Assembly: GCA_018831195.1 (NCBI GenBank)
Contig: JAHJDP010000085.1
Location: forward strand, 1-64,000
Direction: 5' to 3'
Origin: Candidatus Eisenbacteria bacterium
Lineage (GTDB): Bacteria; Eisenbacteria; RBG-16-71-46; CAIMUX01; JAHJDP01
Length of the DNA stretch: 64,000 bases
Below are positions 1-64,000 of this stretch, one piece after another; the first letter of the stretch is position 1; every line of letters begins with the position of its first letter. Position numbers and translations under genes: made by a program. The notes under the pieces were generated by a model. That model saw only the letters and a program-made list of their open reading frames with translations, was not told where the DNA came from and did not search any database.

Positions 1-915
1 GGTGATGATGGCGACGCGGGCATTAGGATTGTTTTCCAGGATCCACTTCGCGAGCATCACCATCACGATGCTCTTGCCGCTCCCCTGCGTGTGCCAGATG
101 ATGCCGCCCTTCTTCTTGCGCACCGCCGCCTGCGCGGCTTTAACACCGAAATACTGGTGCGCGCGCGGCAGCTTCTTCACGCCCCCGTCGAAGAGAACGA
201 AGTCGTGGATCAGCTCGATCAGCCGGTCCTTGCGGCACATCCTGAGCAGGTACTTGTCCAGCTTGAATCGGCTGTCGTCCTGCTCGTCTTCCTTCCACTT
301 CAGGAAATACTTTTCCGGCGTGCCGATGGTGCCGTACTTCAGGCCTTCGGAGTCGTTGCCGGCAAAGATGAACTGCACCGTGCTGAAGAACCAGGCGTTA
401 AACTCCGGTTGCTGGTTCGAAAGATTCTGACGGATGCCGTCCCCGATGCTCACGCGGCTGTTCTTCAGCTCCAGCACGCTGACGGCGATACCGTTCACAT
501 ACAGCACGATGTCGGGACGCCGCTCATGGTTCCCCTTGAGCGTCACCTCCTCGGCTATAACAAAATCGTTCTGCTCCGGCTTCTGCCAGTTGATGAGGTG
601 GACGGTTTCCGTCACCTTGCCCGCCTCGATCTTCACCGGGACGCCGTAGCGCAGCAGGTTGTAGACGGATTGGTTATTGCCACAAAGCGTGCGGCTGTGA
701 TTGTCCGCTTCGGTGCGGAGCTTGTGCAAGGCGATGCTGATCTGCGCTGGTTTGTAACCGTTCCTGGTCAGCCATGCCGTGAGCAGACCTTCATCAATGT
801 TGCTGTTACCATCGCGGTCGGACCAGTCGCCGAGGTAGCGGTAGCCCAATTCATCGCGGAACAGGGCGATGACCCGGTTCTGCGTGGCGCGTTCTGGTTG
901 GCCGATAGTGGTCAT
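1..915 (-). CDS. hsdR: Type I restriction enzyme R subunit (HsdR), N-terminal part, runs off the window
   Basis: This is the motor and nuclease subunit of a type I restriction-modification complex, which cuts unmodified DNA after ATP-driven translocation. The visible 305 residues hold the N-terminal PD-(D/E)xK nuclease, with RRPDIVLY at about 132-139 (Asp135) followed by LELK at 148-151. The start of the SF2 helicase follows, with Walker A TQGSGKS at 276-282. The ATG at 915 lies 4 bases after the stop of the AAA ATPase gene, so the two are probably translated together. The frame stays open to the left edge, where the rest of the helicase and the C-terminal domain must lie. The first 50 bases are duplicated in degraded form at 2370-2419. 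No hsdM is visible in the window. The family assignment is firm; whether the gene is complete cannot be judged here. Confidence 0.93.
   Translation of the reverse strand, partial: MTTIGQPERATQNRVIALFRDELGYRYLGDWSDRDGNSNIDEGLLTAWLTRNGYKPAQISIALHKLRTEADNHSRTLCGNNQSVYNLLRYGVPVKIEAGKVTETVHLINWQKPEQNDFVIAEEVTLKGNHERRPDIVLYVNGIAVSVLELKNSRVSIGDGIRQNLSNQQPEFNAWFFSTVQFIFAGNDSEGLKYGTIGTPEKYFLKWKEDEQDDSRFKLDKYLLRMCRKDRLIELIHDFVLFDGGVKKLPRAHQYFGVKAAQAAVRKKKGGIIWHTQGSGKSIVMVMLAKWILENNPNARVAIIT
866..915 (-). repeat. 50-bp repeat A: first codons of hsdR
   Basis: The first 50 bases of hsdR match bases 2370-2419 without gaps at 43 of 50 positions by eye. Both copies begin at an ATG and encode a protein start with the shared core QPERATQ. 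The copies stop matching abruptly upstream of base 866. Confidence 0.85.
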
Positions 916-919
916 AGTT

Positions 920-2110
920 TTATCGCCCCGCTTCATAGTCTGGAATAGTCCGCAGCATAAATTTATCAAAAAGCGGAACAGTGAATGCCATGTCGCCGTG
1001 GGCCGGACTGTAGATCATCCCCTTTTTAATGAGTTTGGCCCGAACCGGGCCGAGGGTGGTGATTTTGACTCCGAGAACTTCGGCGATATCTGCGGTCCGA
1101 TAGGGGCCTGCGCCGAGTTCCGCCATGGCTCGCAAGTAAGTTTTTTCACGAGGAGTGAGCCGATTGAAACGCACTCGGAAAAAGTTCTCGTCAAGGCGCC
1201 GTTCGACTAATGTCGTCGTCTCTTGAACGATCCGCAGGGTGATGGGCGATGACACGGCATGGTTCCATGCCTGGTAGCCCCATTCCTGAAGAAAGTAGGG
1301 ATAGCCCTGAGTCATTCGAAAGATGTCTCCAAGAGCGGCGGTTTCAACTGTCTCGCCCGCCGCTTCGATCGGCTCCCTGAGGGCTTTGGCGGCCTCGAGT
1401 TCCGACAGCGGTCCGATATCAGGAAAGTTAAAGAGCCGCTCGGCGTAGGACTTCGATTCACCGGCCAATCCCGGCAGAATCGGCAGGCCGGCGCCGATGA
1501 GCAGCAAGGGAAGCTGCCGCTGCTGCATCCTGTGCATGGCCATGATCAAGGCGCTCAATTCAGGCGACCGCAGATACTGGATTTCATCGATCAGGATTGC
1601 AACACAGGTACGGCGCTCCTCGGCGGCCTCGGCCACAGCGGTGAAGAGGCTCGGCAGGTCAATCTCCAGATCGCCGCTGTCCGCGGCACCCTGTTCGGGG
1701 TCAATGTCCAGACCGAACTCGACATCGCCGACAGTGATTTTAACCCCGCCGATGAAACTCTTCAAAACCCCAATCCCGCGACGCACTTTGTCTCCTGCCC
1801 CAGCGATCCTGTCGAGGTTGAAGAGAAGACGACGCAACTGAGGGATGAGAAGCAAGGCCAGATTTTTGTCCTCATGAGCTTCGATAAGAATGGTGCTGTA
1901 TCCATCATGCACCGCCATGCGCTCCATCTCATTGAGCAGAACGGTCTTTCCGACGCCCCGTAATCCAGTCATCAGGATGCTTTTCTCTGGGCGCCTTTCT
2001 CGAATGCGACCGAGCAGGACATGGGCTTGTTCTAAGATAGCGTCACGGCCGGCCAGCTCCGGCGGTGGCGTGCCGGCACCCGGGGAGAATGGATTCTTAA
2101 TCTTGTCCAT
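920..2110 (-). CDS. AAA ATPase with C-terminal winged helix, in the restriction locus
   Basis: This 396-residue ATP-binding protein has an ORC/STAND-like AAA fold. Walker A is GLRGVGKT at 49-56 and Walker B is ILIDE at 172-176, with a sensor-like strand LPLLLIGAG near 200. The last 80 residues look like a winged helix (LTPREKTYLRAMAELG, then IAEVLGVK), so DNA binding is likely. It starts from ATG with a strong GGAGGGG ribosome site, 18 bases downstream of the nested inverted repeat at 2129-2182. It ends 4 bases before hsdR. The family appears to be a widespread bacterial ATPase, often annotated only as ATP-binding protein. A role in restriction, either regulation or an added defence function, is inferred only from position. 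Confidence 0.85.
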   Translation of the reverse strand: MDKIKNPFSPGAGTPPPELAGRDAILEQAHVLLGRIRERRPEKSILMTGLRGVGKTVLLNEMERMAVHDGYSTILIEAHEDKNLALLLIPQLRRLLFNLDRIAGAGDKVRRGIGVLKSFIGGVKITVGDVEFGLDIDPEQGAADSGDLEIDLPSLFTAVAEAAEERRTCVAILIDEIQYLRSPELSALIMAMHRMQQRQLPLLLIGAGLPILPGLAGESKSYAERLFNFPDIGPLSELEAAKALREPIEAAGETVETAALGDIFRMTQGYPYFLQEWGYQAWNHAVSSPITLRIVQETTTLVERRLDENFFRVRFNRLTPREKTYLRAMAELGAGPYRTADIAEVLGVKITTLGPVRAKLIKKGMIYSPAHGDMAFTVPLFDKFMLRTIPDYEAGR

Positions 2111-2128
2111 CTGGATACCCCCCTCCTG

Positions 2129-2182
2129 TTTATAGCATTTTATACGCTCTTTTCCGTATACTATCGAATAATTTGCTATAAA
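2129..2182 (-). promoter_or_regulatory. Nested A+T-rich inverted repeat upstream of the AAA gene
   Basis: An outer 9-bp perfect inverted repeat (TTTATAGCA at 2129-2137, TGCTATAAA at 2174-2182) encloses an inner 6-bp repeat (TATACG at 2141-2146, CGTATA at 2155-2160). The element is far more A+T-rich than its surroundings and ends about 18 bases before the AAA start codon. On the minus strand the inner arm supplies a TATAAA-like -10. This layout suggests an operator or promoter and possibly autoregulation; an end of a small mobile element is an alternative. Confidence 0.5.
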
Positions 2183-2214
2183 TGGACATAGATTATCGGA
2201 GTCTAAGCAGGCCA

Positions 2215-2253
2215 GATCTCCTCATTCAGCAGCTCCTACATCTTGCCCTGCAT
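2215..2253 (-). pseudogene. Degraded fragment resembling the hsdS 3' end
   Basis: These 39 bases match the 3' end of the half-hsdS gene (2428-2466) at 29 of 39 positions without gaps. The HsdS tail reads KQGMMQELL and this copy reads MQGKM-stop-ELL, with CAG changed to TAG. The open frame around it (GSRLIEDRNLMQGKM, stop, ELLNEEIWPA) looks protein-like but has no start. It lies between the hsdR stub and the AAA gene, where a second hsdS would be expected. The match is short, so an unrelated broken gene is possible. Confidence 0.4.
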
Positions 2254-2320
2254 AAGGTTACGATCTTCGATAAGCCGGCTTCCAGTGGTTTTCTTGCCTC
2301 ACCTTACTTTTCACCGGATT

Positions 2321-2419
2321 TCACTCCCAATCGTGCGTTGCCTGCCACCTCCTCTTGAATTCAGAACCGGCGGTGACCCGGCTCTGCGTGGCGCGTTCTG
2401 GTTGGGCGGCGGTGCTCAT
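2321..2419 (-). pseudogene. hsdR N-terminal stub
   Basis: This is a 32-codon reading frame whose first 17 codons parallel the start of the hsdR at 915 (shared core QPERATQ). It then loses similarity at about base 2370 and stops at TGA 2321-2323. Its ATG overlaps the hsdS stop as ATGA, the usual junction of an hsdS-hsdR operon. The stub therefore marks the original start of an hsdR that has been lost, or replaced by the ATPase-hsdR unit downstream. It is too short to encode any enzyme domain. Confidence 0.75.
2370..2419 (-). repeat. 50-bp repeat B: degraded copy of the hsdR start
   Basis: This is the partner of the repeat at 866-915. The seven differences are concentrated near the start codon. 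The copy is therefore old, or comes from a related rather than identical restriction system. Confidence 0.85.
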
Positions 2420-2952
2420 ACGAGACGGATCCTCCCGGTGAGCAGTTCCTGCATCATGCCCTGCTTGATCTGCCGGGCTTTGTTGATCTTGGAATCCAAT
2501 GCGGTGATCTCTGAATCCATGTCGTTTAGAATGACAGCGATGGCGGTTTGTTCTTCCTTGTTAGCGGGTTGTCGAATAGTGATCTTGTTCAGTTCAGACT
2601 TATTCAGCTTAGCCCTTGTTCCACTCGCTAGAAAACTCAGGATGTCCTTGTGGACAAGGGAATAGAAAAGGTAATCCTGATCGTATTCGCGCTTTGCCTT
2701 AAGAATGTGGGCATGATTGTTCACCCAAAATTTCCCAGACATTCGATACGCGATAGGCCGGGTCATGTATTCATCAAAGTACCCGCCGTCCTCGGCCATC
2801 AAAATTACAGAGTCGTCAACGCAAAACCGATCGATGTAATCGAGTACGCCGTTTGCGCCACAATAAGGGTAGTCTCCCTTCATCTTGGCACGTTGTACGT
2901 CATTTAGTGGAACGCGAAGGTTGTCGAGACAATCAGCAACTTCCGCAATCAT
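2416..2952 (-). CDS. hsdS: Half-size type I specificity subunit (HsdS, one target-recognition domain)
   Basis: HsdS reads the DNA target for a type I enzyme. Normal subunits are about 400 residues with two target-recognition domains; this one has 178 residues. It begins directly with a domain start (CLDNLRVPLN, then DYPYCGANGVLDYID). It continues through the usual VNNHAHILKAK and ends in the helical spacer EEQTAIAVILNDMDSEI and the tail KQGMMQELLTGRIRLV. The ATG at 2952 has a good GGAGG ribosome site, and a GTG six bases earlier is an alternative. Half-size HsdS proteins can work as dimers, so it may function, or it may be what a deletion left. Its stop overlaps the hsdR stub. No hsdM lies upstream, where the next intact gene is def. 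Confidence 0.85.
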   Translation of the reverse strand: MIAEVADCLDNLRVPLNDVQRAKMKGDYPYCGANGVLDYIDRFCVDDSVILMAEDGGYFDEYMTRPIAYRMSGKFWVNNHAHILKAKREYDQDYLFYSLVHKDILSFLASGTRAKLNKSELNKITIRQPANKEEQTAIAVILNDMDSEITALDSKINKARQIKQGMMQELLTGRIRLV

Positions 2953-3003
2953 CCTCACCTCCCACTTAGGGCGCCTCCCCAGGGCCTTCCCGCCCTTTAG
3001 TTC

Positions 3004-3238
3004 TCAATGGCATTGGCGAAGATAATCGATGTCTGCAGGAACATCCATAACCGGAAGATCCCCAACGGGGACGAAATCAATGGAAAAGGCGCAAAGAATA
3101 AACAAAAATCGATTCGCTAGGTCGTGGTATAAGAAATCGGCTCGGGATCGGTAACCTCCATCACGATGCGCCGTACCTCCTCGATCTCTTCGAGTTCCTC
3201 AGGTGTGATAATTACCGTCGTTCGGTGTATTAGCCCAT
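3004..3238 (-). pseudogene. Frameshifted ribbon-helix-helix (CopG/Arc-like) regulator remnant
   Basis: Two overlapping minus-strand frames together spell a ribbon-helix-helix domain. One frame (to TAG at 3117) gives RTTVIITPEELEEIEEVRR. The other (to TGA at 3004) gives DGGYRSRADFLYHDLANRF. The usual order is a beta strand, helix 1, the GGYxSRxxF turn and helix 2, and the two pieces fit it only if joined by a frameshift near 3170. An ATG at 3238 with an AAAGGA ribosome site would need a second shift to enter the first frame. Such proteins are antitoxins or autoregulated repressors. No toxin partner is visible, and the region reads as decayed. Confidence 0.55.
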
Positions 3239-3456
3239 ATTTTCCTTTGATTGGTTAGTGGTAGGCATTGTCTACCCGGGCGAGGATTTTGTCAACGCGA
3301 AGGATTGTACGTAATAATAGCCGAGAACAGAGGGTCGGAGAATTTCGGGGATCCAGCATCAAATGACCAAATTCAATTCGCCGATCGAATCGGGGGATTT
3401 CTGTCGGGAGCACAACAAACGCGGAATTCATAAAATCGAAATGCCTGCAGAAAACC

Positions 3457-3990
3457 CTACCCCACTTCCTCCACCTCACCCTGCCCCTCTTTGCTGATCT
3501 CCCGCAGCTTCTTCATGATCAGCGCGCGGCGCATCGGGGAGAGATAATCGACAAAGAGCTTGCCTTCGAGATGGTCCATTTCGTGTTGCAGCACGCGCGC
3601 CATCATCCCGTCAAACGTCTCGTGCCGCTCCTCACCATTGGTATCAAAATAATGAACGCGGACTTTTTCGGGCCGTTTGATCTCGGCGACGATGCCGGGA
3701 ATGGAGAGACATCCTTCATCGTAGGTCCACTCGCCGGAAGATTCCGTGGTTTCGGGATTGATAAAGGCCATGGCTCCCGGCGCCGTCTCATCAACCGCTT
3801 GCGGATCGACAACGAGGAGTCGAATCGAGCGGCCGACCTGCGGCGCGGCGAGACCGATCCCCTCCTCTTCATACATCGTCACCAGCATATCTTCCGCGAG
3901 CTGGCGGATCTCATCCGTAATTTGCTCAATCGGCTCCGCTTTCTGGCGGAGGACCGGATCGCCGTAAAGATGCACTCTTAATTTAGACAT
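3457..3990 (-). CDS. def: Peptide deformylase
   Basis: This metalloenzyme removes the formyl group from the first methionine of new proteins in the cytoplasm. All three family motifs are present in the 177-residue protein: GIGLAAPQVG at 44-53, EGCLSIPG at 92-99 (metal-binding Cys94) and QHEMDHL at 135-141 (two metal-binding His and the catalytic Glu137). The length is normal; the last 15 residues are acidic and variable. Deformylase is often next to fmt, but here its downstream neighbours are remnants of the restriction locus. Upstream, 21 bases away, ends the peroxiredoxin-like gene, so it may be read from the trxB operon. Confidence 0.96.
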   Translation of the reverse strand: MSKLRVHLYGDPVLRQKAEPIEQITDEIRQLAEDMLVTMYEEEGIGLAAPQVGRSIRLLVVDPQAVDETAPGAMAFINPETTESSGEWTYDEGCLSIPGIVAEIKRPEKVRVHYFDTNGEERHETFDGMMARVLQHEMDHLEGKLFVDYLSPMRRALIMKKLREISKEGQGEVEEVG

Positions 3991-4011
3991 ACCGTCCGCC
4001 TTTTATTTTGC

Positions 4012-4503
4012 TCACACCCCCGGCAGCCAATCCTCTTCTTGAAATAGACCGTTCGAATCCAATCCCAACGATGTCACAAACTCATGACAGGCCGCCGTCC
4101 ACTTATCGGCATCAAAACCTTGGAGAACAGCCCCCGCAAATAACTCCCTATCAACAGGCACCAGGGCCGGAAGTTCCCGTATGCCGTAGGCGTCGCGCAC
4201 CCGATTCCGCGTATCGAGCAGGATTTGAAACGAGAGCTGAAACTGATCGGCCGTTTCCAAGCAATCGCCATGTGAATCGGCCGTGATCGCCCAAACACGC
4301 CCCGCGCTTTGTGATAGCGTCCGCGCCATCCGCTCCATATACGGAAAGGCGGCGCGGGAATCGCGCTGTTCCCGCGCGAAGAAAAAGAGAAGACGGGGCC
4401 CCTCCACATCGGGAAGATCGAGCGCGAGGATCATATTGTTGATCCCCTTCAATTGAAACCGGGGGACCGGATCTCCCGGCCGCAATGGGCTCATTGAACT
4501 CAC
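4012..4503 (-). CDS. Peroxiredoxin-like thioredoxin-fold protein lacking the peroxidatic cysteine
   Basis: The 163 residues follow the AhpC/TSA layout: an N-terminal DPVPRFQLKG strand, a central FFFAREQRDSR at 40-50, a helix, WAITADS at 71-77, and a cis-proline loop near LPALVP. In active family members the central segment carries the peroxidatic Cys (PxxxC); here no Cys is present. The only cysteines, at 81 and 139, lie elsewhere. Peroxidase activity is therefore unlikely by the usual mechanism. The GTG start overlaps the trxB stop (GTGA), so the two are co-translated, which suggests a role linked to thioredoxin reductase. An ATG three codons later is an alternative start. Confidence 0.6.
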   Translation of the reverse strand: MSSMSPLRPGDPVPRFQLKGINNMILALDLPDVEGPRLLFFFAREQRDSRAAFPYMERMARTLSQSAGRVWAITADSHGDCLETADQFQLSFQILLDTRNRVRDAYGIRELPALVPVDRELFAGAVLQGFDADKWTAACHEFVTSLGLDSNGLFQEEDWLPGV

Positions 4504-5456
4504 TCACCAATCCCCTTTTCCACCAGATACTTCTCCGCGTCGATCGCCGCCATGCAGCCCGATCCGGCCGCCGTGATCGCCTGGCGGTAGAGATGATCGG
4601 CCACATCGCCGGCGGCGAAGACCCCTTCCAGATTTGTGCGGCTGGTGCCGGGAACGACATTGATATACTTCTCTGGGTTCACATCGAGCTGATCCTTGAA
4701 GGGATCGGTGTTGGGTGTGTGCCCGATCCCGAGGAAGAGACCGTCGCAGGGAAAGATCGTCTCCTCGTTCGTTTTCACATTCTTAAACCGGACCCCGGTC
4801 ACCTTCTTCGCCGCGACATCGAGGACTTCGGTTATCACCGAATCCCAGATAAATTCTATCTTGGGATTGTTAAAGCCCCGGTCCTGCATCGCCTTTGATG
4901 CGCGCAGCTCATCGCGGCGGTGGATGATCGTGACCTTGGTGGCGAACTTCGTTAGGAAAGTCGCCTCTTCCAACGCCGTGTCCCCGCCGCCCACGACGAC
5001 GATCTCTTTCCCTCTGAAGAAGAAGGCGTCGCAAGTGGCGCAGGCCGAAACGCCGGCGCCCATGAGGGCCTTTTCCGACGGAAGCCCGAGCCACCGCGCC
5101 GAAGCGCCGGTCGCGATGATTACGGCGTGCGCCTTGAGGGTTGTACCGTCCTCGAGATCGAGCTCCTTCACCGCGCCCGTCAGCCGGCTCGCGGTCACGA
5201 CGCCGCGCTGAACGCGCGTGCCGAACCGTTCCGCCTGCTTCTGAAAGTGGGCCATCAGCTCGGGGCCCATCACCCCTTCCGGAAAGCCGGGATAGTTGTC
5301 GACATCGGTGGTGATCGTCAGCTGCCCGCCCGGCTGATTCCCCTCGATGACGAGAGGCTCCAGATCGGCCCTCGCCGCGTAGATCGCCGCGGTCCATCCG
5401 GCAGGACCCGTTCCGACAATGATAATTTTCTCGATTTTCTCCATCTTCTCAGCCAT
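4500..5456 (-). CDS. trxB: Thioredoxin reductase (NADPH)
   Basis: This flavoenzyme passes electrons from NADPH to thioredoxin. Its 318 residues show the FAD-binding GTGPAGWTAA at 15-24, the redox-active CATC at 139-142, the NADPH-binding GGGDTALEEA at 156-165, the HRRD phosphate contact at 179-182, and a C-terminal FAAGDVAD. The length and order match the low-molecular-weight family. It is translationally coupled to the downstream peroxiredoxin-like gene. Upstream, 45 bases away, ends pepA in the same direction, so trxB may lie in a pepA-led transcript. Confidence 0.96.
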   Translation of the reverse strand: MAEKMEKIEKIIIVGTGPAGWTAAIYAARADLEPLVIEGNQPGGQLTITTDVDNYPGFPEGVMGPELMAHFQKQAERFGTRVQRGVVTASRLTGAVKELDLEDGTTLKAHAVIIATGASARWLGLPSEKALMGAGVSACATCDAFFFRGKEIVVVGGGDTALEEATFLTKFATKVTIIHRRDELRASKAMQDRGFNNPKIEFIWDSVITEVLDVAAKKVTGVRFKNVKTNEETIFPCDGLFLGIGHTPNTDPFKDQLDVNPEKYINVVPGTSRTNLEGVFAAGDVADHLYRQAITAAGSGCMAAIDAEKYLVEKGIGE

Positions 5457-5501
5457 CGATCCTCAATCCTCCCCCATGAACGTCCCGCTTCGATTGACCC
5501 C

Positions 5502-7028
5502 TTAGATTTCCCAATGCCGGATCAGATCCGCCAGCAAACGCACGCCGTAACCGGAAGGCCCCTTTGGAATGTACGGCCGGTCCCGATCCCAAAACGCCGT
5601 GCCGGCGATATCGATGTGAGCCCATTTCCGATCTTCGACGAACTCGTTCAAAAACCAGGCCGCGGTAATCGTTCCCGCGCCGGCGTTGCTGTCACCGATA
5701 TTCTTGATATCGGCGAAGGATGACTTGAGATGCTCGCGGTACTCACTCCACAGCGGCAGCTGCCAGACCCTTTCACCGGTCCGTTCCGCCGCTGTCTCAA
5801 TCTGCTCGATCAGCTCATCATCGTTGGAGAGAAGGGCCGCGGCGTAATGGCCGAGCGCGACCACAACGGCGCCGGTCAAGGTGGCCAGATCGATCATCGC
5901 CTCCGGCTCATAGGTCCGGGCGACATAGGTGAGCGCATCGGCGAGGATCAGACGCCCCTCGGCGTCGGTGTTCAACACCTCGATCGTCTTGCCCGAATAG
6001 CTGGTGTGAATATCCCCCGGCTTGGTCGAATGAGCGCTAGGGATATTTTCAACGGCGGGGATCGCGCCGACGATATTGACCCGGCGCTCGATATTCTTCA
6101 ATCCCTTAAACAATCCCAGCACCGCCGCGGCGCCGCTCATATCATATTTCATTTCCATCATGCCGGCGGCCGGCTTGAGGCTGAGGCCGCCCGAATCAAA
6201 AGTAACGCCCTTGCCGATAATCCCGATCCAGGGCGCCGCATTGGAAACTTTGGCCTCGAGAATGATAAAGCGGCAGGGCTCGTCGCTTCCCTGCGCCACG
6301 CCCCACATCGCTCCCATTCCGAGCTTCCGGATCTCATCCGGACCCATCACCTTGCACTTGTAACCATCCTGCTTCGCGATCTGCTTCGCCTGCTCGGCGA
6401 GGAAGGTCGGGGTCGCGTGATTGGCCGGCAGACCCTGAAGCCATTTCATATAATTCGCCGCGGCCGCGAGCGCCGATCCCTTCTCCACCGCGCGGTTGAA
6501 GATCGTTTCGCGCGAGCTGTCCGGCTCAACAAGGGTCCAGCTTTCCAGCTGCTTCAACTTGTCGACATCCTTTGTACAATATTGCAGGAACTGGTGGGTC
6601 GCGAGCGCCGCCGCCTCAACCTGCGCCTGAACCCAATCTTCATAATCCAGGCTGCCCGGCGCCTCACCGAGGAGCAGCGACATCCCCTCTTTAATCCCCA
6701 TATCCCGAACCTTGCGGGCGGCGGTTCCGATCGCCTGGCGAACCCGATCGAGGGTGATATCGCCGCGCTTCCCCAATCCGACCACGAGAATCCGCCGCCA
6801 GGGCGAGCCGTCGGGGGTATAGAGCAGCAGCGTCTCCTTGAATTCCCCTTTGAAATCGCCGGAGGCGAGCGCCTCTTTAATCCGGCCGCCGGCTCTCTCG
6901 TCGACCCTGCGGGCCTGCCGAAGGAGCTTGCCCTCTCCTTCCCAGGCGCCCAGCACCAAAACCTCCGCCACCGCCTCCTCGACGGGCCCAATCCGGCCGG
7001 CCACCTTCAAGCGCCTGATATCCTCCAT
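5502..7028 (-). CDS. pepA: Leucyl aminopeptidase (cytosol aminopeptidase, M17)
   Basis: This two-metal enzyme removes N-terminal residues from peptides. The 508-residue product carries the M17 signature NTDAEGRL at 353-360, the metal and catalytic residues in GKGVTFDSGG (Lys273, Asp278) and the following KYDMSG (Asp296). The start is set at ATG 7028 because GGGGAGG lies just upstream and the family N-terminus begins about there; an upstream extension in the same frame looks untranslated. The N-terminal third is the variable M17 domain. It faces a divergent secreted BNR protein across a 235-base gap that must hold both promoters. Confidence 0.95.
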   Translation of the reverse strand: MEDIRRLKVAGRIGPVEEAVAEVLVLGAWEGEGKLLRQARRVDERAGGRIKEALASGDFKGEFKETLLLYTPDGSPWRRILVVGLGKRGDITLDRVRQAIGTAARKVRDMGIKEGMSLLLGEAPGSLDYEDWVQAQVEAAALATHQFLQYCTKDVDKLKQLESWTLVEPDSSRETIFNRAVEKGSALAAAANYMKWLQGLPANHATPTFLAEQAKQIAKQDGYKCKVMGPDEIRKLGMGAMWGVAQGSDEPCRFIILEAKVSNAAPWIGIIGKGVTFDSGGLSLKPAAGMMEMKYDMSGAAAVLGLFKGLKNIERRVNIVGAIPAVENIPSAHSTKPGDIHTSYSGKTIEVLNTDAEGRLILADALTYVARTYEPEAMIDLATLTGAVVVALGHYAAALLSNDDELIEQIETAAERTGERVWQLPLWSEYREHLKSSFADIKNIGDSNAGAGTITAAWFLNEFVEDRKWAHIDIAGTAFWDRDRPYIPKGPSGYGVRLLADLIRHWEI

Positions 7029-7263
7029 TTCCACCTCCCCATGGACGCAATGTCCTGATTTTCCACGGCTATCGCCCGGACCGAGGCCCATTCCGGCCCT
7101 TTCCAGGCCTAACCGGTGCAGGGTACCACAGAGGTGGTCTCGATTCCAGGGATTGCTCTGGCCTTCCACCCCTCTTCCAAGTATATTCGAGGCGGTTTGC
7201 CTTCCAGGAAACAGGGATCAGCCGGCCCCGGGGTCCAGCCGGGGCATCAAGCGAGGTATCAAG

Positions 7264-10200
7264 ATGAAGAGACAATTTGCGGTGTGGGTCGCCCTCTGCC
7301 TTCTCCTTCTTTCCACCGGCTCGGTCATCGCGGGCAAGAAGGACCAAGGCGATGAGGACGCCAAAAAGAAGAGCCCGATGAGCGCGGGGACCTTCTCCGG
7401 GCTCGAATTCCGTTCCATCGGCCCCGCCCTCACTTCAGGACGGATTGGTGACTTCGCGGTCGATCCGGAAAACCCGGCCCACGCCTTCGTCGGGGTTTGC
7501 TGCGGCGGTCTCTGGAAGACCACCAATGCGGGGACGACCTGGGATCCCGTTCTCGACGGCGAGGGATCCTACTCGATCGGCTGTGTGACCCTCGACACGC
7601 ATGACCCTCTCGTTGTCTGGTGCGGCACCGGGGAGAACAACAGCCAGCGCAGCGTCGGTTACGGCGACGGCTTGTACAAATCGGTCGATGGCGGCAATTC
7701 CTGGAAGAAAGTCGGATTGGAGAATTCTGAGCACATCGCGAAGATCCTCATCGATCCCCGGGACAGTGATATGGTCTACGTCGCGGCGCAGGGACCGCTC
7801 TGGAATCCCGGCGGCGACCGCGGCTTGTACAAAACGACGGACGGCGGGGCGACGTGGAATTTGATATTGGAGATCGACGAGAACACCGGCGTCACCGATA
7901 TCCTTATGGATCCGCGGGATCCCGATCTTCTCTACGCCGCCTCCTACCAGCGGCGCCGGCATATCTGGACCCTTATCGACGGCGGCCCCGGATCGGGGCT
8001 CCACAAATCGACCGACGCGGGCCTGACCTGGACGAAGCTGGACAAGGGGCTCCCCTCGGGCGATATGGGCCGGATCGGCCTCGCCCTATCCGCCAATCCC
8101 GATATTGTTTATGCGCTGGTCGAGGCGGCCGATGACGGCAGCGGCTTCTACCGGAGCACCAACCGCGGCGTCTCCTGGGAGAAGCGCAACGATTATGTCA
8201 GCACAAGCCCGCAGTATTATCAGGAGATCATCGCCGATCCGGTCGATCCGGATAAAGTCTACTCTCTCGATACCGTCACGCGCGTGACGACCGACGGCGG
8301 CAAGTCTTTCGAGCGGCTGGGCCAGGATCACCGGCATGTCGATGATCACGCCCTCTGGATTGATCCGGCCCACACCGATCATATCCTCATCGGCGGCGAC
8401 GGCGGAATCTATGAATCGTGGGATGACGGCAAGAACTGGCAATTCAAATCCAATCTTCCTGTCACGCAGTTCTACCGGGTCTGTGTCGACAACGATCTGC
8501 CCTTTTACAATGTTTATGGCGGGACTCAGGATAACAACACCCTCGGCGGCCCCTCCCGCACGATCAACCGGCAGGGGATCATCAATGCCGACTGGTACGT
8601 GACGCAGGGTGGGGACGGTTTTGAACCGCAGGTCGATCCGACCGATCCGAACATTGTCTACAGCCAGTCCCAGCATGCCGGAATCGCCCGTTACGACCGG
8701 CAAAGCGGCGAGCGCACGGAGATTCAGCCGAAGGAGCTCCCCGGTGAGCCGATCAACCGCTGGAATTGGAACTCCCCCCTCTTGATCAGCCCTCACAACC
8801 ACACCCGGCTCTACTTCGCCAGTCAAAGGGTCTATCGCAGTGATGACAGGGGCGACAGCTGGACGCCGATCAGCGGGGATCTCACCCGGCAGATCGATCG
8901 CAACACCCTTCCCGTGATGGACCGGGTTTGGAGCGTTTCCGCCGTCAGTAAAAACTGGAATACCTCCTGGTATGGCAGCATCGTTTTCCTTGATGAATCC
9001 CCTCGCGTTGAGGGATTGATCTATATCGGAACCGATGACGGATTGATACAGGTCTCCCCCGACGGCGGCGGCAGCTGGCGGAAGATCGAGAAGATCAAGG
9101 GCGTTCCTGAAATGTCGTATGTCTCGACGGTGCGGGCGTCGCTGCATGACGAAAACACCGTCTATGCCACCTTTGACAATCATAAGAAGGGCGATTTCAA
9201 ACCCTACGTCTTCAAGAGCCTCGATCGCGGCAAGAGCTGGGCGCCGATCACCGGTGACCTTCCCGAACGCGGTACGGTTTATACATTGGTGGAAGATCAC
9301 GTCCGCCCCGGCCTCCTCTTTGCCGGAACCGAGTTCGGCGTCTTCTTCACCGTCGATGACGGAAAGAAATGGATCCAGCTGAAGGGCGGGATCCCGACGA
9401 TCTGTATCCGCGATCTCGATATCCAGCGGCGGGAGAATGATCTTGTGGCCGCTTCTTTCGGGCGCGGCTTCTACATTCTGGATGACTACTCGCCCCTGCG
9501 CAAAATCGATGCGGCGGCGCTCGAGCAGGAAGCCCTCCTCTTCCCCGTGAAGAAGGGCCTCATGTTCTTCGAGCGGGGCCGGCTCGGCTGGGGCGACAAG
9601 GCATCCCAGGGGGCCGCTTTCTACCAGGCCAAGAATCCGCCCGTGGGCGCCGTCTTTTCCTATTACCTCAAGGAGAGCCCCAAAACGTTAAAGGAGTCGC
9701 GGCGGGAGAAAGAGAAAGAGGCCGCCAAAACCGGCGGTCCTGCCGGCTATCCGACCTGGGATGAGCTGCGCACCGAGGACCGGGAGAAAGATCCCGAGCT
9801 GACCTTGACGATCAGCGATGCCGACGGGCAGATCGTCCGGCGCATCAAGGGCAAGGCCTCTTCGGGAATCCACCGTGTCACCTGGGATTTCCGTTATCCG
9901 GCGCCCGATCCGGTCTCAATCTCGGACGACCATCCCTGGTGGTGGAATCCCCAGGGACCGGTCGCCATGCCCGGTCTTTACAGCGTTACGATGACGATGA
10001 CGGTCCGGGGTGAAACGAAGCCGCTCGGGCAACCCCAGCCTTTTGAGATCGAGACGCTCGGGCTCGCTTCGATGGAGGCCGAAGACAAGGCGGCGGTTCT
10101 GGCCTTTAACAAAAAGACCGCGCGGCTCCAGCGGGCTGTCCTGGGCGCTTCAAAGGTCGCCGATGAGACCCAACAGCGGATCCGTCTCCTCCGCAAGGCC

Positions 10201-10560
10201 TTCTACGAGACGCCTGGCGCCGATCCAAGCCTGGTGGCCGACCTGAACCGAATCGAAACAAAGTTGCAGGACCTTCTCGTTATCTTCAACGGCGACGACG
10301 TCACCTCGCGTCTCTGGGAACCGACCGCACCCTCCGTCAGGGGACGGATCGGCAGTGTTGTTGAGGATTGCTGGAACCGATCTTCGGCGCCGACCAAAAC
10401 ACAGGTCGACGAATATCAGATCGTCGCCGGCCAGTTCGCGCCGATCCTGGCCGATCTGAAATCGATGGCCGAGGTGGAACTCCCCGCTATCGAGCAGAAA
10501 CTCGAGGCGGCCGGCGCCCCCTGGACACCGGGGCGTATCCCGGTCTGGTCGCCGGAGTAA
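7264..10560 (+). CDS. Large secreted BNR-repeat (sortilin/VPS10-like propeller) protein
   Basis: This 1,098-residue protein starts with a clear signal peptide (MKRQFAVWVALCLLLLSTG, cleavage near VIAG). Some ten BNR motifs of the pattern S-x-D-x-G-x-x-W follow, for example YKSVDGGNSWKK, YKTTDGGATWN and FKSLDRGKSWAP. These fold as beta-propellers, as in sialidases and VPS10/sortilin proteins. After about residue 760 a different region follows: a beta domain with LTLTISDADGQIVRRIKG and a helical C-terminus. The start ATG at 7264 gives the signal peptide; the frame is open farther upstream without a better start. No catalytic sialidase residues were recognised. Proteins of this type are common in soil and FCB bacteria, but their substrates are mostly unknown. 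The gene stands alone on the plus strand. Confidence 0.8.
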   Translation: MKRQFAVWVALCLLLLSTGSVIAGKKDQGDEDAKKKSPMSAGTFSGLEFRSIGPALTSGRIGDFAVDPENPAHAFVGVCCGGLWKTTNAGTTWDPVLDGEGSYSIGCVTLDTHDPLVVWCGTGENNSQRSVGYGDGLYKSVDGGNSWKKVGLENSEHIAKILIDPRDSDMVYVAAQGPLWNPGGDRGLYKTTDGGATWNLILEIDENTGVTDILMDPRDPDLLYAASYQRRRHIWTLIDGGPGSGLHKSTDAGLTWTKLDKGLPSGDMGRIGLALSANPDIVYALVEAADDGSGFYRSTNRGVSWEKRNDYVSTSPQYYQEIIADPVDPDKVYSLDTVTRVTTDGGKSFERLGQDHRHVDDHALWIDPAHTDHILIGGDGGIYESWDDGKNWQFKSNLPVTQFYRVCVDNDLPFYNVYGGTQDNNTLGGPSRTINRQGIINADWYVTQGGDGFEPQVDPTDPNIVYSQSQHAGIARYDRQSGERTEIQPKELPGEPINRWNWNSPLLISPHNHTRLYFASQRVYRSDDRGDSWTPISGDLTRQIDRNTLPVMDRVWSVSAVSKNWNTSWYGSIVFLDESPRVEGLIYIGTDDGLIQVSPDGGGSWRKIEKIKGVPEMSYVSTVRASLHDENTVYATFDNHKKGDFKPYVFKSLDRGKSWAPITGDLPERGTVYTLVEDHVRPGLLFAGTEFGVFFTVDDGKKWIQLKGGIPTICIRDLDIQRRENDLVAASFGRGFYILDDYSPLRKIDAAALEQEALLFPVKKGLMFFERGRLGWGDKASQGAAFYQAKNPPVGAVFSYYLKESPKTLKESRREKEKEAAKTGGPAGYPTWDELRTEDREKDPELTLTISDADGQIVRRIKGKASSGIHRVTWDFRYPAPDPVSISDDHPWWWNPQGPVAMPGLYSVTMTMTVRGETKPLGQPQPFEIETLGLASMEAEDKAAVLAFNKKTARLQRAVLGASKVADETQQRIRLLRKAFYETPGADPSLVADLNRIETKLQDLLVIFNGDDVTSRLWEPTAPSVRGRIGSVVEDCWNRSSAPTKTQVDEYQIVAGQFAPILADLKSMAEVELPAIEQKLEAAGAPWTPGRIPVWSPE

Positions 10561-10606
10561 AGCGCAAGGAGCAAAAACCGGGGCCTCGCAGGGCTCTTGG
10601 GGCAAA

Positions 10607-12001
10607 CTAGATCTTCTTGTGTTTCCAGACGCCGCTGCGGTAACGCCACGTGAGAAGAATATTCACTAAAACAAAGTGAATGAGGCCCCCCGACCATCCA
10701 CCGGTGATGCCCCATCCGAGGGGGTAGGCGAAGAGGTAGGCGAGCGGCACAAAGATCAACCACGAGCTGAGGCCGAAGACCCACATCGTGAAGGTCGTAT
10801 CCCCCGCCCCCTGCAGGGCGCCCGAGTAGCTCATCTGCAGCGCATCCATGATTTGGAAAAGGGCCAGCATGGGAACAATGGAAACGCCCGCGGCAATGAC
10901 ACCCGGATCGCTGTTGAAAATGATAAAGAGATACTTGCGGGCGATGAGAAAGATCGCGGCCACAAAGAGCGAATAGATGATGTTGATCCTGACATTCATC
11001 CATCCGCATTTTTCAGCCAGCGCGACATGACCCGCACCGATATACTGCCCGACGAGGGTGGTGGAGGCCTTGGAGATGCCGTTGGCCGGCATAAACGAGA
11101 CGCTGAGGAGTTGAATGCCGATCTGGCTCGCGGCGAGCTGATTCGTGCCCAATCGCCCGATGATCGACATAAAAACCGCAAAACTCCCCATATCGAGGAA
11201 AAACTGGAATCCCATTGGGATCCCCACCTTTAAAAGCCGGCGCATCGATGAGATTCTGAACTGAAAATCGCTTCGCGTATGATAGAGTTCATTGATTTTC
11301 GGCCGCAGGAAAAGGATCAACAGAATAATAAAGCCGCAGGCATTGGCGGTTGCCGTGGCAATCCCCGCCCCCAGCGTCGTGAGCCGCGGGAAGGGCCCGA
11401 CCCCGAAGATCAGCATGGCATCCAGAAATATATTGATAAGGTTGGCGATGATCGCCGCGACCATCGGCGTTTTAACATCACCGATTCCGCGGAAGAAGCT
11501 TGAAATGGCGAAAAGTCCCAGCACCGCAAAGGCGCTCGACATCCTGGCGCGCGAATAGCGAAGACACTCATGGATGACATCCGGTTCGGGACCGGCCAGG
11601 GAGAGCAGCCAATCAAACTTCCAGAGAAAGAAAAGGAGGATGACCGCCCCGGCGAGACTGAGATAAAGGCCCTGCCAGGTGAAGGTCGCGCACTCGCGGT
11701 GGTTCCCCGCCCCTTTCGACTGGGAGACGAAGGTCGTGACCGCATGAACGCCGCCGACAAAGAATGTATAAAGGGTCCAGATGAGCATCCCGCCGAATCC
11801 GGCGGCGGCCAATTCCACCTTCCCCACCCTGCCGAGGAACATCGAGTCGACAAGCCACATGATCGTCGTGGAAAACATTCCGATAATCGTCGGATAGGCC
11901 AGGCGCAGAGTCTCACGAAACGAGCCGGGGCGGGTGCCCGGAACCACGATTGATTCAGTGAGCGGTGCTGTGAGCCCTGGATTTTGGGTCATCTCTCCCA
12001 C
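10607..12001 (-). CDS. MATE family multidrug/cation efflux transporter
   Basis: This 464-residue inner-membrane protein has twelve hydrophobic segments in two similar halves, as expected for MATE antiporters that use a Na+ or H+ gradient. The first membrane segment holds YPTIIGMFSTTIMWLVDSMF, and the second half repeats the pattern around GIPMGFQFFLDMGSF. The length is typical. Start ATG 12001 gives a 29-residue cytoplasmic N-terminus. It converges with the BNR gene across 46 bases and has no operon partner. The transported compound cannot be read from sequence. Confidence 0.9.
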   Translation of the reverse strand: MGEMTQNPGLTAPLTESIVVPGTRPGSFRETLRLAYPTIIGMFSTTIMWLVDSMFLGRVGKVELAAAGFGGMLIWTLYTFFVGGVHAVTTFVSQSKGAGNHRECATFTWQGLYLSLAGAVILLFFLWKFDWLLSLAGPEPDVIHECLRYSRARMSSAFAVLGLFAISSFFRGIGDVKTPMVAAIIANLINIFLDAMLIFGVGPFPRLTTLGAGIATATANACGFIILLILFLRPKINELYHTRSDFQFRISSMRRLLKVGIPMGFQFFLDMGSFAVFMSIIGRLGTNQLAASQIGIQLLSVSFMPANGISKASTTLVGQYIGAGHVALAEKCGWMNVRINIIYSLFVAAIFLIARKYLFIIFNSDPGVIAAGVSIVPMLALFQIMDALQMSYSGALQGAGDTTFTMWVFGLSSWLIFVPLAYLFAYPLGWGITGGWSGGLIHFVLVNILLTWRYRSGVWKHKKI

Positions 12002-12294
12002 ACACCCTCCACCTCACATAAAAGAGGGAGGCTCGAATATCCGACCTCCCCGACCCTTGATCCCGCATCTGTCCCGTACTTGCACTGAACGGCTATTTCT
12101 TCAGTCATTCTCGCGCTCATTAACTCTCTAATTCATCCGTCTTTGCATACTAATGAGTATTGTCGGTTCCGCACACCCCATTTTCAATCCAAAGGTGTTC
12201 GAATTCCTCGAGCAGGATTAGTTTTGGTTAATGAAATTCAAATTATTTTTGGCTATGGTAATATTCGGACTGGGCAAAATCTCAGGGGGGACCT

Positions 12295-14409
12295 ATGCAC
12301 GCGCCAGGGGCGGAAATCTCAAGAGAAGTTCTATGGAATATCAAGGGGACGGGCTTTCCCATCGGCCCCATCCTCATGTACAGTTTCGCGGCCATCACCA
12401 TTTTCCTCTTCTTTCGCGGCCTGTCGCGCAGCGGCTTCTTCAACCGTCTGAAAATCGCAAAGCTGGCCACCGGGACCGATGTGGATCGAACCGGCAATCC
12501 CTGGGGACGATTTTGGTTTACAGCCGCAGATGTCTTCGCCCACCGGCGAATCCTGAAGGAACCCTACCAGGGCCTCTTTCACTTCTTCATTCTCTGGGGT
12601 TTCATCGCCCTCCTCATCACAACGACCATTGTCTTTCTTCAGGCCGATCTTATCTATCCCGTCTGGAAAGTCTGGTTTATGAAGGATGCTTTTTATCTCG
12701 GGCTTTCCCTCTTTGCCGATCTTTTCGGCCTCCTCGCCATCACCGGCGTCTCAATGGCCTTGGCCAGGAGACTCTTCTTCAAACCCAAATGGTTGGATGA
12801 GAAACCGGAAGATAATATCATCCTGTGGTCCTTTCTCGGCATCCTAGTCACCGGGTTCATTGTAGAAGGACTGCGGCTGCAGGCGACGGAGGTCAATCCG
12901 GCGAACCCGATGCATGCCCATATCTGGACCTCACCGGTGGGAAGGATGCTCGCCTACCTCCTATCGGGGATGAGTCTCTCCGCCATTTATATAACGCACA
13001 AGATTCTTTGGTGGTTTCATATTCTCGGCGCTTTCGCCTTTATTGTTTTCATCGCCTACTCAAAACTTTTCCACATGATCACCACACCGGTGAATATCTA
13101 TCTGCGGGCCCGGACCGCCCAGCCCCCCATCAAGACAATGCCGCCCGAGTCCTTCGAAGACGCTGAGACCTTCGGCATTCACAATATCGAGGAGTACTCC
13201 CGAAAGGATCTCTTTGACAGTGAGGCCTGCATGCGTTGCGGGCGGTGCGTCGAGGCCTGCCCCGCCTTCATGACCGATAAGCCGCTGGTGCCGAGAGATA
13301 TCATCCAGGATCTCCGCACCTATCTCGAGGCGAAGGCGAAGATGGTCACCGGTGACGACGGCATTTACAAAATCGTGCCGGATGAAGCTTACAAGGGCCC
13401 GGCATTGATCGGGGATACTATCAAAAAGGAAACGATCTGGTCTTGCGTCACCTGTATGGCCTGCGTGGAGGCCTGCCCCGCCTATATCCTCCAGTTCCCG
13501 AAATTGATCGATCTGCGGCGATATCTCGTCATGATGGAGTCGGATTTCCCCGCGGGGGTCGCCGACACCTTCAAAGGGATGGAAAGCCAATCCAATCCGT
13601 GGGGTCTCGGGGCGCATACCCGGGCCGAATGGGCCGATGGTTTGGATGTCCCGCTGCTGTCGGAGAAGGGTGAAGCCGAGTATCTCTTTTATGTCGGCTG
13701 CGCCGGTGCTCTGGATGACCTAAACAAAAAGAATGCCGTCGCCATGGTGAAGATCCTCAAGGCGGCCGGCGTCGACTTCGCCATCCTGGGCACAGAAGAG
13801 GGCTGCTGCGGCGATTCCGCAAAGAAGATGGGTAACGAGTACCTTTATCAGATGCTCGCAACGGCAAATATCGAAAAGTTTAAAGAGTACAAGGTCAAAA
13901 AGATCATCACGCTTTGTCCTCACGGCTATAACCTGCTCAAGCATGACTACAAGGAGCTCGACGGCGATTACGAGGTTTATCATTACACCGAGATTCTCGA
14001 CACCCTGATAAAAGAGGGCAAGCTCGCGCTGAAGAATCCCATTGATCATCTCGGAACCATCACCTACCACGACTCCTGCTACCTTGGACGGTATAACAAT
14101 ATCTATGATCAGCCCCGGAATATTCTCAAAGCCCTCAACTCCGGCCCCATCGTGGAGATGAAAGATCACCACCGCAAGAGCTTCTGTTGCGGAGCCGGCG
14201 GCGGGCGTATGTGGATGGAGGAAGATCTGGGGACAAGGATCAATCACACGCGAACAAAAGAAGTCCTGGACGCCGGCGCCAAAACGGTCTGCACGGCCTG
14301 TCCCTTCTGCCATACGATGCTCTCCGACGGGATCAAGGAACTCAATCTCGAGGAAAAGCTCACCGCGGTCGACATCGCGCCATTGGTGGCGAAGGCGGCG
14401 GGGCTGTAG
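12295..14409 (+). CDS. Membrane Fe-S oxidoreductase (HdrD/FadF-like, candidate ETF:menaquinone reductase)
   Basis: The 704-residue protein joins three modules. Residues 24-260 contain about five membrane segments resembling the cytochrome-b-like NarI domain. Two 4Fe-4S clusters follow, with cysteines 312/315/318/322 and 384/387/390/394. Two CCG domains end the protein (YVGCAG with GCCGDS, and DSCYLG with CCGAGGG), as in heterodisulfide reductase HdrD. Related proteins next to electron-transfer flavoproteins pass electrons from fatty-acid oxidation to menaquinone. No ETF genes lie here, so the partner is unknown. The ATG at 12295 follows a GGGGGG ribosome site. The 293-base upstream gap is A+T-rich near 12,220-12,260 and probably holds the promoter. 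Confidence 0.82.
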   Translation: MHAPGAEISREVLWNIKGTGFPIGPILMYSFAAITIFLFFRGLSRSGFFNRLKIAKLATGTDVDRTGNPWGRFWFTAADVFAHRRILKEPYQGLFHFFILWGFIALLITTTIVFLQADLIYPVWKVWFMKDAFYLGLSLFADLFGLLAITGVSMALARRLFFKPKWLDEKPEDNIILWSFLGILVTGFIVEGLRLQATEVNPANPMHAHIWTSPVGRMLAYLLSGMSLSAIYITHKILWWFHILGAFAFIVFIAYSKLFHMITTPVNIYLRARTAQPPIKTMPPESFEDAETFGIHNIEEYSRKDLFDSEACMRCGRCVEACPAFMTDKPLVPRDIIQDLRTYLEAKAKMVTGDDGIYKIVPDEAYKGPALIGDTIKKETIWSCVTCMACVEACPAYILQFPKLIDLRRYLVMMESDFPAGVADTFKGMESQSNPWGLGAHTRAEWADGLDVPLLSEKGEAEYLFYVGCAGALDDLNKKNAVAMVKILKAAGVDFAILGTEEGCCGDSAKKMGNEYLYQMLATANIEKFKEYKVKKIITLCPHGYNLLKHDYKELDGDYEVYHYTEILDTLIKEGKLALKNPIDHLGTITYHDSCYLGRYNNIYDQPRNILKALNSGPIVEMKDHHRKSFCCGAGGGRMWMEEDLGTRINHTRTKEVLDAGAKTVCTACPFCHTMLSDGIKELNLEEKLTAVDIAPLVAKAAGL

Positions 14410-14475
14410 CCGCCATCAGATCCGGCGGCGGGATCGCTGTTGCAAAAGCTGAACGTCAGGGGAAAGCGGCCGGCC

Positions 14476-16446
14476 CTATCTCTGCTGCAGGGTGACGTCG
14501 GTTTGAATCCCGGCGAGAATTCGACCGGCGACGCCCTCGGCATCGAGTCCCAGCGTCTTCAAAAGGAAACTCCGGGAGCCGTGGGTCACAAACTCATCCG
14601 GAAGACCGATGTGAATTCGGCGGTGCGCGGGGGTCTCGGGCATATCATTCAGCCAACGGGCAACCTTCGCGCCGAATCCCCCGTTGAGAACATTCTCTTC
14701 CATCGTGACAATCGTACGATGCTTGTCCAGCATCCGGTTCAAGAATTTTTCATCCATAGGATTGATAAACCGGGCATTGACGAGGGTCGGTGTGAGGCCG
14801 GCGCGATCGAGGATCGGGACGGCTTCTTCCGCCACACCGGCCATCGTCCCCACGGCCAGGATGCACAGGTCCTTCCCCTCTCGCATCACTTCCCAGCTGC
14901 CCAAAGGGATCTCCTCGAAGGAATCATCGAGGGGGCCCTGTTCGGGGATCGACACGCGGGGATATCGAACGGCGAAGGGATTTTCCTTCTGCATCAGTCC
15001 GGTATAAAGAAGATTGCAGAGTTCCCGGCCGTTGCGAGGGGCGCAGAGGATCATGTTGGGCACGCAGCCGAGATAAGAGAGATCAAAGGCGCCATGATGC
15101 GTCGGTCCGTCTTCCCCCACGATACCCGCCCGATCCAAGGCAAAGACGACCGGCAGCTTCTGCAGGGCGACATCGTGAATCACCTGGTCGAAAGCTCTTT
15201 GAAGAAAGGTTGAATAAATCGCCGTGACGGGACGCAACCCCTGCGCCGCCATGCCGGCGGAAAAGCAAACAGCATGCGCCTCGGCGATACCGACATCGAA
15301 AAAACGGCCGGGGTGTTTCTCGGCAAAATTGTGCAACCCTGTGCCTTCCGCCATCGCGGCGGTCACGGCCACCATCTCGGGGAAAAGCTCGGCTAATCTG
15401 AGCATCGCGCCGGAAAATACATTTGTATAAGCAGGGCCGTTGGGCGCCGCCTTGACCTTGCCGCTTTCAGATGTTACCGCCGCCGCCAGAGGTTTAACAC
15501 CGTGATACTTGACGGGATCCCCCTCCGCTGATGGCAGCCCCTTCCCTTTCGTGGTGAGAACATGAACCAGGATCGCACCTTTCATTCCCCGCACCCGCTC
15601 AAGAACATTGACGAGACTTTTCACATTATGCCCGTCGAGCGGGCCGAGATAGCGGAATCCCAAATCCTCAAAGAACATCCCGGGAACCATGAGGGTCTTC
15701 AGGCTCTCCTCCAACTTGCGCACCGTCTGGCGGACGGCGCCGGTCGCCGGCATAAATTCCGTGAGTTTCCAGACTTCGTCTTTAACGCGATTGAAGAGGG
15801 GGCTTGAGATCATGTGCGACAGGTGCTTTGACAGGGCCCCGACGTTCGGGGAGATCGACATCGCATTATCATTCAGGATGACGACGAAGTCGGTCTCGGC
15901 CGATCCGGCATTATTAAGACCCTCATACGACAGACCGCCGGTCATCCCCCCGTCACCGACCACGGCGAGGACTTTGTAATTCTCATCCGCCAGATCGCGC
16001 GCAATCGCTATCCCCAGCGCCGAGGAGATGGCGGTGGAAGCGTGACCGGCGCCGAAGGCATCGTAGGGAGATTCCATCCGCTTACAGAAGCCGCTGAGCC
16101 CGCCGGCTTGGCGGATGGTCTTCATCTCATCGCGCCGGCCGGTCAATACCTTGTGGATGTAGCTCTGATGGCCGACATCCCAGACCATTTTATCCCGCGG
16201 GGTTTCAAAGACCCTGTGGAGAGCGACCGTCAACTCCACCACCCCGAGGCTGGGAGCCAGATGCCCGCCGACACGGGTTACGATCGGTACGATGTAGTCC
16301 CGGATTTCTTGACAGAGGGTAACCAGTTCGGCGGGTGTAAGGGCTCGAAGGTCGGCCGGTGAATTAATCCGGCTCAGCAGGGGTCCCGGAGATATCTCCG
16401 GATAGGGATCCAGCTTCCCCTGGCTGTTCCTGGATCTTTCCACCAA
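14476..16446 (-). CDS. dxs: 1-deoxy-D-xylulose-5-phosphate synthase
   Basis: This enzyme makes the first intermediate of the MEP isoprenoid pathway from pyruvate and glyceraldehyde 3-phosphate, using thiamine diphosphate. The 656 residues show GHLAPSLG at 61-68, DVGHQSYIHK at 90-99, the cofactor motif GDGGMTGG at 164-171 closed by NNAG, and GIAEAHAV near 395. The C-terminal transketolase-like domain is complete. The start is a GTG at 16446 with AAGGAG upstream; a TTG one codon earlier is possible. The gene stands alone and is divergent from elbB, another gene tied to isoprenoids. Confidence 0.96.
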   Translation of the reverse strand: MVERSRNSQGKLDPYPEISPGPLLSRINSPADLRALTPAELVTLCQEIRDYIVPIVTRVGGHLAPSLGVVELTVALHRVFETPRDKMVWDVGHQSYIHKVLTGRRDEMKTIRQAGGLSGFCKRMESPYDAFGAGHASTAISSALGIAIARDLADENYKVLAVVGDGGMTGGLSYEGLNNAGSAETDFVVILNDNAMSISPNVGALSKHLSHMISSPLFNRVKDEVWKLTEFMPATGAVRQTVRKLEESLKTLMVPGMFFEDLGFRYLGPLDGHNVKSLVNVLERVRGMKGAILVHVLTTKGKGLPSAEGDPVKYHGVKPLAAAVTSESGKVKAAPNGPAYTNVFSGAMLRLAELFPEMVAVTAAMAEGTGLHNFAEKHPGRFFDVGIAEAHAVCFSAGMAAQGLRPVTAIYSTFLQRAFDQVIHDVALQKLPVVFALDRAGIVGEDGPTHHGAFDLSYLGCVPNMILCAPRNGRELCNLLYTGLMQKENPFAVRYPRVSIPEQGPLDDSFEEIPLGSWEVMREGKDLCILAVGTMAGVAEEAVPILDRAGLTPTLVNARFINPMDEKFLNRMLDKHRTIVTMEENVLNGGFGAKVARWLNDMPETPAHRRIHIGLPDEFVTHGSRSFLLKTLGLDAEGVAGRILAGIQTDVTLQQR

Positions 16447-16480
16447 TTGATTCTCCTTGGCGCTTGGATCTGAAGGAATA

Positions 16481-16499
16481 AGGCCCGTTGTGCGGGCCT
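16481..16499. promoter_or_regulatory. Small G+C-rich hairpin in the dxs-elbB divergent region
   Basis: AGGCCCG (16481-16487) and CGGGCCT (16493-16499) form a perfect 7-bp stem with a 5-base loop, 35 bases upstream of the dxs start codon. There is no T-run on either side, so it is not a standard terminator. A leader structure for dxs is possible. The 12-mer GGCGCTTGGATC also occurs twice in this gap (16459-16470 and 16588-16599). Confidence 0.35.
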
Positions 16500-16714
16500 C
16501 GATTAGATTCTCAGCTAAAAGAACCCCAAACCTTAAACGTAGGTCCGCCTCCTGAGGCTGTCAAGCCGTCCTCCCTGGAGCCAAAAGGCGCTTGGATCGT
16601 CTTTTAGAGGGAAGACCGCTTGAGATGGGGTTCTCGCGACCCTAAAATGCTGAAAGATTCAGGAGCTGAAATCGATAATTGAGCCAGGGGTCAAACGTTG
16701 GCGGGAGGTGCGCG

Positions 16715-17377
16715 ATGCTAAAGGTCGGCGTGATTTTGTCTGGATGCGGGGTTTTTGATGGAACGGAGATCCACGAGGCCGTGGCGGCTTTGATCGCCTT
16801 GGACCGGAAGGGTGCCGAGATCATCTACATGGCGCCCAACGGCCCGGCGATGCATGTCATCAATCATCTGTCGAACGAGACCACCGGCGAGAGCCGGAAT
16901 ATTCTTGTCGAGTCAGCCCGGATCGCCCGGGGCAATATTAGAGATCTCGCTGAAGTGAAGGCCGCCGATATCGACGCCCTGGTCATCCCGGGGGGGTTCG
17001 GCGCGGCGAAGAATCTCTGCAATTTCGCTGTTAAGGGGGCCGACTGCGTAGCCCATCCCCAGGTCGCCCGGTTGATTCGCGAGGTGCACCGGGCCGGCAA
17101 GCCGATCGGAGCGATGTGTATCGCTCCCGCCCTGGTCGCCCGTGTGCTCGGCCGGGATGTCGCGCATCTCGAGCTCACAATCGGCAACGACCCGGGAACA
17201 GCAAAGGCTCTGGAAGCGATGGGGGCGTATCACATCAATAAATCGGTGAAGGAAGTCCACGTCGATGTAAAAAACCGCGTCGTCACCACCCCGGCCTATA
17301 TGTTAGGTTCCAGGGTCAGCGAGATCGCGGCCGGCGCCGATAAGTTGGTGGAGGAACTTCTGCGCCTCGTGTCATAG
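16715..17377 (+). CDS. elbB: ElbB/ES1-like DJ-1 superfamily protein (isoprenoid biosynthesis-associated)
   Basis: This 220-residue protein is in the DJ-1/PfpI superfamily. It shows the ElbB-type start GCGVFDGTEIHEA at 10-22, PGGFGAAKN at 92-100 and the nucleophile elbow GAMCIAPAL at 132-140 (Cys135). The family has been linked to isoprenoid synthesis and to glyoxalase activity; which applies here is not settled. ATG 16715 follows GGGAGG; a TTG at 16679 in the same frame is less likely. The PolX-like gene begins 20 bases downstream, so the two may be co-transcribed. Its divergent neighbour is dxs, which fits the isoprenoid link. Confidence 0.85.
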   Translation: MLKVGVILSGCGVFDGTEIHEAVAALIALDRKGAEIIYMAPNGPAMHVINHLSNETTGESRNILVESARIARGNIRDLAEVKAADIDALVIPGGFGAAKNLCNFAVKGADCVAHPQVARLIREVHRAGKPIGAMCIAPALVARVLGRDVAHLELTIGNDPGTAKALEAMGAYHINKSVKEVHVDVKNRVVTTPAYMLGSRVSEIAAGADKLVEELLRLVS

Positions 17378-17396
17378 ATAAGTGTAAGGGATGTGC

Positions 17397-19124
17397 ATGG
17401 CCATAGATGGAACAACAGCGGCGGAACTGCTGCAAAGAGTGGCGCTTTATTGCGAACTGCTCGGTGAAAATCCGTTCAAAATACGCGCCTACGCCAATGC
17501 GTCTCGTATTGTTAAAGAGATGGCGCCCGAGGATCTCGCGACCCTGATCCGCGGGGAAGGACCGAAAATCCCCGGGATCGGAAAAGGGATGCTGGCCGAC
17601 ATTCAGGAGCTGTTCGCCACGGATAAATTGGAGTTATTGGAAACACTGCAAACGCAGGTTCCGGAGGGGCTTCTTGAAATCCTTCGGATCCCCGGGTTGG
17701 GTCCCCGCAAAGTGCGGACACTCTGGAAGGAACTCGGGATCACCCACCCGGGCGAACTCGAATATGCCTGCCAGGAGAACCATCTCGTCACCCTCTCCGG
17801 TTTCGGTCCGAAATCCCAACACAAGATTCTTGAGGGCCTGCTCTGGAGAAAATGGATTGCCGGATGGTTTCTCCGTTCTAAAATGGAAGACGCCGGCACC
17901 TTGATCACGGCGACCCTTCTCAACGATTCCGACGCGCTTCAGGTAGAGGTCGCGGGCGAGATCCGCCGGTCCATGGAGATTGTCCGGGGGATCACCATGG
18001 TGGCGTCTATGGAGAATCCCCAAAAATCCCTGCCCCCTCTCGCCGCCAAATTTCCCGATGCGACACTCGATAAAAACATCATCCGGCTTCAGCTCAAAGA
18101 CTCGATTCCCGCCGAGATCCACGCCGTCACACCGGACCTCTTTCCGCTCGCTCTTTGGCGTCTCACCGGCTCCAAAGAACACTGCCGGAATGTCACGGCC
18201 CATGCGGCGGACCGCGGTTGGGACATCGGTGAGACGGCCCTTCGCCGGAACGGTGAGGTCATCAAACCGGCATCGGAGGAAGAGTTATACAATATTCTCG
18301 ATCTCCCATGGATCCCTCCGGCATTAAGGGAGGCCGATGAGCATGGGCCGTCGGTTCTGCCGCAAGAGATCCCGCGTCTCTTGAGAATCGACGATCTTGA
18401 AGGGCTCCTCCATGTCCACACGAAGTGGAGCGACGGCGCCGAGACTTTGGAAACGATGGTCGGGGCCGCCGCAGAGATGGGATGCAGTTATATCGGCATT
18501 ACCGACCACTCTCAAAGCGCCTTTTACGCCAATGGCCTGACACCGGACCGCCTGATGCGGCAGGCTGAAGAGATAGAGAAGCTTCGGAAACGCTACCCCA
18601 AGATCGAGATCTGGCACGGCACCGAATCGGATATCCTCTCCGACGGCTCGCTCGATTTCCCCGACGAAGTGTTAAAGTCGCTGGATTTCGTCATCGGGTC
18701 GATCCACAGCCAGTTGCATATGGATTCCGAAGTCATGACGCGCCGGCTCATCAACGCGGTCAACAATCCCTATATGGACATTTTAGGCCATCCCACCGGG
18801 CGGCTTCTGCTGGCCCGGGAAACCAGCACGCCGGATATGGAGGCGATCCTAAAAGCCGCGGCGGAGACCGGAACGATCATCGAATTCAACGCCAATCCGT
18901 ACCGGCAGGATCTCGATTGGCGCTGGATCCCGAAGGCCAGGCAGCTGGGCGTTTTGATCTCGGTGAATCCCGACGCCCACAATGTCTCGGGGCTGACTCA
19001 CATCGACTACGGTATCAACACGTCCATCAAGGGGCGGCTCGGACCCGAGGGGACCTTTAACGCATTGAAACCGGAAGAAGCCCGGAAGCGGCTCAAACGG
19101 TACCGGATGAAGGTCGCCCACTGA
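17397..19124 (+). CDS. PolX-like protein with degenerate polymerase site and intact PHP domain
   Basis: The layout is that of bacterial family X polymerase: an 8-kDa-like helical domain, helix-hairpin-helix motifs (IPGIGKG and IPGLGPRK), a palm, then a PHP phosphoesterase. The palm is altered. Where active enzymes have GS-xRRG then GDxD, this protein has GEIRRS and RGITMV at about 187-202, and the third acidic strand (vDLR) reads AEIH. Thus all three metal-binding aspartates are lost. The TGSKEH motif survives. The PHP metal ligands are complete: HVHTKWSD, ITDHS, HGTESDI, IGSIHS, GHPTG and NPDAH. The likely activity is a 3'-5' exonuclease or phosphoesterase on DNA, not synthesis. ATG 17397 is spaced better from AAGGG than the ATG at 17391. 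The nth gene follows 28 bases later. Confidence 0.85.
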   Translation: MAIDGTTAAELLQRVALYCELLGENPFKIRAYANASRIVKEMAPEDLATLIRGEGPKIPGIGKGMLADIQELFATDKLELLETLQTQVPEGLLEILRIPGLGPRKVRTLWKELGITHPGELEYACQENHLVTLSGFGPKSQHKILEGLLWRKWIAGWFLRSKMEDAGTLITATLLNDSDALQVEVAGEIRRSMEIVRGITMVASMENPQKSLPPLAAKFPDATLDKNIIRLQLKDSIPAEIHAVTPDLFPLALWRLTGSKEHCRNVTAHAADRGWDIGETALRRNGEVIKPASEEELYNILDLPWIPPALREADEHGPSVLPQEIPRLLRIDDLEGLLHVHTKWSDGAETLETMVGAAAEMGCSYIGITDHSQSAFYANGLTPDRLMRQAEEIEKLRKRYPKIEIWHGTESDILSDGSLDFPDEVLKSLDFVIGSIHSQLHMDSEVMTRRLINAVNNPYMDILGHPTGRLLLARETSTPDMEAILKAAAETGTIIEFNANPYRQDLDWRWIPKARQLGVLISVNPDAHNVSGLTHIDYGINTSIKGRLGPEGTFNALKPEEARKRLKRYRMKVAH

Positions 19125-19152
19125 TAACCCGGCAGCGGATGGAAGGAACGCC

Positions 19153-19830
19153 ATGACACCGAAAGGCAGCGCTTGGGTCCCCACGCCACCCTCGCCCGCA
19201 GAAAAGAAGCGGGCGCTCCGGCTTCATCGCGTCTTGGCCAAAGCCTATCCCGACACCCGCTGTTTCCTCAATTTCACGAATCCCTGGGAACTCCTCGTCG
19301 CCACGATTCTGTCGGCGCAATGCACCGACGCGCGGGTCAACATGGTGACGCCGAACCTCTTCAAAGAACTGCCGTCCGTTGAGAAGGCGGCAAAAGTAAA
19401 CCCGGCCAGGCTCGAAAAGTTGATTCACTCCACGGGCTTTTACAAAAACAAATCAAAGAGCATCAAGGGGGCGGCGCAGCAGCTGATCGAACGTTTTGAC
19501 GGCAAAATGCCCGAGACGCTTGAAGAGCTGGTGACCCTTCCCGGTGTGGGAAGAAAAACAGCGAATGTGATTCTTGGAAACGCCTTCGGGATCCCCGGTA
19601 TCACCGTTGATACGCATGTAAGAAGGGTGTCGCAAAGACTTGATTTCACAAAAGAAACCGACCCCGACCGGATTGAGCAGGATCTTATGCTGCGGATTCC
19701 TCAAAAAGAATGGACGGATTTCAGCCACCGGACGATTCTGCATGGACGCACGGTCTGTGATTCGAGAAAGCCGAAATGTGAGGATTGTCCGCTGCTAAGA
19801 GATTGCCCGTATCCTCAATCACATCCCTAA
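19153..19830 (+). CDS. nth: Endonuclease III (DNA glycosylase/AP lyase)
   Basis: This base-excision repair enzyme removes oxidised pyrimidines. The 225-residue protein has the helix-hairpin-helix LPGVGRKTANVI at 129-140 with catalytic Lys135, the VDTHV segment with Asp153, and the C-terminal 4Fe-4S loop (Cys202, 209, 212, 218, spacing C-x6-C-x2-C-x5-C). All key residues are present. It is transcribed after the PolX-like gene, whose PHP domain may also act on damaged DNA, so the pair forms a plausible repair operon with elbB at its head. Confidence 0.95.
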   Translation: MTPKGSAWVPTPPSPAEKKRALRLHRVLAKAYPDTRCFLNFTNPWELLVATILSAQCTDARVNMVTPNLFKELPSVEKAAKVNPARLEKLIHSTGFYKNKSKSIKGAAQQLIERFDGKMPETLEELVTLPGVGRKTANVILGNAFGIPGITVDTHVRRVSQRLDFTKETDPDRIEQDLMLRIPQKEWTDFSHRTILHGRTVCDSRKPKCEDCPLLRDCPYPQSHP

Positions 19831-19885
19831 CGGCGTCATCCGCTGCAATCTCAACAACATCCTTCAGCGCTCATCAGGCGCAACC

Positions 19886-21025
19886 CTAGTAAGAGAGCTG
19901 CCACTCGGCCATCCATGAAGTCGTTGTGTCGTAGGCGGGATCTTGGACCCAATCGATCTGCGGGCCGATCCGGATCCGGCTGTTTTTGTGCAGATAAAAG
20001 GTCATTGTCCCTGTCCATCGGGCCAGCCCATCTCCGCGGCCCCGCGCGCGGCTTTCATTCGGCTCGAGGTATTCGGCGCGCAGGCCGATTTCCATTTTGT
20101 GTAACCCAAGAAAACGCCGCGGCGAACTCAATAAGGCCATTCCCCTCAAGCCATGGCCCCGGTCATCGAACTCCGAAACGGAAAGCCGGGGATCCACAGC
20201 CCAGGTGAGCCACTCGCCTTCGAAGCTAAGCGAGTGCCATTCAACGGCAAGCCCCAGCATGGCGGCCACAGCCTTTTTCTCATCGATCCGTGGGACATCG
20301 GGGCGCGATTTCCATTGGATGGCGCCGATCAGACTTCCGATCCCTTTCCGATTCAGAACCAGGTTGAGAACAAGATCGCTCATTCCATCGCTGATCCGGC
20401 CCTGATTCGCCCCCTCTCCATTCATGAGGGAAAGGCTCATCTGAGCCCGCCATTTCGATTTCTTCATTGTATAACGCGCTTCGGCCCCGACATCACGGCC
20501 CGCATACCCAAGTTTCCTGAGATGGTCGGATAGGAGGCCGCGCTCGATCACCGGCAGGGATCTCGATGAGGTCTCTTCCTCCAGAAGGAAGGCCTTCTTG
20601 AATTGCCCGGCCCGGATTCGGAATTTCGGATGGGGCCGCGCCTCGAGAATGACATCTTTAAGCGCCCGTGCGCTCTGCGCGGTGTCGGAAAGACCCAAAT
20701 CACTCAGATCGACATCCAGCTCGAATCGAAGTTCGCTTTGGATGCGGCCCTCAAGCTGAAGCCGTGCCCGGCGGACGCTGAAGCTCCCGAACGTCCCACC
20801 CTCCTGATACCGGACCTGTAAATAACCTCCCAGCTCCAGCTGCTCGGCCCGGCCGGGCAGCACCAGCACCGTGTCGGCGTCGCCGGCGGCAAAGCACAGC
20901 GCGGGGGTGAGCAGACAGAGTATCAATACGGAGGCAGCCCCTGCAGAGCGGCGTCGTGCGGATTGATGGCGGAACAATGGAACTCGAGGCGCTTGAAGCC
21001 GGATAAATAGTTTCAATTTTCTCAT
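19886..21025 (-). CDS. Outer-membrane porin of the OprO/OprP type
   Basis: The 379 residues begin with a long signal sequence (basic start, hydrophobic VLILCLLTPALCFAAG near 33-48). Alternating beta strands follow, starting with ELGGYLQVRYQEGG and FSVRRARLQLEG, which is the usual opening of phosphate-selective porin family proteins. The last residues, SWMAEWQLSY, end in an aromatic as outer-membrane barrels do. It is slightly shorter than typical OprP-type porins. The ATG shares one base with the stop of the upstream methyltransferase (TGATG). The specific solute is not evident, and no phosphate-uptake genes are nearby. Confidence 0.78.
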   Translation of the reverse strand: MRKLKLFIRLQAPRVPLFRHQSARRRSAGAASVLILCLLTPALCFAAGDADTVLVLPGRAEQLELGGYLQVRYQEGGTFGSFSVRRARLQLEGRIQSELRFELDVDLSDLGLSDTAQSARALKDVILEARPHPKFRIRAGQFKKAFLLEEETSSRSLPVIERGLLSDHLRKLGYAGRDVGAEARYTMKKSKWRAQMSLSLMNGEGANQGRISDGMSDLVLNLVLNRKGIGSLIGAIQWKSRPDVPRIDEKKAVAAMLGLAVEWHSLSFEGEWLTWAVDPRLSVSEFDDRGHGLRGMALLSSPRRFLGLHKMEIGLRAEYLEPNESRARGRGDGLARWTGTMTFYLHKNSRIRIGPQIDWVQDPAYDTTTSWMAEWQLSY

Positions 21026-21657
21026 CAGTCTGGAAGCCGTATCGCCATCGCGACGCCGTCTCGAATCGGAAGAAGGGCGGTTTGAAAACGCGCATCTCTC
21101 ATCATGAGTCGGTTAAAGACCTGTATCGCCTTCGTCGTGTCATCGACCTCTTTCTCAGCGACACGGCCGTTCCAAAGGGTGTTATCCGTCAAAAAGAGCC
21201 CGCCGGGCCGGAGGCGGCGGGCGATCGGATCGATAACTTTCGGATAGAGGTTTTTCTCCACATCGCAGAAAACAAGATCGAGTTCCACATCCGACGCCGA
21301 CAGAACCTCCAGGGCATCTCCTTGGATGAAATGGATCGTGAAGATCTTGGAGAATTGTGAAAGATTCTTTTTGCAGGCCTCGATATTGCCCGTGTCGTGA
21401 TCGGTCACCGTCAAGGCGGCGCCGGGAGCCATCCCGCGAGCCAGCCAATAGGCTGAATAGCCGAAGCCGCTGCCCAACTCGAGCACGTTGCGGGGATTGA
21501 CCAACCGGGCGGAGATTTCCAAGAGCCGGCCGACGGCCGATCCAACGATGGGAAAATGACGACGCCGCGCGGTCGTCTCCATCTCTTCGATCACGGGATC
21601 AGAGATTTGGTGAAGGTCAGCGAGATATTGTCCGATTTTCTCCGGAACGATAGTCAC
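21025..21657 (-). CDS. O-methyltransferase (SAM-dependent, family 3)
   Basis: The 210-residue product matches the small caffeoyl-CoA-type O-methyltransferase family. SAM-binding motif I is VLELGSGFGYS at 58-68, the acidic end of strand 2 is VTDHD, LDLVFCDVEK holds the metal-site Asp, and the PGGLFLTDNTLWNG motif follows. The start is taken as GTG 21657, nine bases after a GGAGG site. Upstream in-frame codons would overlap the Nfu gene and look untranslated. It is coupled to the porin gene downstream. The substrate is unknown. Confidence 0.87.
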   Translation of the reverse strand: MTIVPEKIGQYLADLHQISDPVIEEMETTARRRHFPIVGSAVGRLLEISARLVNPRNVLELGSGFGYSAYWLARGMAPGAALTVTDHDTGNIEACKKNLSQFSKIFTIHFIQGDALEVLSASDVELDLVFCDVEKNLYPKVIDPIARRLRPGGLFLTDNTLWNGRVAEKEVDDTTKAIQVFNRLMMRDARFQTALLPIRDGVAMAIRLPD

Positions 21658-21704
21658 GATACCTCCTGTGATCTCGTGCGAACCACTCGAAATACCGTCA
21701 TCGG

Positions 21705-21932
21705 CTATTGGGCGATCACCTCTTCCAGTTCGGGGAATTCTTCCCGCAGCAACCGCTCGACACCCATCTTCAACGTCATGGCCGCGCCGGGACATCCGGA
21801 GCAGGCGCCCTGAAGACGAACAAAAACAATGTTGTCACGAACATCGATAAGTTCAATATCCCCGCCGTCCCGACGAAGCATGGGCCGGATTTCCGTTTCA
21901 AGGATCTTCTGTACGCTCTCCTGGGTCAACAT
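21705..21932 (-). CDS. NifU C-terminal-domain Fe-S scaffold (Nfu type)
   Basis: This 75-residue protein is a single Nfu domain that carries an iron-sulfur cluster to target proteins. It shows IRPMLRRDGGDIEL and the cluster-binding GACSGCPGA (Cys44, Cys47). The ATG at 21932 is chosen because it begins the conserved domain; earlier in-frame codons add a tail rich in Arg, Ser and Gln with no resemblance. It sits between the methyltransferase and the hydrolase gene, all on the minus strand. Several Fe-S enzymes in this window (QueG, Nth, the HdrD-like protein) could be clients. Confidence 0.92.
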   Translation of the reverse strand: MLTQESVQKILETEIRPMLRRDGGDIELIDVRDNIVFVRLQGACSGCPGAAMTLKMGVERLLREEFPELEEVIAQ

Positions 21933-22018
21933 ATCCTTCTTACCGCCTCCTTCTGTCGCTTGCGCCTGCTGCCTGCTTCTGAGCCGCCTACTGCTGCAGA
22001 ACCACAACTCTCATCATT

Positions 22019-22984
22019 CTATGACAAACCCTTCTTCGAATCCAGCAGATGCCAGCGCAGCCAAGCCGTTGTCAGCTCAATCACCGATAATAGGCGCTCG
22101 GGCGGAGGATCCGGCAGGGGATGTTCGGCGTCAAAAGTGTGCCCGGCCCATTTCACCAGCGCCTGAAGCGACCCCTCGGCCCCCCAGCGCAGATCCGTTT
22201 CCGGCGGAACGGGGAGGTTGGCCAGCGCCGGCGGCATGGCCTGCTCTTCGGGAACCTCCTGCCCTGAATGAGCCGATTTCCAGGCAAAGAGCTTGCGGCA
22301 TTCATCAACTCCAACGGCATCATCCTTCTCCCCATGCAGAAGGAGAACGGGAATCGTCAATCCCCGCAGGGCCGTTTCCAGCTCCAACCGCCCGCTGTTT
22401 TGCTCGACATCGTTGAGCAGATCGGTTGTCAGCCGGAATTTTTGATCGGTCCGGCTGTTGACGACCTCCAGATAACCCTGCTCGCGCCATTTCATATGCG
22501 CTTGTGCATCCCATCGATCGACCCGGCAAATCGACGCCCAGGTGACGATCGTCTGCAATCTGGGAACGTTGGCGGAGGCGAGAAGGGCGATGCCTCCGCC
22601 CCGGCTATGCCCCAAGAGCGCGGTTGGCCCGGCCAGCGGGAAAGGCCATCCGTTGGACTCTCTTGTAAAAGACCGGACGACCGTCTGAATATCCAACAGC
22701 TCCTGGGAATAGGTGTTTTGTTCAAAAAGGGCCGTTTCAGAACACGTCTCCCAATCGGGGGCGATCCCCGATCCGGACATATTAAAGGCCACAACCCGGA
22801 GACCGGCCCCGGCCAAGGAATCGAAGAGCGTTGGAAAGAACCCCCAATCGATAAATCCCTTATATCCGTGAATGATAAAAACCGTCGCCGGATGGGGTTC
22901 AGCCGCCGCGGGACGGATCACCTTGCCCCGGATGGTGAGGCCCAATGGATTCTGCAGCTCGAATTCCTGACGGATCGGCGCCAT
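22019..22984 (-). CDS. Alpha/beta hydrolase (dienelactone hydrolase-like)
   Basis: The 321-residue protein has the alpha/beta hydrolase core: FIIHGYKGFIDWG (oxyanion strand), the nucleophile elbow GHSRGGG, HGEKDDAVGVDE with the likely acid Asp, and HTFDAEHPL with the likely catalytic His. It has no signal peptide, so it is cytoplasmic. ATG 22984 follows GGGGAGAGG; a TTG at 23014 that overlaps the queG stop is an alternative start. It lies directly behind queG and may be co-translated with it, but a link to queuosine is not known. The substrate is unknown. Confidence 0.8.
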   Translation of the reverse strand: MAPIRQEFELQNPLGLTIRGKVIRPAAAEPHPATVFIIHGYKGFIDWGFFPTLFDSLAGAGLRVVAFNMSGSGIAPDWETCSETALFEQNTYSQELLDIQTVVRSFTRESNGWPFPLAGPTALLGHSRGGGIALLASANVPRLQTIVTWASICRVDRWDAQAHMKWREQGYLEVVNSRTDQKFRLTTDLLNDVEQNSGRLELETALRGLTIPVLLLHGEKDDAVGVDECRKLFAWKSAHSGQEVPEEQAMPPALANLPVPPETDLRWGAEGSLQALVKWAGHTFDAEHPLPDPPPERLLSVIELTTAWLRWHLLDSKKGLS

Positions 22985-23010
22985 GGGCGCCTCTCCCCTA
23001 TCGTTCGGGT

Positions 23011-23973
23011 TCAATCTCTTTCTCCTTTTGTTTTTCCTAACCAGCAGGCATTTCGCCGGAGTCCTTCCTGTTTGGCCCGGCGCATGGCGCTTCCCCGCGT
23101 CAATTTCTCATACTCTGCATCATTGAGCCCGGCCCAACTCTTCAGTTCCATTTTGAGAAGACTGGATCTCGGAAGGAAATCACTTTCTGAGGCTGGTGTC
23201 GAGAACCGGTTCCAGGGACAGACCTCCTGACAGACATCACAACCGTAAAGCCATCGATCAAATGGAGGCGTTTCTTTCCCAAAAGGACCCCTGTGTTCTA
23301 CATTCCAATAAGAGATGCAACGCCGGGCATCGAGCAGATTCGGGCTTATCAGAGCGCCGGTCGGGCAGGCATCCAGGCATTTTGTACAACTTCCACAATA
23401 ATTGGAATGGGCCGGATCGGGCGGCAGCTCGATATTGAGCCAAAGTGTCCCGATAAAAACCCAGCTTCCGTAATTTCTTGTGATCAGGTTCGTATGACGC
23501 CCTTGCCATCCCAGACCGGCGGCTTCGGCCCAGAGTTTATCCATCACCGGCGCGGTATCGACAGCGACCCGGCCCTTCGCGTCCGGGAACCTCCGCTGGA
23601 TTTCCTCTAGATAGCGCTGCAGACGGCGGGTCAGGGTTTTGTGATAGTCGCGGCCCCAGGCGTACCGGCTGATGCGGGCATCCCGGCCGACCGGAGTGTC
23701 CGGGCTGATCCGGCCCTCCGCGCCGCGCTGCACATCCGCCGGTTCGGGATTGTAATAGTTGAGAATCACCGCCAGAACCGTTTTGACATCCGGAAAGAAT
23801 TTTTCGGGGCACAGCCGGAGATCACGGGTGCGATGGAGATAAGCCATCCCGGCGCCATAACCGGAATCGAGCCAGGTTGAAAAGCGCCTCCCCGCCGGAG
23901 GGAGAACCGGCGCGGCGAATCCCACGCCATCCAGTCCGAGCTTCAAGCCGAGCCGGCGGATCTCTTCTTTCAT
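23011..23973 (-). CDS. queG: Epoxyqueuosine reductase
   Basis: QueG performs the last step of queuosine synthesis in tRNA, reducing epoxyqueuosine with cobalamin and two 4Fe-4S clusters. The 320 residues hold the cobalamin-domain pattern SRYAWGRDYH, the catalytic acid region VDTAPVMDK (Asp139), and cluster cysteines 193/196/199/203 and 219/245/248/252 (CGSCTKCLDACPTGAL and CDVCQEVCPWN). The C-terminal HEAT-like extension is short. ATG 23973 starts the conserved region and has GAGGA upstream; the longer open frame overlaps the next gene and is unlikely. No other que genes are in the window. Confidence 0.94.
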   Translation of the reverse strand: MKEEIRRLGLKLGLDGVGFAAPVLPPAGRRFSTWLDSGYGAGMAYLHRTRDLRLCPEKFFPDVKTVLAVILNYYNPEPADVQRGAEGRISPDTPVGRDARISRYAWGRDYHKTLTRRLQRYLEEIQRRFPDAKGRVAVDTAPVMDKLWAEAAGLGWQGRHTNLITRNYGSWVFIGTLWLNIELPPDPAHSNYCGSCTKCLDACPTGALISPNLLDARRCISYWNVEHRGPFGKETPPFDRWLYGCDVCQEVCPWNRFSTPASESDFLPRSSLLKMELKSWAGLNDAEYEKLTRGSAMRRAKQEGLRRNACWLGKTKGERD

Positions 23974-24016
23974 GGCGCCATCCTCGGCGACGCCATCCGG
24001 TCTGATGGGCGCGGCG

Positions 24017-25183
24017 TCACTCCGACTCCCGCGGGGGCATCCGGCAGATATGATCGACCACTTGATCGATGAGTTCCAGACCCTCGTCCCCGAGTAGATG
24101 GGCGCCCCACCGCGCGGCATTGATATAGATCAGGTCATGGACCATCAGCGGGTCGCCCTTGGTCCCGCACGCCTCAGCGATCGGGCGGAAGAGAGGATCC
24201 ACATCCGCCACTCGTCCCCACACCCGGCGGATCGAGGCGCGCGCCGCATCGGCCTCACCCTTGAGGAGCGCCTCCCGGATCGGCTCTCTATCGGAGGGTT
24301 CAAGGCTTTGAAGATTCTCCCCTGTTTTGGGAGGGGTCTCCGGAGCCGGATCGGCCGGCTCCTTATCCTCCTCCCAGCCGGGGAAACGATCAGCCAGCGA
24401 TCGGCGCAGGATGGGCAGGAGCCGGGCCCGGTTGAGTTGAGCAAAGCGTTGCGCTTGGAAGGCGTGGGTCACGAAGATGAGATTATGATGTAGCAGACCG
24501 GGATCTTTCAGAGCCCGGCGAAGAAATATTTTCCAAGGCAATTCTCTCTCATCCCCGGCCGGCCGCCCGGGGAATGGAAGATCCCGGCTCGTGAGATAGA
24601 GAATAAGGCCGTAGAGGAACTCATGGATCGCCTCGCCTTTCAGGTCGACGATCCCTTTGACCGTGCTATGGGTGAAGATGAGCGTGTGCCCTAATCGTGT
24701 CACATGATGGGCGGCGAGGAAATTGAGGTTTTCGAGCAGGATGTCATGGGATCGGATCGCCCCGAGCAAACGCGCGGCGGCCGAGAAAGAGGCCTCGGTA
24801 TTCCCCTCGGCGAGAGCGTCATAAAATTCATGGACAGCGACGACATCGGGCCGGCCGGCCTCATCCAGGTCAAAAGCGTTAAGGCGAACCTCTCGATAAT
24901 CGAGGCGGAAGAGGGTTTCCAGCGCCCCTCTGAAAAGAAGCTCCGGCGCCTCCCCCGCATAGGTCGGCGCCAAATCCCGGACGGCATCGGCATAGATCAC
25001 ACCATGCGGTGTTGGGAAGCGGGTATCCTGGTGGCGAATCCCGGCAAGCTTCATCCCCTGAAGGATCCGGTTCACCCCCTCGGCCGAGCCCGAATCCTCT
25101 TCCACTTGGCTGAGAGCGGCGGCCTTGTCCTTTTTGAGGATCGCATCCCGCATCGAACAGGACGTAAACCTGATTCCGCTCAT
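24017..25183 (-). CDS. Uncharacterised helical protein rich in conserved-looking histidines
   Basis: I do not recognise this 388-residue protein. It appears mostly alpha-helical and soluble, with no signal peptide. Notable stretches are FLAAHHVTRLGHTLIFTHST near 160-180, GEAIHEFLYGLILYLTSRD, LLHHNLIFVTHAFQAQ near 250, and a C-terminal PLMVHDLIYINAARWGAHLL. The repeated H-x(5-8)-H pattern in helices could bind metal. A low-complexity Pro/Glu linker near 280-300 divides it in two. ATG 25183 is the first start; ATG ten codons later is possible. It precedes queG by 43 bases on the same strand and is divergent from the TlpA gene. Confidence 0.6.
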   Translation of the reverse strand: MSGIRFTSCSMRDAILKKDKAAALSQVEEDSGSAEGVNRILQGMKLAGIRHQDTRFPTPHGVIYADAVRDLAPTYAGEAPELLFRGALETLFRLDYREVRLNAFDLDEAGRPDVVAVHEFYDALAEGNTEASFSAAARLLGAIRSHDILLENLNFLAAHHVTRLGHTLIFTHSTVKGIVDLKGEAIHEFLYGLILYLTSRDLPFPGRPAGDERELPWKIFLRRALKDPGLLHHNLIFVTHAFQAQRFAQLNRARLLPILRRSLADRFPGWEEDKEPADPAPETPPKTGENLQSLEPSDREPIREALLKGEADAARASIRRVWGRVADVDPLFRPIAEACGTKGDPLMVHDLIYINAARWGAHLLGDEGLELIDQVVDHICRMPPRESE

Positions 25184-25219
25184 CTTGAATCGTCTCCTTT
25201 TGAGCTCTCCCTCTCTGAA

Positions 25220-25255
25220 GCGGCTCCCCTCGGGATGGGTTGAGATCGGAGCCGC
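25220..25255. other. Perfect 8-bp inverted repeat in a divergent promoter region
   Basis: GCGGCTCC (25220-25227) and GGAGCCGC (25248-25255) enclose a 20-base loop between the divergent starts of the unknown gene (25183) and the TlpA gene (25404). It could be an operator or a leader hairpin. No T-run follows on either strand. Confidence 0.35.
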
Positions 25256-25403
25256 ACTCTCATAAACACTTCAGCCTAGAGCCTCTATGAACCCCCGGTC
25301 AACCGGCGGGCGAGAGGGGATGGGGTCGAGTTGACAGAGCCGGGGCGGATCGGGGACACTGAAGGCTGTATGCTGAACCTCAATGAGTTAAGGAGACCAC
25401 CTC

Positions 25404-25985
25404 ATGGCATCTTTAAGCAGGAAGCCGATATCTATCGGATTTGTTATTTTATGGGGGATCCTCTTTTCACTCCCCTCCATCCTATCAGCGGACACTCCCC
25501 AGACAACGGCCGCCGATTTCAAACTGAAGTCGGTGGAGGGTGAGACCTATGTCCTAAAAGAGCTCCTTGCGAAGGGGCCGGTGCTGGTCAACTTCTGGAC
25601 CGTCTGGTGCAAACCCTGCCAGAAAGAGCTTCCCGAGATGGACAAGCTCTATCAAAAATACAAGGATCAGGGTTATACATTTATCGCGATTGCCGAGGAC
25701 GACCAACGCACACAATCCAAGGTCCGCCCCACGGTTCGGCAGAGAAAATATACATTCCCCGTTCTGATCGATCCAGATCAAAGTGTGGGAAATCTCTATG
25801 CTGTGCGCAGCTATCCAACCAGTTACCTCATCTCATCTGCTGGAACGATCGTTTTTACATCGTCTGGATTTCGCAAAGGGGATGAACTGAAAATCGAAAA
25901 GCTCATCATTGAACAATTGAGGCTCTCCAAGGAAGCGACATCAGGAGCCGCATCGGAAGCGGATCCCAAAGATGGAAAATCGTAA
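25404..25985 (+). CDS. TlpA/ResA-like thioredoxin-family protein, exported
   Basis: This 193-residue protein has a hydrophobic N-terminal export segment (about 9-28), then a thioredoxin fold with the active-site motif WCKPC (Cys69, Cys72) and a cis-proline in SYPTSYL. The insert DDQRTQSKVRPTVRQ is typical of TlpA-type redoxins. It probably reduces disulfides outside the cytoplasm. ATG 25404 follows AAGGAG. The DUF6029-like barrel gene begins 32 bases later, so the two form an operon. The C-terminal 20 residues are low-complexity. Confidence 0.88.
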   Translation: MASLSRKPISIGFVILWGILFSLPSILSADTPQTTAADFKLKSVEGETYVLKELLAKGPVLVNFWTVWCKPCQKELPEMDKLYQKYKDQGYTFIAIAEDDQRTQSKVRPTVRQRKYTFPVLIDPDQSVGNLYAVRSYPTSYLISSAGTIVFTSSGFRKGDELKIEKLIIEQLRLSKEATSGAASEADPKDGKS

Positions 25986-26017
25986 ACGATAACCAATCTG
26001 GAAGGAGAACGCTCCAG

Positions 26018-27514
26018 ATGAGATACGGCGCCCATCGGACGGTTCGATACCTCTTTCTTTTCTTGCTCCTACACATTCCCGCCATAGTAGAAGCCCAGGA
26101 GACGACGATCCAAGCCCATCAGGAACTCGAGATTTGGAACGACAGCGATCTGGATGAAATGGTGGCGGATGAACGTTTCGATTTTCGACTTGGCTATGGG
26201 AATTTCGCGCTGAGCACCACCTTTCTCATCCATCAACCGTCGGATGCCGATCGCCTCGATCCCAATCTTTACGGCGACCCCTTCGAGGGTCTTCGCAAGC
26301 GAATGCTCGAGGCCCGCGTCGGATCCGCCGTAGCGCAAATCGGCCACGTCTACAGCACGCTGGCGCGCGGTGTCGGCCTGCAGATCATCGAGAATCAGCC
26401 GGTTGATTTCGACAATGCCGTGGATGGATTCCGCGCCCGCTGGGATGAGGAAAGATATCAGATTGAGTTGCTCGCGGGCGGCAACGCCTTCGATGAAAAG
26501 GAAATCTATGTTAAAGCGGCCTCCTTCGGCACGGCAGCGTTGAGCGACCTGCACCTCTCCTACCACGCTGTTCAGGTCGATTCAACCGATGATCCGGCGG
26601 GGCGCCCGCGGGGACGGGATCGGATTCACGGCGGCGATTTCGAGTGGAGTTCGATGTGGGGAGATCTTTTCGCCGCTTATCTCGTCAGGGATTACATTCA
26701 CCCCGATGAAAATCAGAGGGAGTATCCGCAGGGTCACGCCGGGTACGGAGTTTGTAATATTTTTTGGGGTCCCCTCTCGCTATCCTTCGAGGGGGCGGAT
26801 TTCCTGCGTTACAAGTGGGCCTACTCACAGGGCACACCGATCCCCATCCGCCAGCACGCCACCACCCTGCTGACCCGCGGATCCCATGTCGCCAACTTCC
26901 GTCTTGAAGATGAGCGGGGATACCAGGCCGAGGCCCTGCTCGGTCTTTTGGACGGCGTACTGGCCGTCACACTGAACCATTCCGCCTCGGAGACGCACGA
27001 TGAAGAGCTGCCCTTCTTCGAGTCGTACGGGGATCTTCAGTGGCATCCCAATCCCGATCTGACAATCACATTAAGAGCCAGTGAGAGCGAAGAGACCATC
27101 CAAGCGGCGAATCACGAGACTTTCTTTGAGCGGCTCACCTACGGCGGAAACATCTACCAACCGGTCACCGACACCTGGAGCGTGGAGATTGATTTCGAGA
27201 CGCAAGGTGTTCAAGAACAGAATCTCTCGGTTTCATCTTATACATTCCCGATTGAGACACGGGACAACCTGGCCACCTTCAATCTTTATCACGCCCCCAA
27301 TTTAGCTTTTGCCGTCACGCACGAATGGACCAATGATGCTCGCGAAAAGAAAGACGAATGGACTTTTGCCGAGATGAATTTTCAATTCATGGAGCGCCAT
27401 CAATTGAGTCTCGGCTTCGGATCGTTCCGGGGCGGCCAGCTTTGTTCCGGTGGGATCTGCCGTCCGCTGGCGCCTTTCACCGGCCTCCGCCTCAACTGGC
27501 AGACGGTCTTTTAG
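26018..27514 (+). CDS. DUF6029-like outer-membrane beta-barrel protein
   Basis: This 498-residue protein has a signal peptide (YLFLFLLLHIPAIVEAQ) and long alternating beta strands, ending in LNWQTVF with a terminal Phe as outer-membrane barrels do. The segment GGQLCSGGICRPLAPFTG near the end, with its paired cysteines, is a feature I associate with the DUF6029 family; this match is from memory. The function of that family is unknown. Co-transcription with a TlpA-like redoxin suggests that the Cys pair is handled by it. A strong hairpin terminator follows at 27560. Confidence 0.7.
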   Translation: MRYGAHRTVRYLFLFLLLHIPAIVEAQETTIQAHQELEIWNDSDLDEMVADERFDFRLGYGNFALSTTFLIHQPSDADRLDPNLYGDPFEGLRKRMLEARVGSAVAQIGHVYSTLARGVGLQIIENQPVDFDNAVDGFRARWDEERYQIELLAGGNAFDEKEIYVKAASFGTAALSDLHLSYHAVQVDSTDDPAGRPRGRDRIHGGDFEWSSMWGDLFAAYLVRDYIHPDENQREYPQGHAGYGVCNIFWGPLSLSFEGADFLRYKWAYSQGTPIPIRQHATTLLTRGSHVANFRLEDERGYQAEALLGLLDGVLAVTLNHSASETHDEELPFFESYGDLQWHPNPDLTITLRASESEETIQAANHETFFERLTYGGNIYQPVTDTWSVEIDFETQGVQEQNLSVSSYTFPIETRDNLATFNLYHAPNLAFAVTHEWTNDAREKKDEWTFAEMNFQFMERHQLSLGFGSFRGGQLCSGGICRPLAPFTGLRLNWQTVF

Positions 27515-27559
27515 AGATTCCGCTTTTGCCATCCGAGCAGCCAATGCGTGAACAGCATT

Positions 27560-27600
27560 AAAAAACCGCCCACCGGCATTGATCCGGCGGACGGTTTTTT
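27560..27600. terminator. Bidirectional rho-independent terminator
   Basis: A stem of about 15 bp (AAAACCGCCCACCGG paired with CCGGCGGACGGTTTT, two imperfect pairs) with a 7-base loop is flanked by A-runs and T-runs on both sides. It sits between the convergent DUF6029-like gene and the subtilase gene and can end transcripts from both. Confidence 0.88.
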
Positions 27601-27616
27601 GTTCAATCTCTATATC

Positions 27617-29956
27617 CTAATTCAGGCGAACCATGGATCGCGTGACCGTCTGATCCGCAACCTGAATCCTGTAGAAATAGACGCCGCTGGAAACGCGCCG
27701 CCCGGAAGCATCTTCGCCATCCCACAGAATGTTCTTCGAACCCGCCGGCATAGGACCCGACGCCAATGTCCGCACGAGACGGCCGGCCGCATCGTAGACA
27801 TAAAGGCCGACATTCTCTTCATCCTTAGCGAGGGAGAATCGAATGGTGGTCGAGGGCTGGAATGGATTAGGCTGGTTCCGCGCATTCAGAATACGGCCGG
27901 TGCGGTGGAAGAGCTCATCCCCCGCCGATGCGATATTCTGCCCCGCGAATCTTTGGTTGGTCACAATACTGAATTTCTGCGGGCCTTCCGGTACATCGCC
28001 GCCCACAACATGCAGGGTCCAAAGACCATCTTCGGGATTAGAAACTTCAATCTGCTCCACATTATTGCGATGGTCCTCGCCCCTTGTCGCCGCCGATGAA
28101 GGCGAGCTGGGATTCAAAATATAGGGGAAATGCTGTCCGCCCTGCGGGTCTTCAAACCAGATATCAAGATCATTCACCAGCACCACGGAAGCGAAGGTCT
28201 CTCCCGGGACATCACTCCAAACGATGGATGCGCGCAGCAGCGATTCTCCGGCCGGCACCTGGAAGACATAGGTGAACTCATCGCCATGGTCCATCGCGCT
28301 TTGGATATAGCCTCGATTCCGGAGTTGATCGATGATCTGCGTCGTGCGGACCTCACCGAAACCGAACTCGTAATCAGGTCCGGTATTGCCGTAATCCTGA
28401 GCCGTATTGATTGCCAGCGCTTTGAGTGTGGCCGGGAAGATGTTGGGCATGCCTGTCGGCGAATGTCTCAACTCCTCCAGCACGAGGGCCATGATCCCGG
28501 CCATGGCCGGCGTCGCCATCGAGGTTCCGCACTTGACGGAATAGCCGCCGCCCGGCGCTGTAGAGGTAATCCCGCCATCGCCGCCGGTTTGGCAACCCGG
28601 TGCGCAGATATCGGGCCGGATCCGGCCGTCATCAACCGGTCCCCAAGAGGAGAAGTAGGTCATCGAGTGATCATTCGAATTGGTCGCCCCGACGACAATC
28701 GCATTCTTAGAGGCTCCCGGCGCGCCGACGGTATTGTAGGTCGTCCCGCACGTGCCGTAGGCCCGCTCGTTTCCGGCGGCCCAGAGGGAGAGGAAGGGAA
28801 TCCCCGCGGTCCAATCACCGTATGCAATCGCATCGAGAAGCTGGGCCGTCAGCTCGTAATCGCCTTCCCAAGAGCAGGGATAACCGTTGATGGCGATATT
28901 GCTGCCGAGCGAGTTCGTGGCGAGTTGCGCTCCATAGTTGAGCAGACCTTCCGCATAGTTGAACTCAATATCCTGCGGGCTATTGTACAAGCAGTTTGGA
29001 TTGCAGGATTCGTACGTATAGGTGATAACCTTCGCGTTCGGCGCCATCCCCTTGTAGTTCGAGTTGTTGGTTCCGTTCCCGGCGACGGTGCCGCCGACAT
29101 GCGTGGCGTGGCTGGCCGGTGAACCGCCCTCGCCGACGATGCACCGATTCGGGGAAAAATCGGGATGTGATGAATCAACCGGGCCGGCGTCATAAACGAG
29201 AACGTTGGAACCGGTTCCATCAAGATTATAGGGAGGCTGATGGGCGTCATTCACTTGAACCGCCTCGCGGATCCCGTCATTCAGCTCACCCAACGGCGGC
29301 GGAAGGAGAGAAACCCACTTCACGGCATCTTCCATCGCCAGAGCTTCCACCTGATCGGGATTGAGGGCGATAACCTGTGTATTCAGAGCCTCGATTCTGT
29401 CGCTGGCGAGATGCGGATACGCCTGTAGAACCGCCCCGGCCGCTGTCTCAGTGACATCTTTGTGGAAGGTCACGGTGTAGATGACCGCGCCCTCTTCATA
29501 TTCCGCCCATGGGGCCTCTTCGTTCAACAAAATGTGGGAACTCACCTTATCTTCCAACCGGAGCGCTCCCAGCCAGCGAACACCGAGACGCCGCAAATCG
29601 GAAGCTGTCAGCGTGGGTGAAACCTTGGCGATCCAGGCGTTTCGGGGCACATAGTCGAGGAGCTGAACCCCCTCCTGCGCCATCGATTCACGCCAGGCTT
29701 TATTCCCAAGCTCTTCAACCTGGACCCACATGTGAAGACCCGTTGGATCCGCGCTTCCCGCAAGCTCGGCCAGCCCCTCGCTATAATCCCCAGCGACAGG
29801 TGTGAAGGGGCTCCCGCTGTGGAGGACCTCATAGCGATTCGAATCCATTGATTCAGCGATGGTGGGGAATAGAAAAAATCCCAAAATGAAGAATAACGAC
29901 ACCCCTGACAAACAACGCACGGCGAACCTCCTTATTGCGACGCGACACAGCTTCAA
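27617..29956 (-). CDS. Secreted subtilisin-like serine protease with FlgD-Ig/T9SS-like C-terminal tail
   Basis: The 779 residues start with an export signal (FFILGFFLFPTIAES). After a propeptide comes an S8 catalytic domain with Asp256 (VYDAGPVDSSHPDF), His283 (HATHVGG), oxyanion Asn395 (AAGNE) and Ser479 (GTSMATPAMAG). A P-domain-like beta region follows. The last 85 residues start NQPNPFQPSTTIRFSL and include LYVYDAAGRLVRTL and SSGVYFYRI. This is the FlgD-Ig-like fold used as a C-terminal sorting or anchoring tail in FCB bacteria. All active-site residues are present. A related but broken copy is at 32681-34059. The 86-base gap upstream should hold its promoter. Confidence 0.9.
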   Translation of the reverse strand: MKLCRVAIRRFAVRCLSGVSLFFILGFFLFPTIAESMDSNRYEVLHSGSPFTPVAGDYSEGLAELAGSADPTGLHMWVQVEELGNKAWRESMAQEGVQLLDYVPRNAWIAKVSPTLTASDLRRLGVRWLGALRLEDKVSSHILLNEEAPWAEYEEGAVIYTVTFHKDVTETAAGAVLQAYPHLASDRIEALNTQVIALNPDQVEALAMEDAVKWVSLLPPPLGELNDGIREAVQVNDAHQPPYNLDGTGSNVLVYDAGPVDSSHPDFSPNRCIVGEGGSPASHATHVGGTVAGNGTNNSNYKGMAPNAKVITYTYESCNPNCLYNSPQDIEFNYAEGLLNYGAQLATNSLGSNIAINGYPCSWEGDYELTAQLLDAIAYGDWTAGIPFLSLWAAGNERAYGTCGTTYNTVGAPGASKNAIVVGATNSNDHSMTYFSSWGPVDDGRIRPDICAPGCQTGGDGGITSTAPGGGYSVKCGTSMATPAMAGIMALVLEELRHSPTGMPNIFPATLKALAINTAQDYGNTGPDYEFGFGEVRTTQIIDQLRNRGYIQSAMDHGDEFTYVFQVPAGESLLRASIVWSDVPGETFASVVLVNDLDIWFEDPQGGQHFPYILNPSSPSSAATRGEDHRNNVEQIEVSNPEDGLWTLHVVGGDVPEGPQKFSIVTNQRFAGQNIASAGDELFHRTGRILNARNQPNPFQPSTTIRFSLAKDEENVGLYVYDAAGRLVRTLASGPMPAGSKNILWDGEDASGRRVSSGVYFYRIQVADQTVTRSMVRLN

Positions 29957-30042
29957 ATGCGCCCTGCAGGAACAGGGCTCTGTAACCCTATTATTTTAAA
30001 CGATTTCAGTGCCGCCGTCAATGGACCTATCACCATGCGTCA

Positions 30043-30807
30043 CTAGCTCTTATCAGGATCGATCACCCCCTCCTCCCGAAATGAGAAAAATTGTTCTCCC
30101 GCCATGATGACATGATCCAGCACACGGATCCCCACCAGACGGCCGGCCTGCACCAATCGATCGGTTGTGTGAATGTCATCCCGGCTGGGATGGGGGTCTC
30201 CCGACGGATGGTTATGTATAAGGATGATCGCCGCAGTCGCCTCCCGGATTGCGCTGCGAAAGACCTCCCGCGGGTGAACGATGGAGGCATCGAGACTCCC
30301 GATCGAGATGACCTCCAGCTTGCGCGGGACATGCCGCGTATTGAGATGAAGGACGAGAAAATGTTCCCGGTCGCTCAGGGAATAAGCTCTGGCCCAGTCG
30401 TAGACCTGGCGGGGAGCTTCCAGCGGTTTCTGATGAGAGATGAGGCCGATCGGCGGGGGATGAAGACGGTGGGCCAATTCGAGGGCCGCCAAGAGGCGGG
30501 CTTTGCGCACCGGACCTAGACCCTCGAGACCGGGCTTCAGTGACGCCGGCGCCCCATCTCTGGCGAGAAGACCTCGGGTCACCAGGTCCCTCGCCAAGCG
30601 CATCGTCTTTCCGGTGGCCCGCTCCGGTCCGAGGAGAACGGATAGGATCTCGACATCATCCAATTCCCCGACCCGTCCCTCGAGCGCCCAGCGGCGCAGG
30701 ATCTCGGGAGAACGGCCCGCCGATCCGAGGGGAAGGAAGGGCTGGCTGGGCGACATCCGGCCTGATCGGCCGTCTTCTTTTTGGGGGTGGACCTCCCTGT
30801 CCTTCAT
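30043..30807 (-). CDS. radC: RadC/JAB-domain protein (DUF2466)
   Basis: The 254-residue protein has an N-terminal helix-hairpin-helix-like region (SPEILRRWALEGRVGELDDVEILSVLLG region in shorter pieces: EILRRWALEG, DVEILSVLLG) and a C-terminal JAB metalloprotease-like domain with the zinc motif HNHPSGDPHPSRDD. The family was named for a repair mutation later found in another gene, so its real role is unclear. ATG 30807 follows GGGAGG; an in-frame ATG eleven codons earlier is possible. It stands between a protease gene and ettA on the same strand. Confidence 0.92.
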   Translation of the reverse strand: MKDREVHPQKEDGRSGRMSPSQPFLPLGSAGRSPEILRRWALEGRVGELDDVEILSVLLGPERATGKTMRLARDLVTRGLLARDGAPASLKPGLEGLGPVRKARLLAALELAHRLHPPPIGLISHQKPLEAPRQVYDWARAYSLSDREHFLVLHLNTRHVPRKLEVISIGSLDASIVHPREVFRSAIREATAAIILIHNHPSGDPHPSRDDIHTTDRLVQAGRLVGIRVLDHVIMAGEQFFSFREEGVIDPDKS

Positions 30808-30913
30808 GGCGCCTCCCTGCTGCTGCGGGCTATTTGTCAAAGTGATGTCGGAACCCGAACAAACCGGGATCCGTCATTCATAAGCAGCAGGAGGCGTGCC
30901 GTAACGTGCTGTC

Positions 30914-32590
30914 TCAGTGAACCAGTTTCTTGTACCTGATGCGATGCGGCTGATCGGCCTCGGCGCCGAGCCGTTTCCGCCGATCTTCCTCATAAGCTTG
31001 AAAGTTTCCCTCGAACCAGAAGGTGCGGCTCTCCCCCTCAAAGGCGAGGATATGCGTCGCGATCCGATCGAGGAACCAGCGGTCGTGGCTGATCACAACA
31101 GCGCATCCGGCAAAATCGAGCAGGGCTTGTTCCAGAGCGCGCAGCGTATCGACATCGAGATCGTTGGAGGGCTCATCGAGCAGCAATAGGTTTCCGCCGG
31201 ATTTTAACAATTTCGCCAAGTGAACCCGATTGCGCTCCCCACCCGAGAGACCGGCGATCTTCTTCTGCTGATCGCCCCCTTTGAAAGCAAAGGATCCAAC
31301 ATACCGGCGCGAGTTGATCTCACGCTTGCCGACCATGATCGACTCTTCACCCCCGGTGATCTCTTGCCAAATCGTATTCTCTGGATTCAACGCATCGCGG
31401 TTTTGATCAACATACGAGATCTCGACCGTTTCACCGATCTGCAATTCCCCGGCATCGGCGGTCTCCTCCCCCACAATCATGCGGAAGAGGGTTGTTTTAC
31501 CCGCGCCGTTCGGGCCGACGACACCGACGATCCCGCCGCGGGGGAGGCTGAACTCCATCCCCTCAAAGAGAAGGCGGTCTCCGAAACCCTTCATCACATT
31601 CTTCGCCTGAACGACCAAATTGCCGAGCCGGGCGCCCGGCGGGATGACGATTTGCGCCACCTCCTCACGCTCTTCCATATTCTGTGTGAGGAGCTCTTCA
31701 TAGGCCGCGAGGCGCGCCTTACCCTTTGCCTGGCGCGCCCGGGGGCTCATGCGCACCCATTCGAGCTCGCGGGCCAAGGTCCGCTGGCGTTTTTGATCCA
31801 CCTTTACTTCTTGCCGCAGCCGCTCTTCCTTTTGTTCAAGCCAGGAGGAGTAGTTCCCTTCCCATGGGATGCCGTGGCCGCGATCCAATTCCAAAATCCA
31901 TCCGGCCACATTGTCAAGGAAGTAGCGGTCGTGGGTTACGGCAACGATCGTGCCGGGAAAATCCTTCAAGTGACGTTCGAGCCACGCGACCGAGTCGGCG
32001 TCGAGATGATTCGTCGGCTCATCCAACAGGAGGAGATCGGGCTGCTGCAGGAGGGTGCGGCACAGGGCCACCCGGCGCCGCTCGCCGCCCGATAGCGTGG
32101 AAACATCGGCATCTCCGGGCGGGCACCGCAACGCGTCCATGGCGATCTCGATGCGCCGGTCGAGGTTCCATCCGTCGGCGTTTTCAATCTGCTCCTGCAC
32201 TTCGCCCTGTTGGGCAAGGAGGGTTTCCATTTCATCCGGCTCCATCGGCTCGGAAAAACGCGCACTGATCTCCTCGAACTTCAACAGCAGGTCGCGGATC
32301 TCCGCGAGCCCCTCTTCGATGTTGCCTTTGACATCCTTCTCAGGATCGAGCTGGGGTTCCTGTTCTACAAAACCGATACGGATCCCCTTGGCCGGCGCGG
32401 CTTCTCCCAAATGCTCCGTATCGATCCCGGCCATGATTCGGAGAAGGCTTGTTTTCCCCGCGCCATTGGCGCCCAAGACGCCGATTTTTGCGCCGGGATA
32501 AAACGAGAGCCAGATATCCCGCAGCACAACCTTGTCGGGCGGATGCACCTTGCCGACGCCCTGCATGGTGAAGATGAATTGATGGGCCAT
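30914..32590 (-). CDS. ettA: ABC-F ATPase, energy-dependent translational throttle (EttA)
   Basis: This soluble protein with two ATPase domains acts at the ribosomal E site and links translation to ATP level. It has 558 residues, close to the usual 555. Domain 1 has GANGAGKTS and [13 protein letters not shown] with DEPTNHLD. Domain 2 has [10 protein letters not shown] and [13 protein letters not shown] with DEPSNDLD. The arm insertion typical of EttA lies in domain 1, and the linker between domains is rich in Arg and Lys. ATG 32590 has AAGGAG upstream. No membrane segment or permease is present, which excludes a transporter. Confidence 0.93.
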
Positions 32591-32680
32591 CGCTGACTCC
32601 TTTTGCGGCTCCGGTGGAAATGGGTGGACCAAAGGGTATTGTAAGGGCCGCGGGCGGGCCGGACCAGTGAAACCAAAGGG

Positions 32681-34059
32681 TCAATGAAAAATCACGAGCT
32701 TCTGTTGCGCTTTGACTCGCTTTCCGATATGCAGCCGGCAGAAATAGACCCCTTGTCCTAATCCCTGGTCGCCAAGGGGAAAGATATGATGCCCCTTGGC
32801 CTGGAAAGAATGCAAGAGGGTTCGTATTCTCCGGCCGCCGGTATCATATATTCCCAAATCGACGATCCCCGCATCGCCTAGATCATACGAAATCGTCCAT
32901 CCGGCCCGGGTGGGATTGGGAAAGAGGTGAAGCGCACGCGCTCTTCCGAGATCGGATCCATTCAAGGTCCCACTAACATCGATTTCGGCATTGGAAGCAT
33001 TCACAATGCCGTATCCGCGGATATAGAGGGGATCATAAGTATGGTTCTCAATGTAGTCGCCCGCCGTCATGAACAAGCGATCCCGCAACTCCCCCACCGT
33101 CTATTCAGGATGGGATTGAACAATACAGGCATCGGCCGGAGCCGCCAGGTGGGAGGTTGTCGGAAGGTCGTCATGACCGCTGTTCCCCGCGCCCTGACAA
33201 CAGTGGACTCCATTGGCCGTGGCGATATTAAAAGCCTGCGCCATAATCGATGTCTCGCCATCCATTTCATTCTGCCCATACCAACCGGCGATAAGGGAGG
33301 ATGTGGCGACATCGCCGCCCTGGGCCTCGATAAATTCCAGGCCGGCGGCGAACCAATCTTCTTCAAGGGGAAATTCCGATCCGGCATCCTCGACCTTGGC
33401 GAGAATAAATGAAGCATCGTAGGCCCCGCCGATCAATTCACCCTCTCGATAGGCTCCGATGGTTCCCAGGATCAGAGTGCCATGAGAATGCTGATCGGGT
33501 GGATCGCCCGTTTCAATGCCGGTATGGGGATCGTTATCGACAAAATCCCGCTCGGCGATCACCGACAAGGTGTGCGCCGGATCATTAAACGCTGCATGGC
33601 TGCGCTGAAAGCCTGTATCGAGTATGCCGATGACAACGCCATCCCCGGTGGAACCTCTTTCGTGCAGGGCCATAAGATGGATCTGTTCGAGTTGATCCGC
33701 CGAGGTGCCGTAAAACTCATCGCGGGGAGAAGCTGCAGGCAGTCCATCACCCGATTCAGCACGGAATGGAAAGAGGTCGCATTTGCCGCGCCCGACCGGC
33801 TCGATGGATTTAACGCAGTGCGTCGAAGCTGCCGCCGGGTGACCGCGCGGGGATTGTAATTCCGAGCCACCTCGTCGATCGCCATCTCATAAACCTGTGT
33901 ATTGGGGATGCCCTTATCCTTGAAAAAAACCCAAGCTTTTTGAGGGGGTTCAGTTATGAGCGCCGATTCCAATCCCGCCCGATGCCGTTGAGCCGCGGCG
34001 CCGGAGCATGATGTGCAAAGAAGGATCGCAAGGAGAAATAAAGGAAAGGACGCCCTCAT
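32681..34059 (-). pseudogene. Multiply disrupted subtilisin-like protease
   Basis: Three pieces of one secreted S8 protease lie in line. From 34059 there is a lipoprotein-like signal (LFLLAILLCTSCSG) and propeptide (KAWVFFKDKG, NYNPRAVTRR). At about 33815 the sense jumps to another frame, starting CVKSIEPVGRG, with loss of about 50 codons compared with relatives. That frame holds the catalytic Asp (IGILDTGF), His (HSHGTLILG) and oxyanion Asn (GAGNSG). At APADACIV the sequence runs straight into QSHPE, an in-frame TAG (33101-33103), then TVGELRDRLFMTAGD. Relatives read HPxWTV there, so TGG became TAG. The segment with the catalytic Ser (GTSxxTP) is missing. A FlgD-Ig-like tail ends it (LHLFPNPTRAG, GVYFCRL). 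Confidence 0.85.
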
Positions 34060-34239
34060 ACGGCGCTCCTCGGGATTCTGTGGGATTCCAGGCCATCAGA
34101 GAACTGATAAAGGGAGTATATCACAGTCCCTTGCTGAGCTCCTCAAGATCGGATCTTCGGCGTAGGGAACTATCAATGTACAATAATTGGTGAGCTTCAC
34201 CCACCAAGGCGGGATTGATGCCCACCATAATAATAATTT

Positions 34240-35187
34240 CTACGGGATGGCGGCGCCCGTCGGTTTGAGAAGAGCCTCTACAAAGGCTTCCGGTTCAAAT
34301 GGTTCGAGATCATTAATGCCTTCACCGATACCGATCCACTGTACAGGCGTTCCAAGTTTGCGCCGGATCGGCAATATAGAACCGCCCCGCGCCGATCCGT
34401 CCAGCTTCGTTAAAACCAAACCGGTGACGCCCACCGCATCGCGGAATGATTGCGCCTGGCTAAGACCGTTTTGACCGACAACGGCGTCCAAGACAAGGAG
34501 GACTTCGTGCGGGGCGCCCGGATGGGCCTTATCCAAAACACGGTGAATTTTCTGCAGTTCACCCATGAGATTGGCGTTCGTCTGCAACCGACCGGCGGTG
34601 TCGACAAAGACAACGGTGGCATGGCGTGAACGCGCCGCCTGGATGCCGTCGAAGGCGACCGAGCCGGGATCGGCGCCCGATTGACTCTTGACGATCTCCA
34701 CACCGGCCCGCTGACCCCAGACCTCTAATTGCTCGCTGGCCGCGGCCCGGAAGGTATCGGATGCCACGATCAGCGGCCGGTGCCCTTCCGCTTGATATCT
34801 TAGAGCGAGTTTCCCGATCGTGGTGGTTTTCCCGACCCCGTTCACACCGATAACAGAAATAACATGCAGGGACTCAGGATTGGGTTTGGGAATGCAGCTA
34901 TCACCATTCGAAGGTCCGCCGAGGAGTTCGATAATCACCCGCCCCAAAAGAGCGGTCAGTTGTTCCCCATCTTGCACCCGTTCCTGCCGGGCCCGTTCCC
35001 GGACTGTTTGAACCAATTCTTCCGACAATTGCGGCCCCACATCGGAAACGATCAATAGCTCTTCAAGCTCCTCGTAAAAGCTGTCATCCAGTTTCGGCCG
35101 CCGCTTGATCAAATCTTCGATGCCGTTGGCAAGGCGGTTCCGGGTCTTCTCCATCCCGCCCGCCATCCTCTTCCAGAGGCTCTTCAT
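34240..35187 (-). CDS. ftsY: Signal recognition particle receptor FtsY
   Basis: FtsY is the membrane-associated GTPase that receives ribosomes from the signal recognition particle. The 315 residues contain the helical N domain, then G1 GVNGVGKTTT at 114-123, G3 DTAGRL, and G4 TKLDGSARGG. The acidic A domain found in E. coli is absent, as in many bacteria. ATG 35187 is preferred because AGGAG is spaced well; the ATG two codons earlier touches that site. It follows nrdR closely on the same strand. Confidence 0.95.
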   Translation of the reverse strand: MKSLWKRMAGGMEKTRNRLANGIEDLIKRRPKLDDSFYEELEELLIVSDVGPQLSEELVQTVRERARQERVQDGEQLTALLGRVIIELLGGPSNGDSCIPKPNPESLHVISVIGVNGVGKTTTIGKLALRYQAEGHRPLIVASDTFRAAASEQLEVWGQRAGVEIVKSQSGADPGSVAFDGIQAARSRHATVVFVDTAGRLQTNANLMGELQKIHRVLDKAHPGAPHEVLLVLDAVVGQNGLSQAQSFRDAVGVTGLVLTKLDGSARGGSILPIRRKLGTPVQWIGIGEGINDLEPFEPEAFVEALLKPTGAAIP

Positions 35188-35196
35188 CAACATCTC

Positions 35197-35754
35197 CTAC
35201 TCACCGGCGCGATCGGTTTCAATCTCTGCTCCTTCTTCAGATTCCCGGGAGACCGCCTTCTCCCCATCTCCATCCCCATTTCCAGCGCCGTCCCCGGCCT
35301 TCTTTTCAGGCAGCAACGACCGGATCGTATCAACGAATTGTTGAACATCCCGGAATTGTCTATACACGGAAGCGAACCGGATATAGGCAACCTGATCCAA
35401 TTGCGCCAATTCCGCCATGACGGATTCGCCGATCCGCCGGCTCTCCAACTCCATGATGCCGTCGCGGGCGAATTCGTTCTCGATCCGTTCGACCAACTCC
35501 TCCATCGCCTGGGTGCTGACCGGTCTTTTGTGCAAAGCCTGCCGAACCCCTTTGACGAGTTTGTCTCTTTGAAACGGTTCCCGCCTCCCGTCCCTCTTGA
35601 TAACCTGGAGCGCCGCCGATTCCACATATTCATATGTTGTAAAACGGCGGTGGCAGAGGTCGCACTCCCGGCGCCGGCGCACGGCGCCGCCTTCGCGGAT
35701 CGACCGCGAGTCGATGACCTTATCTTCAGAATGACCGCAATGTGGACATTTCAT
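35197..35754 (-). CDS. nrdR: Ribonucleotide reductase repressor NrdR with long acidic tail
   Basis: NrdR senses ATP and dATP and represses ribonucleotide reductase genes. The zinc ribbon (CPHC at 3-6, CDLC at 31-34) and ATP-cone (VIKRDGRREPF, then LVKGVRQAL) are complete. At 185 residues it is about 30 longer than usual. The excess is a Gly/Asp then Glu-rich C-terminus after LLPEKK. Start ATG 35754 begins the zinc ribbon. It ends three codons before ftsY and is probably co-transcribed with it. Confidence 0.95.
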   Translation of the reverse strand: MKCPHCGHSEDKVIDSRSIREGGAVRRRRECDLCHRRFTTYEYVESAALQVIKRDGRREPFQRDKLVKGVRQALHKRPVSTQAMEELVERIENEFARDGIMELESRRIGESVMAELAQLDQVAYIRFASVYRQFRDVQQFVDTIRSLLPEKKAGDGAGNGDGDGEKAVSRESEEGAEIETDRAGE

Positions 35755-35783
35755 CTTGTTCTACCGAGTTGTTCGCGTCAGAT

Positions 35784-36629
35784 CTATAACTGATCGACGT
35801 CCAGACCCAAATCCAAAACAGAAGCTGAGTGGGTCAGGGCCCCCACCGATACGGCATCGGCCCCTGTCTCAGCATAAGGCCTAATCGTCTCGAGCGTTAC
35901 CCCCCCCGAAATCTCTAGAAAGGGTCGCGGCGACTTCCTGCTGAGGAGCGCCACAATCTCCCGAATTTCATCCGGGCTCATATTATCCAGCAAAAGATGC
36001 TCGACTTCCAGCGCGGCGGCTTGATTCGCCTCTTCCAAATTGGAAACCTCCAGGATAAGGCGTTCGCCCGGTTTGGCCTCACGGGTCCGCCGGACCGCCG
36101 CATCAATCCCGCCGGCTGCCGCTAAGTGATTATCTTTAATGAGGATGGCGCTGTCCAGTCTCTCACGGTGATTCGTCCCTCCGCCGTGAACCACCGCCTG
36201 CTTTTGGAGCCGCCTGAATCCCGGCAATGTCTTGCGGGTGTCCAAGATACGGATTTTTCCCTCAACCGCCTCCACATAGCGGGCCGTCAGGGTCGCCACA
36301 CCGGAGAGATGGCAAAGAAAATTCAGAGCCACCCGCTCGGCCGTCATGATGGAGGCCAGCCGCCCGGAGACGGTCAAGACCTCGTCGCCGGCCTGAACCC
36401 TCTCCCCATCGGCTTTCTCAAGGCCCACGATCAGACCGGGATCCCAGGTAAGAAAGACCTGCCGGGCGACCTCGAGACCGGATAAGATCCCCGATGCATG
36501 GGCACGGATATGGCCTGCTCCGGTGCGGTCGGGCGGGACACAAGCCTCGGTGGTGATATCCCCCCGGCCGACATCCTCCTCCAGAGCCCGTTTAATAAAG
36601 GCCGACAGATCATCTTGGTGCAACGGCAT
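35784..36629 (-). CDS. nadC: Quinolinate phosphoribosyltransferase (carboxylating)
   Basis: This enzyme makes nicotinate mononucleotide from quinolinate and PRPP in NAD synthesis. The 281 residues include EEDVGRGDITTEA, the substrate-binding segment LDTRKTLPGFR, HGGGTNHRERL, and the C-terminal EISGGVTLETIRPYAETGAD. These are the conserved blocks of type II PRTases, and the length is normal. The ATG at 36629 shares a base with the uvrB stop (TGATG), so the genes are coupled; a GTG one codon earlier is an alternative. No nadA or nadB is nearby. Confidence 0.95.
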   Translation of the reverse strand: MPLHQDDLSAFIKRALEEDVGRGDITTEACVPPDRTGAGHIRAHASGILSGLEVARQVFLTWDPGLIVGLEKADGERVQAGDEVLTVSGRLASIMTAERVALNFLCHLSGVATLTARYVEAVEGKIRILDTRKTLPGFRRLQKQAVVHGGGTNHRERLDSAILIKDNHLAAAGGIDAAVRRTREAKPGERLILEVSNLEEANQAAALEVEHLLLDNMSPDEIREIVALLSRKSPRPFLEISGGVTLETIRPYAETGADAVSVGALTHSASVLDLGLDVDQL

Positions 36630-38695
36630 CACCTTTTCCTCCGTCGATTGAAGCGCTTCCGAGCTTGCGGCGACCCCACATCAGAAAGGGTCGCCTGAAG
36701 ATCGAGAAGCCGGTCCCGCAGGCTGGCCGCCTTTTCGAATTCCAGAGCGTCAGCCGCGGCCTTCATCTCTTCGAGCAGCAACTGGATCATCTGCGCTTTA
36801 TCCGATTCCTTCGGCGGCGTGCCCTGAATCGCCCACGCCAAGAGCCCGCTCGCAGGCGCTGGTTTCTCTTTCTGCGTTCCGGTCCGCGCATCCGCCACCG
36901 ATGTGGAGAGCATGATCTCCTCCATCGTCTTTTGAATGGTCTGCGGTGTGATGCCGTGTTTTCTATTGTATTCGATCTGCAGTTTGCGGCGCCGTGTCGT
37001 TTCATGGATGGCCCGGGCCATCGAGTCGGTCATCTTGTCGGCATAAAGGATTACGGCGCCCCGCTCATTCCGCGCCGCCCGGCCGGCTGTTTGTATAAGG
37101 CTTCGCTCCGAGCGGAGAAATCCCTCCTTGTCGGCGTCGAGAATCGCCACGAGGGAGACTTCCGGCAGATCCAATCCCTCCCGAAGAAGATTTATCCCCA
37201 CAAGGACATCGAACTCACCGAGACGCAGGCCCCGCAGGATCTCCATCCTGTCCAAAGACGCGACATCGGAGTGGATATAGCGGACCCGGATATTCATTTC
37301 CGAGAGATAATCGGCCAGCTCTTCAGCCATCCTTTTTGTTAAAGTTGTGATCAGCACGCGTTCGCCGCGTTCCGTGCGCTGTTGCACCTGTTCCAGCAGA
37401 TGGTCCATCTGCCCCTCGATCGGATGCAGATGAATCTCCGGATCAATCAAGCCGGTGGGACGGATGACCTGCTCGACCACGACACCTTCACATTTTTCCA
37501 TTTCAAATGCGGCGGGAGTCGCAGAGATATAGATAACCGTCTTGATGAATGATTCGATTTCATCGAATTTCAAGGGCCTGTTATCCAATGCCGATGGAAG
37601 GCGAAAACCATGCTGGACTAATGTCTCCTTGCGGGACCGGTCCCCCGCATACATCCCGCCCAGCTGCGGAATCGTCACATGACTCTCATCAATAATGGTG
37701 ATAAAATCTTCCGGAAAATAATCCAGAAGGCATGTCGGCCGTTCGCCGGCGCGGCGGCCCGAGAGATGACGGGAGTAGTTTTCTATCCCGGTGCAATAAC
37801 CGACTTCTCTTAACATCTCAAGGTCGTACCGCGTCCGGCCGCGGAGCCGCTGCGCTTCCAGGTTCTTCCCCTCGCCATCCAGTTCCTTGACGCGGATCTT
37901 CAATTCCTCCTCAATCGCACGCAAACCGTGCTCCATCTGCTCGGGCGGCGCCAGGAAGTGCGTCGCGGGAAAGACAGCGAGCGCCGGAATCTCAGCGCCC
38001 GCTTCTCCGGTCAGGGGATCGAATTTCTGGATCCTTTCGACTTCATCTCCAGAGAGATAGACACGATAGGCCGTCTCATCATGGGCCGGGAAGATCTCGA
38101 CCAGATCCCCCCGTACACGAAAGACACCTCGGCGCAATTCGAGATCATTTCGTTCATAGCGGATTTCAACCAGCTTCCCGATAATCTCCTCACGGGGGAT
38201 CATCTCGCCGACACAGAGCCGCAGCATGCGGCGGCGGAATTGCGCGGGATCCCCCAATCCATAGATGCAGGAGACGGAGGCGACAATGATGACATCCCGG
38301 CGGGTGAGTAGAAGGCCGGAGGCCTGAAGCCGCAATCGGTCGATATCATCATTGATCTTTGCGTCTTTTTCGATATAGGTGTCGGTCTGCGGTACGTAGG
38401 CCTCGGGCTGATAATAATCGTAATAGGAAACAAAATAGCCGACGCCGTTTTCCGGGAATAGGCCTCTAAATTCACCGTAGAGCTGGGCGGCCAGCGTCTT
38501 GTTATGCGAAATAACCAGAGTGGGACGGTTCAGATTGGCGATCATGTGGGCAATGGTGAAAGTCTTGCCCGATCCAGTCACACCCAGCAGGGTCTGGTGC
38601 TGGCGCCCGGCGAGAACTTGCTCCGTCAATTCACGGATGGCCTGGGGCTGATCGCCCCGGGGTTCATTTCTGGATATCAATCGGAAGTTAGACAC
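36629..38695 (-). CDS. uvrB: Excinuclease ABC subunit B
   Basis: UvrB is the damage-verification helicase of nucleotide excision repair. The 688-residue protein shows Walker A GVTGSGKT at 38-45, the beta-hairpin YYDYYQPEAYVPQTDTYIEK near 92-111, the Walker B region IDESHVTIPQL, helicase motifs V and VI (GINLLREGLDLPEV, QTAGRAARN), and a C-terminal UVR motif near EEMKAAADALEFEKAA. All are intact and the length is normal. It is coupled to nadC. No uvrA or uvrC is in the window. Confidence 0.97.
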   Translation of the reverse strand: MSNFRLISRNEPRGDQPQAIRELTEQVLAGRQHQTLLGVTGSGKTFTIAHMIANLNRPTLVISHNKTLAAQLYGEFRGLFPENGVGYFVSYYDYYQPEAYVPQTDTYIEKDAKINDDIDRLRLQASGLLLTRRDVIIVASVSCIYGLGDPAQFRRRMLRLCVGEMIPREEIIGKLVEIRYERNDLELRRGVFRVRGDLVEIFPAHDETAYRVYLSGDEVERIQKFDPLTGEAGAEIPALAVFPATHFLAPPEQMEHGLRAIEEELKIRVKELDGEGKNLEAQRLRGRTRYDLEMLREVGYCTGIENYSRHLSGRRAGERPTCLLDYFPEDFITIIDESHVTIPQLGGMYAGDRSRKETLVQHGFRLPSALDNRPLKFDEIESFIKTVIYISATPAAFEMEKCEGVVVEQVIRPTGLIDPEIHLHPIEGQMDHLLEQVQQRTERGERVLITTLTKRMAEELADYLSEMNIRVRYIHSDVASLDRMEILRGLRLGEFDVLVGINLLREGLDLPEVSLVAILDADKEGFLRSERSLIQTAGRAARNERGAVILYADKMTDSMARAIHETTRRRKLQIEYNRKHGITPQTIQKTMEEIMLSTSVADARTGTQKEKPAPASGLLAWAIQGTPPKESDKAQMIQLLLEEMKAAADALEFEKAASLRDRLLDLQATLSDVGSPQARKRFNRRRKR

Positions 38696-38780
38696 GTCCT
38701 ATCACCCGGTTCGAAATCCGCATCTCTCGGCCGAAGAAAAAGGCATGCCTGGAAAAGCATGATGGAGCTGTTGCGGAATG

Positions 38781-40169
38781 CTAATGAACCATCCGGCTCG
38801 TAAACATTAATTTGACTTCCCCGCCCGCCGGCACCGGAATCCTGAACTCCACCCCCTGCGCCTCGATCTGCTTGTACGCATGAGAGGATTGCAAAATCGT
38901 CCATTCACCCGACAGACGCTCCTCGACGATGATTTCCACGTCGCCCTTCTCTTTGCGGTTCCGGAGACTCACCTCGACATCCTCTTCCCAGACCCGGTCG
39001 GAAAGGCGCCGGCGGTCCAGTACCTTTCGTTCGGCCACGAGATCGAAGGCATCCCCAAGAAAGAGCCGAACCTCCTCCCCGCGGGGCGTATGGGATATCC
39101 GGTCTTCGCCGACAAACTGCAGCCGCCCGGCCCGGTCGGCCTTATAGACCCTGGCGATCCCGGCTGGAAGCGGCCGGCCAAGGCCTTTCTCTTCGCTATT
39201 GACGAGAGAAAGTACAACGCGAACCTTCTCACCCTTCCATACGGCGTATTCATATTCCTTCTTCACCGAGACCGCGGCCGGCGGAAAGAGGGCGATCTGT
39301 TTTGACTCCCGATCAGAGAGAGTAGTGGCCCGGTCTAATGTATAAAGATGATATTCGAAAAAGGCCTCCTCCTCAAACCCTCCGTCGGCCTTTGCCATAA
39401 GTTCCATGGGACGCCGGCCCCCAAAGCTCTGCGGCCCACCCTCTATCACACGGTGGACATCACCGGCGACGAGTTGAAGATCCGCCTCAGGATAGGAGGC
39501 GCCGCTTTCATTTGTAATGTTCACCCATGCGGTCAGCAGAACCTCTGATTCATCATCATTTGTCACCGCGACATACTTGGCATTCCAGGAGAGACCGGTG
39601 GTCAAATAGGAAAGGCGGGTCCGCCGGTTGCCGCCGGCGCCCGTGTTCAGCGACCAAATCAGGGTCGGACGCGTGTTCAATCCCTCAGGAAGCTGTGGAA
39701 ATCGAATCTCGGCGATCCGCGCCTTGCGAAGCATCAGCACCCCCCCCGTCGCGGGCACGAGAAGAATCTGATCCCCCCTTTGGCTTTTTAGAATTCCTTC
39801 GTAGATCTCCCCATCCTCATCCCGGATACGGATATCATGATCGAGATAGCGATCAAGGACCGATTCAGCGCTGACCAGATCGTAGGCATAGTTCTGTTCC
39901 AGCACTTGCAGATCCCGCCCATCCACCGCCTCGAGATGCACCGATGTCGGATCGATTCTCTCCGGTACATCGGCGAAATGCACATAGCTTGTGCCCGCGT
40001 CTATATCGAGAACCCGTTCGTCTCTCACAAGGCCGAGATCTTGATTGTAGACGGTGATGGAAATTTTCCGCTCATCCGAAGCCCGGCCGGAGCCGGCGGC
40101 GGCCAGAAGGATGAGGTTCACCAATCCGGCAAGTATAACGTACCGATAATGGGGGTATCGAGAAAGCAT
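38781..40169 (-). CDS. DUF4139 domain-containing secreted protein
   Basis: The 462-residue protein has an N-terminal signal (YVILAGLVNLILLAAAGSG) and is otherwise beta-rich. The pattern VYNQDLGLVRDERVLDI, then YVHFADVPERIDPTSV, then LSYLTTGLSWNAKYVAV and LTAWVNITNESGASY is characteristic of DUF4139, a family found in many Gram-negatives with no known biochemical role. The C-terminal half ends in beta strands (FRIPVPAGGEVKLMFTSRMVH). It lies between uvrB and valS on the same strand and looks like a stand-alone gene. Confidence 0.85.
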   Translation of the reverse strand: MLSRYPHYRYVILAGLVNLILLAAAGSGRASDERKISITVYNQDLGLVRDERVLDIDAGTSYVHFADVPERIDPTSVHLEAVDGRDLQVLEQNYAYDLVSAESVLDRYLDHDIRIRDEDGEIYEGILKSQRGDQILLVPATGGVLMLRKARIAEIRFPQLPEGLNTRPTLIWSLNTGAGGNRRTRLSYLTTGLSWNAKYVAVTNDDESEVLLTAWVNITNESGASYPEADLQLVAGDVHRVIEGGPQSFGGRRPMELMAKADGGFEEEAFFEYHLYTLDRATTLSDRESKQIALFPPAAVSVKKEYEYAVWKGEKVRVVLSLVNSEEKGLGRPLPAGIARVYKADRAGRLQFVGEDRISHTPRGEEVRLFLGDAFDLVAERKVLDRRRLSDRVWEEDVEVSLRNRKEKGDVEIIVEERLSGEWTILQSSHAYKQIEAQGVEFRIPVPAGGEVKLMFTSRMVH

Positions 40170-40206
40170 CCCGCCCTCCTTCCCGCGGTTTGGACTCCTG
40201 CGGTTT

Positions 40207-42831
40207 TTAATCTTCCAGAGCCGAAAGGGCGCGATCCAATTTCGAGCGTGTCTCGCGCAGGCTCTCCAGTCGCTCCCTTGCCGCTTCGACGACGTCAGGG
40301 CGCGCCTTGCCGAGGAAATCTTGATTCGCCAGTTTCTTCACACTGCTTTCCAGCGCCTTGGCAACGCGATCAAGCTCCTTCTGAAGCCTCTTCCGCTCGA
40401 TCTCCAGATCGATGACACCTTCGAGGTGAACGAAAACCTCCATGCCCCGAACGACGGCGGATGCTGAATGGGAAGGCTTTATCGCGTTGGCATCAAGATG
40501 GAGTTCATCGATCCGGGCAAGCCCTTTCAATATCGGTTCCTGCTCGCGGAGAGTCTTCATCCAATCGGAATCGACGCGGATTGTAACATTCGCGACACGC
40601 GCGGGCGGGACGTTCATTTCGCTCCGAAGGGTCCGGATGGCGACGACGACATCCCGCAGACCGGCCATTTCCTGAATGGCTGCTTCATCAATATCCGATC
40701 GGTTGACTTCGGGCCAGGGCGAGACTATCAGAAGATCCCGATCCCCCGGCAGATAGGACCAGAGTTCCTCCGTCACAAAAGGCATCAGAGGATGGAGAAC
40801 CTGAAGACTCGTCGAAATCCCCTGAATCGCCGTCGCAATCGCGGCTTCCGGTTCGATCTTGTCCCGAAGCCTGATTTTTAAGATCTCGAGATACCAATCG
40901 CAGTACTCGTGCCAAACAAATTCATAGATGGTCCGGGAAAGATCGTTAAAGCGGTAAGCCTCCAGAGCCTCCCGGCTTTCAGCGATACACCGCGACAGAC
41001 TGGACCGCAGCCAGCGATCGGTAAGATGACGAGACGGTGTTTCAGGAAGTTCCGTACACGCCGGATCCAGGTTTTGGAGTACGAGGCGGGTCGCGTTCCA
41101 GACCTTATTGGCAAAATTGCGGCCGACCTCGACCTTCTTTTCCCCAAAGAGAATATCATTACCTTGAGGCGTCAGCATGAGCATCGTGAACCGCAGGGCG
41201 TCGGCGCCGAGGCGGTCGATGAGATCGATTGGATCGGGGGAATTTCCGAGGCTCTTTGACATTTTCCGGCCTTCTTCATCCCGAACCAAACCGGTGAGAT
41301 AGACGTCCTTAAAGGGGCACCGGCCCTCCACCTCCGCCGAAGCCATAACCATCCGCGCGACCCAGAAAAAGATAATGTCGGGACCTGTCACCAGAACCGA
41401 GGATGGGAAGAAACGTTCGAGGTCCTCCGTTCGCTCGGGCCATCCCAGCGTTGAGAACGGCCACAGCCAAGAACTGAACCAGGTATCCAGAACATCCTCA
41501 TCCTGCCGCCACTTATGGGATCCGCAATCGGCGCACGGCTGATTCTCTCCGCCGGATAGAATGCTGTGCCCGTTTTCACAATACCAGATCGGTATACGAT
41601 GCCCCCACCAGAGCTGCCGGCTGATACACCAATCCCGGATATTCTCCAGCCAGTGCATATAAACCTTGCCCCAGCGCTCCGGAACAAAACGCAGACTGCC
41701 GGATGTATAAGCGTCCAGCGCCATCTCGGCGAGGGGTTTCATTTTGACGAACCACTGTTCGGAAAGCAGGGGTTCAATCACCGTGCCGCACCGGTAGCAA
41801 TTCCCCACAGAGTGAGGCAGGGGCTCGACCTTCTCGAGCAGGCCGTCGTTCTTAAGGCGTTTAACAATCCCGCGCCGGCACTCTTCCCGGCTTTGTCCGG
41901 CAAAAGGCCCGGCCAATTCCGTCATGAGGCCGTCGGTTCCTATGGGTGACAGCTTCTCCAGATTGTGGCGCTCTCCAATTTGGTAGTCGACGGGATCACA
42001 CCCCGGTGTGACTTTCAGGGCGCCCGTTCCAAATTCACGGTCGACGATCGTATCGGCGATAAGCGGGATTTCGCGCCCCAGAATAGGAAGGAGCAGCGTC
42101 GCACCGATAAGATCCTTATAACGATCATCCTGAGGATGCACGGCGATCGCCGTATCGCCGAGGATTGTCTCCGGGCGCGTCGTGGCCACGGTGACAGAGC
42201 GGTTTGTTCCCTTGAAGGGATACCGGACATAATAGAGCTTTCCGGCTTCTTCCTGATACTCAACCTCCTCATCAGAGACGGCGGTTCGGCATCCACTGCA
42301 CCAATTGATCAAATACTGCCCGCGATAAACAAGTTTTTTATTGTATAATCTTCGGAATATTTCCTCGACCGCTTTGGATAATCCATCGTCTAATGTAAAA
42401 CGTTCACGCGACCAATCGCAGGAAGCGCCCAAACGACGGAGCTGCTGAGTGATCCGGCCGCCGTGCGCTTCCTTCCACTTCCAGGCTTCCTTGAGAAACT
42501 CCTCCCGCCCGATTTTCTTGATATCGATTCCCTGCTTGTCCAGATGCCTTTTAACGACGCTCTGCGTCGCGATACCAGCGTGATCGGTCCCGGGAAGCCA
42601 TAGCGTCGGCGCTCCCTCCATCCTTTTCCATCGAATCAAAACATCCTGAATCGTGTTGTTGAGCACATGACCGACGGTGAGGGCTCCCGTTACATTGGGA
42701 GGCGGCATCATGATGACATACGGCTTGGCATTATCGTTCCCAGCCGGGCGGAACGCCCCTTGCTCTTCCCAAAGCTTGTACCACTTTTCTTCAAAGGCCT
42801 GAGGATCATAAACTTTTGGGATATCTTTCAT
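40207..42831 (-). CDS. valS: Valyl-tRNA synthetase
   Basis: This enzyme charges tRNA-Val. The 874 residues contain the nucleotide-binding PPPNVTGALTVGH at 43-55, an editing domain, the KMSKS loop GRKMSKSLGN near 520, a tRNA-binding helical domain, and the C-terminal coiled coil typical of ValRS (from about residue 805). The HIGH signature reads TVGH, so the first His is Thr; the second His is kept. Zn-finger-like cysteines (CYRCG; CENG and CADCG) are also present. Start ATG 42831 gives the standard N-terminus. Confidence 0.96.
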   Translation of the reverse strand: MKDIPKVYDPQAFEEKWYKLWEEQGAFRPAGNDNAKPYVIMMPPPNVTGALTVGHVLNNTIQDVLIRWKRMEGAPTLWLPGTDHAGIATQSVVKRHLDKQGIDIKKIGREEFLKEAWKWKEAHGGRITQQLRRLGASCDWSRERFTLDDGLSKAVEEIFRRLYNKKLVYRGQYLINWCSGCRTAVSDEEVEYQEEAGKLYYVRYPFKGTNRSVTVATTRPETILGDTAIAVHPQDDRYKDLIGATLLLPILGREIPLIADTIVDREFGTGALKVTPGCDPVDYQIGERHNLEKLSPIGTDGLMTELAGPFAGQSREECRRGIVKRLKNDGLLEKVEPLPHSVGNCYRCGTVIEPLLSEQWFVKMKPLAEMALDAYTSGSLRFVPERWGKVYMHWLENIRDWCISRQLWWGHRIPIWYCENGHSILSGGENQPCADCGSHKWRQDEDVLDTWFSSWLWPFSTLGWPERTEDLERFFPSSVLVTGPDIIFFWVARMVMASAEVEGRCPFKDVYLTGLVRDEEGRKMSKSLGNSPDPIDLIDRLGADALRFTMLMLTPQGNDILFGEKKVEVGRNFANKVWNATRLVLQNLDPACTELPETPSRHLTDRWLRSSLSRCIAESREALEAYRFNDLSRTIYEFVWHEYCDWYLEILKIRLRDKIEPEAAIATAIQGISTSLQVLHPLMPFVTEELWSYLPGDRDLLIVSPWPEVNRSDIDEAAIQEMAGLRDVVVAIRTLRSEMNVPPARVANVTIRVDSDWMKTLREQEPILKGLARIDELHLDANAIKPSHSASAVVRGMEVFVHLEGVIDLEIERKRLQKELDRVAKALESSVKKLANQDFLGKARPDVVEAARERLESLRETRSKLDRALSALED

Positions 42832-42899
42832 CTGAACCTCTTTTAACCCCTTGAAACCAGGGGATCAAGATGTGGCGCTTATGAGACGAGTTGGCGGGC

Positions 42900-43961
42900 C
42901 TAGACGCGGATTTTCAATAATTTCAAAACTTCGACATGTCCGCTGTTGGATAGCGATCGCTCGGCCGCCTCCAAAATTTGAACCACCCGGAGACCGCTTT
43001 CTCCATCGGTCTGAGGGGTCCGGCCGGTTATGATCGAGGTGAGGAACTCGTTCATCTCGGCCTGCAAGGGCTCGAATGTCTCCAATTTCGGGCTGACGAT
43101 ATCTCCCGTCCGATAACTGAGTTGATACTCACCAAAGGTATCGGGATCCCTGTAATCGACCCCCTTGTCGAAGAGCTTCACCTGCTCGATATTCTCCGTA
43201 TCATCATAGACGAGCATCTTGGCGCTGCCGACGATTGTCGTCCGGCGAAGCTTCGAAGGAGCAAGCCAGCTGACCTGAACATGGGCAATCGCGCCGCTGT
43301 CGAACTTCAAATGAATAAATGCGACATCTGGAATGCCTTTTTGTACAAAATCTTTGCCGGTCGCCAGGACCTCTGTTGGAACTTCATCCAGCCAGTAGAG
43401 CAGCATCGAAAGATCGTGAGGCGCCAAATCCCAAACCACACTGACATCCTTCTGGTGCAAACCGAGATTCACCCTTGTGCTGCTGATGTAGTAGACATCT
43501 CCCAAGCCACCCCCGTCCAAGATTTCTTTAATCTTGATGACCGGAGGGCTGTACCGGAAGGTGTGTCCCACCATGATCGTCAATTTTTTGGCTCTGGCGA
43601 GTTCCACGAGTTCAACCGCTTGTTGGGAACTGGCGGTGAAGGGTTTTTCCAAAAAGACATGCTTGCCGGCCTGAAGGGCATGCAGGGCGAGGGGATAATG
43701 TGTGATAAGGGGTGTCGCAATGCAAACACCATCTATATCATCATCGGTCAGAATATCCTCAAAATGCGTTGTGGCCTTGATTGAGGGATATCGCAGTAAA
43801 AGCCGGGACAACTTTGATTCGTCAAGGTCGCATATGGTCAGGCTGCGTGTGAGTCGGTTCTCCAGAAGATTCCGGACAAGATTCGGTCCCCAATAACCAC
43901 AACCCACCACCGCAACATGCAATGATGCCTCGGCATCACGCAAACGGTCTTCCAACCCCAT
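42900..43961 (-). CDS. Gfo/Idh/MocA-family NAD(P)-dependent dehydrogenase, probably for sugar nucleotides
   Basis: The 353 residues have an N-terminal Rossmann fold (VAVVGCGYWGPNLVRN at 17-32), the family motif EKPF near 110, and a C-terminal alpha/beta domain with HDLSMLLYWL, where the His is likely catalytic. The GYWGPN variant is common in members that oxidise UDP-sugars for surface polysaccharide. Its ATG shares one base with the stop of the phosphotransferase gene (TAATG). That coupling supports a role in capsule or O-antigen sugar synthesis, though the exact substrate is not certain. Confidence 0.87.
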   Translation of the reverse strand: MGLEDRLRDAEASLHVAVVGCGYWGPNLVRNLLENRLTRSLTICDLDESKLSRLLLRYPSIKATTHFEDILTDDDIDGVCIATPLITHYPLALHALQAGKHVFLEKPFTASSQQAVELVELARAKKLTIMVGHTFRYSPPVIKIKEILDGGGLGDVYYISSTRVNLGLHQKDVSVVWDLAPHDLSMLLYWLDEVPTEVLATGKDFVQKGIPDVAFIHLKFDSGAIAHVQVSWLAPSKLRRTTIVGSAKMLVYDDTENIEQVKLFDKGVDYRDPDTFGEYQLSYRTGDIVSPKLETFEPLQAEMNEFLTSIITGRTPQTDGESGLRVVQILEAAERSLSNSGHVEVLKLLKIRV

Positions 43962-45484
43962 TAGAGTCCTCCCTTGCCCCAGAGAACCACAGGGATAGTC
44001 CGGAGGAGAAGTTTAATATCCAGCAGGAACGACCAGTTTGCGATGTAGAATAGATCCAAGAGGACCATATCCTCAAAGGTCACCATGTTCCGGCCGGTTA
44101 CCTGCCAGAGTCCCGTCATTCCCGGTATCACGTCCAACCGCCGCTTCTGCCAATCTTTATACAACTGATACTCGAATGGCAGGCACGGACGCGGCCCGAC
44201 CAGACTCATCTCCCCCCGGATAACATTGATGAGCTGTGGCAGCTCATCCAGACTCGTCCGGCGCAAAAAACGGCCGATGGCTGTGATTCGGTTCCCATCA
44301 ACGAATTTATAAACCTGCTGGCCGTTCTCATCGCAACCGGCGGCCCGCCCCTTTGTCATGAACTCAGTGACATAGCTCCGGTGGGATTCGCCATTTTCCT
44401 CTGGAATCATACTTCGAAACTTATAAAAGGTAAATGGCCGGCCCCCTTTGCCTAAACGGACCTGCGTATGAAGAATGGGTCCTCTTGACGTCAGTTTGAT
44501 CGCCAAGGCGATCACGATGAGCAACGGCAGGATAAGGATCGTGCCCGTGAGGGCTGCCACTAAATTCAATACCCTTTTAGAGATCGCGCGATGTCCCCGT
44601 AGCGGAGTCGCTCCCACCTCAACAACCGGGATGCCATCAAGACGCTCAAAAGGGCCGGATTCGACAAGGCGCGTGAAAAGATTGGAGACAACCCGCACCC
44701 GGATTCCCCTGCGGATGAGGATGTCGGTGAGGCGGATGACATCCTCGCCGGATCCCTGTGGCTGGGCCACGAGAACCTGGTGGGCCCCCTGGTCCCGCGC
44801 CAAATCGGCGATCTCATCCGGGGAATCGATGTGCCAGGCCGGATATCCCTTGGGAATATCCCGGGTCGGCGCGGAATCTGCGAATCCCAAAATGCGCACC
44901 TTATCACCGGCGTCATCAACGAGACACCGGGCCGCCCGGACGGCGGCACGACCGGCGCCAATGATAAGGATCCTCTCCACTGGACCCCGTTCATCCCCGG
45001 CCCATTTCAGGATCACGAGACTCAGGCGGGATCTGAAGACGAGGAAGGTTAGGCCGACGAAGAGTGCTGGAACGAAGACAGCCTTGAGGAGAACCCCATT
45101 TGTTGAAAAGTTGGAAGCGAGAATCAGGGTTGTGATCAATCCGCCGACAGCCTGCCCCATGGCCGCTTCAGCCCTTCTGCGGGGCCGCCGCAAGTTTGGC
45201 AGACGATACGCCTGTAACAGAGCCCCTGACAGGAGCATGCCGGCTCCAAAGAGGAGGAAAAAGCGGCTCCCACCGGCGAGAATCCCAATCTCACTACCAA
45301 AGAGAAAACCGGCGATCGTACCGGAAAGGGTCAGCAACGCCAAGTCGCCGGCGATGAGAAGGAGAGTGGTCGACCAAGAGTAAGAAGGAATCGGACGGGG
45401 TTTTGGAACGGGCTGCCCATGCAGGGGCTTAACTTGAGCAGGGATTCTTTTCTGCGCTTCTTTATACGCTGTATCCAAAGCCAA
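43961..45484 (-). CDS. Polyprenyl-phosphate sugar-phosphate transferase (WbaP/WcaJ type)
   Basis: This membrane enzyme starts a surface polysaccharide by placing a sugar phosphate on undecaprenyl phosphate. The N-terminal part has four to five membrane segments and a CoA-binding-like domain ([16 protein letters not shown]). The C-terminal catalytic domain has [53 protein letters not shown] and [13 protein letters not shown]. The start is taken as TTG 45484, which has GGAGG seven bases before it; an ATG at 45517 has a poorly spaced site. The product would be about 507 residues. It is coupled to the dehydrogenase gene. Confidence 0.93.
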
Positions 45485-45628
45485 AGTAACGCCTCCTAGG
45501 CGACCTCCCGCCTCCATGCTCCCTTGACAAAGGTGATGTGCCGGAACCTCATCATCCCTATAGCAACCAATGGTCCGCTAAGGGGCATACAGCTCGTGAA
45601 GTTAGTGATTCGTGAGGTATTAAGCAAG

Positions 45629-45647
45629 AGGAATTTCCTAAATTCCT
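45629..45647. promoter_or_regulatory. Inverted repeat upstream of the polysaccharide genes
   Basis: AGGAATTT (45629-45636) and AAATTCCT (45640-45647) form a perfect 8-bp inverted repeat around a 3-base centre. It lies 145 bases before the phosphotransferase start, inside a 270-base A+T-richer gap. The short spacing fits a dimeric repressor site better than a terminator. Confidence 0.4.
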
Positions 45648-45760
45648 TAAGGCTAAGACAGTTACCCGACGAGCTTTCCCCAAATTTTTTAAATCGAGAG
45701 GCCCCATTCGGATCTGCGAATGGAATAAGCCTCTGCCGGATTTGTACGATATGGTACACC

Positions 45761-47176
45761 TTAGTTGGTTCCATTTCCCATTTGGACAGTACCCCCCACG
45801 ATCAGGGAAAGTCGCAAAGCCGGCTCCGGATACCTCGGCTGTAATGTCGCTGTTGAACCGGTTTTAAGCGTTGCCATCTCACCTTCTGCTTGAAGGCGGA
45901 GACCAGGAATGGGAGAGATCCACCATCTAAGGTTGAGACGGAAGACCTCCCAAGACGGTTTATCTTCTACCCCGCCACGCTCCCAAGTTCCCTCAATAGA
46001 AAAGCCCTGCATCGCGAGCCATGGGCGGCCAAAACGAACGCGAACCCACCGTCCGTCTCCACCGGGGGGGTGACTCATCACCCATCCTTTATAGCGATAT
46101 CCACTCTCATAGACGACATGCTCGTACCATCGATTGGCATCATCGACCGTTTCTGCATAGGTACCGGAGATATCCCATCCTCGGATACGTGTTCTTATTC
46201 CAATGAGCCGGCCGGTCGCGGTCGGGAAACCGCGGCGAAGGGCATCCTCTCCCCCGTACTCATAGGAAATCTCGAGGTCCTGAAGGCCCCATTGATGGGC
46301 ATAGATCCGGGCAAAGTGGGGCAGAGGCCAGCGCCACCGGAGGGCATACGATAACTTCTGATCGCTATCGGCCGGTCCTCTCTCGCCCTCCGGCAGATTT
46401 TCCCCCCTCGCCAAAAAGAGATTGAGCAGATCGCCGGGTGTCAGCCTCTCCGTTCGACCGGCCCCACCGAAGAGAACGGTCCGCTTCAATTCCAGGCTGA
46501 ATTGCGGCGCCGGATTCCAGGAGCCCCTCATACCCCAGAGCAAGGGGAAGGGAATGACCCGGTGCTCATCATCGAGATAGGCAAGCAGGAGCTGCCAGCG
46601 AAGACCGCCCAGATTCAGAGGCAAACCCCAGTCCCGGCGGCTTCCCAGGGAGAGGGCATCGAAGGGTGCGGCATTGTTTGAAAGCAGAAGGGAGGTCTCA
46701 GGAGTCGATGACCAGAAAAACCGCTGGCGCCCAAGAGACCAAGCGAGAGGACCCGTGGCGCCCCATAGACCGCCTTCGAGGACGCGCACACGGTCGGGGT
46801 CCGTTCCGTGCGCGCTGGCGCGGATGCGAAGCCGGGTCACAAAGTGGGAGCCGACCGGAATCCGGTAGCCGGTTTCCAGCACGCAGCCACCGCCTTCGCC
46901 GACCACCCATCCGTCATAAAGATCACGCCGCAGCCGGCTTCCTTCACGGGGTTTTGTATAATCGAATTCAAGAAAGCCCGGTTCAAGACCCCTCTCTCCG
47001 CCGGGAACAGCGGCAAGGCGCGCCAAATGATAAGACCAGGTCCACACCGGTTCGATGTCGGCCAGTTCGAATTCGTCGGCGGCGGAGGGACCGCAGAAAA
47101 CGGAAAGAATAAACAGCATTCCAAAGATCTTTATAATGATCTCTTGAGTTATCTCTTTGATGTATTTTGCGGGCAT
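45761..47176 (-). CDS. Wzi-like capsule-assembly outer-membrane barrel
   Basis: The 471-residue protein has a signal segment (FGMLFILSVFCGPSAA) and beta strands to the end. The segment LGRQRFFWSSTPETSLLLSN, the following NNAAPFDALSLG, and the SRDW/NLGGLRWQLLL stretch match the conserved centre of Wzi-family proteins. Wzi binds polysaccharide at the cell surface. The neighbouring polysaccharide-initiation genes support the same process. ATG 47176 has a weak ribosome site, so the start is unsure; a GTG one codon earlier or a Met inside the signal are alternatives. Confidence 0.72.
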   Translation of the reverse strand: MPAKYIKEITQEIIIKIFGMLFILSVFCGPSAADEFELADIEPVWTWSYHLARLAAVPGGERGLEPGFLEFDYTKPREGSRLRRDLYDGWVVGEGGGCVLETGYRIPVGSHFVTRLRIRASAHGTDPDRVRVLEGGLWGATGPLAWSLGRQRFFWSSTPETSLLLSNNAAPFDALSLGSRRDWGLPLNLGGLRWQLLLAYLDDEHRVIPFPLLWGMRGSWNPAPQFSLELKRTVLFGGAGRTERLTPGDLLNLFLARGENLPEGERGPADSDQKLSYALRWRWPLPHFARIYAHQWGLQDLEISYEYGGEDALRRGFPTATGRLIGIRTRIRGWDISGTYAETVDDANRWYEHVVYESGYRYKGWVMSHPPGGDGRWVRVRFGRPWLAMQGFSIEGTWERGGVEDKPSWEVFRLNLRWWISPIPGLRLQAEGEMATLKTGSTATLQPRYPEPALRLSLIVGGTVQMGNGTN

Positions 47177-47247
47177 CACGGCGTTATTTTAAAGAAGTGA
47201 AAGGATCGGAGCAAGCAAATGAGGCCGGCCGATAACCGGCCAGGCCA

Positions 47248-48996
47248 TCAAGCGGCGGATGAGGCGGCTTCTTCTCCTGGATCAGACGCATCCCTTTCAT
47301 CCGTCGGCTCCGGCTTCTGGGAAGCCTGGATGGCGGCCCCGGGAAGAGGCAGCCAGAAGCTGAATTTACTTCCTTTGCCCGGCTCGCTCTCGACCCATAT
47401 CCGTCCGCCATGTTCTTCCACAATGCCTTTTGAGATAATGAGGCCAAGACCGGTTCCACCTGCCTTGCGGGTGGAGGATGAATCGAGCTGCCCGAACTTT
47501 CGGAAGAGCTTGGTTTGATTTTCCTCACTGATTCCCACGCCTTGATCAATGATTGAGATAACGGCGCCGTTTTCGGCCATTTCCGCTCTTATGGTGATCA
47601 CACCGCCGTCATCAGAAAATTTCACCGCATTTGATACAAGATTGTTCACTACCTGCACGACCCGCATTTCATCAATGTTCAGTTTGGGGATTGAATCAGC
47701 GATTTGGATTTCCATTTTCAAACCGCGGTTCAAAACCATGGTCTCCAAGCTGTCGGTTGCATTGCGGAGCACCATCCCCAGATCAGCCAACAAAAAGTTA
47801 TTTGAAAGGCGGCTGGATTCAAGCTTGCTGAAGTCGAGGATGTCGTTAATCAGACTCTCCAGACGTTCCACATTTGTTTGACTGATCTGAAGAAGTTCGG
47901 ATTGCTGGGGCGGTATATCAAAGTAGCGTTCATCACCGAGGATCTCCAGCGAACCCTTGATGGAGGTCAAAGGTGTCCTCAATTCGTGGGAGACCACAGC
48001 GACAAAATCCGACTTGAGACGATCCAATTCCATGATCTTCTCGTAGATTCGGGCGTTGTGGATGGCGATGGCGGCCTGGCTGGCGAAGAGCGTCAATACC
48101 TCTTCGTCACTTGGGAGAAAAGGATCTTGACTCTTGTCCAGCACGACAATGAGACCCTGAACCGAACCATCCTGAATCAATGGTACGATGAGGGCTGAAG
48201 TGGCGCCGAGAACATGCAGGGGCTCCCCTTCCATCGCCAGTGATAGATCATTCTCAATCACGGGCTGGCCCTGTGAAATGGCCAATCCGGTCAATCCCCT
48301 GCGCCACTCGAGTTGCTCCAGCGACTCGTGATCCGGAATCACCGGACCACGAGCCCACTGGCACTGATACGCCTTCCCCCGTTCTTCCGCGAGGAGGAGA
48401 AGACCGGAGGAAGAACGTGTCAGTTGAATCGATTTTTCGACGATCTTTTCCAGGGTTCGGTCAAGATCCAGACTTGAGGTGATCTCCTTTCCGATTTCAT
48501 ACAGAGTTTTGATCTGCTCAGTGGCCAGTGCGACTTTGTCACGAAGATTTTCCTCATGACGCTGCAGCTCCATATTCGCTCGTTTCAGATTTTCCAGAAG
48601 CCTCCGGTTCTCCTCGGCGAGCCGCCTGCGTTCCAGAGCCCGATCAATCACTTTCTCGAGATCAAAGAGATCAAAGGGTTTTGTAATATAATCGAAGGCT
48701 CCCTTTCGCAAAGCCTCCACGGCATTGAAGACACTGGCGTTTCCGGTGATGAGAATGACCGGGACATCAGGATCCATCTCCTTGGCCACCCTCAATACTT
48801 CAAGCCCATCGACACCGGGAAGGTTGATGTCTGTCAGAACAACATCAAAGCTTTGTTCACCAAGTTGAACAATAGCCTCCTCACCCGTTGAAGAAAGAAC
48901 CAGCTCATGCGAAGTCATCTGGAAGAAATCCTTGAGAACATCCAGAAGTTCGACCTCGTCATCGACAACCAAGACTCTTGTCGCTTCCTTTTCCAT
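47248..48996 (-). CDS. Hybrid regulator: receiver-GAF-histidine kinase
   Basis: The 582-residue soluble protein begins with a receiver domain (acidic pair Asp12/Asp13, phospho-acceptor Asp56 in LTDINLPG, Lys106). A coiled coil (about 118-160), a GAF domain (about 175-320), a HisKA domain with SHELRTPLTS (His337) and an HATPase domain with NNLVSNAVKF, GVGIS and GGTGLGL follow. A kinase led by its own receiver is probably controlled by a second kinase. ATG 48996 begins the receiver; the longer frame upstream is basic and unlikely. It is the last gene of the array that follows the flagellar operon, 31 bases behind the cyclase. Confidence 0.92.
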   Translation of the reverse strand: MEKEATRVLVVDDEVELLDVLKDFFQMTSHELVLSSTGEEAIVQLGEQSFDVVLTDINLPGVDGLEVLRVAKEMDPDVPVILITGNASVFNAVEALRKGAFDYITKPFDLFDLEKVIDRALERRRLAEENRRLLENLKRANMELQRHEENLRDKVALATEQIKTLYEIGKEITSSLDLDRTLEKIVEKSIQLTRSSSGLLLLAEERGKAYQCQWARGPVIPDHESLEQLEWRRGLTGLAISQGQPVIENDLSLAMEGEPLHVLGATSALIVPLIQDGSVQGLIVVLDKSQDPFLPSDEEVLTLFASQAAIAIHNARIYEKIMELDRLKSDFVAVVSHELRTPLTSIKGSLEILGDERYFDIPPQQSELLQISQTNVERLESLINDILDFSKLESSRLSNNFLLADLGMVLRNATDSLETMVLNRGLKMEIQIADSIPKLNIDEMRVVQVVNNLVSNAVKFSDDGGVITIRAEMAENGAVISIIDQGVGISEENQTKLFRKFGQLDSSSTRKAGGTGLGLIISKGIVEEHGGRIWVESEPGKGSKFSFWLPLPGAAIQASQKPEPTDERDASDPGEEAASSAA

Positions 48997-49027
48997 GTCT
49001 CTTTGCCCTATTCTTTTTGCTGTTCGC

Positions 49028-50287
49028 CTAAGCCGCCTGGACTTCGAGCCGGTTTCCCGAACAACAGCACACTTTATTCCGTCCCGTAGCTTTGGCTTCA
49101 TAAAGCGCCCGGTCAGCTTTGTTGAGAATCGTCACCGCCTGATCACCCGCCTGGGGGAATCCGGCAATACCCATGCTGACGCTGATCTTTTTCCTGCGGC
49201 TGAAGGTATGATCGGCCACCTGCACGCGCAGACGCTCAGCGGCATTGAAGGCGCTTCTTACATCCGTCATCGGGAGAAGCACGACGAATTCATCCCCGCC
49301 GTAGCGGGCGACGAGATCCGAGTTCCTCGCCCAGCCCTTTAACAGCTTTGCCAGTTCCTTGAGGACGCGATCCCCCATCTGATGCCCATGTGTGTCGTTC
49401 AACGATTTGAAATTATCAATATCTATAAACATGAGGCTGAAGGGTTGTTCGTATCGCTGGGACCGATTTGTCTCCTCATTCAACCGTCTGATGAAATAAC
49501 GCCTGTTGTTCAATGATGTCAGATCATCCGTAATGGCCAGCCGGTTCAACTCCTCGAACATGAGAAAGCGCTGGATGACCGCCGCGGTTTGACTCGCCAC
49601 CAAGCTCAAAATACGTACATGTTCATTTTGGAATGTCTGGGGTTTGGGGTGGCTCAGGTTGAGCACCCCGATCAACTCGCCCTGCACCATGAGCGGCACC
49701 GAAGCAAAGGATCCAACCTCCAGATCATCCACGCGACGACCCCGGTGCAGGTCTTGCAAAACGACAATCCGCTTCTGCTTGGCCACCCAGGCGGAAAACC
49801 CGGGTCCATGATCAAATTCCACTCCACCGATGAGATCGATGTGCCGTCCGCGAAAAGCGCCGACGGTCAAGCGATCGGTCGAGGTGTTTTTTATAAATAG
49901 GGTGGCGTTTTCATAAGGAACCACATCATTCACCAGCTCGAGGAGACGCTGGAAGAGATCTTCGCGATCCAAGGTGTTTTGGATCGTCCGGCTGATCTCA
50001 TAAAGGATCTCCAATTCCGAATCCACCCGTTCGATCTCACCCACGCGATTGCGCCGTACGACCCGGATCAATTTGCTATTGACGGTCTGTGCCGCTTCCA
50101 GAAGATCCGAGGACCGTTTTTGCGAAACCGCGCGCTCCACGGCGGTGCCCAAGTTTTTCGATTCCTTGGGGGTGATGAGCGCCTCTTCTTCGAGCGTCTT
50201 GATAAGACGGTGTTCACCTTTCCGAAATTTATCAATTACTGTTTGTAGCTGGCGAGACCCCACCCCATTCCGTCGCTTCATGACCAT
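49028..50287 (-). CDS. GAF-GGDEF diguanylate cyclase
   Basis: The 419 residues hold an N-terminal helical region, a GAF sensor (about 95-240) and a GGDEF domain that makes cyclic di-GMP. The active site is YGGDEFVVLL with GGDEF at 330-334, and the inhibitory RxxD site is RNSD at 321-324, so product inhibition is likely. DDLTSLNNRRYF and SMGIAGFP are also present. There is no EAL domain. It is read after the HDOD gene, 16 bases apart. The start is ATG 50287 or the ATG two codons later. With the kinase downstream it forms a signalling pair linked to motility genes. Confidence 0.93.
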   Translation of the reverse strand: MVMKRRNGVGSRQLQTVIDKFRKGEHRLIKTLEEEALITPKESKNLGTAVERAVSQKRSSDLLEAAQTVNSKLIRVVRRNRVGEIERVDSELEILYEISRTIQNTLDREDLFQRLLELVNDVVPYENATLFIKNTSTDRLTVGAFRGRHIDLIGGVEFDHGPGFSAWVAKQKRIVVLQDLHRGRRVDDLEVGSFASVPLMVQGELIGVLNLSHPKPQTFQNEHVRILSLVASQTAAVIQRFLMFEELNRLAITDDLTSLNNRRYFIRRLNEETNRSQRYEQPFSLMFIDIDNFKSLNDTHGHQMGDRVLKELAKLLKGWARNSDLVARYGGDEFVVLLPMTDVRSAFNAAERLRVQVADHTFSRRKKISVSMGIAGFPQAGDQAVTILNKADRALYEAKATGRNKVCCCSGNRLEVQAA

Positions 50288-50303
50288 GGATTCCTTTCCT
50301 TCC

Positions 50304-51158
50304 TTAACTTGCCTGCTGAAAGACGGCCATTTCCTGCTCCAGGGACAATTGAATCCTTTCCCTGGCCGATTCTAATTCCTCGGGTGTCAAACCCAAGGCC
50401 TCAGTCCCCGCCCCGACTTCTTCATTCTGTTCCGTGGGCCGGGAACCTATGCCCATCCAATGCGTCACTTCATCAGCGGCCCTCACGACGAGCGTCAACC
50501 CCGAAAGAGCTGAAACATCGTCATGATGCCTCCCCACCGCTCCAGCCAAATCCTCCGGAAACTCCCAGCGTCTGGTGATCAATTCACCGACTTCAGCATG
50601 GTTGAACCCAAAGGCATCCTGCTCCAAAACGATGGACGCACCTTCTTTGTTATAGATTGAACGAAATACTGTCAGATAGCGCTCACCCATTGTTAAAGAG
50701 AGGATGAGGCGGCCGACATCATGCAACAATCCCGCGAGGAAGGCCTCCTCGGGATCGGCTTGTTTCGATCGTTGCGCCAGATAGCGCGCCGACAAGGCGG
50801 CGCCCATGCTGTGCATCCACATCGATGTCTCCTCAAAACTCGGCTTGCTCCTGCCGTGAACGGGCAATGAATGGAGTAGGATCAGATTCCGCACCGCCGT
50901 GACACCCAAGAGGACCACCGCCTGGCTGAGGGTTCTCACCTGATTTCGGAGACCGAAAAAGGGGGAATTGCAGGTGGCGAGGACCTTGCTGGTCAGACCG
51001 GGATCGGTCGAAACGACCTTCACCAGATCAGCAACGGCGATATCTTCCATATTGCGGCTCATCTGGAGAACCCGTTGGGCGACGAGCGGCATCGGGGGAA
51101 CATCCTCCACCAGCTTCATCATGGCCAACTCCTCACCCTTTCCGTTCTCAGCGTCCAT
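50304..51158 (-). CDS. HDOD domain protein
   Basis: The 284-residue protein is a single HDOD domain, a relative of HD phosphohydrolases used in bacterial signalling and motility control. It shows PPMPLVAQRVLQM, DPGLTSKVLATCNS, LSQAVVLLGVTAVRNL and LLHDVGRLIL, then HAEVGELITRRWEFP. HDOD proteins mostly lack the catalytic HD metal site, and this one keeps only a partial HD in LLHDVG. ATG 51158 begins the conserved part and overlaps the preceding gene by 11 bases. Neighbours are flagellar genes upstream and a diguanylate cyclase downstream. Confidence 0.9.
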   Translation of the reverse strand: MDAENGKGEELAMMKLVEDVPPMPLVAQRVLQMSRNMEDIAVADLVKVVSTDPGLTSKVLATCNSPFFGLRNQVRTLSQAVVLLGVTAVRNLILLHSLPVHGRSKPSFEETSMWMHSMGAALSARYLAQRSKQADPEEAFLAGLLHDVGRLILSLTMGERYLTVFRSIYNKEGASIVLEQDAFGFNHAEVGELITRRWEFPEDLAGAVGRHHDDVSALSGLTLVVRAADEVTHWMGIGSRPTEQNEEVGAGTEALGLTPEELESARERIQLSLEQEMAVFQQAS

Positions 51159-52146
51159 TCTGTAATCCCTTCTCTTTAATAATGTTAGGTGGTATTCTTT
51201 GATGCAATGCTGCTCTACTTTCGATCTTCTCACCATTCATTACTTTTCGGCTTTTCGGGTCGGGAAATTCAGCATCAGATTGGAAAAAGAGGCGGACCGA
51301 TTCCCTTGATATGCGGAGCCTTCGCGCTATCTGCTCGATCCCTTCTCCCTGTTGGACCAACTGCTGAACCTGTTCCTTGATCCCCAAAACCGGCCTTCGC
51401 GTGGGCCGGTTGTCGAGCCTCCGGCCGGTGGGAAGAGGTTCGGGATCGTGGGCGAATCCCAAACTGGGGGGGCGGAGAACCGGTTGCCGGATCGGCCTGG
51501 ACTCCGTGACCGGACGGGATTCCCTGACCGGCCGGGATTCCGCGATCGGATTTCCCGCCATCTCCGGCTCCTGAGCCGTTCCCGCCGGTGTGAGGGATTG
51601 AATGCCGGCTTCCTTCCAGCGCGTCGCCATGACTTCTAAATCCTGTAGAGCCTTGAGGACCGCCTCTTGGTTTGCTTGAAGCGGACCCTTGGATCCCTCA
51701 TCCCCTTTTCTGAGCCTGCCGGTCTTCAAGAGACGGCGCTGGCCTTTAACAAAGAGGGCCGCACCGATAAATCCTCCGAAAACACCCCAGATGAGCGCCA
51801 CCGGGAAGGAGGCGGAATCCCGGAGGATGCCGGCGGATCTCTCCTCCCCGTCGGAAATCACCCCTCCGTCCTGGTGAAAGAGACCGGAGGCGCTTTGATC
51901 TCCCGTGTCGACGGAGCTTTTCGGCACCGACTCCGGGCCGGGCCCTTGATCCCGCGCCCAGGTCACACCGTCATAGGGGCTTGTCGCGTCGGCATCAGCC
52001 GTCTGAGCTGAAAGGGGTCCGGCGCAACACATCAATGTTAAACCGATCACGACGAAGACGGAGTGCAACCTTTGCCGACCGGCTGCCGATCCGACTAGGC
52101 CTTGATATCGATAACTCGTCCTTTGACCGTCCCGCCGTCCTGGCAT
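51148..52146 (-). CDS. Membrane-anchored protein with C-terminal helix-turn-helix (DUF2802-like)
   Basis: The protein (up to 332 residues) has a signal-like hydrophobic stretch (VFVVIGLTLMCC, about 31-42), a disordered region, a membrane segment (FPVALIWGVFGGFIGAALFV, about 113-132), a coiled coil, then a repeat-rich linker (ESRPVRESRPVTESRPIRQ). A small helix-turn-helix follows: QQLVQQGEGIEQIARRLRIS. The last part resembles the DUF2802 domain often found after flagellar genes, but the match is only by pattern. The start is uncertain because ATG 52146 overlaps the previous gene by 52 bases. Confidence 0.55.
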   Translation of the reverse strand: MPGRRDGQRTSYRYQGLVGSAAGRQRLHSVFVVIGLTLMCCAGPLSAQTADADATSPYDGVTWARDQGPGPESVPKSSVDTGDQSASGLFHQDGGVISDGEERSAGILRDSASFPVALIWGVFGGFIGAALFVKGQRRLLKTGRLRKGDEGSKGPLQANQEAVLKALQDLEVMATRWKEAGIQSLTPAGTAQEPEMAGNPIAESRPVRESRPVTESRPIRQPVLRPPSLGFAHDPEPLPTGRRLDNRPTRRPVLGIKEQVQQLVQQGEGIEQIARRLRISRESVRLFFQSDAEFPDPKSRKVMNGEKIESRAALHQRIPPNIIKEKGLQNGR

Positions 52147-52382
52147 GACGTTTCTCCCTCTATTTTGGATTCCTGATCCTCAACACCCGTTTCTTCTTCC
52201 GGACTCATTTCCTTTTCTCTCTCCTCATCCTCAATCCCGCCGGATGCCGCTTCTTCATCGCCTCGTTGCGGGCTCTCATGCGATGGGGACTTGTCTTGAT
52301 TCTGTCCCCGGTCCCGCAATCCCTGCACCCTTTCCAGGGTCTCAATTGAGGGGATTTTGTTAATGTTGCTCAACCGGTCCAT
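52095..52382 (-). CDS. Small acidic protein of the flagellar cluster
   Basis: I do not recognise this 95-residue protein. Its N-terminus (MDRLSNINKIPSIETLERVQ) looks structured, and the rest is rich in Glu, Asp, Ser and Gln and probably disordered. ATG 52382 follows GGGG and lies 23 bases after the fliA stop. It overlaps the next gene by up to 52 bases. It has the direction and spacing of a genuine operon member. Anti-sigma factor FlgM is a possible comparison because it is small and near fliA, but I see no FlgM motif. Confidence 0.5.
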   Translation of the reverse strand: MDRLSNINKIPSIETLERVQGLRDRGQNQDKSPSHESPQRGDEEAASGGIEDEEREKEMSPEEETGVEDQESKIEGETSCQDGGTVKGRVIDIKA

Positions 52383-52405
52383 GTCACCCCGGTTCCGCCG
52401 CGCGA

Positions 52406-53215
52406 TTAAGCGGCCCGATCCACGCACCCCATCGATTCACCCTGAAGAAGCGGCCGTAATCTTGTTCTCAGGCGCTGCACCGCCTTTGTGTGAATCTGGC
52501 TGACACGGGATTCGGAAATGTTCAATGTTTCACCGATCTCCTTGAGCGTCATCTCCTCGTAGTAATAAAGGGCCAACACGAGTCTCTCCTGCTCGGAAAG
52601 GGCGTTGACACTTCTAAGAAGAAGATCGCGGGATTCGGTTGTTTCAATCTGTTCAAGAGCGTCGATCGCCTCCGCGTCCTGAATCATGTCCGAGAGCCCT
52701 GATAGCTCATGTTCGTCATCCACGGTCACCGTCGAATCGAGCGAAAGAAGCATCGAACCGCGTATATCGTCGAGGAGCTTGTGGTACTCGGTGAGCCGCA
52801 TGCTCATGGCGCGCGCCACCTCTTCATCGCAGGCGGGCCGTCCGAGCTGTTGATCCAGCAAGCGGCAGGTCTTTTCCACTTGGCGGGCCTTGCGCCGGAT
52901 GGTCCGTGAGGCCCAGTCAAGGGATCGAAGTTCATCCAAGACAGCCCCTTTGATCCTCCAAATGGCGTATGTCTCGAATTTTGTTCCACGGTCTGCGTCG
53001 AATTTCTCCAGCGCATCATACAGGCCGATGATCGCCGTGCTGATGAGGTCCTCCTTGTCCACCGTTCGGGGAAGACCCGCGGCCACTTTGTCGACCACAT
53101 ACTTCACCAAGGGTGCATACCGTCGGAGAGCCTCTTCCCGTTTTTTCTGCTCCCGCTCCAGATTCGGCGGTACAGGTTTGGCTACCAACCGGAGAAATTC
53201 AGATGTGTCCTCCAT
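52406..53215 (-). CDS. fliA: Flagellar sigma factor (sigma-28, FliA)
   Basis: FliA directs RNA polymerase to late flagellar genes. The 269-residue protein has region 2 (LVKYVVDKVAAGLPRTVDKE, then IIGLYDALEKFD and YAIWRIKGAVLDELR), region 3 and region 4 (LALYYYEEMTLKEIGETLN, SRVSQIHTKA). The RIKGA-DELR stretch is typical of FliA/WhiG. ATG 53215 follows GGAGG, and the earlier in-frame codons are basic and unlikely. It lies between flhG and downstream regulatory genes, so late-gene control is coupled to gate assembly. Confidence 0.95.
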   Translation of the reverse strand: MEDTSEFLRLVAKPVPPNLEREQKKREEALRRYAPLVKYVVDKVAAGLPRTVDKEDLISTAIIGLYDALEKFDADRGTKFETYAIWRIKGAVLDELRSLDWASRTIRRKARQVEKTCRLLDQQLGRPACDEEVARAMSMRLTEYHKLLDDIRGSMLLSLDSTVTVDDEHELSGLSDMIQDAEAIDALEQIETTESRDLLLRSVNALSEQERLVLALYYYEEMTLKEIGETLNISESRVSQIHTKAVQRLRTRLRPLLQGESMGCVDRAA

Positions 53216-53237
53216 GAGACCTCCTCGTTGCGGGTCA

Positions 53238-53513
53238 TTAGGCCGCAGGAGTTTCCTCCTCCTCGACCTGTGTCTTGGATTCAAGCTTTAACTTTTGTTC
53301 TTCCGCCTCTCGCGTGGCGACGAGCCGGCTCAGCACCATCTCCCCCACCACACGCAAGGCCAATCGAACCAGCAGATAAACGGCCAAGCCGCAGACAACG
53401 GCCCTGAATGATTGTTGAAGAGGTGTCACACCTCTGATCCATGTAATGACCGCGATGACCATGGCCGTTCCCATTCCCAGAAGGAGAGCGAAGCGATGAG
53501 CGATCTCATTCAT
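53238..53513 (-). CDS. Small two-segment membrane protein between flhG and fliA
   Basis: This 91-residue protein has two hydrophobic segments (LLLGMGTAMVIAVITWI and VVCGLAVYLLVRLALRVV) and then a charged C-terminus rich in Glu and Lys. I do not recognise a named family. Its position nine bases after flhG and 22 bases before fliA, and its operon direction, make it a likely flagellar accessory protein. Confidence 0.6.
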   Translation of the reverse strand: MNEIAHRFALLLGMGTAMVIAVITWIRGVTPLQQSFRAVVCGLAVYLLVRLALRVVGEMVLSRLVATREAEEQKLKLESKTQVEEEETPAA

Positions 53514-53522
53514 CCCATTCTC

Positions 53523-54410
53523 CTAGGCGACGCCGACATGTCCCGGCAAGCGGGTCCGCGGCGGTTCTTCAACATGCAACAGCTGATCCGCCAAACTCTC
53601 GAGGGCCATTGCCGCCTGAGATTTGGGAAACATATCGACAAAGGGTTCTTGGGCGTGTATCGAACGCAGCACGAGATCATCTTCGGGTATCATGCCGAGG
53701 ACCTCCGGTTTCATCTGGAGAAAGTGCTGTGCGACGGATCGTATCCGGCGGGCCGCGCGCCGCGCTTCCGCGCCGTTACGAACCCGGTTGAGGACCAATC
53801 GCGGCGCATTCCAAATCGGCCGGCTGAGCAGAACCTTCAACGTGGCATAGGCATCGGAGAAGGCGGTCGGTTCGGGCGTTGTGAGAATCAGGATTTCGCG
53901 TGTCGCCTGCGCCAGCCTGATATTTTGACGATGAATGCCGCTCCCCGTGTCGACGAGGAAAACATCATGACGGCTCTTCAGATCGTCCAATGAACGGATC
54001 AGGACCTCCCGGCGGTAATCGTCGAGGTTGGCCATATCCTCCACACCCGAGGCGGCGGGCAGCAACTTTATCCCATGCGGACCTTCCAAAATAATATCGT
54101 CCAGGGTCATCTTTCCGGAGACGACATCCCACAGGTTGTACTGAGGCACAAGACCGAGCAGAAGATCGACATTCGCCAGACTCAGATCGCCATCCAGTAC
54201 CAGAACCTTGAGTCCCCGGCGGGCAAAGAGGACGGCCAAATTAGCGACTAAGGTGCTCTTGCCGACCCCGCCTTTGCCGCTGATCACTGATAAGGAAATC
54301 GGTTCCCGAAAAGAGCCGATCGGCTCTCCCGGGCGGCGGTAGGTCGACGTCCCATGAATGAGTGAGAGATGGGCCGGAGTCCTTCGTCTATCCGGTGATT
54401 GCCGTGTCAT
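53523..54410 (-). CDS. flhG: FlhG (YlxH), MinD-like ATPase controlling flagellar number
   Basis: FlhG works with FlhF to set the number and place of flagella. The 295 residues show the deviant Walker A of ParA/MinD proteins (SGKGGVGKSTLVANLA near 45-60), the switch I-like DGDLSLANVDLLLG, and switch II VDTGSGI. The N-terminal part before the P-loop is a flexible 40-residue segment, which in other FlhG proteins contacts FlhF. ATG 54410 overlaps the end of flhF by 23 bases, so the two are translated together. Confidence 0.93.
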   Translation of the reverse strand: MTRQSPDRRRTPAHLSLIHGTSTYRRPGEPIGSFREPISLSVISGKGGVGKSTLVANLAVLFARRGLKVLVLDGDLSLANVDLLLGLVPQYNLWDVVSGKMTLDDIILEGPHGIKLLPAASGVEDMANLDDYRREVLIRSLDDLKSRHDVFLVDTGSGIHRQNIRLAQATREILILTTPEPTAFSDAYATLKVLLSRPIWNAPRLVLNRVRNGAEARRAARRIRSVAQHFLQMKPEVLGMIPEDDLVLRSIHAQEPFVDMFPKSQAAMALESLADQLLHVEEPPRTRLPGHVGVA

Positions 54411-55572
54411 GAACCGTCATCCTTTCCTTTACCGTTGGGGTCTCGTTCTCTTGATCTATAAGCTCAATACCGTCCAGCACCAGGTCCACGATCTCTTCAG
54501 TGTCGGCCACCCGCAGATCATCCGGCACACGCTGGCCATCGGAGAGATAAGCTATCGGCAGAGAAGCTTTAAGGGGCGTTGTGAACAAACAGCCATAACT
54601 GTCTGTTTCGTCAATCTTTGTAAATGTAATCGCCTTCGGCTCAAGGGAGCGAAAGGTTCCTACATAGCGAACCTGATCCCGAACCCGCATGGAGACCGCC
54701 AGCAATACATGAACCTGTGCCCCAGGCATCGCGGCCAAGAGGGGCTTCAAGCGGCGCACCCCCTCGGGATCCGTCCATTGGATACCGGGGGTGTCGACAA
54801 TAATCGTCGTCATCGAAGAAAGCAGACCTTCAAGAGCCTCTTCAACCTCCTCTGGTGAGTAGGCGATAGCGGAGGGGAGTCCGAGCACCTCGGCGTAGGA
54901 GTTAAGATGCAGGGCACCGGCCAGACGGATCGTATCCAGTGATAGGAGGCCGACAGGGTGGCCTGCATCCCGGATTCGGGCGGCGAGTTTGGCGCAGGTC
55001 GTCGTCTTCCCGACACCGGGCCCGCCCACCATCACAATAATCTGCGGATGGATGATATCCGGCATGATCTCTCCCCCGACGCGGACCAGGGAACGAATAT
55101 GCCGGCGAAGCCGTTCGGCTGTGTCGGCGCTTCCATGGTGCCGCGGGGGCAAAATCTTCAAGATGCCAAGGGCCAAGGAGGAATCGACATCACTCTCGAT
55201 GAGATCGAGATAGATCTCGCGGGCCCAGGGTGTGAGATGAGAGAAATGGTCAGATGAGACGAGGCGACTTAGGTACCGAATCTTATCCAACGCTTTATCA
55301 AGTTCCATCTGAAGTCCTGCCGTGTCCGGGGCCGTCCTCGTCATCGGCGATGAGGCGATCGGCAATGCGGAAACCGAGGCCGGCCCCCGAACCGGTTTGG
55401 GTGGAAGGTCCGGCCCTGGATCGCTTGCCGCCAGTACAACGACCTGTGCCGGTCGCCGGGATGAGGCCGGTGTCTTTTTTGTCTCAAGAATGAGGGCGTC
55501 TGGTCCCAGGCTCTCTCTTACCTTGGAGAGGGCACCCGCCATGTCACGCGCTTGAAACCTTCGAATATTCAT
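54388..55572 (-). CDS. flhF: FlhF, SRP-type GTPase for flagellar placement
   Basis: FlhF is the third SRP-GTPase with Ffh and FtsY and marks the pole for the flagellum. The 394-residue protein has the basic B domain at the start (MNIRRFQARDMAGALSKVRE), a Pro/Ala-rich linker, and the NG domain with GGPGVGKTTTCAKLA, the G2/G3 region TIIVDTPGI, and FTKIDETDSYG. The start overlaps flhA by 29 bases and has AAAGG five bases before it. The order flhA-flhF-flhG is the standard one in polarly flagellated bacteria, which suggests polar flagella here. Confidence 0.94.
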   Translation of the reverse strand: MNIRRFQARDMAGALSKVRESLGPDALILETKKTPASSRRPAQVVVLAASDPGPDLPPKPVRGPASVSALPIASSPMTRTAPDTAGLQMELDKALDKIRYLSRLVSSDHFSHLTPWAREIYLDLIESDVDSSLALGILKILPPRHHGSADTAERLRRHIRSLVRVGGEIMPDIIHPQIIVMVGGPGVGKTTTCAKLAARIRDAGHPVGLLSLDTIRLAGALHLNSYAEVLGLPSAIAYSPEEVEEALEGLLSSMTTIIVDTPGIQWTDPEGVRRLKPLLAAMPGAQVHVLLAVSMRVRDQVRYVGTFRSLEPKAITFTKIDETDSYGCLFTTPLKASLPIAYLSDGQRVPDDLRVADTEEIVDLVLDGIELIDQENETPTVKERMTVHDTAITG

Positions 55573-57637
55573 GAGTACCTTTCACCACCGCCGTGGTCCT
55601 GAGCGAAGGGGCATGGGCCACTTCCGCATACGAGAGAACCACCAAGTGCGGCACGAATCGGATGATCAACTCCCGCAGATAGGGTCGAATCGCTTGCGAA
55701 CAGAGAATCAGCGGTTGTGGAGAAACCACGACCGAGAGTTCTATCGCTTGGCGAATCTCCTCCACCAGTGCCTGTAATTGGTCCGGAGGGAGGATGAGGT
55801 AACGGTGACCGTCTCCCTCCCTTAAACTATCCAACAGCTCATGCTCCAAACCGGGGTCCAGCGCAATAGCATGCAGGATTCCCCGTTTATCCTTATATGG
55901 TTGGATCAAGGCGCGCCCCAGAGATTCGCGGACTTTCTCAACCAACATGTCTAAGTCTTTGACTGATGGGGCATAATCCGCCAACGTCTCCAAAATGGTG
56001 ACGAGATCCCGAATCGAAACCCGCTCCTCTATGAGTCGCTGAAGAACCTTTTGCACGCCCCCGAGGTTGAGATGCTGGGGCATCAGCTCTTCGACGACGG
56101 CCGGGTATTGGGTCTTGATCTGGTCGATGAGACGCTGTGTTTCCTGCCGGCCGAGGAGTTCGTGCCCATGCCGGCGGATCACCTCAGTAAAGTGGGTGGT
56201 AAGAACAGCCGAGGGTTCCACAACGGTGTATCCGCGGGCTTCCGCTTCCTCACGCTGGCCCCGCGTAATCCAGATCGCCTGCAGACCGAAGGCCGGTTCT
56301 TTCGTTGGAATCCCGCTGAGGGGGGGCGCGTCGGGCGATCCGCCCATGGCAAGATCGTGATCGACAATGAGATTTCCGCGAGCCACCTCAACACCCCGGA
56401 TATTGATAATGTAGCTGTCCGCGGAGAGCCGGATGTTATCCCGGATCCGGATCGGCGGGACAACCAGGCCCAATTCGGTCGCGATCTGCCGGCGGATCAT
56501 CGAAACCCGGCGGGCGAGATCGCCCCCACTCTTCTCATCCACGAGCGGAATCAATCCGTATCCGATTTCCAATTCCAATGAATCGACGTCCAGGAGCCGC
56601 TCGACCTTCTCCGGTCCGTCGGAGACTTTGGGCTTTCTCAGTTGTATGGCTCTTTCCTTTTGACGGGCGACCTCTTGGCGCGCCAGGAGACCCACACCCG
56701 CCGTCAGTCCGCCGAGGATAAAGAAGGGCAGAAAGGGAAGCCCCGGAACCAGCCCCAATGCCAGGAGGATTCCCGCCACAACAAGAGGAGCCCGCGGCTC
56801 GGAGAGGGATTGCCGCATGACCTCGCGTCCGAGACTCCCCTGCCCCTCCGAACGGGTGATGATGATACCCGATGCGGTGGAAATCACTAGAGCGGGGAGC
56901 TGCGCCACCAATCCGTCACCGATCGTGAGAAGTGTATAAGTCCGGGCCGCTTCGCCGATCCCCATCCCCTGCTGTGTTAAACCGATCGCCAGCCCGCCGA
57001 TAATATTGATCAAGGTGATGACGATGCCGGCAATCGCATCGCCGCGGACGAATTTCGACGCTCCATCCATCGCGCCATAAAAGTCGGCCTGGCGGCTGAT
57101 CTCTCTCCGGCGCCTTCGCGCCTCGATTTCATCGATCAGCCCCGCGTTCAGATCGGCATCGATCGCCATCTGCCGGCCGGGCATGGCGTCCAATGTGAAA
57201 CGCGCCGTCACCTCGGCAATCCTTCCGGCTCCCTTGGTAATCACAAGGAACTGAATCGCGACCAAAATGATAAAGACCACCAGACCGACGGCGTAATTGC
57301 CTCCCACGACAAAGCTCCCGAAGGCGCCGATGACTTTGCCGCCGTAGGCGTTCAGCAGGATCTGGCGTGTCGAGGCGACATTGAGAGAAAGACGGAATAG
57401 GGTGATCAGCAGCAGGACGGTTGGAAAAACGCTGAAATCGAGAGGATTGGCGACATAGATCGTGAGCATCAGAATGACCAACCCCGAGGTCAGGCTGAGG
57501 ATGAGTAAGATATCGAGTACGGGCGCCGGGACGGGAATGACCAGGATGGCCAGGAGAAGCAGGATAGAACCCGCCACCAGGATATCCGCCCGACGGACAA
57601 GCCAGGAATCGTAGATCTTTTCGCTCTGACTCATCAT
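55544..57637 (-). CDS. flhA: FlhA, flagellar export-gate protein
   Basis: FlhA is the large ring of the flagellar type III export gate. The 697 residues have eight membrane segments in the first 320 and a soluble cytoplasmic domain after about 350. Typical sequences include PTVLLLITLFRLSLNVASTR, DAMPGRQMAIDADLNAG, DGASKFVRGDAIAGIVIT and STASGIIITRSEG. It begins seven bases after flhB ends. The length is usual for the family. Confidence 0.96.
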   Translation of the reverse strand: MMSQSEKIYDSWLVRRADILVAGSILLLLAILVIPVPAPVLDILLILSLTSGLVILMLTIYVANPLDFSVFPTVLLLITLFRLSLNVASTRQILLNAYGGKVIGAFGSFVVGGNYAVGLVVFIILVAIQFLVITKGAGRIAEVTARFTLDAMPGRQMAIDADLNAGLIDEIEARRRRREISRQADFYGAMDGASKFVRGDAIAGIVITLINIIGGLAIGLTQQGMGIGEAARTYTLLTIGDGLVAQLPALVISTASGIIITRSEGQGSLGREVMRQSLSEPRAPLVVAGILLALGLVPGLPFLPFFILGGLTAGVGLLARQEVARQKERAIQLRKPKVSDGPEKVERLLDVDSLELEIGYGLIPLVDEKSGGDLARRVSMIRRQIATELGLVVPPIRIRDNIRLSADSYIINIRGVEVARGNLIVDHDLAMGGSPDAPPLSGIPTKEPAFGLQAIWITRGQREEAEARGYTVVEPSAVLTTHFTEVIRRHGHELLGRQETQRLIDQIKTQYPAVVEELMPQHLNLGGVQKVLQRLIEERVSIRDLVTILETLADYAPSVKDLDMLVEKVRESLGRALIQPYKDKRGILHAIALDPGLEHELLDSLREGDGHRYLILPPDQLQALVEEIRQAIELSVVVSPQPLILCSQAIRPYLRELIIRFVPHLVVLSYAEVAHAPSLRTTAVVKGTHEYSKVSSA

Positions 57638-57643
57638 ACCTCT

Positions 57644-58717
57644 TTAAGCGACGCCGCGACTCTGATGGAGGCGGTAGACATAGGCCAAAATGCGGGCCAC
57701 CGCTTCGAACAGGGCCGTGGGTATCCTCTGTCCAACTTCCGTTTGTTTGTGCAGCGCCCGGGCCAGCGGCGGATCCTCAACGATGGGCACATTGTGCTTC
57801 TCGGCAATCTCGCGGATGCGGAGAGCCATCTTCCGCATCCCTTTGGCCACCACTTCAGGAGCGGCCATCTTGCCGCGGTCGTACCGAAGAGCGACGGCGT
57901 AATGGGTCGGGTTCGTGATCACGACATCGGCTTTGGGTATCGCCGCCATCATCCGCTGCCAGCTCAGCCTCCTCTGCTGCGCCCGCACCTTTGATTTAAT
58001 CTGCGGCGATCCCTCCTGCTGTTTGACTTCTTCCTCCACCTCCTTGCGGGTCATCTTGATGTTTTGATCATGCCGATAGCGCTGATATCCGTAATCGAGG
58101 ATGGCGAGAATGAGCAGGGCCAGACCGACGCGGAGACCCATGGTGATGAATAGTTGCCCGACCCGGCTGATGATGACGCTGAGAGCGCTTCCCGTCGTCG
58201 GCAGGACGGTGGAAAAGGCCGTCTGGACAACACCCCAAGCGATGGAACCGACGATGACCAATTTCACCAGTGATTTGACCAGTTCCACACCACTGTCCAT
58301 CGAGACGACTCGCTTCATCCCCTTTATAGGATCGAGTCGATCAAACTTGGGGCCCAGCGGCTTGGACGAAACATGGAAGCCGACCTGCATGACATTGGAG
58401 ACTAATCCCGAGAAAAGAGCGGTGAGGGCCACCGGGGCCAGAAGACCCAAAAGAACCGGAGTCAGACGGATTTGAAGACCGACGATGCCCTGGGAGGAAA
58501 GATCGATCGTCCCCATATTCCCAAAGAAGTAGACCAAGAGATCCCGGCACTTGGTGAAAAAAGTGGGGCCATAGAAGGAAAAGACAGCGGTCAGGGCGAG
58601 GAGAACGATGGCATTGGCCACCTCCCGGGAGCGCGCTACCTGTCCCTCGCGACGGGCTTCCAGCCGCCGGCGGGGTGTCGCTTGCTCGGTTCTCTCCTGG
58701 AAAGACTGCTCAGCCAC
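57644..58717 (-). CDS. flhB: FlhB, flagellar export switch protein
   Basis: FlhB switches export from rod/hook to filament proteins after cutting itself. The 357 residues contain four membrane segments and a cytoplasmic domain with the autocleavage motif NPTH at 269-272 (TNPTHYAVALRYD). The N-terminal QERTEQATPRRRLEARREGQ is standard. A hairpin at 58761-58785 lies just upstream, between fliR and this gene. Confidence 0.96.
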   Translation of the reverse strand: MAEQSFQERTEQATPRRRLEARREGQVARSREVANAIVLLALTAVFSFYGPTFFTKCRDLLVYFFGNMGTIDLSSQGIVGLQIRLTPVLLGLLAPVALTALFSGLVSNVMQVGFHVSSKPLGPKFDRLDPIKGMKRVVSMDSGVELVKSLVKLVIVGSIAWGVVQTAFSTVLPTTGSALSVIISRVGQLFITMGLRVGLALLILAILDYGYQRYRHDQNIKMTRKEVEEEVKQQEGSPQIKSKVRAQQRRLSWQRMMAAIPKADVVITNPTHYAVALRYDRGKMAAPEVVAKGMRKMALRIREIAEKHNVPIVEDPPLARALHKQTEVGQRIPTALFEAVARILAYVYRLHQSRGVA

Positions 58718-58760
58718 CTTTCCCCCTCTTCCCCCCTTTTGGGGATCCTCTCGGAGTCAA

Positions 58761-58785
58761 ACTAGGAGGAGATCACCCTCCTAGT
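58761..58785 (-). promoter_or_regulatory. Perfect 9-bp hairpin between fliR and flhB
   Basis: ACTAGGAGG (58761-58769) and CCTCCTAGT (58777-58785) form a perfect 9-bp stem with a 7-base loop in the 82-base gap, 43 bases before the flhB start. Only three T residues follow on the minus strand, so it is a weak terminator at best. It may stabilise or tune the transcript between gate genes; the stem holds an AGGAGG sequence. Confidence 0.5.
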
Positions 58786-58799
58786 GGGCTATCTGCAAG

Positions 58800-59561
58800 C
58801 TACATGCCACGTAGGAGAGTTATGAGGTCGGATTCCATTCCTGCGAAGAGACGATCGAGCGTTGATACGAAAAGAGGCAGAGTTAGGGCCAATGTGCCGA
58901 GTCCCAAAGCGATCTTAATGGGGAAGCCGATGATGAAAATATTCATCTGGGGAACGGTTCGAGCGACAAATCCCATGGCAGCTTCGGCTAAAAACAGTAC
59001 GCCCAGGACAGCGCCCCCGACTTCCAGCCCCACCACAAAAATCGAGGCGGAGAGGTCTATCAGGGTGTTCGCCACGGAGGCTCCCATCCCCAGAGTCCCC
59101 GGGGGATGCATCCTGAGACTGAAGGAGAGGGCTCTGAGAAGGATATGATGCCCGTCGGAGAGGAGAAAGATGAGGATGGCCGTCGTCTCCAGAAAACGGC
59201 CGATAATACCACCGGAGTTGCCGGAGGTCGGATCCATGATCCCTGCCAGTCCGATTCCCATCTGTGTCCCCATCAGCTGCCCGGCCAGATTGATTCCGAC
59301 AAAGGGGAAAGATGCGGCCAAACCCAGCAAGGCCCCCAACAGGGCCTCGGAGACGACCGCCAGCAGCGTCCCAGGGAGAGTGTTGAGCGCTTCAATCGGC
59401 CCGGGGGGCGCGATTGGGGTTAGAATCACCGTCAGAGTGATGGCGGCGGCCACCTTGATTTGGCCGGGAATCTCGCGCCGGGCGAGAATCGGACTCGTCA
59501 TAAAGAACCCGAGAGACCGGAAAAGGACGAGCAGGGCCACCGGCACCCAATGAAAATCCAT
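58800..59561 (-). CDS. fliR: FliR, flagellar export-gate protein
   Basis: FliR forms the export-gate core with FliP and FliQ. The 253-residue protein has about six hydrophobic segments, with FRSLGFFMTSPILARREIPG near the start and GRFLETTAILIFLLSDGHH in the middle. The length is normal. It follows fliQ by 18 bases and is the last of the P-Q-R run, before the hairpin and flhB. Confidence 0.94.
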   Translation of the reverse strand: MDFHWVPVALLVLFRSLGFFMTSPILARREIPGQIKVAAAITLTVILTPIAPPGPIEALNTLPGTLLAVVSEALLGALLGLAASFPFVGINLAGQLMGTQMGIGLAGIMDPTSGNSGGIIGRFLETTAILIFLLSDGHHILLRALSFSLRMHPPGTLGMGASVANTLIDLSASIFVVGLEVGGAVLGVLFLAEAAMGFVARTVPQMNIFIIGFPIKIALGLGTLALTLPLFVSTLDRLFAGMESDLITLLRGM

Positions 59562-59579
59562 GTGAGGCTCCTTCCCCTT

Positions 59580-59846
59580 CTAGCCGACTCCGCCCAGGTT
59601 TGAAAACAGCTCGATGGTGAAATCCATCATTTTGTGGACCATCCAGGGCAGAAAGAGAAAGAGCGAGAGCACCACCGCGAGGATTTTCGGAATAAATGTG
59701 AGGGTCATCTCCTGTATCTGTGTCACGGCCTGGAAGACCGAGACGATCAACCCGGTCACCAGCCCGAACAAAAGCATCGGCGCCGACATGAGCAGCGCCA
59801 GCCAAAGGGTGTGCTTGAAGAGCTCAATTGCCTCGGTGACCGTCAT
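59580..59846 (-). CDS. fliQ: FliQ, flagellar export-gate protein
   Basis: This 88-residue protein has two membrane segments (LWLALLMSAPMLLFGLVTGL and VVLSLFLFLPWMVHKMM) around the conserved VSVFQAVTQIQEMTLTFIPK. The size and sequence are those of FliQ. It sits between fliP and fliR with gaps of 12 and 18 bases. Confidence 0.95.
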   Translation of the reverse strand: MTVTEAIELFKHTLWLALLMSAPMLLFGLVTGLIVSVFQAVTQIQEMTLTFIPKILAVVLSLFLFLPWMVHKMMDFTIELFSNLGGVG

Positions 59847-59858
59847 GGCAGCGACCTC

Positions 59859-60653
59859 CTAGAAGAAACTCGTCACGATGGACCGAACGACCAAGTGCCA
59901 GCCATCCGCCAGAACAAAAAGCAGGATCTTGAAAGGAAGACTGATCATGACCGGTGGGAGCATCAGCATCCCCATCGACATCAAAACACTGGCGACAACC
60001 ATGTCGATGATGAGAAAAGGCAGATAGAGCACAAATCCCATCTGAAACGCTTTCCTCAATTCGCTGATCATGAAGGAGGGGATAAGAACCTCCAGCGGCA
60101 CTTCACCCAGATTGGCCGGCTTTTCACGCTTCGAGAGTCCTTGGAATAGAGCCATATCCTTTTCCCGTGTCTGCGAAGCCATGAAACCGCGCAGCGGGGC
60201 CACGCCATTTTTCAAAGCGTCCCCCGGAGTTATTTCCCCATTCAGATAAGGACGAACCGCTTCTTGGTGGATCTGCGTCCACACGGGAGACATGACAAAA
60301 AAAGTGAGGAAGAGCGCCAGCCCGATCAGGACGGGATTAGGCGGCATTTGCTGCGTGCTCATGGCCTGGCGCAGGAAACCGAGAACAATGATGATCCTCG
60401 TGAACGAGGTCACCATGAGAATAAGCGCCGGGGCCATGGAGAGAAGGGTCAACAAGAAAACGATTTGTATGGTTGAAGCGACCCGCTCGGATCCCTCCTC
60501 CTCACCCATCGAAACGGTCAGCGAGGGCCCGGCATGGGCTGTTCCCGACGCCAGCATGAGCAAGGTGGCGATTCCCAGGAAGAGAACCAGGGAGAAAACA
60601 ATTTTGGAGGCCTGACCGTTCGCCCTCCATGGCGACGGATCCATCCTTGGCAT
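59859..60653 (-). CDS. fliP: FliP, flagellar export-gate protein
   Basis: FliP is the main gate subunit. The 264 residues start with a signal-like segment (VFSLVLFLGIATLLMLASG), followed by QIVFLLTLLSMAPALILMVT, FTRIIIVLGFLRQA, QMPPNPVLIGLALFLTFFVM and, near the end, LPFKILLFVLADGWHLVVRS. All typical FliP blocks are present. Its ATG shares one base with the fliO stop (TAATG). Confidence 0.96.
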   Translation of the reverse strand: MPRMDPSPWRANGQASKIVFSLVLFLGIATLLMLASGTAHAGPSLTVSMGEEEGSERVASTIQIVFLLTLLSMAPALILMVTSFTRIIIVLGFLRQAMSTQQMPPNPVLIGLALFLTFFVMSPVWTQIHQEAVRPYLNGEITPGDALKNGVAPLRGFMASQTREKDMALFQGLSKREKPANLGEVPLEVLIPSFMISELRKAFQMGFVLYLPFLIIDMVVASVLMSMGMLMLPPVMISLPFKILLFVLADGWHLVVRSIVTSFF

Positions 60654-61126
60654 TACCGATTGTCCTCCTTAACCGTGTCTTCCATTCCCGTCGCAGAAAT
60701 CCGGACGGGGAAACCAAGATTCCTCAACCGGTTCATACGATCCTCAAGCGCATGGGAGAATTCTTCTGTCTTGGCTGCTTGAGGCTGGCTCTCTTCCTGA
60801 GGCTGTTCCCTCCAGCTTCCCAGGCGTGTTATCCGCTGCTGTGTGATACCGACGAGCACTTTGCGATCACCAATGCCGATGAGAGCGACCCAGGAGTTTC
60901 TTCCCAGGGCCTTCTGGGCCTCCACATCGATCCCGTACCCCGTTACCTTGCCGCGCGTTCTCCTTTGAAGACGCCGGTAGGTATAATAAAGGAGGGCGAG
61001 CAGACCGAGAACAATGATCAATGAAAGGGCGATACGCCCGACGAGTCCGCCCGCCGAGGCGAGTTCGGTTTCAGCCTGTGTCGGTGTTGTTAAACCTGAT
61101 CCGATAATGAAGAGTGGTAAGATCAT
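60653..61126 (-). CDS. fliO: FliO, flagellar gate assembly protein
   Basis: FliO helps assemble the FliP ring. The 157-residue protein has one main membrane segment (LSLIIVLGLLALLYYTYRRL, near 36-55) and a soluble domain with EAQKALGRNSWVALIGIGDR and KVLVGITQQRITRLG, which are FliO features. The C-terminus is charged. ATG 61126 follows GAGG; it begins 7 bases after the fliN stop. Sequence conservation in FliO is always low, so the gene order adds support. Confidence 0.87.
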   Translation of the reverse strand: MILPLFIIGSGLTTPTQAETELASAGGLVGRIALSLIIVLGLLALLYYTYRRLQRRTRGKVTGYGIDVEAQKALGRNSWVALIGIGDRKVLVGITQQRITRLGSWREQPQEESQPQAAKTEEFSHALEDRMNRLRNLGFPVRISATGMEDTVKEDNR

Positions 61127-61133
61127 TTGATCC

Positions 61134-61757
61134 TCATGCCAGTTTCTGTACCCGGTCGCGCGGCGACAACAGATGTGTAATCCGGATGCCGAACTGCTCA
61201 TCCACAACGACGACCTCTCCCTTGCCGATATTCACTCCATTGACCAGAAGATCGACCGATTCACCCGCCATTTTGTCCAACTCCACAACGCTCCCCGGAC
61301 CCAGATCCAGGATTTCGGAGATATCCATCTGCGCACGCCCCAACTCCACGGCGATGGGTAGTTGAACATCATAGAGAAGTTCAAGATTCGCTCCCTCGCC
61401 GGCGCGGTGAGAATTCACCAGCTGTGGAAACTCAACCGTCTTCACCTCCGACAGTGAATTGTTTTCGGAATCATCCAGCACACCAAGTTCCGCGGCGGCC
61501 TGGAGAAGATTATCAATATCTTCTTCCGATGCTGATGATCCATCGTTATCGCCGGCGCCTTGGGGAAATTGCTCATCGAGCCCCAGTGAATCGATCCCTC
61601 CGGACGGATCGGTTTCCTCATCGGCGGCACCGGCCGCATCCGGTGTTCCCGATTCTGCTCCCAAAACCTCTTCGTTTTCGGTCGACTCGGATTCTGACCC
61701 GCCGATCGATTCGATTTCTTCGTTTTCATCCCCGGTGGGATTCATCGTTTCATCCAT
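61134..61757 (-). CDS. fliN: FliN, C-ring switch protein with long acidic N-terminus
   Basis: FliN forms the lower C-ring and binds CheY or export chaperones. The C-terminal 90 residues are the SpoA domain (LLYDVQLPIAVELGRAQMDI, LGPGSVVELDKMAGE, VDLLVNGVNIGKGEVVVVDE). The first 110 residues are an acidic Glu/Ser/Asp-rich region. At 207 residues it is longer than E. coli FliN (137). It overlaps fliM by 8 bases. Confidence 0.93.
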   Translation of the reverse strand: MDETMNPTGDENEEIESIGGSESESTENEEVLGAESGTPDAAGAADEETDPSGGIDSLGLDEQFPQGAGDNDGSSASEEDIDNLLQAAAELGVLDDSENNSLSEVKTVEFPQLVNSHRAGEGANLELLYDVQLPIAVELGRAQMDISEILDLGPGSVVELDKMAGESVDLLVNGVNIGKGEVVVVDEQFGIRITHLLSPRDRVQKLA

Positions 61758-62775
61758 GTCGAGCCTCTCCTTCGCTCACAGTGGTTTGGGTTCCGTCATA
61801 AACGCCCAAGATTTGAACAGCTTTCCATTTCTTGGTTCGCCCGGGGCGACCCAAAAACTTTGTATATCCGTCAACGATAATGTTAACGGGGTCCTCGACC
61901 TTGGCATCCAAGGGAAGGACGTCTCCTACTTTCAGTTTCAGGAAATCGTAAACCGTAACATCGCTTCGGCCTAATTGCACCGCGATGTCCATCGGCCCCA
62001 TACCCAGCGCGTGCTTGATTTCCTTTTTTGTCTCTTCACTCAGCGGATCGCGGGAGACCAGAAAACGGTTCTCCCCGGCCAGATGCCCGAGAATCGTCTC
62101 AATAAACGGGAACGGATATGTCAAAGTAATCAGTCCCGAGGTCTTCGGCATGGAGACCTGGAGGGTCAATACAAGAACCGTTTCAGTCGGCGGCAAAAGG
62201 TTCTGAAGCTGGGGATTCAGCTCGAATGGCCTCATGACCGGCTCCAGAGCACATATCGGCGCCCAAACCTCCTTTAAAGCCGGCAGAATTTTCCCCACCA
62301 TTTTCGAAATGATGGTCGCTTCAATCGGCGTCATATCCCTTTCTTCTTCAGGTGAAAGGCCGGAGCCGCCGAGTAGTTTATCAAACATCGCCAAACCGAG
62401 GGCGGATTGCATATCCAGGATCGTTGTTCCGTTTTCCTCCTTGAGATCCAGGAGAAAGACGCCGGCTGATTGCGGAAGGCTGATGATATATTCCCCATAG
62501 CTGAATTGCTCGAGGCTCATTAACTCCGCCGTCACACGCGCTCTCAGAAGAGTTGAGAGCAGAACACCCAGTCTCCGGGAGAAAGGAACATGAAGGTTTT
62601 GTAAAATCTTCAGCTGTTCCCTGGAGACACGACTGGGGCGCCGGAAGTCATAGGAAGAGATTTTTTTATCGCTCGCCTCCGAAACTTCTTGTTGTCGCTC
62701 CTCAGCTTCCTCGTCATCCGTCGGAATAGCGCCGAGTAGGGCATCAACTTCATCCTGGCTTAGGATGTTCGCCAC
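61750..62775 (-). CDS. fliM: FliM, C-ring switch protein
   Basis: FliM sets motor direction. The 341 residues begin with MANILSQDEVDALL, the N-terminal motif that binds phospho-CheY. The middle domain has LKILQNLHVPFSRRL and DMTPIEATIISKMV, and the C-terminal SpoA domain has MDIAVQLGRSDVTVYDFLKL. The sequence is complete. It is followed at once by fliN with an overlap. Confidence 0.96.
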   Translation of the reverse strand: MANILSQDEVDALLGAIPTDDEEAEERQQEVSEASDKKISSYDFRRPSRVSREQLKILQNLHVPFSRRLGVLLSTLLRARVTAELMSLEQFSYGEYIISLPQSAGVFLLDLKEENGTTILDMQSALGLAMFDKLLGGSGLSPEEERDMTPIEATIISKMVGKILPALKEVWAPICALEPVMRPFELNPQLQNLLPPTETVLVLTLQVSMPKTSGLITLTYPFPFIETILGHLAGENRFLVSRDPLSEETKKEIKHALGMGPMDIAVQLGRSDVTVYDFLKLKVGDVLPLDAKVEDPVNIIVDGYTKFLGRPGRTKKWKAVQILGVYDGTQTTVSEGEARHG

Positions 62776-62817
62776 CGGGACAATCTCCTTCCTATCTTCC
62801 GTTCTTCCTGGCTGAGA

Positions 62818-63429
62818 CTACTGGACGATGTAGTCCGTAAAATAGAGATTCAGGGCTTTGCCATTGACAAGGATCTCGTTGACCTTAATCAATATCGATT
62901 CACGGATCTCCTCTCTCAGAACGGGGTCAACGGCTTCTTCGAGGCCCCGCGAACTGAATTCCCGTATAAGGAGATCACGGATTTGCGGATTGCGGGCCGC
63001 CATCTCCTCCACAACCCCCTCACCTTCCAGTTCGAAGGTGACCCCCACCTTGAGAAACCGCCGGCCCGACGTGCCCGCCGGATTGACGATAATCTCATCC
63101 ACTGAATGTATAAGAGACGGCGGCGGCGAGGGCGCCGTTTCAGGTTCGGGCGCAACTTCACCCGCGATCAGCTCTTCGTCGACCGGCGCGTTCAGCCTCG
63201 GTGCGAGAACCTTTGTAATGACCACAAAGGAGATCACCGCCGTCACCGCAATGACCAGGACAAGAACCGCGATCTTTGCCACCGCGGTAGGAATCTTCGG
63301 GAGGGACGGCAGTTTTAGACCGAATTTCTTCTTGCCTGTGCCCTCGCCGGCCGGCTGTTCCTGATCGTTTACCGCGGCCTCACCCTGCGGTCCGGCCTTT
63401 TCTCTAATTTCTGCAGCCTCTCCCGCCAT
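62818..63429 (-). CDS. fliL: FliL, flagellar motor-associated membrane protein
   Basis: FliL sits near the stator units. The 203-residue protein has a basic, disordered cytoplasmic N-terminus, one membrane segment (VAKIAVLVLVIAVTAVISFV, about 49-68) and a periplasmic domain with EIIVNPAGTSGRRFLKVGVT and REEIRESILIKVNEIL, the FliL pattern. ATG 63429 has GGAGG upstream; a GTG one codon earlier is possible. It lies between flgE and fliM. Confidence 0.93.
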   Translation of the reverse strand: MAGEAAEIREKAGPQGEAAVNDQEQPAGEGTGKKKFGLKLPSLPKIPTAVAKIAVLVLVIAVTAVISFVVITKVLAPRLNAPVDEELIAGEVAPEPETAPSPPPSLIHSVDEIIVNPAGTSGRRFLKVGVTFELEGEGVVEEMAARNPQIRDLLIREFSSRGLEEAVDPVLREEIRESILIKVNEILVNGKALNLYFTDYIVQ

Positions 63430-63452
63430 CACTCAACTCCTCCAGCGGCCCT

Positions 63453-64000
63453 TTACCGCTTCAAGTTGATGACATCCGACAAAATTTCATCGGTTGTGGT
63501 CAGGACCCGGGCGCTCGCTTGAAAACCGCGCTGGGCCAGAATCATTTGTGTGAATTGTTCCGCCAAATCGACATTGGAGCCTTCCAACGCACCCGGTTGG
63601 ATTGTTAAACCACCATGAGATTCGGGCGGCGCCACCATCGGGGATCCCGAGTTCGGCGAGAAGGCGAAAAGAGATCCACCCTCGCGCGTCAGTCCCGACG
63701 GATTGGCAAAACGGGCGACAGCGACTTGGGCGATCGGCCGTTGTACACCGTTTGAAAAGAGCCCGTGTATAATCCCATTCTGATCAAATTGGAAATCAAC
63801 AAATTCCCCGGCGCTGTAGCCGTCTTGATTGGCGATGACCTGCGTTTCGGAACTCAGCATGGTCAACCCGCTGAAGGTTCCCTGCGTTCCAACATCGAGA
63901 TTCATGCTCACGGGGCTGGTGCTTCCATTGCCGAAATCCAGCTGGATTCCGGCGGGGATCTTGTCCCCTTCGGGATTATAGGAGAGTCCTTGAATTGATC
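63453..64000 (-). CDS. flgE: Flagellar hook protein FlgE, C-terminal part, runs off the window
   Basis: FlgE builds the flagellar hook. The visible 182 residues contain LDVGTQGTFSGLTMLSSETQ and QDGYSAGEFVDFQFDQNGII. The C-terminal FlgE/FlgF/FlgG signature follows (EGSNVDLAEQFTQMILAQRG, then QASARVLTTTDEILSDVINL). The frame is open to the right edge, so the N-terminal part is outside. FlgE is favoured over FlgF or FlgG by the D1-domain-like sequence before the tail and by the order flgE-fliL-fliM. Confidence 0.9.
   Translation of the reverse strand, partial: SIQGLSYNPEGDKIPAGIQLDFGNGSTSPVSMNLDVGTQGTFSGLTMLSSETQVIANQDGYSAGEFVDFQFDQNGIIHGLFSNGVQRPIAQVAVARFANPSGLTREGGSLFAFSPNSGSPMVAPPESHGGLTIQPGALEGSNVDLAEQFTQMILAQRGFQASARVLTTTDEILSDVINLKR

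Follow-up and report, generated by a model that had tools for sequence, protein, structure and literature searches.

A PolX with a replaced palm triad and a complete PHP nuclease site lies beside nth in a Candidatus Eisenbacteria genome

A noncanonical class of PolX was defined in 2022 (PMC9226535). As its authors describe it in the main text, the PolX proteins of D. radiodurans and D. gobiensis lack polymerase activity and are strong Mn-dependent 3'-5' exonucleases, deletions in the palm and fingers are common in the class without being universal (a fingers deletion is not required), and several independent losses were suggested. The same text ties the class to NHEJ, and the PolX neighbours it names are ligD, mutS2/zapA and an archaeal ligase, with no mention there of nth. 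In B. subtilis PolX, five basic residues of the PHP domain are required for the exonuclease, AP-endonuclease and 3'-end activities, and 3'-phosphodiesterase activity belongs to the PHP domains of PolX (PMC6616362). There are also PolX-like proteins without a polymerase region (PMC12926913). Here we describe a PolX of the noncanonical kind from a Candidatus Eisenbacteria bacterium (GCA_018831195.1) and compare its locus with these systems. The window analysed is the whole stretch of 64,000 nucleotides at positions 1 to 64,000 of contig JAHJDP010000085.1.

The polX gene (17397..19124, + strand) is an uninterrupted reading frame of 575 codons. Its 575-aa product exceeded the curated cut-off of NF006375 (1.4e-132) as an end-to-end PolX. 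The start at 17397, which has AAGGG about 6 bases ahead of it, was for that reason preferred over an alternative ATG at 17391. This is the sole full PolX in the 5.24-Mb, 99%-complete genome; a second, weaker match on contig 12 covers PHP only. The nearest solved structures are the PolX of D. radiodurans (2w9m, 313.8 bits) and that of T. thermophilus (3au2, 300.9 bits), and PolXs from a scan of named genomes were only 30-40% identical. Pfam models for an 8-kDa-type HhH, a thumb-type HhH, the Pol-beta 'thumb' and PHP all matched the product. The 8-kDa-like N-terminal HhH domain occupies 17421..17627 (+, residues 9-77; PF14716, 2.7e-11) and the thumb-type HhH region 17676..17840 (+, residues 94-148; PF14520, 3.4e-6). 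Both helix-hairpin-helix motifs, IPGIGKG and IPGLGPRK, are intact, as the preliminary description of this DNA had stated. In the alignment column equivalent to the lyase Lys72 of Pol beta, the protein has Asp68.

The polymerase site is broken. The triad is numbered according to T. thermophilus PolX, in an alignment of about 75 sequences that included the two solved PolXs. Palm motif 1, GEIRRSMEIVRGIT (17955..17996, +, residues 187-200), carries S188E, D198G and D200T, the T. thermophilus stretch CGSARRYKDTVGDLDF being aligned with AGEIRRSMEIVRGITM. The strand of the third acid reads QVDLRVV in T. thermophilus and PAEIHAV here, with Glu240 replacing Asp (18114..18116, +, assigned by alignment columns). 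The triad D198/D200/D240, which was D-D-D in 61/61 canonical rows of the trimmed alignment set, is G-T-E (G198, T200, E240) in this protein. The preliminary description had all three catalytic aspartates lost. The comparison with T. thermophilus PolX and with order and class relatives bore this out in that no Asp remains at the triad (D198G, D200T and D240E against D-D-D); the claim went too far for the third catalytic acid, which is kept as a conservative Glu. Nor was a shift of the acids to neighbouring positions observed: residues 195-203 (IVRGITMVA) were searched for an acid and contain none.

Changes at the dNTP site accompany those in the triad. The fingers dNTP motif RLTGSKEHC (18159..18185, +, residues 255-263) carries Y255R, F256L and N263C, to which S188E is added in the palm; R242H is also present. 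T257, G258, S259 and K260 are unchanged, as is the R190-R191 pair. Measured with our own boundaries, the palm has 75 residues compared to 78 in T. thermophilus, and the fingers, with 47 residues in both, have no deletion. Because Glu240 and G258/S259/K260 are kept, many noncanonical PolXs show a more thorough decay of the dNTP site than this one.

The PHP nuclease domain (18408..19100, +, about residues 338-568; PF02811, 8.6e-12) has all nine metal ligands of the HHHEHHEDH set (H339, H341, H371, E410, H437, H465, E496, D526 and H528), and the complete PHP active site noted in the preliminary description was thus recovered by alignment. The basic path is likewise present in full (R469, R474, N498, R503 and K545), matched by alignment columns and equal spacing with the B. 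subtilis sequence itself standing outside the alignment. Identity to canonical PolXs was 24% over the palm and fingers, where canonical sequences share 47% with one another, but 40% over the PHP domain, where the canonical value is again 47%; the average PHP identity to order relatives was 45%. These domain identities show on which part selection acts. As in the PolX-like proteins without a polymerase region (PMC12926913), selection appears to act more strongly on PHP function than on polymerase function, although the present protein retains its polymerase core, which is predicted to fold.

An AlphaFold2 model (mean pLDDT 89.9) has a complete palm sheet with its strands in place. The best full-length fit found by Foldseek was to T. 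thermophilus PolX (3au6_A, TM 0.82, rmsd 4.8), compared to TM 0.66 and an rmsd of about 15 for D. radiodurans 2w9m; the poorer fit reflects a different arrangement of the domains in the model. The closed arrangement predicted here, like that of T. thermophilus PolX and unlike the extended 2w9m, is not firm, since the alignment given to the predictor consisted of canonical sequences apart from the query, and it would be no evidence against an extended D. radiodurans shape.

Set beside the described systems, the protein shares domain order, fold, PHP site and basic path with canonical PolX (T. thermophilus 3au2/3au6 and B. subtilis) but lacks the D-D-D triad, the steric-gate Tyr/His and Asn263. 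It resembles the D. radiodurans and D. gobiensis proteins in that palm acids and dNTP-site residues are replaced and the HHHEHHEDH ligands and N-terminal domains are kept, and it shares a Glu as third acid with the D. radiodurans protein (AEE). It differs from them in its GTE triad, in a palm that is about 3 residues short with fingers of full length, and in its setting next to nth in a genome without NHEJ genes. With triad acids and dNTP-binding residues replaced and PHP ligands kept, it falls in the noncanonical class; it has neither the three palm acids of a canonical PolX polymerase nor, in its genome, the Ku and LigD that accompany an NHEJ-linked PolX.

Palm alteration is general in the order to which this genome belongs. 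Every PolX of the order with a readable palm is altered, the triads being ELR, LTE, EVR and RVE besides GTE, and each of these other PolXs has 9/9 PHP ligands; class relatives outside the order are D-D-D. The recurrence of this kind of palm change in order relatives, together with an invariant PHP site, argues for more than chance. Placing the five sequences of the order in a single clade was not rejected and gave a likelihood above that of the free search (p-AU 0.681). One palm loss in the ancestor of the order fits this result; the branches are long and the single loss is not established. The hypothesis that all altered PolXs share one origin passed the test in an initial, smaller tree (p-AU 0.104) but was rejected in a wider 58-row sample (p-AU 0.0006) from which the palm and fingers columns were excluded. 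On the wider tree 14 changes were counted, at least 4 of which are forced by well-supported branches. The query grouped near D. radiodurans in one tree and elsewhere in broader trees, in which Bacteroidetes were not knowingly sampled.

Two candidate markers of the altered class, the signature G-[DE]-x-R-R and absence of the Lys72 equivalent, were shared by all of the first 12 altered sequences and failed in the wider set. In many altered PolXs (five loci besides window 17958-17960) Asp or Glu replaces Ser188 of GSxRR, a change seen in none of the three-acid PolXs examined; it seems recurrent after palm loss. In three altered PolXs from family f4 of the same order the first N-terminal HhH is degenerate (GLSDES, RLDADV and SIASPL), and decay in these proteins thus extends past the palm.

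The polX gene lies between elbB and nth, all three on one strand. elbB, encoding an isoprenoid biosynthesis glyoxalase (16679..17377, +; NF008747, 3.2e-94), ends 19 bp upstream and adjoins polX in three order relatives too; across the order genomes dxs, often with elbB, is found on the side of polX opposite nth. nth, encoding endonuclease III (19153..19830, +; TIGR01083, 4.8e-76), begins 28 bp downstream, and its product has the LPGVGRKTAN motif, VDTH and the four-Cys cluster loop. Nth is a bifunctional glycosylase/AP lyase. Elsewhere in the window, 12295-14409 encodes a 704-aa membrane-anchored iron-sulfur protein that resembles electron-transfer subunits of the heterodisulfide-reductase/LdhH/TmcB type and scores far below every curated cut-off, and 19886-21025, on the opposite strand, encodes a 379-aa predicted outer-membrane porin-like protein with no NCBIfam match.

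nth directly follows polX in all six order genomes that carry both genes, the query included; in the seventh order genome with a clear PolX, no nth exceeded the cut-off genome-wide. Outside the order, 60 loci of other groups were selected by similarity to the query, and in 20 of them nth immediately follows polX in the same orientation. Within the taxonomic class, nth did not adjoin polX in those canonical PolX loci that were examined, and in the named loci examined it was absent beside polX except for one weak nth-like match (34%) upstream. Adjacency to nth was considered as a mark of dead PolX and rejected (7/16 altered against 13/44 three-acid loci, the rows being related). The possible repair operon suggested in the preliminary description accordingly stands as a real nth on the same strand, in a pair conserved both within and outside the order. 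Our literature search found no paper on the polX-nth pair; the conserved pairing is the new detail, the polymerase-dead kind of PolX having been known since 2022.

We consider it likely that this is a noncanonical PolX, a dead polymerase joined to a PHP nuclease, which takes part in base excision repair started by Nth and there cleans 3' ends or AP sites. By analogy with the assayed Deinococcus members, whose palm acids are likewise replaced and whose PHP site is kept, there is good support for an inactive polymerase and an active nuclease, and a polymerase turned dedicated nuclease, as first proposed from the DNA, is the best reading of the protein. The Pol-beta-like core would keep its fold but be unable to run the two-metal polymerase reaction, and the HhH domains and dead palm probably hold nicked, gapped or AP-containing DNA. 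The PHP metallonuclease fused to them would then act on the 3' side as a 3'-5' exonuclease, 3'-phosphodiesterase or AP endonuclease. Its most likely partner is Nth, which removes an oxidised base and cuts the abasic site; endonuclease III leaves a 3'-blocked end, and this end has to be cleaned before another polymerase and a DNA ligase finish the repair. That PolX acts on Nth products is somewhat favoured but less certain than the nuclease step, since the evidence for the partnership is gene order. Nor does PolX have to be the principal enzyme that cleans 3' ends, as the query genome has nfo (xth is absent) and some other order genomes with the polX-nth pair carry xth. More tentatively, and with the balance slightly against it, polX-nth may be an old, widespread base excision repair pair in which PolX cleans the 3' ends made by Nth and the polymerase half was lost on several independent occasions without the two genes separating; that half would be dispensable because 3'-end cleaning requires only the PHP nuclease.

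The same dead polymerase and working nuclease could instead serve double-strand-break repair by trimming ends. Noncanonical PolXs are found together with NHEJ genes and adjoin ligD in Alphaproteobacteria, as the main text of PMC9226535 reports, ligD was observed beside noncanonical PolX in plasmid loci too, and polX of D. radiodurans matters for radioresistance. The query genome, however, which is 99% complete, contains no Ku and no LigD or other ATP-dependent ligase domain, and the neighbour of polX is nth rather than ligD. Ku was found in 0/8 order genomes with a PolX match and, within the order, only in family f3, where whole-genome searches of three genomes gave no PolX match, Ku in 2/3 and xth in 3/3. 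With no Ku or LigD in this genome and no Ku in the PolX-bearing genomes of the order, the NHEJ role proposed for the class misfits the query genome, and we regard service in break repair as unlikely; Ku-free end trimming in homologous repair is a possible form of it.

Could the palm retain weak or altered nucleotidyl transfer that uses Glu240 and other ligands? Glu240, the TGSK residues and the RR pair are kept and the palm is near normal in length, but the GDxD strand has lost its two acids and no neighbouring residue supplies a substitute, and D. radiodurans PolX, with two acids left in its AEE triad, still has no polymerase activity (PMC9226535); we judge residual transfer highly improbable. 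A decaying gene, on its way to becoming a pseudogene and serving no selected function, would account for the long branch. We give it hardly any weight against a full-length frame, a full set of PHP ligands and basic residues, PHP conservation among order relatives, and retention and synteny throughout the order.

Reading the protein as a PHP nuclease with a dead polymerase, acting in Nth-initiated repair, extends the known polymerase-dead PolX nucleases to a new lineage and supports the recurrence of palm loss across several lineages. It also offers a concrete source of substrate, Nth, in genomes without NHEJ, and hence an alternative to the class's proposed NHEJ role that can be put to the test.
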